Shown here: one piece after another, positions 1 through 48,867 of the stretch
How positions within the stretch are numbered: the stretch's first letter is position 1
Layout: every line of letters starts with the position of its first letter
Source of the DNA: Microcaldota archaeon
GTDB taxonomy: Archaea > Micrarchaeota > Micrarchaeia > Anstonellales > Bilamarchaeaceae
DNA: 48,867 nucleotides
Assembly (NCBI GenBank): GCA_030613375.1
Contig: JAUWMC010000003.1
Location: 1 to 48,867 of the forward strand
Direction: 5' to 3'
The notes under the pieces: generated by a model
The model's input: only the letters and a program-made list of their open reading frames with translations
Told to the model about the DNA's origin: nothing
Database searches by the model: none
Position numbers and translations under genes: made by a program

Positions 1-150
1 TGTCCTCAATTTCTCGAGGTTATCCCCGTCTATAGGGTAGATTGACTACGGGTTACTCAGCAGTCTGCCACCCCAGGAAGTCCTAGGGTTAGACTTGCAT
101 GGCTTAGTCGAACTCCGATAGCAGTACCCTCCAGCAGGATCAACTGGAGT
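1..150 (-). rRNA. 16S ribosomal RNA, 5' end (partial, runs off window start)
   Basis: Reverse complement of 1-150 reads ACTCCAGTTGATCCTGCTGGAGGGTACTGCTATCGGAGTTCGACTAAGCCATGCAAGTCTAACCC..., the archaeal SSU 5' end. Confidence 0.95.
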
Positions 151-350
151 TTGTTTTACATCCTAAACTTGTAGAGTACATTTCTTCTTAAGGAATCATG
201 CGAGGTTATTTGTAATTCGCATGTACTATCTTTTCTCTTGGCTCTTGAAGCATGAGTCGAACATGCGAGATGCATGCTCCTACCTAGTTGAAAAACAACA
301 TCGCGCATATTTCGGCGCAGAATAGGTGAACGCTATATTAGAAGGCTTCT

Positions 351-360
351 CTTTATAAAG
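351..360 (-). promoter_or_regulatory. Candidate TATA box for the 16S transcript (palindromic CTTTATAAAG)
   Basis: AT-rich box about 200 nt upstream of the 16S 5' end; palindromic so direction is ambiguous. Confidence 0.4.
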
Positions 361-501
361 GTTACTTCGCACCGACGTGAATTTCTTAACTTTTCTCTCG
401 GGAGATTACTTTAAAAATCCTTGGTGGACAGTAATATCCTTAATTTACAATATTTAGTGACATTCAGATAAAAATTTGAGAATGTCCAAAAAAGTGAGCA
501 A

Positions 502-3500
502 ATGAAGTGGCGCAGAGTAACCGATATTCGGCCGGTTGGAAAACCAAATAATACACAGCCTTTAGCTGCAACTAGGATTAGAAGGGCAAAACTGAAAGCG
601 AAAAGATTTTTTTCAGGAGTTCTTGCTGCAGGAATTATTACTGCTGCCTTCGGTGCATCGGCGCAAGATATAAATACTACTAAGTCTACAAATTATAATA
701 GTGGTGAAGAAATGGCGAGGCGTGTTGTCAAATCTCAGGATAAAATCAATGAAAGAATAGATTCACTTATCAAAAATGCACAAGTGGAACTCAATGGGCT
801 TGGGCTCGCTACTGAGGAGAATTTATACCTGATTTCTAATCTTGGAAAATGCCTGAAAATAATGAACAAAGATAGCCACAGCCCAAGGGATGAGAAATTC
901 ATTGAAAGGCTCATGAACAAAGAGGAAATCCTAAAGGACACGCACGGGGAAGAATCTTATGATTATGTGATGGAAAAGCTGAGGGAACTGGTAAAGCCAT
1001 CTGTTGATGTTGATTCAGTTGAAAAAGAGTATGGAGTAGTTGGAGTAATGGCAGAAGTCCTCAGCAAGTATGAAAAAAGTGGTGGAAAGCCTGTATTTGA
1101 AAGTGGAACGCTGAATGATTCTGAGTATGGATTTTTGAGGGCATTGCTTGCGCAGGGAGTTCCTGCGGAAGAATATGCGCGGGGTGCGGCAGCAAAGCCT
1201 GCAGACCTTTCTGCTGTTCCGATGAAAGAGCTTGAGGGTCCGCCCAGCACCAAGAAAACAACAAATTACCCCTCTTTTATAGAGAAAATGGAGCTCATCA
1301 AACTGATTTCTGATTATAAGGAGAATCCAAATGACTGGGCACTCCAGAAGATGGTTTACAGAATTAATTACCTGAGAGATGAGAAATCAAAACTTGAGCA
1401 TGGGCAGGCAGATGCAGAGATTGCAGAGCTGAACAAGTGGATTGCAAGCCTTGGGATAGAAACCAAAGGAAAAAATGATGTGCAGAAAGCGCTCTTTGGA
1501 ATTGCAATGGTGCGCAACGGGATGGCAATGATCCATAATATGTACAACTCCGTGGCTCCGAATGACAAAACACTTACCAAGTACCTTACTGCAGTTTCGA
1601 AAAACAAGAACCTGTTTAATATTTACAAGAAATATCTTTCTGCTTTGGATGCAACTTCCGCAAACCTTTTTGAGGGAATCAAAACAAGAGATTCTGTATA
1701 TATCAATAAAGTGCAGAACAGGATTGATTCAAGATTAGGGCTTGCTGAAGTAAAGAGAGCACAGGCTCAGTGGTTTACTGATTATTTTCCAATGGTTTCC
1801 CCGCAGATGGAAGATATGAAAATGAGCCAGCTGGAAGCACAGATGTATGACAAAAGTTCAAACATGAGCCCGATTGCAGCACTTGCATTTTACAAGTATC
1901 TTGAAACGGTTTACAACAGCGGGCTGGATAGTATGGAAGAAAAAAGGCTTGTTGTGAGTACCGTTTCGAAACTTAATGCTGTAAGCCCGACACTTATTCC
2001 CAGATATTTCCAGGCAATACAAAACCTTGCGGAGATTTGCGAAGGGGATGCAGATGTGTTCAGAGATGCAATGACCGTTATTTCCACAAGAATAGACATG
2101 GAAACCAATCCCATTACTTCGAGGCTTTCACCTGCTTCACTTTTCCCTGAGGGGATGAATGTAAGAAGGGTTGTTACTAGGCTGGATAATGCACTTCAGG
2201 AGATTGCAAAAATAGAGAAGAGTGCGCTGAGCCAGTATGAAAGAATGGAGCTCATGGATGATAAAGTGTATATACACCGGGCTCCTCCGCACTCAATCGA
2301 ACAGAAGCCTCCGGGGTATGCCCCGCGACTCCTTACTCCCCTGGACAGAGGGAGGAGGTTTATCCCTCCATACTTTATGCCACATAGGATTCCGTTTCCC
2401 TCAACTGGCACTCCATATACTGCAGGTGGATTGAAAACTTCTCCTATGAGCTATGGGGGAGGGTTGACCATGCCGCAGTTCAGGCAGCTTTCAGTTCCTA
2501 CCTGGGCAACAGCGGTCGGGCAGGCATTTAAGAATTATGTTGAGCCGCAGCATCCGTTGGTTCCGATTAATGAGTATCTTCCAGGAGTGAATATTTCCTC
2601 ACTTAGCCATACAAGACTAATGATGGAGATAAACAAAGCATTTATCCCAACGGATATGCCACAATATGGAGGGCCGCTTATAGGGGGTGGAGGCTTTGCT
2701 GGAGTTGCGGGCAAAGAAAAGACGGTGGAAACTGAAGAAGGCCCTGAAAAGGAATGGGATGTTGGGGCTGCCACTGCAGGTGCGCTTATCACTCCTACGG
2801 GAGGCGTACTGTGGGGAGGAGGAATGGAAGAAGATCAGCGTGTGTTTGGAGGAATTGGAGCGCTTGCGGTACCGATTGGAAAGCTTCCGATTGCAAGCGG
2901 GGGAATGAGCGATGAGGAAAAGGTTTCAGGAATAGACAGCGCGCTTGCGGGGTATGAACAATCTCTTGCTGCGGATGATGAGAGCAAGGAACTTCTCATT
3001 AATACTATTGCAACCCACTGGAACCCAACAAACCCAAGCCAGAGCCTTGCTGTTGTGAACATGATTGAGAATGTAGAAGGAAAGCAGGTAATGACCGCTA
3101 GATACTACTACATACAAAAAGACGGGACAATTTTTGAGATTAAAGGAGGAAAAAATGATTTTGTTGATGCATTGAACTATGTTGCAGGTTTCGGGAACCA
3201 GGCATTTGATACTCCTACTACCTATGCGTGGAACGTTGAGCCTACAATAGATAGAGGGGGGGGTGCGATTGCATTTGACATTGAAAAAACAGCTTGGCTT
3301 GGGCATGTGCAGGCAGTTCCGTTCATAAAAGAAAAGGGAGCGGACCAGCCGCTTCTTTTGCAGTGGACTCCTGCGGAAGCAACAACTGTGAAGAAAATGG
3401 ATGCGGCCGGGAAAGTAAAGTCAACAGATATTCATGTTATTGCACTGCCCGGAAAAATGCTTACGATACAGAGGCCAGGAGAAGAAGGGAAGACATTTGA

Positions 3501-5307
3501 AGATAAGTACGTAATTCAGGATGTGGATTACACAATGAGAAGGGTAAAGGAAAAGAGTGCCTGGCAGCTTGATATGGGTGTGGGCCTTGGGGAATCTCAT
3601 ACTGGTGAAACCTCCGAACGAGAAGCTGAGGAAACAATGTTCGGAAAGGGAGGGTTCTTCATAAAAAGCCAAAGTAGAGAAACCAAGTTTGACCGCAGGG
3701 GAGGAGGATTGTTCTATGAAGCAGGCTCTTCAAATATGGAAGCTATGGCACTGATGAGCGAATCAGAATCTGTGCAGCAATATATACACAGCCTGCATAG
3801 GATTGGCGGTACGCTTTACGGTGCAAAGCACAGCGAAAAGAAAGATGGGCTTGTGATGGGGGGATTGATCCATGTGGTTGAACAACTCCAGAAAACAAGC
3901 GAGCAGGAAGGGCAAGCAGGGGAGATGGGACACAACCAGGTATTCTGGAGAACGGTTGGATTTTTGAAGAGCCTTGAAAGCGGAAGCGGTGCAAGGTTGG
4001 ACGTAAGCAGAATTTCCGGACTTGACCAGATGATGGCGGATTATGAAGAGCTACGCAGAGACGTTGGAAACAACCCAATGCAAGCTGGAGAACTTACATC
4101 CGATTTCTACGAGAAATATGAACAATCAATAGAGAAGGTATGGAACTACTACAACCTGGGAATCCAAGTAAACAATGACTGGTCACTTGACGTGGTGCTT
4201 GTTACTATTGAGGAAAAGGAAAAATGGTGGGAGCAAGACCTCAACATGGTGCAGGGAAGAACTCTTGTAGATTGGGAAAGCGGATTTTGGAGAGCATACG
4301 CATCCGTTCCCATATGGGGACCATACGGAACCCAAGGAGGTGAAGCAAAGGGCATTGTAGGCACTGGAGTAGGGCAAGAACTATTCAATGGTTTCTGGTT
4401 CCAAAGGGCTGCAGTTGATGCTGGAGTCTTGCTTGTAAAAACAGTTGTGAGCGAAACTGTTGAGGCAGAAGGAGAAAAATGGGCATGGAAAGATCCTGGT
4501 ATGTTTGTGGAGGGAGCTGTGCGAGTTTTCTCAAATATTCTTGAGGATGCAAATGATTACAGAAGGCTCATGACTGAGTACAATGAATACGTGAGCCAGA
4601 TAAGGAGAGGAAACTTCTCAGGGATTCCTCCAGAAATACGGAACACGATTTGCGATGCGCTAGATACTGATGTTATTCCTGAACAGCTTGTAGATGAAAT
4701 ACGTGCCGGGGAGAACCACATAATAATGGAAAGTGTTCAGAAAGCTGCTGTGGAAGATGAACTTTGGAGCGAATGGTTCTACGACAGGAAATCCACAATA
4801 CAGGAAGACTTTGATGGGCATGTGAGATGGTACCTAGGTACAAGTGGATATTTCTATGCGGACAAAACAAGGTGGGACATAGCTACCTTTGTAGAACATG
4901 TAAGCGGATTCAAGATATATGCAGCGGTTACCAAAACAGAAGGGGAGATGATGACTGTGGAGGGTCCGGTACAGAAGGAAGAACTCGGGGCTTACACTGG
5001 TGCGGAGTTTGAGACTAAAGACTGGAGACTTGGGGTGATGGGAAACATTACGGATAATGTGGACCTCGGAGCAGCAGTTTCCCTTGAGTACAAATTCGGT
5101 CCAGAGGAATACGGATACTTCAGGGTAGGACTGTATGGATTTGTGCACAGCGAAACAATTCCGCAATACACTGCGCCCATGTATACGCCAAGTATACGCA
5201 CTGCGATACCTGAGTTCGGAGCAGGGATGTACTTCCAAATTGGAGAAGGATCATACATGCCTTATCCAATGAGCACGCCTACGGGAGAAACCCCAATAGG
5301 CCCATAG
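502..5307 (+). CDS. Giant exported protein (1601 aa) with N-terminal signal/TM segment and Gly/aromatic beta-rich C-terminus
   Basis: Long ORF; N-terminal basic region then GVLAAGIITAAFGASAQ; C-terminus has alternating beta-type segments (VDLGAAVSLEYKF, GYFRVGLYGFV, FGAGMYFQIG). Confidence 0.85.
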   Translation: MKWRRVTDIRPVGKPNNTQPLAATRIRRAKLKAKRFFSGVLAAGIITAAFGASAQDINTTKSTNYNSGEEMARRVVKSQDKINERIDSLIKNAQVELNGLGLATEENLYLISNLGKCLKIMNKDSHSPRDEKFIERLMNKEEILKDTHGEESYDYVMEKLRELVKPSVDVDSVEKEYGVVGVMAEVLSKYEKSGGKPVFESGTLNDSEYGFLRALLAQGVPAEEYARGAAAKPADLSAVPMKELEGPPSTKKTTNYPSFIEKMELIKLISDYKENPNDWALQKMVYRINYLRDEKSKLEHGQADAEIAELNKWIASLGIETKGKNDVQKALFGIAMVRNGMAMIHNMYNSVAPNDKTLTKYLTAVSKNKNLFNIYKKYLSALDATSANLFEGIKTRDSVYINKVQNRIDSRLGLAEVKRAQAQWFTDYFPMVSPQMEDMKMSQLEAQMYDKSSNMSPIAALAFYKYLETVYNSGLDSMEEKRLVVSTVSKLNAVSPTLIPRYFQAIQNLAEICEGDADVFRDAMTVISTRIDMETNPITSRLSPASLFPEGMNVRRVVTRLDNALQEIAKIEKSALSQYERMELMDDKVYIHRAPPHSIEQKPPGYAPRLLTPLDRGRRFIPPYFMPHRIPFPSTGTPYTAGGLKTSPMSYGGGLTMPQFRQLSVPTWATAVGQAFKNYVEPQHPLVPINEYLPGVNISSLSHTRLMMEINKAFIPTDMPQYGGPLIGGGGFAGVAGKEKTVETEEGPEKEWDVGAATAGALITPTGGVLWGGGMEEDQRVFGGIGALAVPIGKLPIASGGMSDEEKVSGIDSALAGYEQSLAADDESKELLINTIATHWNPTNPSQSLAVVNMIENVEGKQVMTARYYYIQKDGTIFEIKGGKNDFVDALNYVAGFGNQAFDTPTTYAWNVEPTIDRGGGAIAFDIEKTAWLGHVQAVPFIKEKGADQPLLLQWTPAEATTVKKMDAAGKVKSTDIHVIALPGKMLTIQRPGEEGKTFEDKYVIQDVDYTMRRVKEKSAWQLDMGVGLGESHTGETSEREAEETMFGKGGFFIKSQSRETKFDRRGGGLFYEAGSSNMEAMALMSESESVQQYIHSLHRIGGTLYGAKHSEKKDGLVMGGLIHVVEQLQKTSEQEGQAGEMGHNQVFWRTVGFLKSLESGSGARLDVSRISGLDQMMADYEELRRDVGNNPMQAGELTSDFYEKYEQSIEKVWNYYNLGIQVNNDWSLDVVLVTIEEKEKWWEQDLNMVQGRTLVDWESGFWRAYASVPIWGPYGTQGGEAKGIVGTGVGQELFNGFWFQRAAVDAGVLLVKTVVSETVEAEGEKWAWKDPGMFVEGAVRVFSNILEDANDYRRLMTEYNEYVSQIRRGNFSGIPPEIRNTICDALDTDVIPEQLVDEIRAGENHIIMESVQKAAVEDELWSEWFYDRKSTIQEDFDGHVRWYLGTSGYFYADKTRWDIATFVEHVSGFKIYAAVTKTEGEMMTVEGPVQKEELGAYTGAEFETKDWRLGVMGNITDNVDLGAAVSLEYKFGPEEYGYFRVGLYGFVHSETIPQYTAPMYTPSIRTAIPEFGAGMYFQIGEGSYMPYPMSTPTGETPIGP

Positions 5308-5354
5308 GAAAAACATTAAAAATGAGCATGTGATGATATGCTGAGGTTGAGATT

Positions 5355-5744
5355 ATGAAGCTCGAATATGTTGAATTTTATGCAGGGGATGTAAGAAGAA
5401 ATAGTCCTAAGGCTCCGGAATCATTCAAAACAAATATTTCCATTACTGAAGCCCAGGCAAAGGGAGATACGCTGAATTTGACCTTTGATTATACTGTAGG
5501 GTATGCACCAGGTAATAGTGGGTTGCACTTAACCGGAAAGGCTGCGTTTATTGGAAAGGATGCAGAAAATGCCCGGAAAGAGTGGGTAAAGAGCAAGACC
5601 ATTACGGGTGCATCCGGAGAATATATAGTAAATACTATTTACTATCACTCTTCTTTGCAGGCAATCCAGATTGCAAGGCTTTTTGGGCTTACTGCACCCG
5701 TGGTTTTCCCGCAGATGAAATTTGCAGGCAAAAAGAAAAAGTAG
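5355..5744 (+). CDS. Small conserved-type protein, possible SecB-like chaperone fold
   Basis: ORF; pattern of beta strands then GEYIVNTIYYHSSLQAIQIARLFGLTAPVVFPQMKF resembles SecB C-terminal layout (helix + PP.xLP..xF). Confidence 0.45.
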   Translation: MKLEYVEFYAGDVRRNSPKAPESFKTNISITEAQAKGDTLNLTFDYTVGYAPGNSGLHLTGKAAFIGKDAENARKEWVKSKTITGASGEYIVNTIYYHSSLQAIQIARLFGLTAPVVFPQMKFAGKKKK

Positions 5745-5826
5745 ACAAAATCCTTCACTAATCATGCAAAAATGCAGGCTTCTTTGGTTCAGAAGGATTA
5801 TTTAAGTTTTTCTGATATATGGGGTT

Positions 5827-6408
5827 ATGGAGGATAGGCTTGCAACTGTGATCATAGTTCTTTTTGTAGCATCATTGCTAATAGTGGCAGGCATGGGATT
5901 CTACGAGGAAGATGTGCAGATTGATGATGCTACTGATTATGTACTTGAGGATTTGGTGGGGAAATATCCGAATGCGGATGTTGCTGAATTAATGGATTGG
6001 GAAACGCTCCAAAATGAAGAGGGGGAGGATTATTTGAGGATTCGCGCCCGGGTTACTGAGGGGATTTATACTCCATGTCCTGTAAGGGTACATTATTTCT
6101 ACTATTATCCAGTACAGAACTTTGTAACAGACCCTCCTGAGTATATTACTACATCTTCATGCACCGTATGCGAAGGACAAGGATGCGTAATCGGGTTTGA
6201 GGAGGAAGCGATAATTGCTTCCCATATGAATTCAGGAACCCAGAGTGTACACAATTATGTAATGACTTATGATGATGTGGTTCCTGTAGTTTACAGGGAT
6301 GATGCAGGCTGGAAAGTGAAGTGGGATTCCCCTTCTGCCAGGTTTGGATACTTTGTTGAGATTGCAAGAAATGGGGAAATAACCAAAGTAGATACTGTAT
6401 ATTACTGA
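5827..6408 (+). CDS. Membrane-anchored extracytoplasmic protein, unknown function
   Basis: ORF with N-terminal TM (LATVIIVLFVASLLIVAGMGF) and extracytoplasmic Cys-containing domain. Confidence 0.7.
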   Translation: MEDRLATVIIVLFVASLLIVAGMGFYEEDVQIDDATDYVLEDLVGKYPNADVAELMDWETLQNEEGEDYLRIRARVTEGIYTPCPVRVHYFYYYPVQNFVTDPPEYITTSSCTVCEGQGCVIGFEEEAIIASHMNSGTQSVHNYVMTYDDVVPVVYRDDAGWKVKWDSPSARFGYFVEIARNGEITKVDTVYY

Positions 6409-8177
6409 ATCGAGTCTTTTGAAGAATAATAGTATTCGTTCTTTTCCCTTTGTTCTCTGTCTAGTACGCTGTGTGGCTTGTTTATTCTTGGTCTTTTGGA
6501 ATCCTTATCCCTTCTCATAGTTATTCCGGCCATTTTCAGGAAAGAGTTCATCCCTTCCATCTTGCTTAATGGAGTAGATGCGTGGCCGTGCACAGAGCTT
6601 TCCCCTTCGAATACCATTAATCTATGCGCAATTGAATCTACAAATACCACATCGTGATCTACAACGAATGCGCATTTTTCAGTTTCTGCAATAGTTCTGC
6701 GAAGTAAATCTGAGAATCTCAATCTTTGCTCCACATCCAAAAATGCGGTGGGCTCATCAAATAGATAAATATCCGCTTTTTGGGAAAGTGCCTGTGCAAT
6801 TGAAACCCTTTGAAGCTCTCCACCTGAAAGCTGGTCCAGATCCTTTTCCATGAGTTTCATTAAGCCGAGTTCTCTTTTTGCGTTTTCTGCGATTTGTTTG
6901 TTTATGTTGCTTCCCAAAAATAATTGGAATACTGTAACATCTTTTTGGGGCTTTATGTACTGGGGTTTATAGGAAACCTTGAATTTCGCGGGCTCGCCTT
7001 CATCTGGTTTTTCTACACCTGCAAGCATCTTTACAAAAATGGATTTTCCTAAAGCGTTTTTTCCTACAATTCCTACTATTTCTCCTTGTCGGATGTCTCC
7101 TTTATCCGAAGAGAATTTGAAGCCTGTGAATGATTTTTTCATTGGGGAATATGAGAACCTTGTTTGGGTGTGGGTTTCTCTTTCACTGTACTGGCTAAAG
7201 GCAATTTCCCTGTCGCGGAATCGTATGTTTTCCTCCCTGAGGAAACCTGCAAGATATTCGTTTATTCCTGCTCTTGTGCTTTTTACCCCTGAAGAGACAC
7301 CATATGCGTTTTCTTCCCCATAGAAGATGTAAACATAATCACTCATGTAGTCTAAAATTGCGAGATCGTGCTCAACAACCACCATTTTTCTTCCTTCTGC
7401 AAAGTCTTTCAGGATTAATGAGGTGCGAAGCCTTTCTTCAATATCCAAATAATTACAGGGCTCATCCAGATAATAGATGTCTGCATCTTTTAGGTAAGAA
7501 GCTGCAATGGAAACTCTCTGGAGCTCTCCTCCTGAAAGCTGGGGGATTTTCCTTTTGAGTATTTTTTTAAGGTTGAATTTTTCCACTGTATCTGCATATG
7601 CATTTCTTTCATCCATTTTCTTGAGAAGCTTTTCTACTGTTCCCTTGAATGCATCCCTAAGTTTGTCCACCATCTGGGGTTTATAAGAAACTTCCAGGGT
7701 GGATTCGGTTTCTGATTCAAAATATCTTCTTGTTGCAATAGGAAGGCGCTCAAGGATTTGAGCATCTGTGAATTTTTTGGCATGGTCTCCAAAATTGGGT
7801 TTGATTTTTTTGGAGAGGAGATTGAGTGCAGTGGTTTTTCCGATTCCATTCCTTCCAACTATCCCACAAAGGCCTTCAGTTGGAAGCGGAAGGTTGTAAA
7901 GTCTAAATGAGTTTACTCCATATTGGTAAAGTGGGTCTCCGGATTCCCCTGCGAGATTAATGATTGTAATTGCATCCATAGGGCATTTTTTTACGCAAAG
8001 CCCACATCCTATACAGAGAAACTCGTTTATCTTTGGAAACTGGGTGTCTTCTTCAGTTACGATACACTCTTCGCCCATTCTATTCACTGGACATACCTTC
8101 TCACATTGGTAACCGCATTTTTTGCGGGTGCATAAATCCCTGTCTAGGATTGCAATTCTTGGGCTCATTCTAATCAC
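6402..8177 (-). CDS. ABCE1/Rli1 ribosome recycling ATPase
   Basis: N-terminal ferredoxin-like Fe-S motifs (CxGCGLCVKKCP) plus two ABC domains with LSGGELQRVSIA twice. Confidence 0.95.
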   Translation of the reverse strand: MIRMSPRIAILDRDLCTRKKCGYQCEKVCPVNRMGEECIVTEEDTQFPKINEFLCIGCGLCVKKCPMDAITIINLAGESGDPLYQYGVNSFRLYNLPLPTEGLCGIVGRNGIGKTTALNLLSKKIKPNFGDHAKKFTDAQILERLPIATRRYFESETESTLEVSYKPQMVDKLRDAFKGTVEKLLKKMDERNAYADTVEKFNLKKILKRKIPQLSGGELQRVSIAASYLKDADIYYLDEPCNYLDIEERLRTSLILKDFAEGRKMVVVEHDLAILDYMSDYVYIFYGEENAYGVSSGVKSTRAGINEYLAGFLREENIRFRDREIAFSQYSERETHTQTRFSYSPMKKSFTGFKFSSDKGDIRQGEIVGIVGKNALGKSIFVKMLAGVEKPDEGEPAKFKVSYKPQYIKPQKDVTVFQLFLGSNINKQIAENAKRELGLMKLMEKDLDQLSGGELQRVSIAQALSQKADIYLFDEPTAFLDVEQRLRFSDLLRRTIAETEKCAFVVDHDVVFVDSIAHRLMVFEGESSVHGHASTPLSKMEGMNSFLKMAGITMRRDKDSKRPRINKPHSVLDREQREKNEYYYSSKDSIQ

Positions 8178-8247
8178 GAGATTAGTATAGTTGACTTTGG
8201 GATATGTTAAAAAGCTTATCCGTAGAGTTTCACTTCAAGTGCACTAA

Positions 8248-8601
8248 GTGGGAAAGGTGAAGACTATGACAGAAGAAACAGCTGAAAAAACTGAAACAGC
8301 AATTGAAAAACCAGAAGCAACTACAGAAAAAAAAGACGAAAACACTGTTTTCGTTGGAAAGAAAGGCGTGATGGGCTATGTACTTGCAGTAGTTACCCAG
8401 TTCAACAATGGAGCTGATTCAGTGGTACTAAAAGCAAGGGGAAAGCTTATCTCCAGAGCAGTGGATGTTGCGGAAATCGTGAGGAACCGTTTCCTCATGG
8501 ACGTGCAGGTCAAAGACATCCTCATAAAGACCGAAGAACTTGCTTCTGAAGACGGAAGCATGAGTAAAGTATCCGCAATCGAGATTAGCCTTACAAAATA
8601 G
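8248..8601 (+). CDS. albA: Alba DNA/RNA-binding chromatin protein
   Basis: [49 protein letters not shown] is a typical Alba core. Confidence 0.92.
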
Positions 8602-8606
8602 ATCGG

Positions 8607-8619
8607 GGGTTTCTAACCC
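8607..8619 (+). terminator. Small hairpin GGGTT-TCT-AACCC followed by T-rich tract downstream of Alba
   Basis: Inverted repeat 6 nt after stop codon, then TCTTCTATCTTCTTTTCC. Confidence 0.4.
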
Positions 8620-8683
8620 TCTTCTATCTTCTTTTCCAGTTTCCGCTAACATTAATAATGACTATTAATCAATATGAGCAAAA

Positions 8684-9982
8684 GTGGTATTTATGATGAG
8701 GACAGATTATGTTGATTCTGCAAAAAAGAAAGTTGGGGAAGAAGTTACCGTTTCCGGATGGGTGCACGAAATTCGGGACATTGGAAAGCTTATCTTCATT
8801 CAACTTAGGGATAAAACAGGGATTATGCAGATTATTGCAAAAAAGGGCGTAGTTTCCGATGAAGTTCTCGAGAATATGAAGAGGAATAAAGAAGATGTTA
8901 TTTCTATTACTGGAAAAGTTGTGGAGAACAAAGTTGCACCAGGAGGGGTAGAATTAGTTCCTTCGGAAGTTAAAGTGCTTAGCCTTGTTGAGAAAAAACT
9001 TCCTATAGATCCTACTGGGGTTGTGGAATCAGATTTGGATACACGATTGAACTTTAGATATCTGGATTTGAGGAAGCCTACTGTTTCTGCAATCTTCAAG
9101 GTTAAAGCTGCAATTATTGGAGAGTTCAGGAGAAAAACTGTTGAGATGGGATTTCAGGAAGTGCACCCTACGCATATTGTAGCTGCAGCTACGGAAGGGG
9201 GAACAGAAGTATTCCCTGTACAGTATTTTGAGCAGAAAGCATTTCTGGCACAGTCTCCTCAATTGTACAAGCAGCTCGCGGTTGTTGGGGGAATAGACAA
9301 GGTTATGATTACTTCCCCAGTTTGGAGGGCGGAAAAGCATCACACAACTACTCATTTGAACGAAGTAATCCAAATGGATATAGAGATGGGCTTTGCGGAT
9401 GATAATGATGCAATGGACGTACTTTCGGAAGTTACCCTTTCGATTTTGAAGAAAGCTGCGGAAATGAAGGAGGAACTTGAGCTCCTTAAAGCGGAAGTAA
9501 AAGTTCCGGATAAGGTTCCGAGATATACTTATACTGAAATTGTAGATAAATTGAACTCTGAGGGTGAATCCCTAGAGTGGGGAGATGATTTCTCCAAAGA
9601 GCAGGAAAAAAAAATCTACGGGATTCTTGAAGAGGAATTGTTTATCATAAATGACTGGCCTACAATGAGCCGCGCATTCTACTCTATGCCACGGGAAGAT
9701 AAACCTGAAGTTTGCAAGGCATTTGATTTGCTTTACAAAGGGCTTGAGATTTCGAGTGGTGCTCAGCGTATCCACATTCCAGAATTGCTTGAGGAGCAAC
9801 TTAGAAAGCGTGATTTGGACCCTGCAAAATTCCAGTTCTATGTAGATGCATTTAGGGTTGGTGCACCTCCGCACGCAGGGTGGAGCATCGGGCTTGAGAG
9901 GATTACTATGAAGGCTACGGATATGCCCAATATTAGGGAATGTATGATGTTCCCAAGGGACCGGACAAGGGTTCATCCGTAG
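8684..9982 (+). CDS. aspS: Aspartyl-tRNA synthetase (archaeal type); start probably ATG 8693 or 8696
   Basis: OB-fold GWVHEIRDIGKLIFIQLRDKTG; class II motifs; C-term GWSIGLERITM. Confidence 0.95.
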   Translation: MVFMMRTDYVDSAKKKVGEEVTVSGWVHEIRDIGKLIFIQLRDKTGIMQIIAKKGVVSDEVLENMKRNKEDVISITGKVVENKVAPGGVELVPSEVKVLSLVEKKLPIDPTGVVESDLDTRLNFRYLDLRKPTVSAIFKVKAAIIGEFRRKTVEMGFQEVHPTHIVAAATEGGTEVFPVQYFEQKAFLAQSPQLYKQLAVVGGIDKVMITSPVWRAEKHHTTTHLNEVIQMDIEMGFADDNDAMDVLSEVTLSILKKAAEMKEELELLKAEVKVPDKVPRYTYTEIVDKLNSEGESLEWGDDFSKEQEKKIYGILEEELFIINDWPTMSRAFYSMPREDKPEVCKAFDLLYKGLEISSGAQRIHIPELLEEQLRKRDLDPAKFQFYVDAFRVGAPPHAGWSIGLERITMKATDMPNIRECMMFPRDRTRVHP

Positions 9983-10023
9983 GACTGTGGGCTTTAAAAT
10001 AGTTTTGTGGGTAAAATAAAACT

Positions 10024-10551
10024 ATGAAAAACAAAAAGGGCAGTGTTATCCCTAGTGCTCCAAGTGCAAAAACTCCTACTATTTCCAAGTTAGAGGATAA
10101 ATCAAGGAATGGGGGGCCAGACAAAATTCAAAAGCAGATTAAGGTACTTATTATAGATGATTTTCCTCAGATTTCAAGGGCTGTTCTCAGGAACCTGAAA
10201 AGGGTGGGAGTAAAACAGGAGGATGTGGTTTTGGCCAAGGACGGCAAGGAAGGCTTAGATCGAATCGCGACCGAGGAATTCGACCTCATTATAACGGATA
10301 ATCAAATGCCAAACATGAGTGGGGAGGTTATGGTACTTCGCCTTAGTGATGAAGGTAAAACGGAAATTGTGGACAAAATTGTCCTTCAGACTGGAGAACC
10401 ATTCAGCATCATGCAAGAAACAAAAACCACCTTAAGTGGAAGGGTGCTGGACAAAAACGGGGCAGGGGAGCAACTCACAGAAATAGCCAAACTCCTAATG
10501 GATGGAGGGACAATCAAAGGCTGGGTACCCAAAGAACCTAAAACAGAATGA
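10024..10551 (+). CDS. Stand-alone response-regulator receiver (CheY-like) protein
   Basis: VLIIDDFPQ, phospho-acceptor region LIITDNQMPNMSG, Thr/Lys conserved positions. Confidence 0.85.
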   Translation: MKNKKGSVIPSAPSAKTPTISKLEDKSRNGGPDKIQKQIKVLIIDDFPQISRAVLRNLKRVGVKQEDVVLAKDGKEGLDRIATEEFDLIITDNQMPNMSGEVMVLRLSDEGKTEIVDKIVLQTGEPFSIMQETKTTLSGRVLDKNGAGEQLTEIAKLLMDGGTIKGWVPKEPKTE

Positions 10552-11677
10552 GGATAGTTGGCACAATAATTGAGCCCATCAAAATTGTTCTTTCTACATT
10601 CAATCTTATGCATAAATACCCTAGGGCGGTTGCTACGAAAAAGAGCATCAAACCTGGAAGCGAATCTATAAGAAATATGATTAATATTAGGTAAATTGCA
10701 AGCATTGTATTCATGATGCTGAAATTGATTTTGGAGATTTCCCCTATTTTTGGCCTGAAGATATAGACGAGAATACAAGCAAAGGCGATTCCAATTATGA
10801 ATACGGAAAGGTAGGGAATGAGTGCATCTTGTATTGGAGTTATAGAGGAAGCTTCTGCAATTGCACCTATTCTTGCTTTGCCTAATGTAGATGCGGTAGA
10901 GAAAGCAAATACTGATTCACTTACTCCAATTGAAGCGATCGTTGCAAGGTATGCAACCCCTGCAAAGGGGACTATTATTGAGGCAAATGCTGCTACTTGT
11001 GCGGGAGAGCTTATTCCTGGAAGTAGGTCTGCAATCCATCCTAAGAATACTCCCAGCGCTGCAAATTTTAGTATGGAAAGGTCTATTCTTTTTGGGAGTT
11101 TTTGCTCAGGAAGCTTTGCGTTTGAGTAGGTGAAAATTGCGGCCATTGCAAACATTCCGGTAAATAGTGGGAGGAATGGATCCGGGAGGCCTAAGGAAAA
11201 TGCCTGCTTTCCGATTACCCCTGCAAGTATAAAGATTAGGAGAGCACCTAAGGGATTTTTGCTTCTTAGAACCAAAATTGCGGAAGCGATAATGAGGATG
11301 TGGAAAAGGTATGGCTGGATTGCCGGGAAAACTATTGGGTAGAGTGCCTGAGAGACTGGGAATAGGGTGATGCAGATTAATACTGCAAATATTGCGGAAA
11401 CCACCATTACTGTGAGGGCTTCGAGGCCTTTTCCTTTCATGGCCATTCTGTGGCCAGGGAGCACGGAAAGAACTACGGTTGAGTCCGGAATTCCTAGGAA
11501 AATTGAGGGAATGTATGCAATTATGGAATGGACTGCAAACATCGCAATTATTGCAAATGGAAGGTCAGGGGATAAGATATTCAAAGAAAGAAGAACTGAT
11601 GTAAGAGTATTGGGGTGCAGCCCCGGAATTAGTCCTGTGAGCAATCCAAGGAAAAGGGCGAGAATTATCAGAATCAT
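10538..11677 (-). CDS. TctA-like (DUF112-type) multi-pass membrane protein
   Basis: Polytopic; duplicated GLIPGLHPNT / DLLPGISSPAQ re-entrant-like motifs. Confidence 0.75.
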   Translation of the reverse strand: MILIILALFLGLLTGLIPGLHPNTLTSVLLSLNILSPDLPFAIIAMFAVHSIIAYIPSIFLGIPDSTVVLSVLPGHRMAMKGKGLEALTVMVVSAIFAVLICITLFPVSQALYPIVFPAIQPYLFHILIIASAILVLRSKNPLGALLIFILAGVIGKQAFSLGLPDPFLPLFTGMFAMAAIFTYSNAKLPEQKLPKRIDLSILKFAALGVFLGWIADLLPGISSPAQVAAFASIIVPFAGVAYLATIASIGVSESVFAFSTASTLGKARIGAIAEASSITPIQDALIPYLSVFIIGIAFACILVYIFRPKIGEISKINFSIMNTMLAIYLILIIFLIDSLPGLMLFFVATALGYLCIRLNVERTILMGSIIVPTILILF

Positions 11678-11740
11678 TCCTGCACCAGTAGGGGAATGGA
11701 CTGAATGCTTTAAATTTGGAGCAGTGAAAATTAAAACAGA

Positions 11741-12634
11741 ATGGAAAGCAAGAGGGTTGTGCTCAGGGTCAAGCCCGGAGAGTATGTTTCAAGGCGGAAG
11801 CCTGCTCAGGTTAAGCCATTCAGCAAGCTGTTCACCGAAATAGAACGGTGGCTCGGATTTGGGTTCTTTGTCGTGGTGTTGGGATATCTTTTCCTTGTTC
11901 CCGTCCTTTATCCAATTGCAGGGGAGATGGATCTCGGGCTCATCAAGGCACTTCCGTTCTATGAGATGGTGTTCCTGGGGGCTCTTATCTATATCGAGAT
12001 AGTTACGAAAAATGAGCAATTCGTAAGGAGAATTCGGGCGAGGCAGCTGGCAGGGCTTCCCCTGATGGTGTGCGCAGGGATGACATTTGTGTACATCAAA
12101 ACATTTGAGATTGACATTTTCTCCACAGAAACCCTGCTGGCGGCAGCCCTCCCTGCCTTCCAGGCAGTTGTGCTGTTTGCAAAGTTCAAATTAAGCGGGC
12201 TGGGGGTGACTTCGGATACATTGCGGATGCCCATCGTGCTCTCGGTTTTTGCGTGGATTGCGGCAATTCTGGCAACGTATGGCACAACTATGGATGCCAA
12301 TGGCCTGAGGCTATTTGGTGCCGCGCTCCTTATGGGCATAGGGCTGTCTGCAATAGTATTCTCTGCCAACGTTATGAGAAGGTGGAATCTGGAAAAAAGG
12401 GTTTTCAGGCATTTCCTTGTGCCATACTACGATAAGTGGAAGAGGCACGGAATAGTGAATCTTATGGTTTTCTGGAGCGCTGCTGCCATCCTCCTGCTCT
12501 TTTTTCTGTCCAGCTTCGCGATCGTTTACATTGGGGAAAATAGCGGGCTTGTGCATGGGACAATTGTGCAATTGGTCGCCCTTTATGCCATAATGTTCCC
12601 TGCTGCGTTATTTTCATTCCCAGGGCCTAAATAG
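11741..12634 (+). CDS. Multi-pass membrane protein, unknown function
   Basis: ORF with several hydrophobic segments; no recognised family. Confidence 0.65.
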   Translation: MESKRVVLRVKPGEYVSRRKPAQVKPFSKLFTEIERWLGFGFFVVVLGYLFLVPVLYPIAGEMDLGLIKALPFYEMVFLGALIYIEIVTKNEQFVRRIRARQLAGLPLMVCAGMTFVYIKTFEIDIFSTETLLAAALPAFQAVVLFAKFKLSGLGVTSDTLRMPIVLSVFAWIAAILATYGTTMDANGLRLFGAALLMGIGLSAIVFSANVMRRWNLEKRVFRHFLVPYYDKWKRHGIVNLMVFWSAAAILLLFFLSSFAIVYIGENSGLVHGTIVQLVALYAIMFPAALFSFPGPK

Positions 12635-12682
12635 AAGAAAAATATATTATGAAAAAGAAGGCTTTTAATCCTGATTGAAACT

Positions 12683-12700
12683 GGGTTTTTTAATTTATAT
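12683..12700 (+). promoter_or_regulatory. Candidate promoter of carA (GGGTTTTTTAATTTATAT)
   Basis: TATA-like element about 26 nt upstream of carA ATG; near-identical element precedes argF. Confidence 0.5.
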
Positions 12701-12725
12701 CGTGAAGAGGGTGAAGGTGTGATGG

Positions 12726-13790
12726 ATGAGAGCTGTGCTGGCCCTGAAGGATGGAACTGTTCTTCATGGCGCTGGTTTTGGCGCTGAGGGGGAAAGAACC
12801 GGGGAGCTTGTTTTCAATACTTCTATGACTGGGTACCAAGAGACGCTTACAGACCCGAGCTATGGGGGGCAAATCCTGCTTATGACTTATCCTTTGATTG
12901 GAAACTATGGAGTGAATAAAGAGGATAATGAAAGCGATAGGATTCATGCACCGGGGTTTGTAGTGCGGGAATTGAGCCCGGATTTCCAGCACCGCTCTGC
13001 AGAGGGCTCTGTGGACTCTTTTTTGAAGAAGAATGGGGTTCCTGGGATTTGTGGGGTGGATACGCGGTTCCTGGTTCGGAGAATACGGAGTAAGGGGGTT
13101 ATGCCTGCAATTATTGCTACTTCTACGGGTAAGATTGATGTTGAGAAACTTCTTTCTAAACTTGAGGGGTTTGATTATTCTGCAACTGATTATGTGGCTG
13201 AAGCAGGGGTAAATGAACCTAAAATATTCGGAAACGGAAATCCAAAGAAGGTTGCTTTGCTGGATTTCGGAGTGAAGATGGGAATTGTGCGGGAGCTTGT
13301 GAAGCGTGGGTGTGAAGTGCACGTACTTCCTGCATATTCAAGTACAGAGGATGTGAAGGCACTTGAGCCGGATGGAATAATGCTCTCTAATGGGCCCGGG
13401 GACCCTGCAGTGGTTACAGGGATACATAAAACCGTGAAAGAGCTTGCGGGGTTTAAGCCGATGTTTGGAGTTTGTTTGGGGCATCAGGTGCTTGCGCACG
13501 CGTTTGGAGGAAACACTTTCAAATTGAAATTTGGGCACAGGGGGTCAAATCATCCTGTTCTGGATTTGGAGAGGAACCGAGTGGCGATTACTACGCAGAA
13601 CCATGGGTTTGCAGTGGATAAGATTCCTAAAGGATTTGAGCTTACGCATACGCACCTGAATGATGGGAGCATAGAGGGGATGCGGAATAAAGAATTGGAA
13701 ATATTTTCTGTGCAGTACCATCCTGAGGCTTCTCCCGGGCCCCATGATTCCGGGTACCTTTTCGATGAGTTCGTGGGGCTGATGGAGTGA
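12726..13790 (+). CDS. carA: Carbamoyl-phosphate synthase small (glutaminase) subunit
   Basis: MRAVLALKDGTVLHGAGFG; GVCLGHQ nucleophile motif; QYHPEASPGPHD. Confidence 0.96.
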   Translation: MRAVLALKDGTVLHGAGFGAEGERTGELVFNTSMTGYQETLTDPSYGGQILLMTYPLIGNYGVNKEDNESDRIHAPGFVVRELSPDFQHRSAEGSVDSFLKKNGVPGICGVDTRFLVRRIRSKGVMPAIIATSTGKIDVEKLLSKLEGFDYSATDYVAEAGVNEPKIFGNGNPKKVALLDFGVKMGIVRELVKRGCEVHVLPAYSSTEDVKALEPDGIMLSNGPGDPAVVTGIHKTVKELAGFKPMFGVCLGHQVLAHAFGGNTFKLKFGHRGSNHPVLDLERNRVAITTQNHGFAVDKIPKGFELTHTHLNDGSIEGMRNKELEIFSVQYHPEASPGPHDSGYLFDEFVGLME

Positions 13791-16700
13791 AGAAGGTGCT
13801 GGTTATCGGGAGCGGCCCCATAGTTATTGGACAGAGTGCCGAGTTTGATTATTCTGGTGCGCAGGCATGTAGGGCACTTAGGGAAGAGGGGAAGGAGGTT
13901 GTGCTGGTTAATTCGAATCCTGCTACCATTCAAACAGATTATGAGATGGCGGATAGGGTGTATATTGAACCCCTTACCTGTGAAGTGCTGGAGAAGATTA
14001 TTGAAAGGGAGGAACCGGATGCGCTGCTTGCAACTGTGGGCGGGCAGACCGGGCTTAATTTATCCATGGAATTGTGCAAGAAGGGAATTCTGGAGAAGCA
14101 TAATATTGCGTTTTTGGGAACGGATGCGAAATCAATAGAAATGGCAGAGTCTCGCGAAGAATTCAACATGCTTATGGAAAAGATTGGAATTCCGATAATG
14201 CCTGGGAAAGTAGTGAAGGAGTTTGAGAGTGCTAAAGGGTTTGTGGAATCGATTGGGTATCCTGTTATTATCCGCCCTTCTTTTACGCTTGGGGGAACCG
14301 GAGGGGGAACTGCGTTTAATGAAAAAGAGCTTGGGGAATTTGTGGAGTCTGCAACCCGCCTTAGCGCAACCGGGGAAGCGCTTGTGGAAAAGAGCGCTTT
14401 GGGCTGGGGGGAATTTGAATATGAAGTTGTTAGGGATGCGGATGGGAATGCAGTAATTATCTGCAATATGGAGAATATTGACCCTATGGGAGTGCATACG
14501 GGGGAGAGCATTGTGGTTGCGCCTTCGCAAACTTTGAGTGATGTGGACCACCAGGTTTTGCGTAATGCTGCACTGAAGATTGTGCATGCTGTGGGGATTG
14601 AGGGCGGATGCAATGTGCAATTTTCAATGAACCAGGAAACCGGGGAATTTTTTGTGATTGAGATTAATCCTCGGCTTTCCAGGTCTTCTGCACTTGCTTC
14701 AAAAGCTACGGGGTATCCGATTGCGCGAGTTGCAACCAAGATTGCTTTGGGAAAAAGGCTGCATGAGATAAAAAATGCAATTACCGGGACTTCTGCGGCA
14801 TTTGAGCCTGCACTTGATTATGTCATTACTAAAATTCCTAGATGGCCGTTTGATAAGTTTCCCCAGACTTCGCGCGTGATTGGGACGCAAATGAAAAGTA
14901 CTGGGGAAGTAATGGGGATTGGGAGGACTTTTCCTGAGTCTTTGAATAAAGCGATACGGAGTTTGGAGATAAAAATTCCAAAAGAAATTGAGCCTGGGGA
15001 GCATTTGTATCCACCTACGGATTTGAGGCTGTTTGCGCTATTGGAGGCATTTCGGAGGGGGAGCAGTGTTGCGGAACTGCACGAGAAAACAAAAATAAAC
15101 GAGTGGTTCCTGAACCGGATGGGGGAAATGGTAGAGCTGGAGGGGAAAATTAAGGAGGGGCTGGGGAAGAAAGTTCTATTGGAAGCGAAGCGTGCGGGTT
15201 TTTCTGATGAGCAGATTGGTGCGCTTAGCGGGAAAAGTGAATTGGAAGTGCGGAAGCTGAGGAAAGGATTTGGAATAGTGGCTAAATATAAAACCGTGGA
15301 TTCATGCGCTGGGGAGTTTGAGGCGATTACCCCATACTATTATTCTACGTATGAAGATGAGAATGAAGCTGGGGAGATGGAGGGGAAAAAGATTATTGTA
15401 ATTGGATCTGGGCCAATACGGATTGGGCAGGGGATTGAATTTGATTATTGCTGCTCGCATGCTGCTTTTGCAATTAGGGAAATGGGGTACAAGAGCATTA
15501 TGATTAACAATAATCCGGAAACGGTAAGCACGGATTTTGATTCCAGTGATCGTTTGTATTTTGAGCCGCTTACTTTTGAGGACGTAATGAATATTGTTGA
15601 AAACGAGAATCCTGAAGGAGTAATTGTGCAGCTTGGGGGCCAGACCAGCATAAAGCTCGCAGGAAAGCTTGCAGAAGCAGGGGTTAGAATACTGGGGACT
15701 TCTGTGGATGGGATAGACCTTGCAGAGGATAGGGAGAGGTTTAGCAAGCTTATGGATAAATTGGGGATTCCCCAGCCTGAAAATGGAATTGCGCTTAATG
15801 ATGTTGAGGCATTCCATGTTGCTTCCAGGATTGGGTATCCTGTGGTTGTAAGACCAAGTTATGTGATTGCTGGGAGAGGGATGGAAATTGTACGGGATGA
15901 TGTTGAGCTTCGCAAATATATTGATGAAGCAGTGGAGTTGAGCGGGGAAAAGCCGGTACTTATAGATAGATATTTGGACAATGCAATTGAGTGCGAAGTG
16001 GATGCGGTTAGTGATGGGAAGAAGATTTTCATAAGCGGGGTTATGGAGCATATTGAGCCTGCGGGGGTGCATTCCGGGGATGCAAATATAGTGATTCCTT
16101 CTTTGAGGCTGAGTGATGAGGAAGAGGGGACGATTATTGAATATACTAAAAAGATTGCAAAGGCTTTGGGAATAGTTGGGCTAATTAATATCCAGTATGT
16201 TGTGAAGAAGGGGACCGTGTACATACTGGAAGCTAATCCTCGCGCGAGCAGAACCGTTCCGTTTGTGAGCAAGGCTATTGGGGTGCCGCTTGCAAAGCTT
16301 GCGGTGAAGGCAATGGTTGGGGAGACGCTCCCTGAGATTAAACCTGTGCAGAATCATTATGCGGTAAAGAGCATTGTGTTTCCATTTTTGAAATTGATTG
16401 GAACTGACATAAAATTAGGTCCGGAAATGAGGAGCACCGGGGAAACCATGGGGATTGGGAAGAGCTTTGAGATGGCTTATTACAAAGCACTTCTTGCTGC
16501 AGGAATTGATGTGGATAAAGGGAAACGTGCTGCGTTCCTGAGCTTCAGGGATGATGACCATCCTTATGTGCATGAACTTGCTCCAGTGCTCAAGAAGCTC
16601 GGGTTCAAGATTTATGGAACTCTTGGGACTGTGGGGCCCATTGAGAATGCGATTGCTATTTCCAAAATTGGGAGAGGGTATCCCAGTGTAGTGGACATGA

Positions 16701-16909
16701 TTGAGTCCGGGAGGGTTAATTTAGTGATAAATACTCCTCGGAGGGGCGGGAGTGCCCATACGGACGGGTTCAAAATGAGGAAGGCGAGTATTCAGCAGGG
16801 GATTCCCTGCATTACGAACATAAATACTGCATTTGAGCTTCTGAAGGCTTTGGACACTCTTGATAAGAAAGAGTTGGATGTGCGGACCGTGGAAGAGTAC
16901 GCGGAATGA
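13787..16909 (+). CDS. carB: Carbamoyl-phosphate synthase large subunit (GTG start overlapping carA stop)
   Basis: KKVLVIGSGPIVIGQSAEFDYSGAQACRAL; duplicated ATP-grasp halves; GETMGIGKSF. Confidence 0.97.
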   Translation: MKKVLVIGSGPIVIGQSAEFDYSGAQACRALREEGKEVVLVNSNPATIQTDYEMADRVYIEPLTCEVLEKIIEREEPDALLATVGGQTGLNLSMELCKKGILEKHNIAFLGTDAKSIEMAESREEFNMLMEKIGIPIMPGKVVKEFESAKGFVESIGYPVIIRPSFTLGGTGGGTAFNEKELGEFVESATRLSATGEALVEKSALGWGEFEYEVVRDADGNAVIICNMENIDPMGVHTGESIVVAPSQTLSDVDHQVLRNAALKIVHAVGIEGGCNVQFSMNQETGEFFVIEINPRLSRSSALASKATGYPIARVATKIALGKRLHEIKNAITGTSAAFEPALDYVITKIPRWPFDKFPQTSRVIGTQMKSTGEVMGIGRTFPESLNKAIRSLEIKIPKEIEPGEHLYPPTDLRLFALLEAFRRGSSVAELHEKTKINEWFLNRMGEMVELEGKIKEGLGKKVLLEAKRAGFSDEQIGALSGKSELEVRKLRKGFGIVAKYKTVDSCAGEFEAITPYYYSTYEDENEAGEMEGKKIIVIGSGPIRIGQGIEFDYCCSHAAFAIREMGYKSIMINNNPETVSTDFDSSDRLYFEPLTFEDVMNIVENENPEGVIVQLGGQTSIKLAGKLAEAGVRILGTSVDGIDLAEDRERFSKLMDKLGIPQPENGIALNDVEAFHVASRIGYPVVVRPSYVIAGRGMEIVRDDVELRKYIDEAVELSGEKPVLIDRYLDNAIECEVDAVSDGKKIFISGVMEHIEPAGVHSGDANIVIPSLRLSDEEEGTIIEYTKKIAKALGIVGLINIQYVVKKGTVYILEANPRASRTVPFVSKAIGVPLAKLAVKAMVGETLPEIKPVQNHYAVKSIVFPFLKLIGTDIKLGPEMRSTGETMGIGKSFEMAYYKALLAAGIDVDKGKRAAFLSFRDDDHPYVHELAPVLKKLGFKIYGTLGTVGPIENAIAISKIGRGYPSVVDMIESGRVNLVINTPRRGGSAHTDGFKMRKASIQQGIPCITNINTAFELLKALDTLDKKELDVRTVEEYAE

Positions 16910-16926
16910 GGTTTTTTTAATTTATG
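16909..16926 (+). promoter_or_regulatory. Candidate promoter of argF (AGGTTTTTTTAATTTATG)
   Basis: Near copy of the carA upstream element at equivalent spacing. Confidence 0.45.
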
Positions 16927-16952
16927 TGTAGAATAGAGATGAAGGTGGGAAT

Positions 16953-17876
16953 ATGGACTTGAAAGGAAGACACTTTTTGACCCTCTTAGACTACAGCAAA
17001 GAGGAAGTGGAATATCTGTTGGACGTTGCTTTGAAGATGAAAAAGGGTGAGCTTGTGAAGAAATTGCCGGACAAAACCCTGGCGATGCTTTTCCAGAAAT
17101 CATCTACACGCACCAGGATGAGCTTTGAGGCTGGAATGACTCGTTTAGGAGGGCATGGGATGTTCCTGGACATCAAGAACACTCAATTGGGCCGTGGTGA
17201 AAGCATTGAAGATACCGGAAAGACCATGAGTCGTTATGTAGAAGGGATTATGGCCAGGTTGAATGACCATAAGGACATTGAGGGGATCGCAGCTAATGCA
17301 ACTGTTCCTGTGATTAATGCGCTTACGGATATGTACCATCCTTGTCAAACGATGGCGGATATGCTTACTGTACTTGAGAAGAAAGGGAAAGTAGGTGGAT
17401 TAAAGATTGTGTATGTAGGAGATTGCGGATTCAACATGTTCCACTCAACCATGATTGGGTTCTCTAAATTAGGTGCGAATGTTGTTGGATTATGTCCGGA
17501 TAAACCGGAGTATATGCCTAAGCCTGAGATGCTTGAGAAAGTAAGGGCCCAGGCAAAAGGAACTGTTTCTATTTCGCATGATCCTGTGGACGCAGTGAGG
17601 GATGCGGATGTTGTTTATACTGATGTATGGATAAGCATGGGGCAGGATGAAGAGAAAGCAAAAAGGCTTGCGGACTTTGAAGGGTTCCAGGTGAATTCTA
17701 AATTGATGGGGCACGCAAAGCCTGATGCGATCTTTATGCACTGTTTGCCTGCGCACCGCGGAGTAGAAGTTGCTGCTGAAGTAATTGACAGCCCTTGTTC
17801 AGTTGTGTTTGATGAAGCTGAAAATAGATTGTGGGCACAAAATGCGATTCTAGTTGAACTGATGGGCGGAGAATAG
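16953..17876 (+). CDS. argF: Ornithine carbamoyltransferase
   Basis: SSTRTRMSFEAG, HPCQTMADMLT, FMHCLPAHRG. Confidence 0.95.
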   Translation: MDLKGRHFLTLLDYSKEEVEYLLDVALKMKKGELVKKLPDKTLAMLFQKSSTRTRMSFEAGMTRLGGHGMFLDIKNTQLGRGESIEDTGKTMSRYVEGIMARLNDHKDIEGIAANATVPVINALTDMYHPCQTMADMLTVLEKKGKVGGLKIVYVGDCGFNMFHSTMIGFSKLGANVVGLCPDKPEYMPKPEMLEKVRAQAKGTVSISHDPVDAVRDADVVYTDVWISMGQDEEKAKRLADFEGFQVNSKLMGHAKPDAIFMHCLPAHRGVEVAAEVIDSPCSVVFDEAENRLWAQNAILVELMGGE

Positions 17877-17915
17877 ACTCCCCATCCTCTTTCTTTTTAT
17901 TTATTCTCCTATAAA

Positions 17916-19733
17916 GTGCTTTTCATGATACTCAACGCAAAGCACCAGATTGCAAGCCTTATTTCCAAAGCGACTGATGAGGATGAAAGCGTATGCTTTA
18001 CTACTCTCGAAATTGCTGAAGAGGGAAAGGGGGATGTTGCAAGTAAGATTGGGTTTATTCTGGCAAAGAAGATGAAGATGAGCCCTGCACAGGCTGCGGG
18101 AGAAATTGTAGAGAAGCTCAAACCACATGAGTGGGTGAAAAGCGTTGAGGTTTCTGGTCCATACATAAACTTCTTTTTAAGCGATGAGTTTTACGCTGAA
18201 GCTGTGCGGAGAATCCTGGAGATGGAAAGAGAATATGGATCCGGGAACTCCGGAAGGAGGGTTATTGTAGAGTCTCCTGCTGTGAATCCAAATAAGCCCT
18301 GGCATATTGGACACCTAAGGAATGCGTTGCTTGGAGATTCTGTTGCAAATCTTTTGCAGTTTTCCGGGGATGATGTACAGAGGATGGATTATATTGATGA
18401 TTTGGGTTTGCAGGTTGCTCAGAGTTTGTGGGGCTACCTAAACATGGATAAAAAAATTGAGGGAAAAACTGATCACTGGATTGGGCATGAGTACGTAAAG
18501 GTTGCGGGGATGGTGGAAAAAGATGAAGTTGTAAAAAAATCTATTGAGGGGATTTTGAAGGAGATGGAAAATGGAGGAAATGAAACTGCGGAGAAAGCCC
18601 GGTGGCTTGCAGAAGAATGCGTAAAGGCTCAGTATGAAACCGCATTCAATTATGGAAATCATGAGAATGTGCTTATTTGTGAAAGTGACATTATGCGGGA
18701 AATTTTTGAGGAGGGGATTGAGAAATTGAAGAAAAGTGGGGCAGTTACGCACGAAACCAGTGGAAAGAGCAAAGGATGTTGGGTAGTAAAACTCGGAGGA
18801 AAGATGAGGGGGATGACTGACCCGGATAAGATACTTATACGAAGTAATGGAACTGTTACGTATACTGGAAAGGATATGATTTTTCATTTGTGGAAATTTG
18901 GGAAATTGGAGGGAGATTTCAAATACTCTAAATTCATGGACCAGCCTACAGATGGGGTTGCATACATTACTTCCAAAAAGGGAGTAAAGAAGGATTTTGG
19001 GAAAGCAGATCTGATCGTGAATGTAATTGGAGTGGAGCAGAAGTACCCGCAGGAAGTAATCAAACATGTATTGGGTGTGCTTGAGTACAATAAGGAAGCG
19101 GAGAATTTCGTGCATTTGGCTTATGAGCATGCATGGCTTCCAGAAGTGAAGTTCTCCGGAAGGAAAGGGACTTGGATAGGGCATACAGCAGATGAGCTTG
19201 CAATAGAGGGAAAAAAGAGGGCTTTGGAAAAGGTGAAGAGCGAGCTTCCGGAAGAGGAAAAGGAAATTATTGCTGAAGAAGTTGCGATTGGAGCGATAAG
19301 ATATGCGTTCCTGAAGATTGCCCCTGAGAAGAAATTGGTGTTTAAATGGGATGAAGTTTTGAGTTTGGAAGGCGACTCTGGACCGTATTTGCAATATGCA
19401 TGCGTGCGTGCAAGGAGGATTATGGAAAAGGCGGGGTATGAAGCTGCAGTAAAATCGTATGAATTTAATGCTGAAGAGAAACGGCTGATAAAGGAGCTGG
19501 CGAGGTTCCCGGAGATTGTTGGAAATGCTACAAAAAAGATGAGGCCACACATGGTTTCAGATTACCTTTACTCTCTCTCTAATGTGTTTAGCAAGTTCTA
19601 CACAAACAATCCTGTGATTAAAGCAGAAAATGAAAAGGAGAGGAAGATGAGGCTCGCGATGGTTTCCGCATTTAACAATGTGCTTTCAATTGGATTAGGA
19701 ATTCTTGGGGTCCCTATACCGAATAAAATGTAG
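17916..19733 (+). CDS. argS: Arginyl-tRNA synthetase; start may be a few codons downstream at MILNAKHQI
   Basis: VESPAVNPNKPWHIGHLRNALLGDS (HIGH motif) and DALR-like C-terminal domain. Confidence 0.95.
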   Translation: MLFMILNAKHQIASLISKATDEDESVCFTTLEIAEEGKGDVASKIGFILAKKMKMSPAQAAGEIVEKLKPHEWVKSVEVSGPYINFFLSDEFYAEAVRRILEMEREYGSGNSGRRVIVESPAVNPNKPWHIGHLRNALLGDSVANLLQFSGDDVQRMDYIDDLGLQVAQSLWGYLNMDKKIEGKTDHWIGHEYVKVAGMVEKDEVVKKSIEGILKEMENGGNETAEKARWLAEECVKAQYETAFNYGNHENVLICESDIMREIFEEGIEKLKKSGAVTHETSGKSKGCWVVKLGGKMRGMTDPDKILIRSNGTVTYTGKDMIFHLWKFGKLEGDFKYSKFMDQPTDGVAYITSKKGVKKDFGKADLIVNVIGVEQKYPQEVIKHVLGVLEYNKEAENFVHLAYEHAWLPEVKFSGRKGTWIGHTADELAIEGKKRALEKVKSELPEEEKEIIAEEVAIGAIRYAFLKIAPEKKLVFKWDEVLSLEGDSGPYLQYACVRARRIMEKAGYEAAVKSYEFNAEEKRLIKELARFPEIVGNATKKMRPHMVSDYLYSLSNVFSKFYTNNPVIKAENEKERKMRLAMVSAFNNVLSIGLGILGVPIPNKM

Positions 19734-20474
19734 CTAAGACTTGACGTATTTGAGAGCCTCTTCAAAGTCCATTTTGAATCCGTGCTTGGAGAAATACTTT
19801 ACGATGTTGTACACATCTCTTTCCAGGTATCTTTCTGAATTGGGATGGGAGAGAATTACGCCCTGTCCGAAATCAATAAGGTAAGGCTTGGGGCCAACTA
19901 GAATGTTGTATTCACTTATATCTGCGTGAACCAAGCCCGCACGGTACAGTTTGCGGATGTCTAAAAGAATGCTTTTGAGTTGTGAAATGGATTCCGGACC
20001 CAGAATGTTCAACTGGGTATAAGGGAGCCCATCTTCACCCAAAAATTCCATAATTAAAATATTTTTTACTTGGAGAAGGGGTTTCGGAGCATGCACTTTG
20101 GCTTTGGCGCAAATTTCCAGGTTTTTGTATTCTTTTTGTGCAAAAGCAGATACTAAATCCCTTTCCGTGTGACGGAACTTTTTGAAGCGCCGATCACCTT
20201 CGATGTATTCCTTGCGGCGCATGAACTTGGTTGTTTCAATTTTGTAGATTTTTACTGCAATAGGTGAACCTGAAGGAGTAGTTGCGCGGAATACGTTTGC
20301 TTCTTTCCCTGTGGAAATAGGATTGTCTACTGTTTGAAGTATCCCTTTTCCCATAAGTTTAGAAAGTGCAAGCAAAGTAGAGCGGTCGAAAACTTCACTC
20401 TCTACCTTGAATCGTTCCTTAAGTAAAAAGTCGTCTTTTGAAGGCCTTTTTCTTTTTGAAACCTTCCTAGCCAT
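19734..20474 (-). CDS. Rio1-type serine protein kinase
   Basis: ISTGKEANVFRA, VHADISEYNILV, YLIDFGQGV. Confidence 0.93.
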   Translation of the reverse strand: MARKVSKRKRPSKDDFLLKERFKVESEVFDRSTLLALSKLMGKGILQTVDNPISTGKEANVFRATTPSGSPIAVKIYKIETTKFMRRKEYIEGDRRFKKFRHTERDLVSAFAQKEYKNLEICAKAKVHAPKPLLQVKNILIMEFLGEDGLPYTQLNILGPESISQLKSILLDIRKLYRAGLVHADISEYNILVGPKPYLIDFGQGVILSHPNSERYLERDVYNIVKYFSKHGFKMDFEEALKYVKS

Positions 20475-20840
20475 CTATCCTACCTTTAAGTAGCCCTTGT
20501 CTTGGAGCCATCTCTTCTCATTGGGGTGGTATCTCCAAACGACATCTCCTTTCTTATCTCCTTGGATTTCCCATGGCCGAATAGAAACTGCATCTCCTTC
20601 CCTAACCCAAATCCTTCTCTTGAGTTTTCCGGGAATTCTGCCCATTCTCTCTTTTCCATCGTTGCACATGACAGTCATGCGGCCTCCTCCCATAATTCCT
20701 GTTACTATTCCAAGCATTGCTCCATCACGCGGAAGTTTTACACGCATTATTGGCTGAACTGTTCCTGGTGCCGGCTTCCTCTTGGGTTTCTTTTTAATTC
20801 CCCTAAAGCCTGGTTTTTTCTTCTTTCTTCCTGCTGCCAT
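20475..20840 (-). CDS. Translation initiation factor aIF1A (true start likely internal Met MAAGRKKKKPGF)
   Basis: OB-fold S1-like IMGGGRMTVMCNDGKERMGRIPGKLKRRIWVREGD. Confidence 0.93.
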   Translation of the reverse strand: MAAGRKKKKPGFRGIKKKPKRKPAPGTVQPIMRVKLPRDGAMLGIVTGIMGGGRMTVMCNDGKERMGRIPGKLKRRIWVREGDAVSIRPWEIQGDKKGDVVWRYHPNEKRWLQDKGYLKVG

Positions 20841-21244
20841 TATTTCACCGCCGACCTGGCTCCGCAAGCTTCACAAACCAATACCTTGGATCTATGGCCT
20901 GTATCCTCTATATGAGTATCCGGCTTTCCACATTGCTCGCAAATCACGTACGTTTTAACGTACTCAGTAAACTTCTTGTTCAGAAGATCTCTGTTGAGCT
21001 TCCTGTGCAAAATAAGCCTGTCTCCTTCAGGAGTTGCAGGAACTGCAAATTCCTTTGAAAAGTATTTGAGTATGTGCTCAGGTGTTCTCCTTATTTTTTG
21101 GAGGATCTGGGAAAAATTGCGAATTATTGTTTTGTTTCCTTCTACAAAAACCTCAAGTGTGGGAATTTCGAAACGCTCTCCTGTACCTATGTCTTCAGGC
21201 AGCTCTTTGTGTGCTTTATCTAAAAGGTCATCATAATCCATCAA
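20840..21244 (-). CDS. Translation initiation factor aIF2 beta subunit
   Basis: RRTPEHILKYFSKEF core and C-terminal zinc ribbon CEQC...CEAC. Confidence 0.94.
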   Translation of the reverse strand: MMDYDDLLDKAHKELPEDIGTGERFEIPTLEVFVEGNKTIIRNFSQILQKIRRTPEHILKYFSKEFAVPATPEGDRLILHRKLNRDLLNKKFTEYVKTYVICEQCGKPDTHIEDTGHRSKVLVCEACGARSAVK

Positions 21245-21293
21245 TTCACCGTTTAATTTGAGATGTTATGGGTGAGGAAACTTTAAAAACTGA

Positions 21294-22559
21294 CTATTCA
21301 GTCCCCTCCTGCCAACTTGACAGGTATCTTATCTGTTCCTCTGTTAAAACATCAAATTTTACTCCCATTGCTTCAAGCTGTAATTTGGAGATTTCGATGT
21401 CTACCTCAGCCGGGAGATCAACTACCTTTGCTCCCAGTTTTCCCTTATTTTTCACTAGATACTCACATGCAAGTGCCTGGCCTGCAAAAGAAGTTGCCAT
21501 TACTTCAGAAGGGTGGCCTTCTGCTGCACTGAGGTTTACAAGTCTTCCTCCTGCACAGAGATACAATCTCTTTCCATTTAGAATAAATTCCTCCAGGAAA
21601 GGCCTCATCTCTCTTTCTGCAGATGCATTTTCTCGTAGGGAAGTAACATCAATTTCACAATCAAAATGACCAGAATTTGCCATGATTGCATCATTCTTCA
21701 TCATTTTCATGTGTTCCAATGAGATGACGTGCTTGTTTCCTGTAACTGTGATGAAGATATCTCCTAGTTTTGCAGCATCATTCATTTGCATTACTCTATG
21801 TCCATCGTAGAATGCCTGGAGGGCCCTAAATGGTTTAACTTCGGTTACAATTACATTTGCACCCATTGCTTTTGCCCTTAGCGCTACACCTTTTCCGCAA
21901 TCTCCATAACCTACTACAACCAGTGTTCTTCCTGCAAGGAGAACATTTGTTGCACGAAGAATCCCATCTAAAGTAGATTGGCCTGTTCCATAATAGTTGT
22001 CCAGAAGATGTTTGGTGTCATTGTCGTTTACTGCAACCACTGGATATTTTAGTGCATTATCTTTGGCCATTGCATCAAGCCGGATTATTCCTGTTGTTGT
22101 TTCTTCACAACCTCCAATCATGGAATCCAACAATTCAGGTTTTTCTGTGTGGATTAGCTTTAGGAGGTCTCCCCCATCATCGATTGTGATTTGTGGTTTT
22201 TGTTTCAATACTTCATTTAAGTATCTATAATAATCATCGGTTGTTTCTCCCTTGTATCCATAAACCGAAAATCCGTCTGCAACCAGGGCTGCAGCAACAT
22301 CATCCTGGGTAGAAAGAGGGTTGCATCCTGCAATTGTAACTTTTGCCCCTCCTGCCCTGAGTGTGTAAAGAAGGATTGCGGTCTCTTTAGTTACATGAAG
22401 TGCTAATCCTATTGTGATTCCCTCAAATGGTTTTTCCTTTTCAAACCTCTCTATAATTGACTTTAGGCTTGTCATATGATTTTTTGCCCACTCGATATTC
22501 TTTTTCCCCTGCTCTGCAAGGGACATGTCTTTAACTTCATAATTCTCTCCTGTATCCAT
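21294..22559 (-). CDS. ahcY: Adenosylhomocysteinase (S-inosyl/adenosylhomocysteine hydrolase)
   Basis: YGTGQSTLDGILRATNVLLAGRTLVVVGYGDCGKGVALRAKAMGANVIVTEV. Confidence 0.96.
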   Translation of the reverse strand: MDTGENYEVKDMSLAEQGKKNIEWAKNHMTSLKSIIERFEKEKPFEGITIGLALHVTKETAILLYTLRAGGAKVTIAGCNPLSTQDDVAAALVADGFSVYGYKGETTDDYYRYLNEVLKQKPQITIDDGGDLLKLIHTEKPELLDSMIGGCEETTTGIIRLDAMAKDNALKYPVVAVNDNDTKHLLDNYYGTGQSTLDGILRATNVLLAGRTLVVVGYGDCGKGVALRAKAMGANVIVTEVKPFRALQAFYDGHRVMQMNDAAKLGDIFITVTGNKHVISLEHMKMMKNDAIMANSGHFDCEIDVTSLRENASAEREMRPFLEEFILNGKRLYLCAGGRLVNLSAAEGHPSEVMATSFAGQALACEYLVKNKGKLGAKVVDLPAEVDIEISKLQLEAMGVKFDVLTEEQIRYLSSWQEGTE

Positions 22560-22635
22560 AGAAACACCAGAATTCGTATTGAGTATACTTCAAAATGATT
22601 ATATAGGCTTCTCCCCTGGATAGGCAAACATTTTA

Positions 22636-22675
22636 ATTATCAACTATTTGATAGTATTATCAAAAGGTTGATAAT
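22636..22675 (+). promoter_or_regulatory. Nested inverted-repeat operator (four TATCAAM half-sites) abutting MNT start codon
   Basis: ATTATCAAC(22636-22644)...GTTGATAAT(22667-22675) enclosing TTTGATA-GTAT-TATCAAA (22647-22664). Confidence 0.75.
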
Positions 22676-23203
22676 ATGGCGCACACCCTACTCTCCCGAA
22701 AAGGCAGTGGAAAGCTACTCTCAGTACTTATAAAATACCCAAAACGGAGATTCAGCATAAATGAACTTTCAAAGGAAGCAAATGTCCCGTTTGGAAGCGT
22801 GTGGAACATATTGCAGGAATGGGAGCGATTCAGGGTAATTAACATGGAAAAAATTGGCAACACTAAAGCAGTTTCCCTGGGCTCAGGGCCCCACCTGGAA
22901 ACTGCCAAAATGCTTCTGGAGCTGGAAAAGAGCCCGCAGAGAGCAAGCTTGGGAGCAATTGCAAAAGAATTGAAGAAGAGGGGGGTGGGGCGAGCCTTTC
23001 TCTTTGGAAGTGTTGCGCAGGGAAAAGAAAAACCGGTTAGTGATATTGACATTGCACTAATCTCCCCAAAAGGATTTGATTCTGCAAAAGAAGCAATTGA
23101 GCTGGAAGGCCTATTGGCAGTAAAGGTGATGTTTGTGGAATTCAGGAAAGAGAAGGAATTACTGGAATTCCTGAAAGGAAAAAAACATGAGGTATTGGTT
23201 TAG
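22676..23203 (+). CDS. Winged-helix + MNT nucleotidyltransferase fusion protein (antitoxin-type)
   Basis: N-terminal wHTH; AFLFGSVAQGKEKPVSDIDIALIS nucleotidyltransferase motif. Confidence 0.85.
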   Translation: MAHTLLSRKGSGKLLSVLIKYPKRRFSINELSKEANVPFGSVWNILQEWERFRVINMEKIGNTKAVSLGSGPHLETAKMLLELEKSPQRASLGAIAKELKKRGVGRAFLFGSVAQGKEKPVSDIDIALISPKGFDSAKEAIELEGLLAVKVMFVEFRKEKELLEFLKGKKHEVLV

Positions 23204-23578
23204 ATGGACATTCCGGAAAAAGCAATTGGGGAAGCCGAATCCTGGCTGGATGGTGCAGCCCATGCATTTGAAGCAGGGGATTCCAATGTGGCCTGTGCCA
23301 TGGCAATACACTCAATAATACGGGCAAATGATGCATTGTGCCTCAAATTTCTCAATAGAAAGGCCACCCGGCATGATGATGCGCACATAATGTTCAACCG
23401 AATCCTTAGCCAGGGGAAACTCCCTGCAGAAGAGAAGGAGCATGCGTTTGCTGTGGCCCGGGCAATGCAAAACAAAAGCGGGGCAGATTACGGCAAAATG
23501 GAATTCAGCCAGGGACAGGCAAAAAATACTGTAATTGATGCAGGGAAATTTTTGGAAATGGCAAAAAGCCATTTGTGA
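23204..23578 (+). CDS. HEPN domain protein (toxin-type)
   Basis: HEPN-like helical ORF starting immediately after MNT stop; RHDDAH matches R-x4-H. Confidence 0.8.
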   Translation: MDIPEKAIGEAESWLDGAAHAFEAGDSNVACAMAIHSIIRANDALCLKFLNRKATRHDDAHIMFNRILSQGKLPAEEKEHAFAVARAMQNKSGADYGKMEFSQGQAKNTVIDAGKFLEMAKSHL

Positions 23579-23580
23579 AA

Positions 23581-24303
23581 TTACTTCTTATACTGGAGAA
23601 GCTTGCCTTTTTTCCACATCATATTAAACATGTGAAGGAAAGCCTGTGCCATATCCTTGTTGGTTATCCTGATTATGGTGGGTTCTTCCCCAAACACCAG
23701 CACTGCATTGTCTCCACATGCTTCAAGGGTTACCGGACCCAGTCCTTCTTCAGTCAGTTTTACTTCTGTAAGCGGGATTTTTGAAGCACTCTTTCCATAT
23801 TGCTCATCTGAAGGGCCATACATGATTCGCATCTTTATTCCTTTTCTCCAGCGTTTTTCGCGGTGGTACTTGAGATAACTGCCAGCAAGAACATCCACAT
23901 TTTTGGAGGACTGGATTACGTTTATTGTTTTTCCGGATTCGACATCGCCCTCCATTATTGTCTTCAGGCCTTCCCCTCCATAGAGGATTGTGACTGGAGA
24001 CTGCTCAACATCCCTTTTGATTTGCTCAAGATCTTCAACCAGTTCTTCAGTTCTTTTTGCAACCCTCCCAAAAAATGCCTTGGGGGAAGTGGGAATGTAG
24101 TGCTTTCTTTTTCCCGTGTACCCAATCCCAGTCGCGCCTTTTTTTACAAGCTTTTCAAGTACATCCAATAGGTTTGCACGGTGGAGTGAAGTTTTGCGTT
24201 CCAGTGTTTTCAGGTTGGTGCCCCCTGTTTCAAGGAGGGCAAGGTAAACCTTTGCTTCATTTTGGGAGAACCCGAACTCCCTTAATTTGTTGCCTATGTC
24301 CAT
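23581..24303 (-). CDS. TrmB-family transcriptional regulator
   Basis: LREFGFSQNEAKVYLALLETGGTNLKTLERKTSLHRANLLDVLEKLVKKG. Confidence 0.85.
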   Translation of the reverse strand: MDIGNKLREFGFSQNEAKVYLALLETGGTNLKTLERKTSLHRANLLDVLEKLVKKGATGIGYTGKRKHYIPTSPKAFFGRVAKRTEELVEDLEQIKRDVEQSPVTILYGGEGLKTIMEGDVESGKTINVIQSSKNVDVLAGSYLKYHREKRWRKGIKMRIMYGPSDEQYGKSASKIPLTEVKLTEEGLGPVTLEACGDNAVLVFGEEPTIIRITNKDMAQAFLHMFNMMWKKGKLLQYKK

Positions 24304-24388
24304 ACCTTTAGTTAATAGAGAAAAGAATTAAAAAGTAGTAGTCTTTGCTACTAATCATCTATATTAAAGTGGATGATTGTAAACAATT

Positions 24389-24970
24389 ATGGGAGTAAGA
24401 GCAATTTGCACTAGAATGAAAGAAAAAAGGTTGGAGAAGAGAATCCAGAAGCGGGACAAATTATGGGGGCAGGCAAAAGATAAACTTGAAAAGAGGTGGC
24501 TCTCAAATCATCGAAGACCACCCACTTCTCAGTTAAATCTGGGTTTAGATCTGCCACACAGAATACAGCTGGAAGAACTTTTCGAAGGATATAAACCTGA
24601 TTGCTGCCCCTACTCTGTCCCACGGAGTATAAAGGACATTGTGGAGAAGGAAGTGGTCCATGGATATTCATATACAAAATCCGGCATGCACGGATGGTTA
24701 ATCAAATATCTGTGGGGACTTGGAATACCGATTTGGCTGGGGAGTTTGCTTGTACCTGGATTTCTAATGGCTAGCAAATCCGTTAGCGGACTGATAGCCG
24801 CGCCCATTATGGGAGTTAGCTGGCTAGCAACTAGTTACATATTGCTGCAAATTGACAATAAAATAGAAAAGAACGCGATAAAGGCATTCAGTTCTTGGTT
24901 CTCCAACGCTGATTCCAACAATTCTTTTATATCCTCGCATCCAAAGGATAGCCATGAGCATTCTCATTAA
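24389..24970 (+). CDS. Membrane protein, unknown function
   Basis: ORF with hydrophobic pair of helices and basic N-terminus. Confidence 0.6.
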   Translation: MGVRAICTRMKEKRLEKRIQKRDKLWGQAKDKLEKRWLSNHRRPPTSQLNLGLDLPHRIQLEELFEGYKPDCCPYSVPRSIKDIVEKEVVHGYSYTKSGMHGWLIKYLWGLGIPIWLGSLLVPGFLMASKSVSGLIAAPIMGVSWLATSYILLQIDNKIEKNAIKAFSSWFSNADSNNSFISSHPKDSHEHSH

Positions 24971-26243
24971 GGGAGCAAGAATCATTACGCAGAACGCAAA
25001 CCGGGAGATGCTAAAGGGAGACATACTTATTGAGGGAAACAAGATTGCAGCAATAGGCAAAGAGCTTCCTAAGGAAGAAGTGGAAGAAGTGCTGGAGGGA
25101 AAGGGAAAACTGGTATTTCCTGGATTGGTTAATACGCATACGCATGTTGCGATGGGATTGTTGCGTGGATATGGAGAAGGCTTGCCTTTGCACAGATGGT
25201 TAGAGGAGAAAATCTGGCCTGCGGAAAAAAAGATGACTTCTGAGGATGTTTACTGGGGAACAATGTTGGGAACAATTGAGATGATTAAAAGCGGAACCAC
25301 CTGCTTCAATGAGATGTATATGTTCGGGATAAAACACATGGCAGATGCAGTTATTGAAACCGGGATGCGCGCTGTGCTTGGGAAAGGAGTTTATGATACT
25401 CCTAAAGGGAGGGATAAGGAAAGCGAGATGAAGGAGCTTAAGCATAAAGTGGAGGAAGTAAATGGAATGAATTCCAGAGTACAGGTTGCGGTTGCTGCGC
25501 ATTCTGTGTATACTTGCTCTGAGGAGCTCCTGAAGGATGCTAAGGCTTTTGCAAATGAAGAAGGGTTACAGTTTCATATGCACGTAAGCGAAACCCGGGA
25601 AGAAGTATTCAATTTGCTTAAGGAGAAAAAGATGCGGCCGGTAGAGTATTTGGATTCAATTGGGCTTGTGGATGAAAAATCTGTGTTTGCACATCTTGGG
25701 TGGGTAACCAAAAGAGAAATTTCGCTTGTTGGAAAGGCTGGGGCTACTGTTGCCAACTGCCCTGTAAGTAATCTGAAGCTGGCTACTGGGGGAATATGCC
25801 CGGTTGCCGAGTTCTTTGATGCTGGGGCGAATGTTACGCTTGCTACGGACGGGGCTGCGAGCAACAATTCTTTGGACATGTTTGAGACTATGAAGTTTTC
25901 ACATTTGCTGCAAACTCACAAATACTGGGACCCACAGAAAGTGGATATGGACAGGCTCTGGGATGCTGCTACAATTAATGGGGCAAAGGGAATGGGGATT
26001 AATGCAGGAAGCATAGAAAAAGGAAAGCTTGCGGATTTTGTTTTTGTGGATGCGAAAGCCGTAAACCTTGCACCTTTGCACAGTGACTGGCGCTCGATTA
26101 TTTATTCTATTAATCCGGGGAACGTAACGGATGTAATAGTAGATGGAAAATTTGTTTTGAAAGAGGGAAAGATTACACTTGTGGATGAAGAGAAAGTACT
26201 TGAAAAGGCCACGGAAGTGGCACATGATTTGGTGAATAGATAA
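24954..26243 (+). CDS. mtaD: 5'-methylthioadenosine/S-adenosylhomocysteine deaminase (amidohydrolase)
   Basis: FPGLVNTHTHVAMGLLRGYGEGLPLHRWLEEKIWP; TDGAASNNSLDMFETMK. Confidence 0.92.
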   Translation: MSILIKGARIITQNANREMLKGDILIEGNKIAAIGKELPKEEVEEVLEGKGKLVFPGLVNTHTHVAMGLLRGYGEGLPLHRWLEEKIWPAEKKMTSEDVYWGTMLGTIEMIKSGTTCFNEMYMFGIKHMADAVIETGMRAVLGKGVYDTPKGRDKESEMKELKHKVEEVNGMNSRVQVAVAAHSVYTCSEELLKDAKAFANEEGLQFHMHVSETREEVFNLLKEKKMRPVEYLDSIGLVDEKSVFAHLGWVTKREISLVGKAGATVANCPVSNLKLATGGICPVAEFFDAGANVTLATDGAASNNSLDMFETMKFSHLLQTHKYWDPQKVDMDRLWDAATINGAKGMGINAGSIEKGKLADFVFVDAKAVNLAPLHSDWRSIIYSINPGNVTDVIVDGKFVLKEGKITLVDEEKVLEKATEVAHDLVNR

Positions 26244-26887
26244 TGCACGAACACGTAACCTGGGAAATGATTGAGAGGTGGGTTTCTACTAAGAGGGAGG
26301 GAGAGCACCACGCGGAAAAACTCGGGGATTTGATTATTGAAGTGGATAATGGTTTGATTGGGCTGAAGCAGCCCAAAACCGGTTTGCTTCAGATTATAAA
26401 TCCTAAAGATTTCGGGATTGAAAAGCTTAGTGAGGATGCAGAACTGATTGCACACAAGAAGGATGAAGGACATTATCTTGTTTATGTATTGAATCCGGAT
26501 TCGGATAAGCTTGTGCTGCTCGAAATTATTTTGGAGAAGGCTGCATTTGGAGTTTATTCCAAGGATTTTGAGCTTGGGGAGAAGCTTTCAAAAAAGAACT
26601 ATATGGTTATTGATTCTGAAACTCTTGTGATTTGCACACACAAGGTAATTTTTGTGGTGCGTGGAGGAACGCATATTGGAATTACTTTAGATGCTGCGGG
26701 AGTAAAGGGAATAAAGAATCCTGTTTTTGGGATTGGGAAAAGTGAGAAACATGTATGGCTTGCAGTTATGGAAAAGGGTGCGGAGGAAGCTGTTCTTGTT
26801 TGTTTAACTGATTCTGATTTGGGGTATGCTGTAAGAAGAAAAGAGAATAACGAATTGAAGAATAAGGAATTGATGGAAGAGGATTAG
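26243..26887 (+). CDS. Hypothetical protein translationally coupled to the deaminase
   Basis: TAATG overlap with upstream stop; no recognised family. Confidence 0.6.
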   Translation: MHEHVTWEMIERWVSTKREGEHHAEKLGDLIIEVDNGLIGLKQPKTGLLQIINPKDFGIEKLSEDAELIAHKKDEGHYLVYVLNPDSDKLVLLEIILEKAAFGVYSKDFELGEKLSKKNYMVIDSETLVICTHKVIFVVRGGTHIGITLDAAGVKGIKNPVFGIGKSEKHVWLAVMEKGAEEAVLVCLTDSDLGYAVRRKENNELKNKELMEED

Positions 26888-27398
26888 GCCCTTCTTATTG
26901 GCCTTTTAGAGATTAGTTTTTGGTTTGGTTTTTTAGGTGGGTTCCTTAGGCACCTTGGAGCGAATGAGGTTTTCTTGGGAGCTTTCTGTTTTTCCAGTTG
27001 CTCTATCCTCTGCTCTAGTTTTTTGGTTTCTGAGCAGGAATGGACTGCTGCTCCTGCTGCAGCAAGAGTTAGAATCATTGCGCCTAGTACTGCATACCTG
27101 ATGGGAATCCAGAAAAAGAATTTTGTGTTTCTTTCAATTTCCATGGGGAGCTGATCCTTCTGGTGCTTAAGGTGGTGCTGAAGCACCGGGCGTGCATTCC
27201 CGTTCTGTGAAAGGGGGAGGATTCATCTGGATAAAAAGATCTGAAAAGTCCGAGCAGCTGCTTTTGCTGCCTTGCTAGTTTGTTGATTTTTATCTTTTCT
27301 TCTGGAACAGGAGGTGGAGTAGACGGCAGCATTCCCACAAACGGGGCTGGCTTTGGAGTTCCCAGTGGATGAGTTAGTTCAGAATCATCAGTGCCCAT
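26884..27398 (-). pseudogene. Single-TM protein split between two frames (27084-27398 and 26884-27186); apparent frameshift near the C5 tract
   Basis: N-terminal frame is sensible up to LLGLFRSFYPDESSP; other frame continues LSQNGNARPVLQHHLKHQKDQLPMEIERNTKFFFWIPIRYAVLGAMILTLAAAG. Confidence 0.5.
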
Positions 27399-27485
27399 TG
27401 GTCTAAATTAGTGATTATAAGGGTTTAAAAGTGTTATAGAAAAATAAAAAGAAAATAAAAAAAGGAAATAAGAAAGGAGTTAGAA

Positions 27486-27818
27486 TTATCCGAATAGGTT
27501 TGCGAGGCCTTCAGCTGCCTGTTCTTCCTTCTTTTCTTCGGAAACTTCTTCTTCCTCTTCCTTTGCCTCAGCTGCTGGTGCTCCGCCTGCTGCGGGTGCC
27601 GCTGCTGGTGCTGCTGCAGCTGTTGCAACATTCTTGAGGAGATCTTCGAAGTCTACTCCCTTCACTGCTTCAGAAAGAACCTTTGCTTTAGCGTCATCTG
27701 CTTCTGCTCCGGCGGCTTTCATAACAGCTAATATTCCTTCCTGGGAAACATCTTTCCCAGCGCCATGCAAAAGAAGCACGGCATGCAAATATGGATCTAC
27801 TTTCGCCATTTTCATCAC
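27486..27818 (-). CDS. Ribosomal stalk protein P1 (archaeal L12)
   Basis: YLHAVLLLHGAGKDVSQEGILAVMKAAG; Ala hinge; acidic tail ending GLANLFG. Confidence 0.93.
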   Translation of the reverse strand: MMKMAKVDPYLHAVLLLHGAGKDVSQEGILAVMKAAGAEADDAKAKVLSEAVKGVDFEDLLKNVATAAAAPAAAPAAGGAPAAEAKEEEEEVSEEKKEEQAAEGLANLFG

Positions 27819-29083
27819 TCTTTTTTGGCTTCGGATTTCTCTTCAGCCTTTTTTTCTTTCTTTTCCTCAGCAGAAGCATCTGAAGATTTCTCTTTCTTTT
27901 CCTTTGGCTTTGGTTTTGCCTTGGGCTTCTTTTCCGCCTTTGGTTCCTCCTCCATCTTTTCAGGTTTCGGCTCCTCCTTGGGTTTCTCCTTAGGTTTCTC
28001 CTTAGGTTTTTCCTTCTTGGGGGCTTCTTCCTTCTTTTCAGGCTTTGGTTCTTCCTTAGGTTTTTCTTCAGCTTTAGGTTTTTCCTTAGCTTCGGGTTTG
28101 GGCTCTTCGGCTTTTGGTTCTTCAGCCTTCTTTTCAGGTTTCAGTTCCTCTTTAGGTTCTTCTTCCTTTTCTTCAGGCTTTGGTTCCTTGGGATTCTGAG
28201 CCTCTTCTGCACCAAGTGCAGACTCCGGTACTTTATCAGACAGAGCCATTCCAGTCCTGAGGGACTGGGTAAGAAGCTGCTCTATCGCTTGTGGAGAGTA
28301 AATGTCCCCGTTTATCGCAGTGTTCACTCCCTGGGTAAATGCCTGGGTGAGCAAGAACGTAATGTTCTGCTCGGTAGGCACATCCGCATTCACTGAAATG
28401 TTGAATGCGGCCTGCAGAGAGTCTGTGAACTCAGGTACAAGGGTCTCCGCGGAGATGTTCAGCAAATCAGGCGTATAGATATATTCTCCATCATATGCAA
28501 GGAGAACATCTACATTTACCTTGAACGGCTTGAAACCTAAAGTTCCAAGGGCCTTTGCCTTGTCTGGAGTAATCTCCTCTCCGGCTTTAACTACGGTTGA
28601 GTCCTTTACGACCGAAATCTTTGGGCCACGAATTTGTACTTTAATTCCTGCTGATTTCAATTCTGAAAGCGCGGGCCCGGGCGGAAGCTCGGTTTCCCCT
28701 GCAGGAACTATAATATCTATAGGCGCAATCTGCCCAGACTTTGCAATAACGTCCATGGTGTTCTCCCTGAAGAACTTGTTCAGTTCGTATGGAGAAAGTT
28801 CCGTAAGCACTACTGCTGCAGGCTGCTCAAAGAGGTCAATAAGCTCCTTGGGCTTTCCTGCACCTTCAAGTGCTCGGGTCATTACTGCAGACTTTGCAAC
28901 CTTGATTTTTGTTCCCTTTTCCCTGAGCTTCTTCCTTACGTTCTGGAGAAGTCTGTCCGGAAGATTTCTCAAATCAATGATTACCATGTTCTTAGATGCT
29001 GAGAACTCCTTTGTGAATTCCACTACTTGAGCCTTCTTTCTTGCGATTTCCGGCCTATCTTTCTTTTCTTCCATAGTTCCCAC
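27815..29083 (-). CDS. Ribosomal stalk protein P0 (L10) with KPE-repeat C-terminal extension
   Basis: L10 core NMVIIDLRNLPDRLLQNVRKKLREKGTKIKVAKSAVM followed by about 120 aa of K/E/P/A repeats. Confidence 0.93.
   Translation of the reverse strand: MGTMEEKKDRPEIARKKAQVVEFTKEFSASKNMVIIDLRNLPDRLLQNVRKKLREKGTKIKVAKSAVMTRALEGAGKPKELIDLFEQPAAVVLTELSPYELNKFFRENTMDVIAKSGQIAPIDIIVPAGETELPPGPALSELKSAGIKVQIRGPKISVVKDSTVVKAGEEITPDKAKALGTLGFKPFKVNVDVLLAYDGEYIYTPDLLNISAETLVPEFTDSLQAAFNISVNADVPTEQNITFLLTQAFTQGVNTAINGDIYSPQAIEQLLTQSLRTGMALSDKVPESALGAEEAQNPKEPKPEEKEEEPKEELKPEKKAEEPKAEEPKPEAKEKPKAEEKPKEEPKPEKKEEAPKKEKPKEKPKEKPKEEPKPEKMEEEPKAEKKPKAKPKPKEKKEKSSDASAEEKKEKKAEEKSEAKKE
27830..28200 (-). repeat. Imperfect KPE/EEPKPEKK-type coding repeats inside the P0 gene
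   Basis: Recurring (tcc)ttaggttt(ctcc)-like units on plus strand encode EKPKEKPKEEPKPEK. Confidence 0.8.
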
Positions 29084-29084
29084 C

Positions 29085-29720
29085 TCACATCACCTGGACC
29101 GCCTTGCCCATTGTGAGCTTTACATAAGCGGACTTTATGCTTGACGCACCAGTCTTATTCTTTATTGCATCATACACCGCTTCGACGTTTTCTACAAGCT
29201 TACTGGACTCCATTGCTTCAGAGCCAACCAGTGCCTGCGCAACCGGCATATACTTCCCTTTTGAAGTAAGGCGGATTGAACGTTTTGCAGCGTTGATTGC
29301 GTTTGCAGGATTTCCAACTATTGGTTTGGGCATCTTTCCCCTTACCGCTAGGAACTGACCAAAGTTCTTTGCAATTTGACCAAGAAGGTTAGGCTGAGTA
29401 AGGAATACAGATTCCTGCACAAGTATCTTGAGCTTGGGCTGGTCCTTCTTATATTCCAAAAACTGATCCACTGAAAGAACTGAGTCCGCACCTGCTTTTT
29501 TTGAGGCGGTTCCGACTTCACCATCAGCGATTACTACCACCTTGGGTTCCTTGTCCCCCTTTCCATTTGGAAGGGCAACATCGAGGTTCAGCCTGTTTTC
29601 CGGCTTCGAGAAATCAATACCCCTAAAGTTGAATATAATTTCAACTGACTGGGTAAATTTCCTGCTTCCTTTTTCCTTTAGCATCTCTTCGATGCCTGCA
29701 ACTAATTTCTTTTTATCCAT
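29085..29720 (-). CDS. Ribosomal protein L1
   Basis: L1 core: VVVIADGEVG, RGKMPKPIVGNPANAINAAKRSIRLTSKGK. Confidence 0.93.
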   Translation of the reverse strand: MDKKKLVAGIEEMLKEKGSRKFTQSVEIIFNFRGIDFSKPENRLNLDVALPNGKGDKEPKVVVIADGEVGTASKKAGADSVLSVDQFLEYKKDQPKLKILVQESVFLTQPNLLGQIAKNFGQFLAVRGKMPKPIVGNPANAINAAKRSIRLTSKGKYMPVAQALVGSEAMESSKLVENVEAVYDAIKNKTGASSIKSAYVKLTMGKAVQVM

Positions 29721-29871
29721 TCAATCCCTCCTGCTACCAGCAGTACATGTGGGCAGAAATTGACTGTGTTATCCTAGTTGTATTATAGAAATATTTTTAA
29801 ACTTCCCTATTCTGCTTTTTAGGAGCCAAGAGATCTTATTGTGTTTATTAATGTTTATAACGGAGGTATTT

Positions 29872-29937
29872 ATGGAAGACTGCGGGTTCAGCGATTGGAA
29901 GGAGGTCCTTAAGGAACCTTTAAAAACTCATATATAA
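29872..29937 (+). CDS. Candidate small ORF MEDCGFSDWKEVLKEPLKTHI with strong Shine-Dalgarno
   Basis: GGAGGT at 29862-29867 followed by ATG at 29872; 21 codons, absent from supplied track. Confidence 0.35.
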   Translation: MEDCGFSDWKEVLKEPLKTHI

Positions 29938-29979
29938 TAAAATAATGCCTACACGTCCGAATTTTGGGCAAGTGAGTAT

Positions 29980-30672
29980 ATGGTGAGCTTAGATAACGCG
30001 ATAATTGCTTCCTACAAAAAAGAAGGAAAGCATTTCGAACTTTATGTAGACCCGAAGAACACTTACCTTTACTTGGACGGAGGAAAAAAGGATCTCAAAA
30101 ATATACTTGTGGTGGAAGAGGTTTACGAGAACGCAAAAAAAGCGGAACGGGCGAAGAACGCGGACATCCAGAAAGCGTTCGGAACCACGGACATTATGGA
30201 GATCCTGGAAATTACCCTGAAAAAAGGAGATGTGCAACTTACCACCGAACAAAGAAAGAAGAAGGTGGGAGATAAGCGCAAGAAAATCATAGATATGATT
30301 TGCAGGGAAGCAATAGATGTGCGCACGAAGGCACCAATACCCCCGATACGCATTGAAAATGCGATGGAGGAGGTAAGGTTCCACGTGGATCCCTTCAGGG
30401 ACCCAAAAGAGCAGATGGATGATCTTCTCAAAAAGCTGAGGCCGTTGATTCCGATTAAGTTCGAAAAAATTCAGATCGCGGTGAAGATTCCTCCAGAATA
30501 TTCACATCGTGCTTATGGCACTTTGAAACTGTATGGAATAAAAAAAGAGCAATGGCTCAAGGATGGATACCTTATAGTTGCGGTTGAGATTCCTGCAGGA
30601 ATGCAGGGAGAATTCCTTGACAAAATGAACAAGCTGACGGCCGGACAGGTCGAGACAAAAAAAATTGAATAG
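29980..30672 (+). CDS. Ribosome maturation protein SBDS/SDO1
   Basis: SLDNAIIASYKKEGKHFELYVDP; ICREAIDVRTKAPIPPIRIENAMEE. Confidence 0.95.
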   Translation: MVSLDNAIIASYKKEGKHFELYVDPKNTYLYLDGGKKDLKNILVVEEVYENAKKAERAKNADIQKAFGTTDIMEILEITLKKGDVQLTTEQRKKKVGDKRKKIIDMICREAIDVRTKAPIPPIRIENAMEEVRFHVDPFRDPKEQMDDLLKKLRPLIPIKFEKIQIAVKIPPEYSHRAYGTLKLYGIKKEQWLKDGYLIVAVEIPAGMQGEFLDKMNKLTAGQVETKKIE

Positions 30673-30680
30673 GTGATTGA

Positions 30681-31562
30681 TTGGAAAAGATTGTGATACC
30701 CGGAGAGATTATCTGGGAACAGGAAATGAGAGTTCCAAACACCGTAGTGGTGGATGGGAAAACTTATGCAACCGTTCTAGGAATGGTGCGGGAAGATAGG
30801 TTTATCCCCCTGGAACTTGTATACAGACCCAAGCCAGGGGACAATTTGGTTGGAGTAGTGACGGACGTTAGGCATTCGGGATATTCCGTAGACATTAATC
30901 TTCCTCACGGAGGCTTTATCAGCTCTAAATTTACTAGAGTAAGCTTCAAGCAGGGAGACCTTATCTTTGGGCGGATTAAATTCGCTGATGAGGTTGGAAA
31001 CGTAGATATTACGGATGCGAAGAGACTTCCTGCAGGAAAACTTGTAGATGTTCCAGCTTCTAAAGTACCGAGGATTATCGGGAAGAAAAGCAGTATGCTT
31101 AACGTAGTCCGGGATGGAACCGGTTGCTCTATTTTCGTAGGGAACAACGGCTATATCTGGATTGGAGGAAAAGGAAACCTTCAGCTTGCGCTCAAAACTC
31201 TTGATTTTATCATTGAGAATGCGCACAAACACGGGCTTACGGACAAGGTGGCTGAATATCTGAATGAACAGGGTGGAAACGTAACGGTTCCTCCAAGGGA
31301 AGAAGCTGCTCCAGCAGCACCTGCTCCTACTGAGGAAAGGGCTCCTGAGCCTGCAGAGGTAAGCGGATTAGGTGCGCCTGTAGAAGAGACTCCAGACCCG
31401 GCAAAAGAGCCGATTACTGAAGACCCTGCACAGGTTTCTGAAGGAGAGCCTGTAGTTGAGCCTCCTAGGGCTGAAGCGCCTGAAGAAAGTGATAATCCCC
31501 TGATGAAGGGTGGATCCGGAATTCCGGAAAAGAAAGACAAAATTGATGTTGATGAGATGTGA
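30681..31562 (+). CDS. Exosome subunit Rrp4 with about 85-aa acidic/Pro-rich C-terminal extension
   Basis: S1/KH: GDNLVGVVTDVRHSGYSVDINLPHGG; KVPRIIGKKSSMLNVVRDGTGCSIFVGNNGYIWI. Confidence 0.93.
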   Translation: MEKIVIPGEIIWEQEMRVPNTVVVDGKTYATVLGMVREDRFIPLELVYRPKPGDNLVGVVTDVRHSGYSVDINLPHGGFISSKFTRVSFKQGDLIFGRIKFADEVGNVDITDAKRLPAGKLVDVPASKVPRIIGKKSSMLNVVRDGTGCSIFVGNNGYIWIGGKGNLQLALKTLDFIIENAHKHGLTDKVAEYLNEQGGNVTVPPREEAAPAAPAPTEERAPEPAEVSGLGAPVEETPDPAKEPITEDPAQVSEGEPVVEPPRAEAPEESDNPLMKGGSGIPEKKDKIDVDEM

Positions 31563-31566
31563 TAGA

Positions 31567-32301
31567 ATGGAAAAGCCAGAATTAATTAAAGATGGAAAAA
31601 GGCTTGATGGAAGAGGCCCCAAGGACCTGAGGTCCGTAAGAATTGAAGCGGGCGTGCTTAAGGAAGCACAAGGCTCTGCACTAGTAGAGTGGGGCGGAAA
31701 CAAGGTTATTGCAGGTGTGTATGGACCTAGAGAATGCATTCCCAAACATGGAGCTGACCCTTACAAGGCAAAGCTCAAGGTAAGGTACATGATGACACCT
31801 TTCTGCTCAAAGGGAGAGCACTCAAGAAGCGGACCTAATAGAAGGAGTATTGAAATCTCCAAGGTAATGAGGGAAGCATTTGAGCCGGTTGTAATGACCA
31901 AAAATTTCCCAAGGAGTCAGATCGAAGTGTATGTTGAAGTAATACAGGCAGAAGGAGGAACAAGAGTTGCTTCGCTTACTGCAGCTGCAGTTGCGCTTGC
32001 TGATGCAGGAATTCCTATGACTGACATGGTTTCTGCAATTGCTGTAGGAAAACTAGATGGTCAGCTTGTAGTGGACCTGGGCAAGGACGAAGACAATTAT
32101 GGAGAGTCTGATGTGCCTATGGCAATTACCCACAGGGACAAGCAAATTGTGCTTCTGCAGATGGACGGCCTTCTTACTAGGGAAGAACTTGCCCAGAGCC
32201 TTGATGATGGGATTGAGGGTGCAGACAAGGTGTATGAGCTGCAGGCTGAAGCGCTCAAGAAATCCTATGAAAAAGAAGAGCGGGGGAAGCTGAATCTTTG
32301 A
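31567..32301 (+). CDS. Exosome RNase PH-like subunit Rrp41 (start at MEKPELIKDGKRLDGRG)
   Basis: KRLDGRGPKDLRSVRIEAGVLKEAQGSALVEWGGNKVIAGVYGP. Confidence 0.94.
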   Translation: MEKPELIKDGKRLDGRGPKDLRSVRIEAGVLKEAQGSALVEWGGNKVIAGVYGPRECIPKHGADPYKAKLKVRYMMTPFCSKGEHSRSGPNRRSIEISKVMREAFEPVVMTKNFPRSQIEVYVEVIQAEGGTRVASLTAAAVALADAGIPMTDMVSAIAVGKLDGQLVVDLGKDEDNYGESDVPMAITHRDKQIVLLQMDGLLTREELAQSLDDGIEGADKVYELQAEALKKSYEKEERGKLNL

Positions 32302-32311
32302 GGTGATTTTT

Positions 32312-33100
32312 ATGGGAGAAGAAACAAAAACCAAAATTCTTCGTGAAGTAAGGAAAGATTTCCTTCAGGAATTGCTTGCAAAAGGCAAGAGGTTCGATGA
32401 GAGGGAGTTGAATGAGTGGAGGCCTGTAAATGTGGATAAGGGAGTACTCCCGAACGCAGAAGGGTCTGCACTTGGAGAGATTGGAGGTACTAAGGTACTT
32501 GCAGCAGTAAAGTTTGATGTGATGACTCCGTTCTCCGATAGGCCGGAAGAGGGAGTGTTCATGACCGGGGCAGAATTCGTTCCGTTCGCATCCCCCGAGT
32601 TTGAGGCTGGGCCCCCAAGGGAAAACGCAATTGAGTTTGCGCGTGTAGTTGACAGGGGAATCAGGAGTTCGGAAGTAATCAATGTGAAAAATTTCTTCAT
32701 TGAAGAAGGGAAAGTACTCGGATTGTTCCTGGACCTTTGGGTATTGGACAATACAGGAAATCTTATGGATACCGGTGCACTTGCAGCTTGCGCTGCACTT
32801 CTTGATGCAAAAGTTCCGAAGATTGAAGATGGAAAGCTTATCCGGGAAGAAAGTTCCGGTGGGCTGAACATGAAGTACAAGCCTCTTAATACGAGCTTCA
32901 TAAAAGTAGGAAACAAATTCCTGATGGACCCATCCAAGGATGAGGAATATGCAAGGGACCTTCGATTTACAATTGGAAGCGTGGAAGGATTGATTACAAG
33001 CATACAGAAATCCGGGGATTCTGGGTTAAGCAAGGATGATGTAATGAACCTTGTAGACATTGCATTTGAAAAATCAGATGAACTGAGGAAATACCTATAG
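32312..33100 (+). CDS. Exosome subunit Rrp42 (start at MGEETKTKIL)
   Basis: GKRFDERELNEWRPVNVDKGVLPNAEGSALGEIGGTKVLAAVKFDVMTPF. Confidence 0.94.
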   Translation: MGEETKTKILREVRKDFLQELLAKGKRFDERELNEWRPVNVDKGVLPNAEGSALGEIGGTKVLAAVKFDVMTPFSDRPEEGVFMTGAEFVPFASPEFEAGPPRENAIEFARVVDRGIRSSEVINVKNFFIEEGKVLGLFLDLWVLDNTGNLMDTGALAACAALLDAKVPKIEDGKLIREESSGGLNMKYKPLNTSFIKVGNKFLMDPSKDEEYARDLRFTIGSVEGLITSIQKSGDSGLSKDDVMNLVDIAFEKSDELRKYL

Positions 33101-33346
33101 GTGGTTATGATGAAGTGTCCAAGATATGGAAGAAGGATTAGGAAACTTGTAGGAGCTGCAACAAAGAAGAAAAATGCATTTTATGAGTGTCCTAAATGCA
33201 GAAAGAAATCCGTAAAAAGGATTTCCTATGCACTCTGGAAGTGCAACTCTTGCAACGCAAAGATTGCAGGCGGAGCATACAGCCTGAGCACCCCTGGTGG
33301 AGAAACCGCAAGGAGGATGCTCGCAAAGGAAGAAACAGGTGAATAG
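33101..33346 (+). CDS. Ribosomal protein L37Ae (start probably internal MMKCPRYG/MKCPRYG)
   Basis: RYGRRIRKLV...YECPKCRKKSVKRISYALWKCNSCNAKIAGGAY, zinc ribbon intact. Confidence 0.92.
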   Translation: MVMMKCPRYGRRIRKLVGAATKKKNAFYECPKCRKKSVKRISYALWKCNSCNAKIAGGAYSLSTPGGETARRMLAKEETGE

Positions 33347-33484
33347 ATGGGAGAATATAGAGAATGGGAAACCGGAAACAAGGTAATAATTTCCAGCCTG
33401 AAGACTTTTGAGTTCCCCTCCACGGGAGCAAAGGTTTTGTTCAAGGCAAGGCCCCCTATTGCGAAAGAGATGGGAACGGATTAG
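33347..33484 (+). CDS. Cysteine-less Rpo12/RpoP (RNA polymerase subunit P)-like protein, 45 aa
   Basis: MGEYREWETGNKVIISSLKTFEFPSTGAKVLFKARPPIAKEMGTD; position between L37Ae and Pcc1; matches YxCxxCGxxV...CPxCGxxxLxKxRPP with each C replaced. Confidence 0.75.
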   Translation: MGEYREWETGNKVIISSLKTFEFPSTGAKVLFKARPPIAKEMGTD

Positions 33485-33491
33485 GAAATTT

Positions 33492-33722
33492 ATGGAATGT
33501 GTGGGAAAACTAAGGTTTTCTTTTCCAAGTGCAAAGAAGGCACTTGAGGCGAAGAAGGCTTTAGGAAAGGGGGGTCCCAAAACCGAGCGTTCAAAAGTGA
33601 ATGTTTCGGTTAAGGGAAAACAATTGGTTGTGGAAATTTCTGCAACCGATACGGTAGCACTTCGGGCTGCGATGAATACGTACCTGAGGCACATGAAGGT
33701 TATTGAAGAATTAGGTGTTTAA
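33492..33722 (+). CDS. KEOPS subunit Pcc1 (start at MECVGKLRFSFPS)
   Basis: SKVNVSVKGKQLVVEISATDTVALRAAMNTYLRHMKVIEEL; position after Rpo12. Confidence 0.85.
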   Translation: MECVGKLRFSFPSAKKALEAKKALGKGGPKTERSKVNVSVKGKQLVVEISATDTVALRAAMNTYLRHMKVIEELGV

Positions 33723-33723
33723 G

Positions 33724-34077
33724 ATGGCGGAAAAAGAAGATATTCAGAAGGAAATTGTAAGGCTGCAGAATTTTGAAAGGCAAATGCAGGCAGTGCTTAT
33801 GCAGAGGCAGCAGGTTCAGATTCAGCTCGGGGAAATCGGGCTTGCGCTGGAAGAGCTTGAAAAGGCAAAGGATAAGGAAGATGTTTACAAAACGATTGGA
33901 AACATCATGATAAAGACTACTGCTAAGGATGCAAAAACAGACCTTGAAGAAAAGAAGATACTCATGGCGAGCAGAATGAAGACGCTTGAAGGGCAGGAGG
34001 AGAAACTCCGCGCTGAACTTGTAAGGCTTCAGAAAAAGCTTCAGGAAGAAATGGGTTCTTCTGATGAAGAAGCTTAA
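33724..34077 (+). CDS. pfdB: Prefoldin beta subunit
   Basis: Coiled-coil LQNFERQMQAVLMQRQQVQIQLGEIGLALEEL...VYKTIGNIMIK. Confidence 0.9.
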   Translation: MAEKEDIQKEIVRLQNFERQMQAVLMQRQQVQIQLGEIGLALEELEKAKDKEDVYKTIGNIMIKTTAKDAKTDLEEKKILMASRMKTLEGQEEKLRAELVRLQKKLQEEMGSSDEEA

Positions 34078-35017
34078 GGAAGAGTTTAACTCTTTTCTTG
34101 AAAAATACAAAGATTCAAAACTGGTCATAACTAGCCATTCAAATTTTGATTTGGATGCGCTTTGCAGCTGCATTGCGATAAAGAGCGTTTTGCCCAATGC
34201 GGTGATGGCGCTTCCCGACAAGATGGATGCACCAGCGAAAGCTTTTGCAGATTCTCTTGGGCTCAGGCTGGAAGAGCTTGGAAAGCTCAATAAGGAAGAG
34301 TATGAAGGATTGGTGGTTGTGGATTGTGCTACTTCTGTTCTTCTTGGAGAAGGAAAAGATTGGGAGATTAAATTGATTGTAGACCATCACCATAAATCCG
34401 AAAACCCTCTTTCTGCGGAAACATTTCTTCAGGATGAGGATGCTCCATCTACTGCGGAAATGTTTGGGGAGATTCTTCCTGAGGTTTCTGCGGATGTTGC
34501 ATTCGTGCTTGGGGTTGCAATTATTTCGGATACTGCGCGGTTTAAGTCCGCACGGGCGCATACTTTTGAGGTTCTTGCAAAGATGATTGAGAAATCAGGG
34601 AAAAAGTATCCTGAGTTTTTGGTAAATGCGGAGCCTGAAGTGGATTTGGAGAATAAATTGAATGTGCTGGAAGCGTTCAAGAACATGAGGATTCAGATGC
34701 ATGGAGGATATGTAGTAGTTACAGCCGTGGTGCCTGCGCATGAGTCTTTAGTTTCTTCTTCGCTTTCGGAATTGGCGGATATTGCATTTGTAGCGAAATG
34801 GAAAAACGAAGTTTCGGAAAGCAGGGTTTCCTCGCGTGCAAGGAAACACGTTCCAATCATGCTTAATGATGTAATGAAAGAGGCTGCGGAAGAGCTTGGA
34901 GGGGGAGGGGGAGGCCATCCTAAAGCGGCTGGATGCTCCTCAAAAGCAAGACCGGGCGAAACTCTTGATAAATGTATTGAAGTATTAATTAGAAAAATAG
35001 ATGAGGTGAAAAAATGA
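34064..35017 (+). CDS. DHH-family phosphoesterase
   Basis: ITSHSNFDLDALCSCIAI, VVDCA, VDHHHKS, C-terminal GGGGGGHPKAAG. Confidence 0.88.
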   Translation: MKKLKEEFNSFLEKYKDSKLVITSHSNFDLDALCSCIAIKSVLPNAVMALPDKMDAPAKAFADSLGLRLEELGKLNKEEYEGLVVVDCATSVLLGEGKDWEIKLIVDHHHKSENPLSAETFLQDEDAPSTAEMFGEILPEVSADVAFVLGVAIISDTARFKSARAHTFEVLAKMIEKSGKKYPEFLVNAEPEVDLENKLNVLEAFKNMRIQMHGGYVVVTAVVPAHESLVSSSLSELADIAFVAKWKNEVSESRVSSRARKHVPIMLNDVMKEAAEELGGGGGGHPKAAGCSSKARPGETLDKCIEVLIRKIDEVKK

Positions 35018-36012
35018 AGCAAGTTCTTGTGGGTGGACAGTACGGAGATGAAGGAAAGGGTAAGATTTCTTCTTACATCGCGATTAAGGATTCGCCTGAG
35101 ATTGTGGCCCGCGGAGGAGTTGGGCCAAATGCAGGGCATAAGGTTCTCTATGAGGGAAAATGGTATTCACTTAGGATGCTTCCCTCAGGGTTTGTAAATC
35201 AGAATTCTCAGGTTATGATTGGTGCAGGAGTATCCGTAGATCCAGAAGTGTTCATGAAAGAAATTGAGATGACTAATACTGAGGGGAGAGTATTTGTAGA
35301 TAAACGATGCACACTGATTACTTCTAAACACAAAGAAGAGGATGCTGCAGCTGCACTAAGCAAAAAGATTGGAACTACAAAAACCGGTTGCGGGCCATCA
35401 GTAACTTCTCGTGCACGCAGGGATGCAATCCTTATGCAGGATGTACCTGAGATGCAGAAGTATGTGGTAGATGTTGCAGATGCGGTACAGAAGGCAAAGG
35501 ATGTGTTCGTTGAGGGCTCTCAAGGTTTCATGCTTTCTTGTTTATATGGAACTTATCCGTTTGTAACTTCAAAGGATGTTTCGGCTTCTACAATGGCTGC
35601 GGATGTTGGGCTTGGACCTACAAAAATCGACCAGGTAATTATGGTTATTAAGGCTTATACTACCCGTGTGGGAAATGGTCCATTCCCTGAAGAGATGGAA
35701 GTTGAGGATGCGATTAAGCTGAACTTCCAGGAATATGGAACTGTTACGGGAAGACCAAGGAGAACCTCTCCTGAATTGCACTGGGACGACCTGAACTTTG
35801 CAGCAAATGTGAATGGAGCGACCCAGATTGCTGTTACGAAAGTGGATATCCGCTTCCCTGGAAACGAAGGGAAAACCAAGTTTGAGGACCTTAGTGTGGA
35901 ATCTCGCATGTTCATAGATCAGATTGAGGCAAAATTAGGAATTCCTGTTACACTTATCGGAACTGGCCCTGATTCAAAGCACATCATTGACCGCAGGGAC
36001 AAGATGCTCTAG
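35014..36012 (+). CDS. purA: Adenylosuccinate synthetase
   Basis: VLVGGQYGDEGKGKISSYIA; GCGPSVTSRARRDA; GRPRRTS. Confidence 0.94.
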   Translation: MKQVLVGGQYGDEGKGKISSYIAIKDSPEIVARGGVGPNAGHKVLYEGKWYSLRMLPSGFVNQNSQVMIGAGVSVDPEVFMKEIEMTNTEGRVFVDKRCTLITSKHKEEDAAAALSKKIGTTKTGCGPSVTSRARRDAILMQDVPEMQKYVVDVADAVQKAKDVFVEGSQGFMLSCLYGTYPFVTSKDVSASTMAADVGLGPTKIDQVIMVIKAYTTRVGNGPFPEEMEVEDAIKLNFQEYGTVTGRPRRTSPELHWDDLNFAANVNGATQIAVTKVDIRFPGNEGKTKFEDLSVESRMFIDQIEAKLGIPVTLIGTGPDSKHIIDRRDKML

Positions 36013-36018
36013 AATAGG

Positions 36019-36050
36019 TTTAAATAGTATAGCGTACTATAGACTACTAT
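36019..36050 (+). promoter_or_regulatory. TATA box plus inverted/direct repeat operator of the TA module (ATAGTA-N5-TACTAT-N4-TACTAT)
   Basis: TTTAAATA followed by ATAGTA 36024-36029, TACTAT 36035-36040, TACTAT 36045-36050. Confidence 0.6.
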
Positions 36051-36270
36051 GGCAAATACTTCCATTCAAGTTTCGGAAAAACTTTTGGAAAAACTCAAAA
36101 AAAGGAAACTTTACGAGCGGGAAACATACGAGGAGGTAATTGAAGACCTTCTTGCAGATGTTTCTGAGCTTTCTGAAGAAACTAAAAGGTCCCTGGCAAG
36201 AGCAGAAAAAGATGTAAAAGCAGGTCGAGTGCACAACCTTGACTCAATCAAAAAGGAGTTCGGACTCTGA
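36049..36270 (+). CDS. RelB/VapB-like antitoxin
   Basis: SIQVSEKLLEKLKKRKLYERETYEEVIEDLL; one-base ATGA-type overlap with downstream toxin. Confidence 0.8.
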   Translation: MANTSIQVSEKLLEKLKKRKLYERETYEEVIEDLLADVSELSEETKRSLARAEKDVKAGRVHNLDSIKKEFGL

Positions 36271-36530
36271 TGTATTCTGTGGGCTTTTCTGAAGAAGCTA
36301 AGAAGATTTTCTCTAAAATGAATAAAGAAGACCAGACACGGATAGTTTCGGCTTTAGAACGGAGCCGCATACGGCCCGAGCATTTCCTAAAAAGGCTTGT
36401 TGGACACCCATATCACAGCCTGAGGGTGGGGGACCAAAGGCTCATAATCAATGTAAAAGTCGAGGAGGATACATTACTAGTAATGACAATCGAGCATCGC
36501 AAAAAGTCCTACAAACGATTACCAAAATGA
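36270..36530 (+). CDS. RelE/ParE-superfamily toxin
   Basis: YSVGFSEEAKKIFSKMNKEDQTRIVSALE...PYHSLRVGDQRLIINVKVEEDTLLVMTIEHRKKSYKRL. Confidence 0.88.
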   Translation: MYSVGFSEEAKKIFSKMNKEDQTRIVSALERSRIRPEHFLKRLVGHPYHSLRVGDQRLIINVKVEEDTLLVMTIEHRKKSYKRLPK

Positions 36531-36572
36531 AGAAGGGTTTTTATTTTCTTTTCTTCTTTAATTTCCAACCAT

Positions 36573-36657
36573 GCCGAGATGGCAGAACCCGGTTAATGCG
36601 CCAGACTTGAGATCTGGTGTCCTTCGGGACATGGGAGTTCAAATCTCTCTCTCGGCG
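36573..36657 (+). tRNA. tRNA-Ser(UGA), no encoded CCA
   Basis: Acceptor GCCGAGA/TCTCGGC, discriminator G, anticodon arm CCAGA-CTTGAGA-TCTGG, long variable arm GTCC-TTCG-GGAC, T arm GGGAG-TTCAAAT-CTCTC. Confidence 0.93.
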
Positions 36658-36748
36658 AAATTTTTTTCTGCTGGTGTACTCAGGTAGTAAAAATTTCTGT
36701 AAAAACATAACCCGCGTTAAGCTACTCCTCTGTTTACGCTACTTCTTT

Positions 36749-37120
36749 CTAAGATGAATTTGCCAGGCTGGCACTCATCTCCTGCAATTCACTATTTATT
36801 GGAATATTGAATATTCCTTCAAGAATTAAATTGATGAGTATCCATTTGAGGATCATGAAGATAATCAGGTATGCAACCAGGATAATTACCCACTTTGCCC
36901 ACCCTGGAAGATGTTCGTACGCAGGATAGTGGTTCAGGAGCTTCACCTCAACGTAGTTCTTTACATTGATAAAGCGGATAAGGAAGATGATTTCGAAGAA
37001 CATGAACAAGGTAAGGGAGATAAACCCTTCAAAATAGAAAAAGGATATGATTGCTGAGAGCAGGATAAAGCGAATGATATTGCCTTTGCTGAAATTAAAG
37101 AACTGTTTCATAGGTACCAA
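36749..37120 (-). CDS. Multi-pass membrane protein, unknown function
   Basis: ORF with several TM segments. Confidence 0.6.
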   Translation of the reverse strand: MVPMKQFFNFSKGNIIRFILLSAIISFFYFEGFISLTLFMFFEIIFLIRFINVKNYVEVKLLNHYPAYEHLPGWAKWVIILVAYLIIFMILKWILINLILEGIFNIPINSELQEMSASLANSS

Positions 37121-37185
37121 ATATCAAAGAACAAATAAAAGGATGTTTGAGGATGTTCGCTTATCCGAGGAATCGTGCGAAGATC

Positions 37186-38673
37186 CTAAGGGCAATAATC
37201 TACTGAAGGTGGGAGCTTAATGCCTTGCTCTTTGTAACGATCGCAATCTTTAAGGTATTCCAGCTTGGTCTTTCTGGAGGACTCAGTTGGGCGCCCCCAA
37301 TAATTAGTTTTGAATTCCTCGGGCCATTCCTCCCCCGGCATCCACAGGCCATACCTGGTTCCATCATATTTGAGGTACCACTCCGCAAACAACGGAATCA
37401 TTGGCCTTAGGGCCATGTCATCGTCAAACGTGTTGACCAGTCTGTAATATCTAATCTGCCTCTCTGAAAGTGCGGAGAAAGACCTTGCCTTTTTGCATTT
37501 TTCCGCACTCATATCTGGTATCCTGCTGCAGGCACGGGCAAATTTATCCGGGCTCACATGATGCCATCCATCATTTTGTGCAATAAGATCCGTTTCCTGG
37601 GCCAGTTCCATTTTTTTGAGGAGCTCGTGCTCCTGGTACTGCTTAATGCCAAAGTATATGCCAAGCCCAAGAATCGCTCCTGCTGTCAATATTGCTGCTG
37701 CCTTAAATATGCGCTTTAACCTGAATTTCCAGACTTTTTTAACTGACTCTTTATCATAAACTCCTTTTCCAGTATTTATGATTACTGCAGTATGACTGGG
37801 AAGAAGCCCATATTCTTTGGCCCCCACAAAAGCAACTGCGGAAGAGGGTTCTACATTCAATCCAATCCCAGTAAGGTAATTGTATTCTTCAGCTATCCTG
37901 GATTCATTATCGACTGTTTTTAGTTCAACGTACTCAGTGCCAAGGAGTTTGGAGACAAGGGATTTGAATTTTGAATACCCATTAACGAGTTTGTCGGCTA
38001 TGCTCTTTCCTGGTTTTGGATCGAAATCTTTCCTCCTAGTAAGAATATTATTCTTGATTGTTGTCCCAACAACTTTAGGTGCATCATCTCCCCAAAGCTT
38101 CTGTGCTGCGAATGCAAGCTCCACAAGAAGTTCACCTTCTCCTACGGGGCAGAAAATAAAATCTGGCTTAACGCCTTCTTCATGTATCTCTCTCACTATT
38201 GTTCCATATCCATTTACGAGGCTATAATCCTCAACACCTACGATATTAGAACTCCGCCCTAAATATCCAGTAACATCCTTTGCAATCAGCCTCATTCTGT
38301 CCATGGTGATTAGCTCGCTGAGATCCATCTCTACTACAGTTGAGCAGGTTTTGAGTGTTTCAATTGTTTTTGGATTGCTTCCCTTGGGAACAATATTTAC
38401 AACGTGGATTTTCTTTCCGGTTTTCCGCTCTTCCTCCTTTGCCATCCTTCCAAGGCTGTATCCTGAGTTTCCTGAGGTAATGTGCACAAAAACGAGTTCT
38501 TTTTTGCTGCTGTAATGCTCAAGAAGGGCAGCACACCTTCTGTCCTTAAAAGTTCCGAATGGATTTTTGCTCTCGTCTTTTACGAAAACCTTCGCTCCAT
38601 TGTATCTTCCGCAAAGCTCTATGCTCTTGAATAGGGGGGTCCTTCCTGCGCCCCTCGAAGAAACACCTTTCAT
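37186..38673 (-). CDS. Fold-type II PLP enzyme (threonine-synthase-like) fused to a TM helix and a Cys-containing extracytoplasmic domain
   Basis: KDESKNPFGTFKDRRC, HITSGNSGYSLG; TM FKAAAILTAGAILGLGIYFG; C-terminal ~155 aa with four Cys. Confidence 0.85.
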   Translation of the reverse strand: MKGVSSRGAGRTPLFKSIELCGRYNGAKVFVKDESKNPFGTFKDRRCAALLEHYSSKKELVFVHITSGNSGYSLGRMAKEEERKTGKKIHVVNIVPKGSNPKTIETLKTCSTVVEMDLSELITMDRMRLIAKDVTGYLGRSSNIVGVEDYSLVNGYGTIVREIHEEGVKPDFIFCPVGEGELLVELAFAAQKLWGDDAPKVVGTTIKNNILTRRKDFDPKPGKSIADKLVNGYSKFKSLVSKLLGTEYVELKTVDNESRIAEEYNYLTGIGLNVEPSSAVAFVGAKEYGLLPSHTAVIINTGKGVYDKESVKKVWKFRLKRIFKAAAILTAGAILGLGIYFGIKQYQEHELLKKMELAQETDLIAQNDGWHHVSPDKFARACSRIPDMSAEKCKKARSFSALSERQIRYYRLVNTFDDDMALRPMIPLFAEWYLKYDGTRYGLWMPGEEWPEEFKTNYWGRPTESSRKTKLEYLKDCDRYKEQGIKLPPSVDYCP

Positions 38674-38713
38674 TGTTATATATAATATATAATAGTGTTT
38701 AAAAATGTAGTGG

Positions 38714-38741
38714 TGTGGAACGATGGACCCATTGTGGAACG
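38714..38741. repeat. Direct repeat TGTGGAACG x2 (19 bp apart) in divergent promoter
   Basis: TGTGGAACG at 38714-38722 and 38733-38741. Confidence 0.7.
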
Positions 38742-38787
38742 GGACTATAATTATCTAGGAGTTTAATTATAAAAAGTGTGTCTGTGT

Positions 38788-38802
38788 GGGTTCTTAGAAC
38801 CC
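38788..38802. promoter_or_regulatory. Perfect 15-nt palindrome GGGTTCT-T-AGAACCC near expected TSS of the ATPase gene
   Basis: Lies about 20 bp downstream of TTTAATTATAAAA. Confidence 0.6.
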
Positions 38803-38817
38803 AAATTGGAGGTTTAG

Positions 38818-40776
38818 ATGGATATGACAGAAATAAAATTTCCTGGTGGATTGCGGATAGCACTTTCAAAGGATAAGACAAAAACGCTCCTTGCAAGGGA
38901 GATGTTTCTCTATTCGGAAAAGGTGGAAGAGGAAGATATGTGGGGCTTCTTCGAACAGATGTCCAAATCTAGGGTGCCATTCCTAGGGTTCCTGGACTTT
39001 TCTGGAATACTTTCGCTCAATACATTCAAGCTAATTGTAAAACGGAACAACAATACTGTGAGCTTCTATACAGAAGAGAAGAAACACCTTGAGGGCCAGT
39101 CTGCACTGGCATTTCCGTTCAGGCTGGGGGAGAAAACGCGAGTAGAAGTCAGGCATGGGTCCAGCCACCCATTCACAAAATTCTATATGATGGGGGGAGG
39201 GAAATACGATTTCCTGGATTTCATGCTCAAGGAGGACATAGAAGAGCTTGAGCTGAACATAAGTAAAGTATTAGGCAGGTTCGTTGCAGCAGGGGCTGCA
39301 ATAGATAAGAAGGGCAAAAAGAGGGCCGTGACCGTATTCGGGCCCCACAAATTCTTCAGGATAAACCTGGAGGAAAAGCCATCTGTATACATTGAGGTTT
39401 TGGATCCGCTGCCCAAGAAAAAGCAGACAACCTCCAATTTCCCAGTATTTGAAGATGCTGGGCAGACACTGGGCGTGGACAACTATGACCCGATGCAGCA
39501 CACGTTGGTAGTGGGGACTTCTGGATCTGGAAAGAGCAAGGCCCTCTATGTCCTTCTCAAAGCAATAGAGCACAAATATGGGAATGATGCAAGGATAGTC
39601 ATTGTAGATCCACATGGAGAGTTCTGCAGGATGTTTCCGCATAATAAGAGGGTAGATTTTGTAAAGAACTATATCGAGCCTTTGGATGTGGGCAGGCAGA
39701 AATCGCCCATGATGACACAGCTTGTTGCACAACTTCTTTCTTCATCCGTAGGGGATGAGAACAAGTACTCTGAAAGAGTGCTGTTTTATGCTGTGCATCT
39801 ATTGAGTTCACTAGACAAGCTGGAGCTGGGAAACATAAGTTCGCTTCTTACTGAACCCACTAAGCGGGCAGAATATTTGAGCACATGCGAAAATGACGAG
39901 GTAAAGAGGTTCTTTGATGAGGAGTATAATGATATTTACATACACCACTTCAATAGTGCGGTGCTCCCGATACTGAACTTCATAGGGGAATATGAGCTGT
40001 ATATGGGAAAGGAAAAGAAGCTTGAGCGGCTATATGATATGGTGCGCAAGAACAAGATTACTGTGCTTTCTTTTGACCCGAAATTCTTTGGGAGAAAGAT
40101 GATTAAGTTCCTTTCAGGGGCGATAATAAACCAGATGTACCTTCTTGCGATTACGGGAAAGTTCATGGACAAGAAAACAATCCTTGTGATGGATGAGTTT
40201 CCCCGGATTGAAACAAAAGTAGCAAAGGATATTCTTTCGGAAACAAGAAAGTTCAACATGTTTGCATACTTCTCATGCCAGTATATGGGGCAGCTTAGCA
40301 AGGAAATTTTGGATTCAATGGTTTCGAATACAAGGAACATCATTGCGTTCAAGCTGAACAGGCAGGATGCTACTCTTCTGAGCTCGGTGATGGAGATTAA
40401 GCTGGAGGAGTACTTCAAGAAGAGGAGGGCGCAGACCGAGCTTGAGGAATCCAAAAAAGAGATGTTTATACGGCTTAACCAAAGAGAATGCATTGCAAGG
40501 CTATATGATGGGAAGAATTACCTTATTCCCATGAAGCTCAAGGTGGTGGATGCGCATAAATGGGGCTTCAATGAAAGCATGGAGATAGATTCAAAAATCG
40601 AGCCAGAAGAACCTCCAGAAAGCGGGGAGGATGGATCAAGTGATGGGAACGGCGGGAGCCCCCCATTTGGGGAACAAAATGGGCTGCCGGAGCCAATGAT
40701 AGACAGTAAGGAGCTGGACAAGAAAGCAGGGGGAGGGCTTCCAGATAAGCTCACACGAGGGCAGATACTAATCTAA
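38818..40776 (+). CDS. HerA/VirB4/TraD-type P-loop ATPase
   Basis: HTLVVGTSGSGKSKALYVLL Walker A; VDPHGEF; TILVMDEFPRI Walker B. Confidence 0.88.
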   Translation: MDMTEIKFPGGLRIALSKDKTKTLLAREMFLYSEKVEEEDMWGFFEQMSKSRVPFLGFLDFSGILSLNTFKLIVKRNNNTVSFYTEEKKHLEGQSALAFPFRLGEKTRVEVRHGSSHPFTKFYMMGGGKYDFLDFMLKEDIEELELNISKVLGRFVAAGAAIDKKGKKRAVTVFGPHKFFRINLEEKPSVYIEVLDPLPKKKQTTSNFPVFEDAGQTLGVDNYDPMQHTLVVGTSGSGKSKALYVLLKAIEHKYGNDARIVIVDPHGEFCRMFPHNKRVDFVKNYIEPLDVGRQKSPMMTQLVAQLLSSSVGDENKYSERVLFYAVHLLSSLDKLELGNISSLLTEPTKRAEYLSTCENDEVKRFFDEEYNDIYIHHFNSAVLPILNFIGEYELYMGKEKKLERLYDMVRKNKITVLSFDPKFFGRKMIKFLSGAIINQMYLLAITGKFMDKKTILVMDEFPRIETKVAKDILSETRKFNMFAYFSCQYMGQLSKEILDSMVSNTRNIIAFKLNRQDATLLSSVMEIKLEEYFKKRRAQTELEESKKEMFIRLNQRECIARLYDGKNYLIPMKLKVVDAHKWGFNESMEIDSKIEPEEPPESGEDGSSDGNGGSPPFGEQNGLPEPMIDSKELDKKAGGGLPDKLTRGQILI

Positions 40777-42363
40777 TGCACCAATATTGTAAATGTCCCA
40801 TTTGAGGGACTTGGTTTTTTCCAGTTCGGAATGCATCTGTTCAAGCAGGGAAGACTTTATTGCCCGATACTTTTCGGGAGGGAGAGGAGCATTTCCTATT
40901 GAGTTAGTAGAGTTTTTCACGTTGAAACAAAACATGGAATCCCTCACGTTCTCGCAATTGTGCAGGAAGTAGCCTCCAGAGCAATTGCTGGAATTGTCAG
41001 CCTCTAAGCATCGGTTCATTTTCTTGGAATAGTTAATTTTCAGGCAAAAGGAGGAATGAAAGCCTGCGCGGCACCCAAATACATCAGAGGAATGCCTTAT
41101 CCAGGTGCAGACTCCGGACTTCTTTGAGAATATGGCAGGGAGTACAAGGTAGCAATCCGAAGAATTGAGAGTGGTAGTGCAATCAAGCATGTTTGTGCTG
41201 TTAGTACTGTAATCAAAGGGCATGTAAGCAATCCTTCCGATTATCTCTCCGACATTCTTTAGTGTGCGGGATTCTGCCTCATCTTCTGTGAATTTCATTC
41301 TTTCCTTGATGATTTCCCACTCGTCCTTGCGAATCAAGCGATGTTCAGGGATGCGCCCCAGGTTGCAGTAGTCCACACGCACAATTTTCCTGTCTGTAAA
41401 AGCGGATTTAGAGTTTCTGCGGTTCCAGAGATTTCTACTGAGCCATTCAGAATATTTGCCTATTTCGTACAAAGGCTTTCCAAAAAGGATTGAAGTAGTT
41501 TCAGAGAACTCCTTTTCGATTGTCTCCTTGTTGGCAGAGGGCTCTTTGAATTTATGGTCCTTTAGCGTCTGCTTTAGCTCTTCGTGCTCCTTTGGGTATT
41601 CTTTTGCACCCTCCACAATGTCCATCAGGGAGTTGAGTCGTTTTTTAGAAACAAGTTCCTCCCGAATTTCCTCGAGCAGCTTCTTTTTGAGCTCTAGGTA
41701 TTTTTCCTTGGTAAGCTCTAGGTTCCCAATCGCGTACTTTTTCGCATATGAATTAAACGTAAAGAAGGTTTCACGGCAGCCATCGCAATTATAGGTGAAG
41801 TATCCGTCCGAGCAGCTTCTGGAATTCCAAATTTCAAAGCACCTGTTGCAGTCATAGGTTTCGTAGATCTTGATGCACTGCCTGCTTACGCCCGCCCCAT
41901 TTGAGCCAAAGCAATACTCTCCCTCTGGAGAAAGACAGAGGTGCGCTATGTATTTTGCATCCACAAGCTGAGTGGAGTTGTAAACATATGAGCTGTCTAT
42001 TATGTTTGAGGCCTTTTCCACAAATTGGGAATTGCCAAGCACTATATTCCCAGTGTAGTAAAATCTATCCTGGAGAGCTTCCACTATGCTGTCGATGTCT
42101 TTTACCTCATTTATATTGAGAGGCTCAAACTTCTTCCCGAAGTCCAGCTCATCCAATCCCATGAATTTTCCTTTTTTGCAGTAAGAATCAATCCCAAAGT
42201 ACACATCCTTGCCGGAAATTGAGGACGTTTCTTTTCTTGAGGCCTCCACCCCTGAAAGAAGCCAGGGTTCATAGTCCTGCATATCTCCTATTTCCTGCCC
42301 AAAGAGCACTTTGCATGTTGATTTCCATGCTTTATTCAGGGCTTCATATGTTTGGGAATTCAT
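40768..42363 (-). CDS. Cys/Asn-rich repeat protein, fused A-B modules (start ATG 42363)
   Basis: LNKAWKSTCKVLFGQEIGDMQDYEPWL (A) and EKEFSETTSILFGKPLYEIGKYSEWL (B); each ends with NC...FTFN/FCFN...IGN..L..EKY. Confidence 0.8.
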   Translation of the reverse strand: MNSQTYEALNKAWKSTCKVLFGQEIGDMQDYEPWLLSGVEASRKETSSISGKDVYFGIDSYCKKGKFMGLDELDFGKKFEPLNINEVKDIDSIVEALQDRFYYTGNIVLGNSQFVEKASNIIDSSYVYNSTQLVDAKYIAHLCLSPEGEYCFGSNGAGVSRQCIKIYETYDCNRCFEIWNSRSCSDGYFTYNCDGCRETFFTFNSYAKKYAIGNLELTKEKYLELKKKLLEEIREELVSKKRLNSLMDIVEGAKEYPKEHEELKQTLKDHKFKEPSANKETIEKEFSETTSILFGKPLYEIGKYSEWLSRNLWNRRNSKSAFTDRKIVRVDYCNLGRIPEHRLIRKDEWEIIKERMKFTEDEAESRTLKNVGEIIGRIAYMPFDYSTNSTNMLDCTTTLNSSDCYLVLPAIFSKKSGVCTWIRHSSDVFGCRAGFHSSFCLKINYSKKMNRCLEADNSSNCSGGYFLHNCENVRDSMFCFNVKNSTNSIGNAPLPPEKYRAIKSSLLEQMHSELEKTKSLKWDIYNIGALD

Positions 42364-43151
42364 TTTTTCACCTTTGCACAGCAGATATTGTAGATGTCCC
42401 ACTTGAGAGATTTGGTTTTCTCAAGCTCTTCTGAAATTTGTTCCAGGAGGGACGACTTAATCCGCTTATACTCATCTGGTAAGTATTGTACATTGCCGAT
42501 TGCATGCTTCAGATTCTTTGCGTTAAAGCAGAACATGGAGTCCCTCACGTTTTCGCAATTGTGGCAAAAGAAGAGATCACTGGAATTCGAACATGCATCA
42601 ATCTCAAAACAACGGTTTACTGAAACAGAATTGTAAGCATGGATGCAGAACGCGGATTTGGTTATGCTGCGGCAACCGAACATGTTTTGGCAATATAGTG
42701 CATAGTATGAATACGCAACATTTTTCACATCCAAGAATACGTCTTCAGAATAGTAGATATTCCGGCCAGCACCAGCACCGCTGCTCTTTTCAATATTCTC
42801 GTATGTCGAATACCTAAAATTGCCACAGTAAAAAGCAACGGGCTTAACGAACTTTGTCAGAATGTCTTTTACGGTAGCGTTTTTTATGTCGTCCGGGCTA
42901 AACGAAGAAACACTGGCATCATCCATCTCATCCAGAGAGATTATTCTTGATGGATTAAATTTTTTGTTGAGATATATCATTGGGGGTGGGACCCAGACTT
43001 CTTTGCTGCTAAATGCAGATTTTACCATGTATGGGCGCGGGATCCTTTTCCCAATCCACTGCCCGTATTCATCTATTCCGTGAAGTTCCGTGCCGAGCAG
43101 GAGTTTTGTAGTTTCACTAAATGACTTTTCCAATTCTTCCATGCTCACCAC
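42360..43151 (-). CDS. Cys/Asn-rich repeat protein, B module (start GTG 43151 or ATG 43142)
   Basis: EKSFSETTKLLLGTELHGIDEYGQWI; HNCENVRDSMFCFNAKNLKHAIGNVQYLPDEYKRIKSSLLEQ. Confidence 0.8.
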   Translation of the reverse strand: MVSMEELEKSFSETTKLLLGTELHGIDEYGQWIGKRIPRPYMVKSAFSSKEVWVPPPMIYLNKKFNPSRIISLDEMDDASVSSFSPDDIKNATVKDILTKFVKPVAFYCGNFRYSTYENIEKSSGAGAGRNIYYSEDVFLDVKNVAYSYYALYCQNMFGCRSITKSAFCIHAYNSVSVNRCFEIDACSNSSDLFFCHNCENVRDSMFCFNAKNLKHAIGNVQYLPDEYKRIKSSLLEQISEELEKTKSLKWDIYNICCAKVKK

Positions 43152-43915
43152 CCCTCCATAAAATCAATAATAGAAAAACCTAATCGCTTTTCTTTTTTTA
43201 TCTGCTCGGCCATCTCCCCAACCAGCTTGGCCTTAAGCTGAACGTATTCATCTTTTCCGAGCTGCACATTTCCAATAAGATGGCGCTTTGTCCGCAAATT
43301 GAAAGTGAATAAGCAATCTGTGCAATTCATGAGGTTGTATGAAAAGTAGCAGTCTGAAGAACCTATACAGGTACAGCATTCGAAACAGCGCCTCAATTTG
43401 TTGTTATAGAAACACCTGACGATATGAGTTGATTGCCCGCTCGAGGTAGAGCCAAATGTATCCTCATTTTCGCGCATCAGGTATGAATACGCGACGTTCT
43501 TGCTGCGCACAATAAATGAGGAATTCAGAATGTCTGTACTATCAACAATCGCGTCTGAATGCTCTACATTGCGTGAGTTTCCAAGTGCTTTGTTCCCGCT
43601 GTAAACAAATCTCTCTTTTAGAGTTTCTACTATCGAATCCATGTCCTTTATCTTGTTTATGTCAAAGGGCTGGGAAGCGGACTTGGAGGTGACATCTTGT
43701 TCTTCTCCATAATCAAAGAATTTTGCTTCTTTTTGGTACTGTTCTGAAGCCACCCAGAGTTTTTTACCTGAGAATGAGGAGACTACTGTTTGCCCTATGG
43801 CTGCTCCATTCAGATAAGGCTCATATTCTGCTAATTCGCCCATCTCCTGCCCGAAAAGAATCTTTGTGGTGGAGTTCCAGGATTTGTTTAGGGATTCGTA
43901 AGTCGCTGAATTCAT
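43145..43915 (-). CDS. Cys/Asn-rich repeat protein, A module
   Basis: LNKSWNSTTKILFGQEMGELAEYEPYL; NCTDCLFTFNLRTKRHLIGNVQLGKDEYVQLKAKL. Confidence 0.8.
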   Translation of the reverse strand: MNSATYESLNKSWNSTTKILFGQEMGELAEYEPYLNGAAIGQTVVSSFSGKKLWVASEQYQKEAKFFDYGEEQDVTSKSASQPFDINKIKDMDSIVETLKERFVYSGNKALGNSRNVEHSDAIVDSTDILNSSFIVRSKNVAYSYLMRENEDTFGSTSSGQSTHIVRCFYNNKLRRCFECCTCIGSSDCYFSYNLMNCTDCLFTFNLRTKRHLIGNVQLGKDEYVQLKAKLVGEMAEQIKKEKRLGFSIIDFMEGW

Positions 43916-45510
43916 GCCTTCACCTCAGAACATCCAATATTGTAAATATTCATCTCAAGGACATTGTTCTTGAGTATCCTGTCTCCGAGCTGCTCGAGCA
44001 GGGAATCCTTAATTGATTTGTATTTTGCAGGGGGAAGAGGGAAATTGCCTATTGCATACCTCAAGCCCTTTACGTTGCAGCAGAACATGCAGTCTGCAAG
44101 TGCTTCAGAATTGTGGCAGAAATAGGAATCCGAGCATTTTGTGGAATTGTCCACCTCAAAACAACGGGTAAGATATGTGGAGTTGTAGCAATTGATGCAG
44201 AATTTGGAAGAGAGTATCTTGAAGCAACCATAGGTATATTCTGATTCCAAGGACATGGAGCAGTAGCCTGCATGCTGACCATATGTAGAATCATAAGTTT
44301 TGTATGCGTTGGAAGCATGATAGATAACTGGACAATCCTTCACATTTTCCCTTTTTCCAGAAGTAAATTCAGCAGTGAAAAAAGCTATCTTATGTAGATT
44401 ATCACAAAGAGAGTTGAATGAATAGATGTCCTCTTCAGCCAACTTTTCATTTCCGAGTTCTAGAGCTTCATTTTCTGAAACTCTCCTTTCCTCAGGAGCA
44501 AGTGTGATATTAGTTCTCCCTCCGGTTTCAGGGAATAATGCTTTGCATCCAAAGGGACTTTTCTTTTCTTTCACCTTTAATGTGTAATTGGAAAGCCAGT
44601 CCCCATACTCATCTATTTTTGCCGGCTCCTTCCGAAACAAAAGCTTGAATGTTGAGGAGAACCCTTTCTCTATTTCATTCATGTTTATCGTTTCATCGGG
44701 TTCAAGGTGGGAAAGGTCTTTTTTCTGGAGTATGGGCTTATTTCTTGTTATATCAAAAATATTGGGCAAACTCCTGTTGGTTTCAAGATAACCCGTTATT
44801 TCTCCAAGAAGTTTCTGCTTGAGTAAAAGATACTTGTCTTTTGGAAGGCATAAATTCCCTATGCAATTGCGCTTGTTCCTCTGATTAAAGCAAAATAGGA
44901 GGTCATGGCACCCTGCACAGTTAAAAGAAAAGTAAATGTCACTGCTGTCAATTGCCCAATGGCTTTCGAATATTCTGGATGCCTTAAATACTGCAGTACT
45001 GCGAATGACAAAATCTGATTTTCCAAGATATGTACAGCCAAAAGAATACTTGCATTCTCTCCCCATAAAAGAACGATACGTGTGTGATGAATACTGAAGG
45101 TTTGCAGAATCAAGAATTTTCTGGCAATTTGTGATGGAATCTGACTGTTTGACCTCAGAGGAATTTCCCAAAACTTTGTTTCCAGTATATGTCCATCTCT
45201 CAGAAATTGCATCAGCAAGAGAATCAATATCTTTTATTTCGTTTATGTTGAGGGGCTCAGTTTCTTTGACTTCTTCTCCCTGAGAGATAACATGTGCACT
45301 GGAACAGTAGTGGTCATCTGAAAGGACTACGTTTTCCCCGGAAACACAGGATTTTCTTATGCCGAATGGATGATAGTAATCATTGAGCCAGTCAGTGTAT
45401 TCTTTGAGTTCCCCGATTTCACGCCCTAGGATTATCTTGCAGGTACTTTTCCAGCTCTTGTCCAGTGTGGTGGATAATCCTGAAGGAGATTCATTACTAA
45501 CCACACGCAT
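43912..45510 (-). CDS. Cys/Asn-rich repeat protein, fused A-B modules
   Basis: LDKSWKSTCKIILGREIGELKEYTDWL (A), EKGFSSTFKLLFRKEPAKIDEYGDWL (B). Confidence 0.8.
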   Translation of the reverse strand: MRVVSNESPSGLSTTLDKSWKSTCKIILGREIGELKEYTDWLNDYYHPFGIRKSCVSGENVVLSDDHYCSSAHVISQGEEVKETEPLNINEIKDIDSLADAISERWTYTGNKVLGNSSEVKQSDSITNCQKILDSANLQYSSHTYRSFMGRECKYSFGCTYLGKSDFVIRSTAVFKASRIFESHWAIDSSDIYFSFNCAGCHDLLFCFNQRNKRNCIGNLCLPKDKYLLLKQKLLGEITGYLETNRSLPNIFDITRNKPILQKKDLSHLEPDETINMNEIEKGFSSTFKLLFRKEPAKIDEYGDWLSNYTLKVKEKKSPFGCKALFPETGGRTNITLAPEERRVSENEALELGNEKLAEEDIYSFNSLCDNLHKIAFFTAEFTSGKRENVKDCPVIYHASNAYKTYDSTYGQHAGYCSMSLESEYTYGCFKILSSKFCINCYNSTYLTRCFEVDNSTKCSDSYFCHNSEALADCMFCCNVKGLRYAIGNFPLPPAKYKSIKDSLLEQLGDRILKNNVLEMNIYNIGCSEVKA

Positions 45511-45546
45511 ACACTAATTATAATATATGTTATAGATATAATTAAT

Positions 45547-45562
45547 CCCGCTCTGGAGCGGG
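45547..45562. other. GC-rich hairpin CCCGCTCTGGAGCGGG between regulator stop and Cys-rich operon promoter
   Basis: CCCGCTC/GAGCGGG inverted repeat in AT-rich intergenic DNA. Confidence 0.65.
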
Positions 45563-45564
45563 TT

Positions 45565-46293
45565 TCAAAGCTTTCTTATTACATTCCAAAAAACAGGAAG
45601 GAGCTTTGCCTCTGCTTTCCTTAGGTGCTCTGCAAGAGTAGATGGGGACAAATCCAGCTTTTCCGCAAGCTCTTCAATGGAGATTTTCTTGGGAACTTCA
45701 TAATAGCCATAATCACAAGCAAGCTGGAAAACCTCCAGTTGTTTGGAAGTAAGAAGTTCCTTGGCAGACTGCAGGTCAAAAAAGCCGCTCGTGCGGAAAA
45801 CATTCAGGGAAGGGGAATCCTCCTTTTTCAGATATCTTTTCTTCTTAAGCTTTACATCTGCATAATCTTTATCTTCTGATAATCGCTTAATCAGCTCGCT
45901 CATTTCCTTGTGAGATGGGGCAAGGAGAATTTCAGAGTCCACTCCATCTTTGGTTACCGGAGATTCAAGCATCTTTACATTGGTTTGATGGAGGATTCTG
46001 TAGGTCATGGCTTCGTAGCTGGAAGTTACTACAAGGAGTGCGCTATTAGAAGAGTGGGTGATAATTTCCACATTCTTTACAAGAGGGTGTTTCCTTATGC
46101 GCTCTATGTCCTTCTTTGGGTCAGGAGAATTAAGCTGTATTGTATTGGTTATGTTATCCCCGTGGACCTGAGAGAGTGTGGAAACTAAAGTTGCATCAGG
46201 ATTCCTGTCCGTGATGTCGCAAAACCAGCAAAGGTGATTTATGTCCAATTCAAAGAGCACAGGCTTCTTTTTGTTCTTCTCTTTTTCTATCAC
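45565..46293 (-). CDS. Bat-type (HTH_10) transcriptional regulator; likely GTG start at 46293 rather than 46359
   Basis: LTSKQLEVFQLACDYGYYEVPKKISIEELAEKLDLSPSTLAEHLRKAEAKLLP. Confidence 0.88.
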   Translation of the reverse strand: MIEKEKNKKKPVLFELDINHLCWFCDITDRNPDATLVSTLSQVHGDNITNTIQLNSPDPKKDIERIRKHPLVKNVEIITHSSNSALLVVTSSYEAMTYRILHQTNVKMLESPVTKDGVDSEILLAPSHKEMSELIKRLSEDKDYADVKLKKKRYLKKEDSPSLNVFRTSGFFDLQSAKELLTSKQLEVFQLACDYGYYEVPKKISIEELAEKLDLSPSTLAEHLRKAEAKLLPVFWNVIRKL

Positions 46294-46327
46294 GAGAAGA
46301 ATAAAGAAAGGAAAAAAATAAAAGGGG

Positions 46328-46885
46328 CTATTTGTGGTGCCCCGCATATTTTGCTGCAAACCCGATCATCAGTTGGGAAAGCCCGCTGAAGAGCAAGTCG
46401 ATTCCAAAGAGCAGGCCGATTACCCAAATAGCATCCGAGGGCCAGCCTCCAAGAATCAATGCACCGAGCAACAGGGAGAGCAAACCATCAAAGGTGAGCC
46501 ATTCCCAGTAAACATCCGGCTTAATCTTGAATGCAAGCGCAATCTTGAACATTCCTCCAATTAGGAGGGCGAGCCCAAGCAGAAGGGTAAGCGTAATCTC
46601 GCCCTGGAGCGGATAAACAAGGAACAGCAAACCCACAACAAGGTAGAGGAGCCCTGCAAGGAAAGTAAATAGAAACCCTCCCCATCTCCTCGCCTGGAAG
46701 GCAAGGACAACCTGAGTAAGACCTGCTACGAGCAGGACGATTCCAAAGAGGATCTCAACTGCGAACGTGCCTGCAACCGGGAACATAATTACTGCAAACC
46801 CGAAAAGGAGGAGCAGCATACCGAGTGCAAAGAACCACGCCCACTTCATGTGGAGTTCTTCGGCCAGTGCTTTAGTTTTAGCCAT
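46328..46885 (-). CDS. HdeD/DUF308-like membrane protein (start at MAKTKALAEELHMKW)
   Basis: Six-TM pattern with repeated GxxLLxxGxxxφ segments. Confidence 0.8.
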   Translation of the reverse strand: MAKTKALAEELHMKWAWFFALGMLLLLFGFAVIMFPVAGTFAVEILFGIVLLVAGLTQVVLAFQARRWGGFLFTFLAGLLYLVVGLLFLVYPLQGEITLTLLLGLALLIGGMFKIALAFKIKPDVYWEWLTFDGLLSLLLGALILGGWPSDAIWVIGLLFGIDLLFSGLSQLMIGFAAKYAGHHK

Positions 46886-47027
46886 TTTCTTCACCTGATG
46901 GAGAATCCAGCTAAATAATATAAATGTTAGTGGAGAGGAGTTTAGTGCGACTAGTAGGCGGTGACCAAACAATACACGACCCAAAGTAGTAGTTGCCCAT
47001 ATTCTAGACTTTTTTATCTGAATTTTC

Positions 47028-47480
47028 CTACTTTGAGCTCACCCATGCAAGTATTCCCAGGGAGATTGTTGCGAAAGCCATGGGGATTATAGCAAAGAGC
47101 CCTTGCTTGCCGAATATTCCAAACATCACGTGAAGGAGGGGATTGCTGCTTATTGCAAATAGCATGAAGGAGATTACTGCGAGCAGTATTCCAAGGGTGA
47201 AGCGGCTTCTTAGCTCCAGGTAATCCTTGAGGTAAATGAACACCAGGTATGCGGAAATCAGGAGCATTATGGAGGAGATAGAGCTCATAATGTAGAGGGA
47301 GCTTTGCTTGACTGCTTCGAGCTCGCGCCTGCTTTCCAGGCCCTTGAATGGGGCAAGTGCATCTGCAACAAAGAATATTCCTATGCAGAGCACTACTGCA
47401 AGCAGCGTAAAGCCCGCTGCCTTAAAACTGTAATTATTTTTTTCTTTTTTTGCTTCCTTTTCTTTTGCCATTTTTTTCAC
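47028..47480 (-). CDS. Membrane protein, four TM, unknown
   Basis: Hydrophobic segments; overlaps 3' end of upstream HTH gene. Confidence 0.6.
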   Translation of the reverse strand: MKKMAKEKEAKKEKNNYSFKAAGFTLLAVVLCIGIFFVADALAPFKGLESRRELEAVKQSSLYIMSSISSIMLLISAYLVFIYLKDYLELRSRFTLGILLAVISFMLFAISSNPLLHVMFGIFGKQGLFAIIPMAFATISLGILAWVSSK

Positions 47481-47751
47481 CTTTCAGGAGTTCCTTGAGG
47501 AACTCGTTCTCTTCCCATTCCGGGCTTATGAAGAATACCTGGCCATAGCCGGTCTTGGGAGTATATATTATGTCATTTTCAATGAGGAGCTCAACATGCC
47601 CCTGGATGGTTTTGTAGTCCAAACTTAGCTCCATGGCAAGCTTCCTTGTGTTCATTGGCTTGCTGTTGAGCACGTTTAGTATGCGTATTCTTGTGGGGCC
47701 TCCCCTGGATGCGTTCAAAAGCCAGTAGAGGACCCTAGTCCTGGAATCCAT
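47434..47751 (-). CDS. Winged-helix (ArsR-like) regulator
   Basis: RIRILNVLNSKPMNTRKLAMELSLDYKTIQGHVELLIENDIIY. Confidence 0.85.
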   Translation of the reverse strand: MDSRTRVLYWLLNASRGGPTRIRILNVLNSKPMNTRKLAMELSLDYKTIQGHVELLIENDIIYTPKTGYGQVFFISPEWEENEFLKELLKGEKNGKRKGSKKRKK

Positions 47752-47881
47752 CCAAAGAGGTTAGACCGGGTAGAGTTTAAAAAAGTAGGGAATATTCCGG
47801 CGTAATTTGGGGTTTATTTGGATAAAAAATCGGAAAAATCCTTTATAAAAAGCCTGCTTTTTCCATAGCAGGTGATACCAT

Positions 47882-48445
47882 ATGAATGGAAAACTAGCAG
47901 CATCCGTTCTTGCAATTTTCTGCCTGTTTGGCATGACTTTTGCAGGATTCGGAATGGATAAAGGAATGGAAGGGGAGCGCGAAGAGCTTCCCCTGGAAAT
48001 AAGGGCCAATTTCATGCAGGCAATGCATGAAGGAAATTATGATAAGGCCATGGAGCTCCATGAGGAGTACGGGATTGGTGGAAAAAAGATGGAGCACGCA
48101 ACCCCTGAGATGTTTGAGCTGAGGGGAGAAATCTTCTCTGCACAGATTGCAGGAGACTGGCTTGAGGCAGTAACGCTTCAGGATAAGATCATGGAACTTG
48201 TAAGAGCGACTGTGCAGGCTCACTTCCAAGAAAGGAATGAGGAATGCAAAGCCTTTATGGAAAATGAAGAAGTTCAGGAGCTCATGAAGGAAGCGCACGA
48301 GGCAATGGAATCAGGAGACATTGGGAAGGCAAAGGAAATCCGCGAACAGCTCAAGGAGATCGTGCCTGAAGAGTGTGCAAAACCAGGAATGAGGCTGCAC
48401 AAAAGGGGAAGGGGAATGCAAATGCAGCCCTCTATTGTGGAGTAA
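47882..48445 (+). CDS. Secreted helical Met-rich protein, unknown function
   Basis: Signal peptide MNGKLAASVLAIFCLFGMTFAGFG; helical body. Confidence 0.7.
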   Translation: MNGKLAASVLAIFCLFGMTFAGFGMDKGMEGEREELPLEIRANFMQAMHEGNYDKAMELHEEYGIGGKKMEHATPEMFELRGEIFSAQIAGDWLEAVTLQDKIMELVRATVQAHFQERNEECKAFMENEEVQELMKEAHEAMESGDIGKAKEIREQLKEIVPEECAKPGMRLHKRGRGMQMQPSIVE

Positions 48446-48468
48446 TCCACAATTCCCTTTTTTCTTTT
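48434..48468 (+). terminator. Hairpin ATTGTGGA-GTAA-TCCACAAT followed by T-rich tract
   Basis: Perfect 8-bp stem, stop codon TAA lies in loop, then TCCCTTTTTTCTTTT. Confidence 0.65.
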
Positions 48469-48510
48469 ATTTTTCAGGATTAGAAAAAGAAAAAATAAAG
48501 AAAGAAAAAT

Positions 48511-48756
48511 CTATTTCTTCTCAAACCTATTGTAGAGCCAGGCAAATGCATAGCATCCAATGAAACCATCTATGAATCCGTAAATAAGGCCGAGAATGCT
48601 GCCTACGAACCCTTCAGTATATCCAAGATAAAGAGTTCCTAGCCCATTAATAAGTCCTGTTGCGAGTCCGGTCAGTCCGAGCAAAGCCATGGAAAATACG
48701 GCAATGCCCCAGATTAACCCTCCTGCAATACCAAACGCTTTTGGGTTTAAAGCCAT
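48511..48756 (-). CDS. Small Gly-rich membrane protein (holin-annotated type in archaea/bacteria)
   Basis: MALNPKAFGIAGGLIWGIAVFSMALLGL...IYGFIDGFIGCYAFAWLYNRF. Confidence 0.7.
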   Translation of the reverse strand: MALNPKAFGIAGGLIWGIAVFSMALLGLTGLATGLINGLGTLYLGYTEGFVGSILGLIYGFIDGFIGCYAFAWLYNRFEKK

Positions 48757-48867
48757 ACGATCGCCAAGTGCATAAATAATTCAAGATTTTTTATTTTTAG
48801 GCTGGTGGTTTTGAAACTTTAGAATCATTAAAAACAGGGGAACCAATCGGGTAAAACCAACACGTAT

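Follow-up and report, generated by a model that had tools for sequence, protein, structure and literature searches.

A cysteine-free homologue of RNA polymerase subunit Rpo12 in two sister families of Micrarchaeota

The rpo12 locus

The window, a DNA stretch of 48,867 nucleotides, is one whole contig of a 1.16 Mb genome (G000; 93.8% complete, 90 contigs). The 45-aa ORF of the original prediction, at 33347-33484 (+), translated exactly to MGEYREWETGNKVIISSLKTFEFPSTGAKVLFKARPPIAKEMGTD, which contains neither cysteine nor histidine, and the residues E, T, F and T announced in place of the four zinc ligands were recovered as E6, T9, F23 and T26. Pfam matches on its neighbours (SBDS, Rrp4-like, Rrp41, Rrp42, L37Ae, Pcc1 and prefoldin beta) placed it between L37Ae and Pcc1 in the exosome/L37Ae/Pcc1 operon, as had been claimed, with a DHH phosphoesterase and an adenylosuccinate synthetase also encoded nearby. 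The first base of the ORF directly follows the L37Ae stop codon and its end lies 7 nt upstream of the Pcc1 ATG (Table 1).

Relatives are referred to below by family: f1 is the family of G000 (43 genomes), f4 its sister family (10 genomes), and f2, f3 and f5-f11 are the other families of the order. Two profiles were used, A1 (26 relatives of the window protein) and A2 (canonical four-Cys Rpo12 from the same order).

Table 1. Coordinates of rpo12, its former ligand positions and the surrounding genes in the window
Feature	Coordinates	Strand	Evidence
rpo12 (rpoP), 45 aa, Cys-free, His-free	33347..33484	+	translation, ORFs of relatives, profile matches, Foldseek
codon 6, Glu (ligand Cys 1 position of canonical Rpo12)	33362..33364	+	alignment; D/E in 34/41 f1 sequences
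codon 9, Thr (ligand Cys 2 position)	33371..33373	+	alignment; T/S in 39/41 f1 sequences
codon 23, Phe (ligand Cys 3 position)	33413..33415	+	alignment; F in 40/41 f1 sequences
codon 26, Thr (ligand Cys 4 position)	33422..33424	+	alignment; T/S in 40/41 f1 sequences
C-terminal 17 residues, KVLFKARPPIAKEMGTD	33431..33481	+	equivalent of P. furiosus peptide KILYKPRPKVPRRVKAI (PMC2680338)
L37Ae, zinc ribbon intact (CPKC...CNSC); alternative ATG 33110 possible	33101..33346	+	PF01780, E 3.6e-22
Pcc1	33492..33722	+	PF09341, E 1.9e-14
prefoldin beta subunit	33724..34077	+	PF01920
Rrp42	32303..33100	+	RNase_PH
Rrp41, longer start 31510 possible	31555..32301	+	RNase_PH
Rrp4-like exosome cap subunit	30681..31562	+	KH_6, ECR1_N_2
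SBDS	29980..30672	+	Pfam

Conservation and identity of the ORF

The original prediction could have failed in two ways: through a canonical four-Cys Rpo12 elsewhere in the genome, or through the joint lack of any Rpo12 profile match and of conservation in relatives. Neither was encountered. An equivalent ORF was retrieved by protein search from all 43 f1 genomes, which are separate assemblies, and in every case where enough of the locus was read to reveal its position, it came after L37Ae. Identity to the window protein was 87-93% within the genus and 44-87% in the other f1 genera. Among eleven close sequences dN/dS (omega) was mostly 0.03-0.19, with dS saturated for some pairs. Judged from these codon comparisons the ORF is under strong purifying selection and, since all f1 genomes keep it at such omega values, it was considered a real gene and not a chance reading frame.

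Taken alone, the window protein matched NCBIfam subunit P below the curated cut-offs (E 0.028), and in the PDB it retrieved Rpo12 chains (E 0.31 and 0.35) and no other family. Matches were stronger when relatives were included: Rpo12 chains were the sole sequence matches of profile A1 in the PDB (Thermococcus Rpo12, E 0.0019), and the NCBIfam 'RNA polymerase subunit P' models, to the exclusion of any other NCBIfam family, matched 23 of the 26 A1 members (best 1.1e-6). Alignment of A1 with A2 by hhalign covered 42 columns (Prob 97.9, E 3.2e-13). The Pfam model PF03604 (Rpo12/RPAB4) did not match the window protein because it is built on the cysteines.

Position and tail pointed in the same direction. 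In families f2, f3 and f5-f11 a four-Cys Rpo12, such as YVCPKCGKEIEKIEQKFVRCPYCGSRILMKKRPPIAKEVSTD in G077, occupies the same slot after L37Ae and carries the clade-specific terminus also present in the window protein, (I/V)AKEVSTD or a close variant; the place of the window ORF in L37Ae-Rpo12-Pcc1-prefoldin beta is therefore an orthologous one. The basic K-x-R-P tail is present as KVLFKARPPIAKE, and K33, R35, P36 and P37 are invariant in A1. These four-Cys proteins of close relatives, with their common slot, tail and hhalign match, made the identification firm. The four-Cys zinc ribbon itself is absent, as none of the 46 aligned f1 and f4 sequences displayed a cysteine at any of the four positions. 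On sequence and position, the window protein is therefore a homologue and orthologue of Rpo12 devoid of the zinc ribbon, and not a canonical member.

No canonical four-Cys Rpo12 was detected by PF03604, NF001607 or A2, either in G000 itself or across all 53 genomes of f1 and f4. Profile A2 retrieved canonical copies at 72-98 bits in every genome of f2, f3 and f5-f11; in f1 and f4 its best match was as a rule the Cys-free ORF, at about 16-31 bits, and no other match went above 22 bits. One candidate for a second Rpo12 in G000 (L001, G000:C30:6121-6189 (-)) was rejected as a 111-aa multi-ribbon protein with several CxxC and a weak RPAB4 score, and the remaining profile matches there were only chance stretches. 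By these profiles, the ORF is the sole Rpo12 copy detectable in G000.

A general loss of zinc sites was also rejected. The intact ribbon claimed for the neighbouring L37Ae was verified (CPKC...CNSC, see Table 1), and G000 also keeps the sites of Rpo1 (CKTC/CPGH/CPHC/CPHC), Rpo2 (CNKC/CPLC) and Rpo10 (CFTC...CC). Rpo2 of this genome consists of two adjacent ORFs, Rpo2' and Rpo2'' (L157, G000:C3:17349-20755 (-)). Its Rpo3 is short and lacks the Cys-rich ferredoxin insert (L188, G000:C28:11167-11658 (-)).

An AlphaFold2 model of moderate confidence, based on 30 f1 sequences (mean pLDDT 74.5, pTM 0.42), displayed strands at residues 2-6, 12-15 and 31-33. When compared by Foldseek with 350,542 PDB chains, its top 13 matches were all Rpo12/Rpb12 (best 9bct_P, E 0.28, TM 0.57; TM range of the top matches 0.44-0.60), although these E-values do not reach significance by themselves. 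Modelled as a control, the canonical Rpo12 L068 of Parvarchaeota (pLDDT 81.2) retrieved the same top match at only E 0.013, which indicates that high Foldseek E-values are normal for 45 residues. The model lends support, short of proof, to the metal-free fold initially claimed, in which zinc would be absent.

Distribution of the cysteine-free forms

Families f1 and f4, two sister families of one micrarchaeotal order, were Cys-free at all four sites. Replacements in f1 were constrained (Table 1), while the third-knuckle sequence of f4 was LPFSG, IALSG or LALSG. All 71 Rpo12s read outside these two families across the phylum displayed four cysteines; they comprised 23 from the order, 19 class representatives and 29 among the lowest-scoring Rpo12s of the phylum. 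Since the 19 representatives and these 29 low-scoring sequences were all of the four-Cys type, independent losses elsewhere in the phylum were rejected. A weak match in G281, a 71% complete genome, was not an Rpo12. Profile A1 left a gap between the Cys-free members, which scored 52-97 bits apart from genus g24 and the divergent G009, and the rest (42 bits or less). An Rpo12, Cys-free or canonical, was present in all 97 of the phylum's good genomes.

In a tree of Rrp41 and Rrp42, f1 and f4 formed one clade with a support of 93/95, just under the star threshold of the tool, so that a single change of state accounted for the distribution. As Cys-free forms were confined to this clade among the Rpo12s read, the loss of the cysteines is most simply viewed as a single event.

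Further divergence was encountered inside the clade. Genus g24 of family f4 (G068-G072, L109-L113; genomes of 0.5-0.6 Mb) was examined for a possible absence of Rpo12, which was rejected, as a Cys-free ORF follows L37Ae in all five genomes. These ORFs, in two forms of 42 aa and about 48 aa, are strongly altered (e.g. MKYYLWPKLKEVEVESLDEFFVTGIHILVKKDPDGPVEVSTD) and missed by Rpo12 profiles, and were assigned only by position and by their conserved end, EVSTD or EISTD. They suggest an ongoing erosion of Rpo12. The f1 member G009 (L108, G009:C23:32700-33300) combines an unrelated N-terminal half, MTDNDKNETSTKSKD..., with a conserved C-terminal half, IAFPNTGNRIVIKKRPPIAIEVSTE. Both variants fit the idea that the ribbon is less strictly required here.

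Proposed role and alternative explanations

Functional expectations can be drawn from Pyrococcus furiosus, whose RNA polymerase forms no stable open complexes when deprived of subunit P (PMC2680338, Reich 2009). With the 17 C-terminal residues of P, KILYKPRPKVPRRVKAI, supplied as a peptide, open complexes formed again in vitro and single-round activity was restored to 80%, whereas a C27S/C30S mutant of P associated poorly, reached 14% activity and was displaced by the wild type (PMC2680338). The 17 C-terminal residues of the window protein, KVLFKARPPIAKEMGTD, are the equivalent of this sufficient peptide. Conservation in f1 was likewise concentrated in the C-terminal part: mean entropy was 0.88 bits for residues 21-45 vs 1.72 bits for residues 2-20, and all nine invariant A1 columns lay within residues 21-45.

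From these data a scheme can be proposed in which the common ancestor of f1 and f4 would have exchanged all four zinc ligands and fixed a metal-free ribbon, of which the new knuckle F-x-F-P-x-(T/S)-G would be part. The N-terminal hairpin would serve as a scaffold, held by hydrophobic packing (F21, F23, P24) and by partner proteins instead of zinc. By analogy with P. furiosus biochemistry, the tail K-x-L-x-K-x-R-P-P-(I/V)-A-K-E-x-x-T-D would dock on Rpo2/Rpo3 and support promoter opening, the protein being presumably incorporated in the RNA polymerase. As the C27S/C30S mutant was badly impaired, loss of the ligands would require compensation.

A natural metal-free Rpo12 thus appears as the best reading: we hold it very probable (roughly 0.9) that the ORF is the only Rpo12, that the f1 and f4 ancestor lost the ligands and that the metal-free protein still works as Rpo12. 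A core RNA polymerase subunit thought to depend on metal would then apparently work without it in one branch of tiny archaea. The broader proposal is more tentative, and we regard it as somewhat short of an even chance: the Rpo12 zinc site would be dispensable in living cells, lost once and followed by a fixed metal-free core, with one genus eroding further and compensation lying in Rpo2/Rpo3.

The protein might conversely be a descendant of Rpo12 that has left the RNA polymerase and been co-opted by the exosome or another operon partner, leaving the cells without Rpo12. Its location among exosome genes, the strongly altered versions of G068-G072 and the precedent of the ASFV RNA polymerase, which has no RPB12 (PMC10881513), fit such a scenario. 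Operon position is uninformative in this respect, however, because the canonical Rpo12 of sister families occupies the same slot, and the parts conserved here (K, R-P-P and the tail) are those needed for function in the P. furiosus enzyme (PMC2680338). Co-option is accordingly deemed very improbable.

Slightly less probable still is that a metal remains bound through other ligands, be it Asp/Glu6, Thr/Ser, the backbone or residues of a partner. Site 1 is indeed acidic in 34 of 41 f1 sequences, but it is I/V/L in f4, and site 3 is Phe in 40 of 41 f1 sequences and Leu/Ile in f4. Sites 2 and 4 are T/S, and the alignment contains no conserved His or Cys anywhere in the protein. As for a chance ORF or an assembly error, with the genuine Rpo12 lying in the 6% of the genome that the assembly lacks, the fragmented state of G000 lends it some room; it is hardly credible in view of 43 separate assemblies that carry the ORF, its purifying selection, the absence of canonical copies from all 53 f1 and f4 genomes and the detection of Rpo12 in every good genome of the phylum.

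The cellular RNA polymerases of archaea and of eukaryotes share Rpo12/Rpb12, a subunit for which the zinc ribbon counts as a defining trait. A natural metal-free clade would separate the job of the tail from the shape-holding role of zinc. Sequences of the clade allow a direct test of compensation in the reconstituted P. furiosus system, and cysteine-based models such as PF03604 will overlook Rpo12 in f1 and f4 genomes. The open-licence literature yielded no report of a Cys-free Rpo12, which does not by itself establish novelty. The small subunits of archaeal RNA polymerase were analysed in a 2026 paper (PMC13257274) that names Rpo12 and mentions neither zinc nor cysteine. We regard the protein as a novel form of an established subunit and not as a system of another type.

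Several counterparts may be compared. Natively metal-free relatives of zinc fingers (PMC11241148) and a viral RNA polymerase that dropped RPB12 (PMC10881513) are parallels. Bacterial ribosomal proteins S4, S14, S18, L28, L31, L32, L33 and L36 include C-minus forms that, according to PMC3087516 (citing Makarova 2001), have disrupted zinc ribbons and a conserved function in a core machine; unlike the archaeal RNA polymerase subunit, of which no four-Cys copy is left, they are associated with horizontal transfer and gene duplication. The P. furiosus C27/30S mutant and 17-aa peptide (PMC2680338) are laboratory counterparts of a zinc-less Rpo12, but the double mutant associates poorly and is displaced by the wild type, in contrast to a natural protein with constrained replacements at four sites. 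Chain L (Rpb12, ABC10-alpha) of Pol I/II/III structures is also among the Foldseek matches of the model; eukaryotic Rpb12, however, retains CX2C...CX2C. In yeast, as PMC2680338 reports with reference to Rubbi 1999, the first Cys of Rpb12 is essential and mutations of the others are temperature-sensitive or silent.

Compared with archaeal Rpo12/RpoP (P. furiosus, T. kodakarensis; 8cro_P, 9bct_P, 4qiw_P), the window protein is alike in length, strand layout of the model, the Y near the start, the P-x-x-G knuckle spacing and the K-x-R-P tail, and its slot beside L37Ae is that of canonical relatives of the same order. It differs by the absence of the four ligand cysteines and of the conserved R before Cys3, and by the TD that terminates its tail, a trait it has in common with the other members of its order. 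An (I/V)AKEVSTD-like end was encountered in most Rpo12s of the phylum, vs RRVKAI in Pyrococcus, and its STD was kept even in the most eroded forms.
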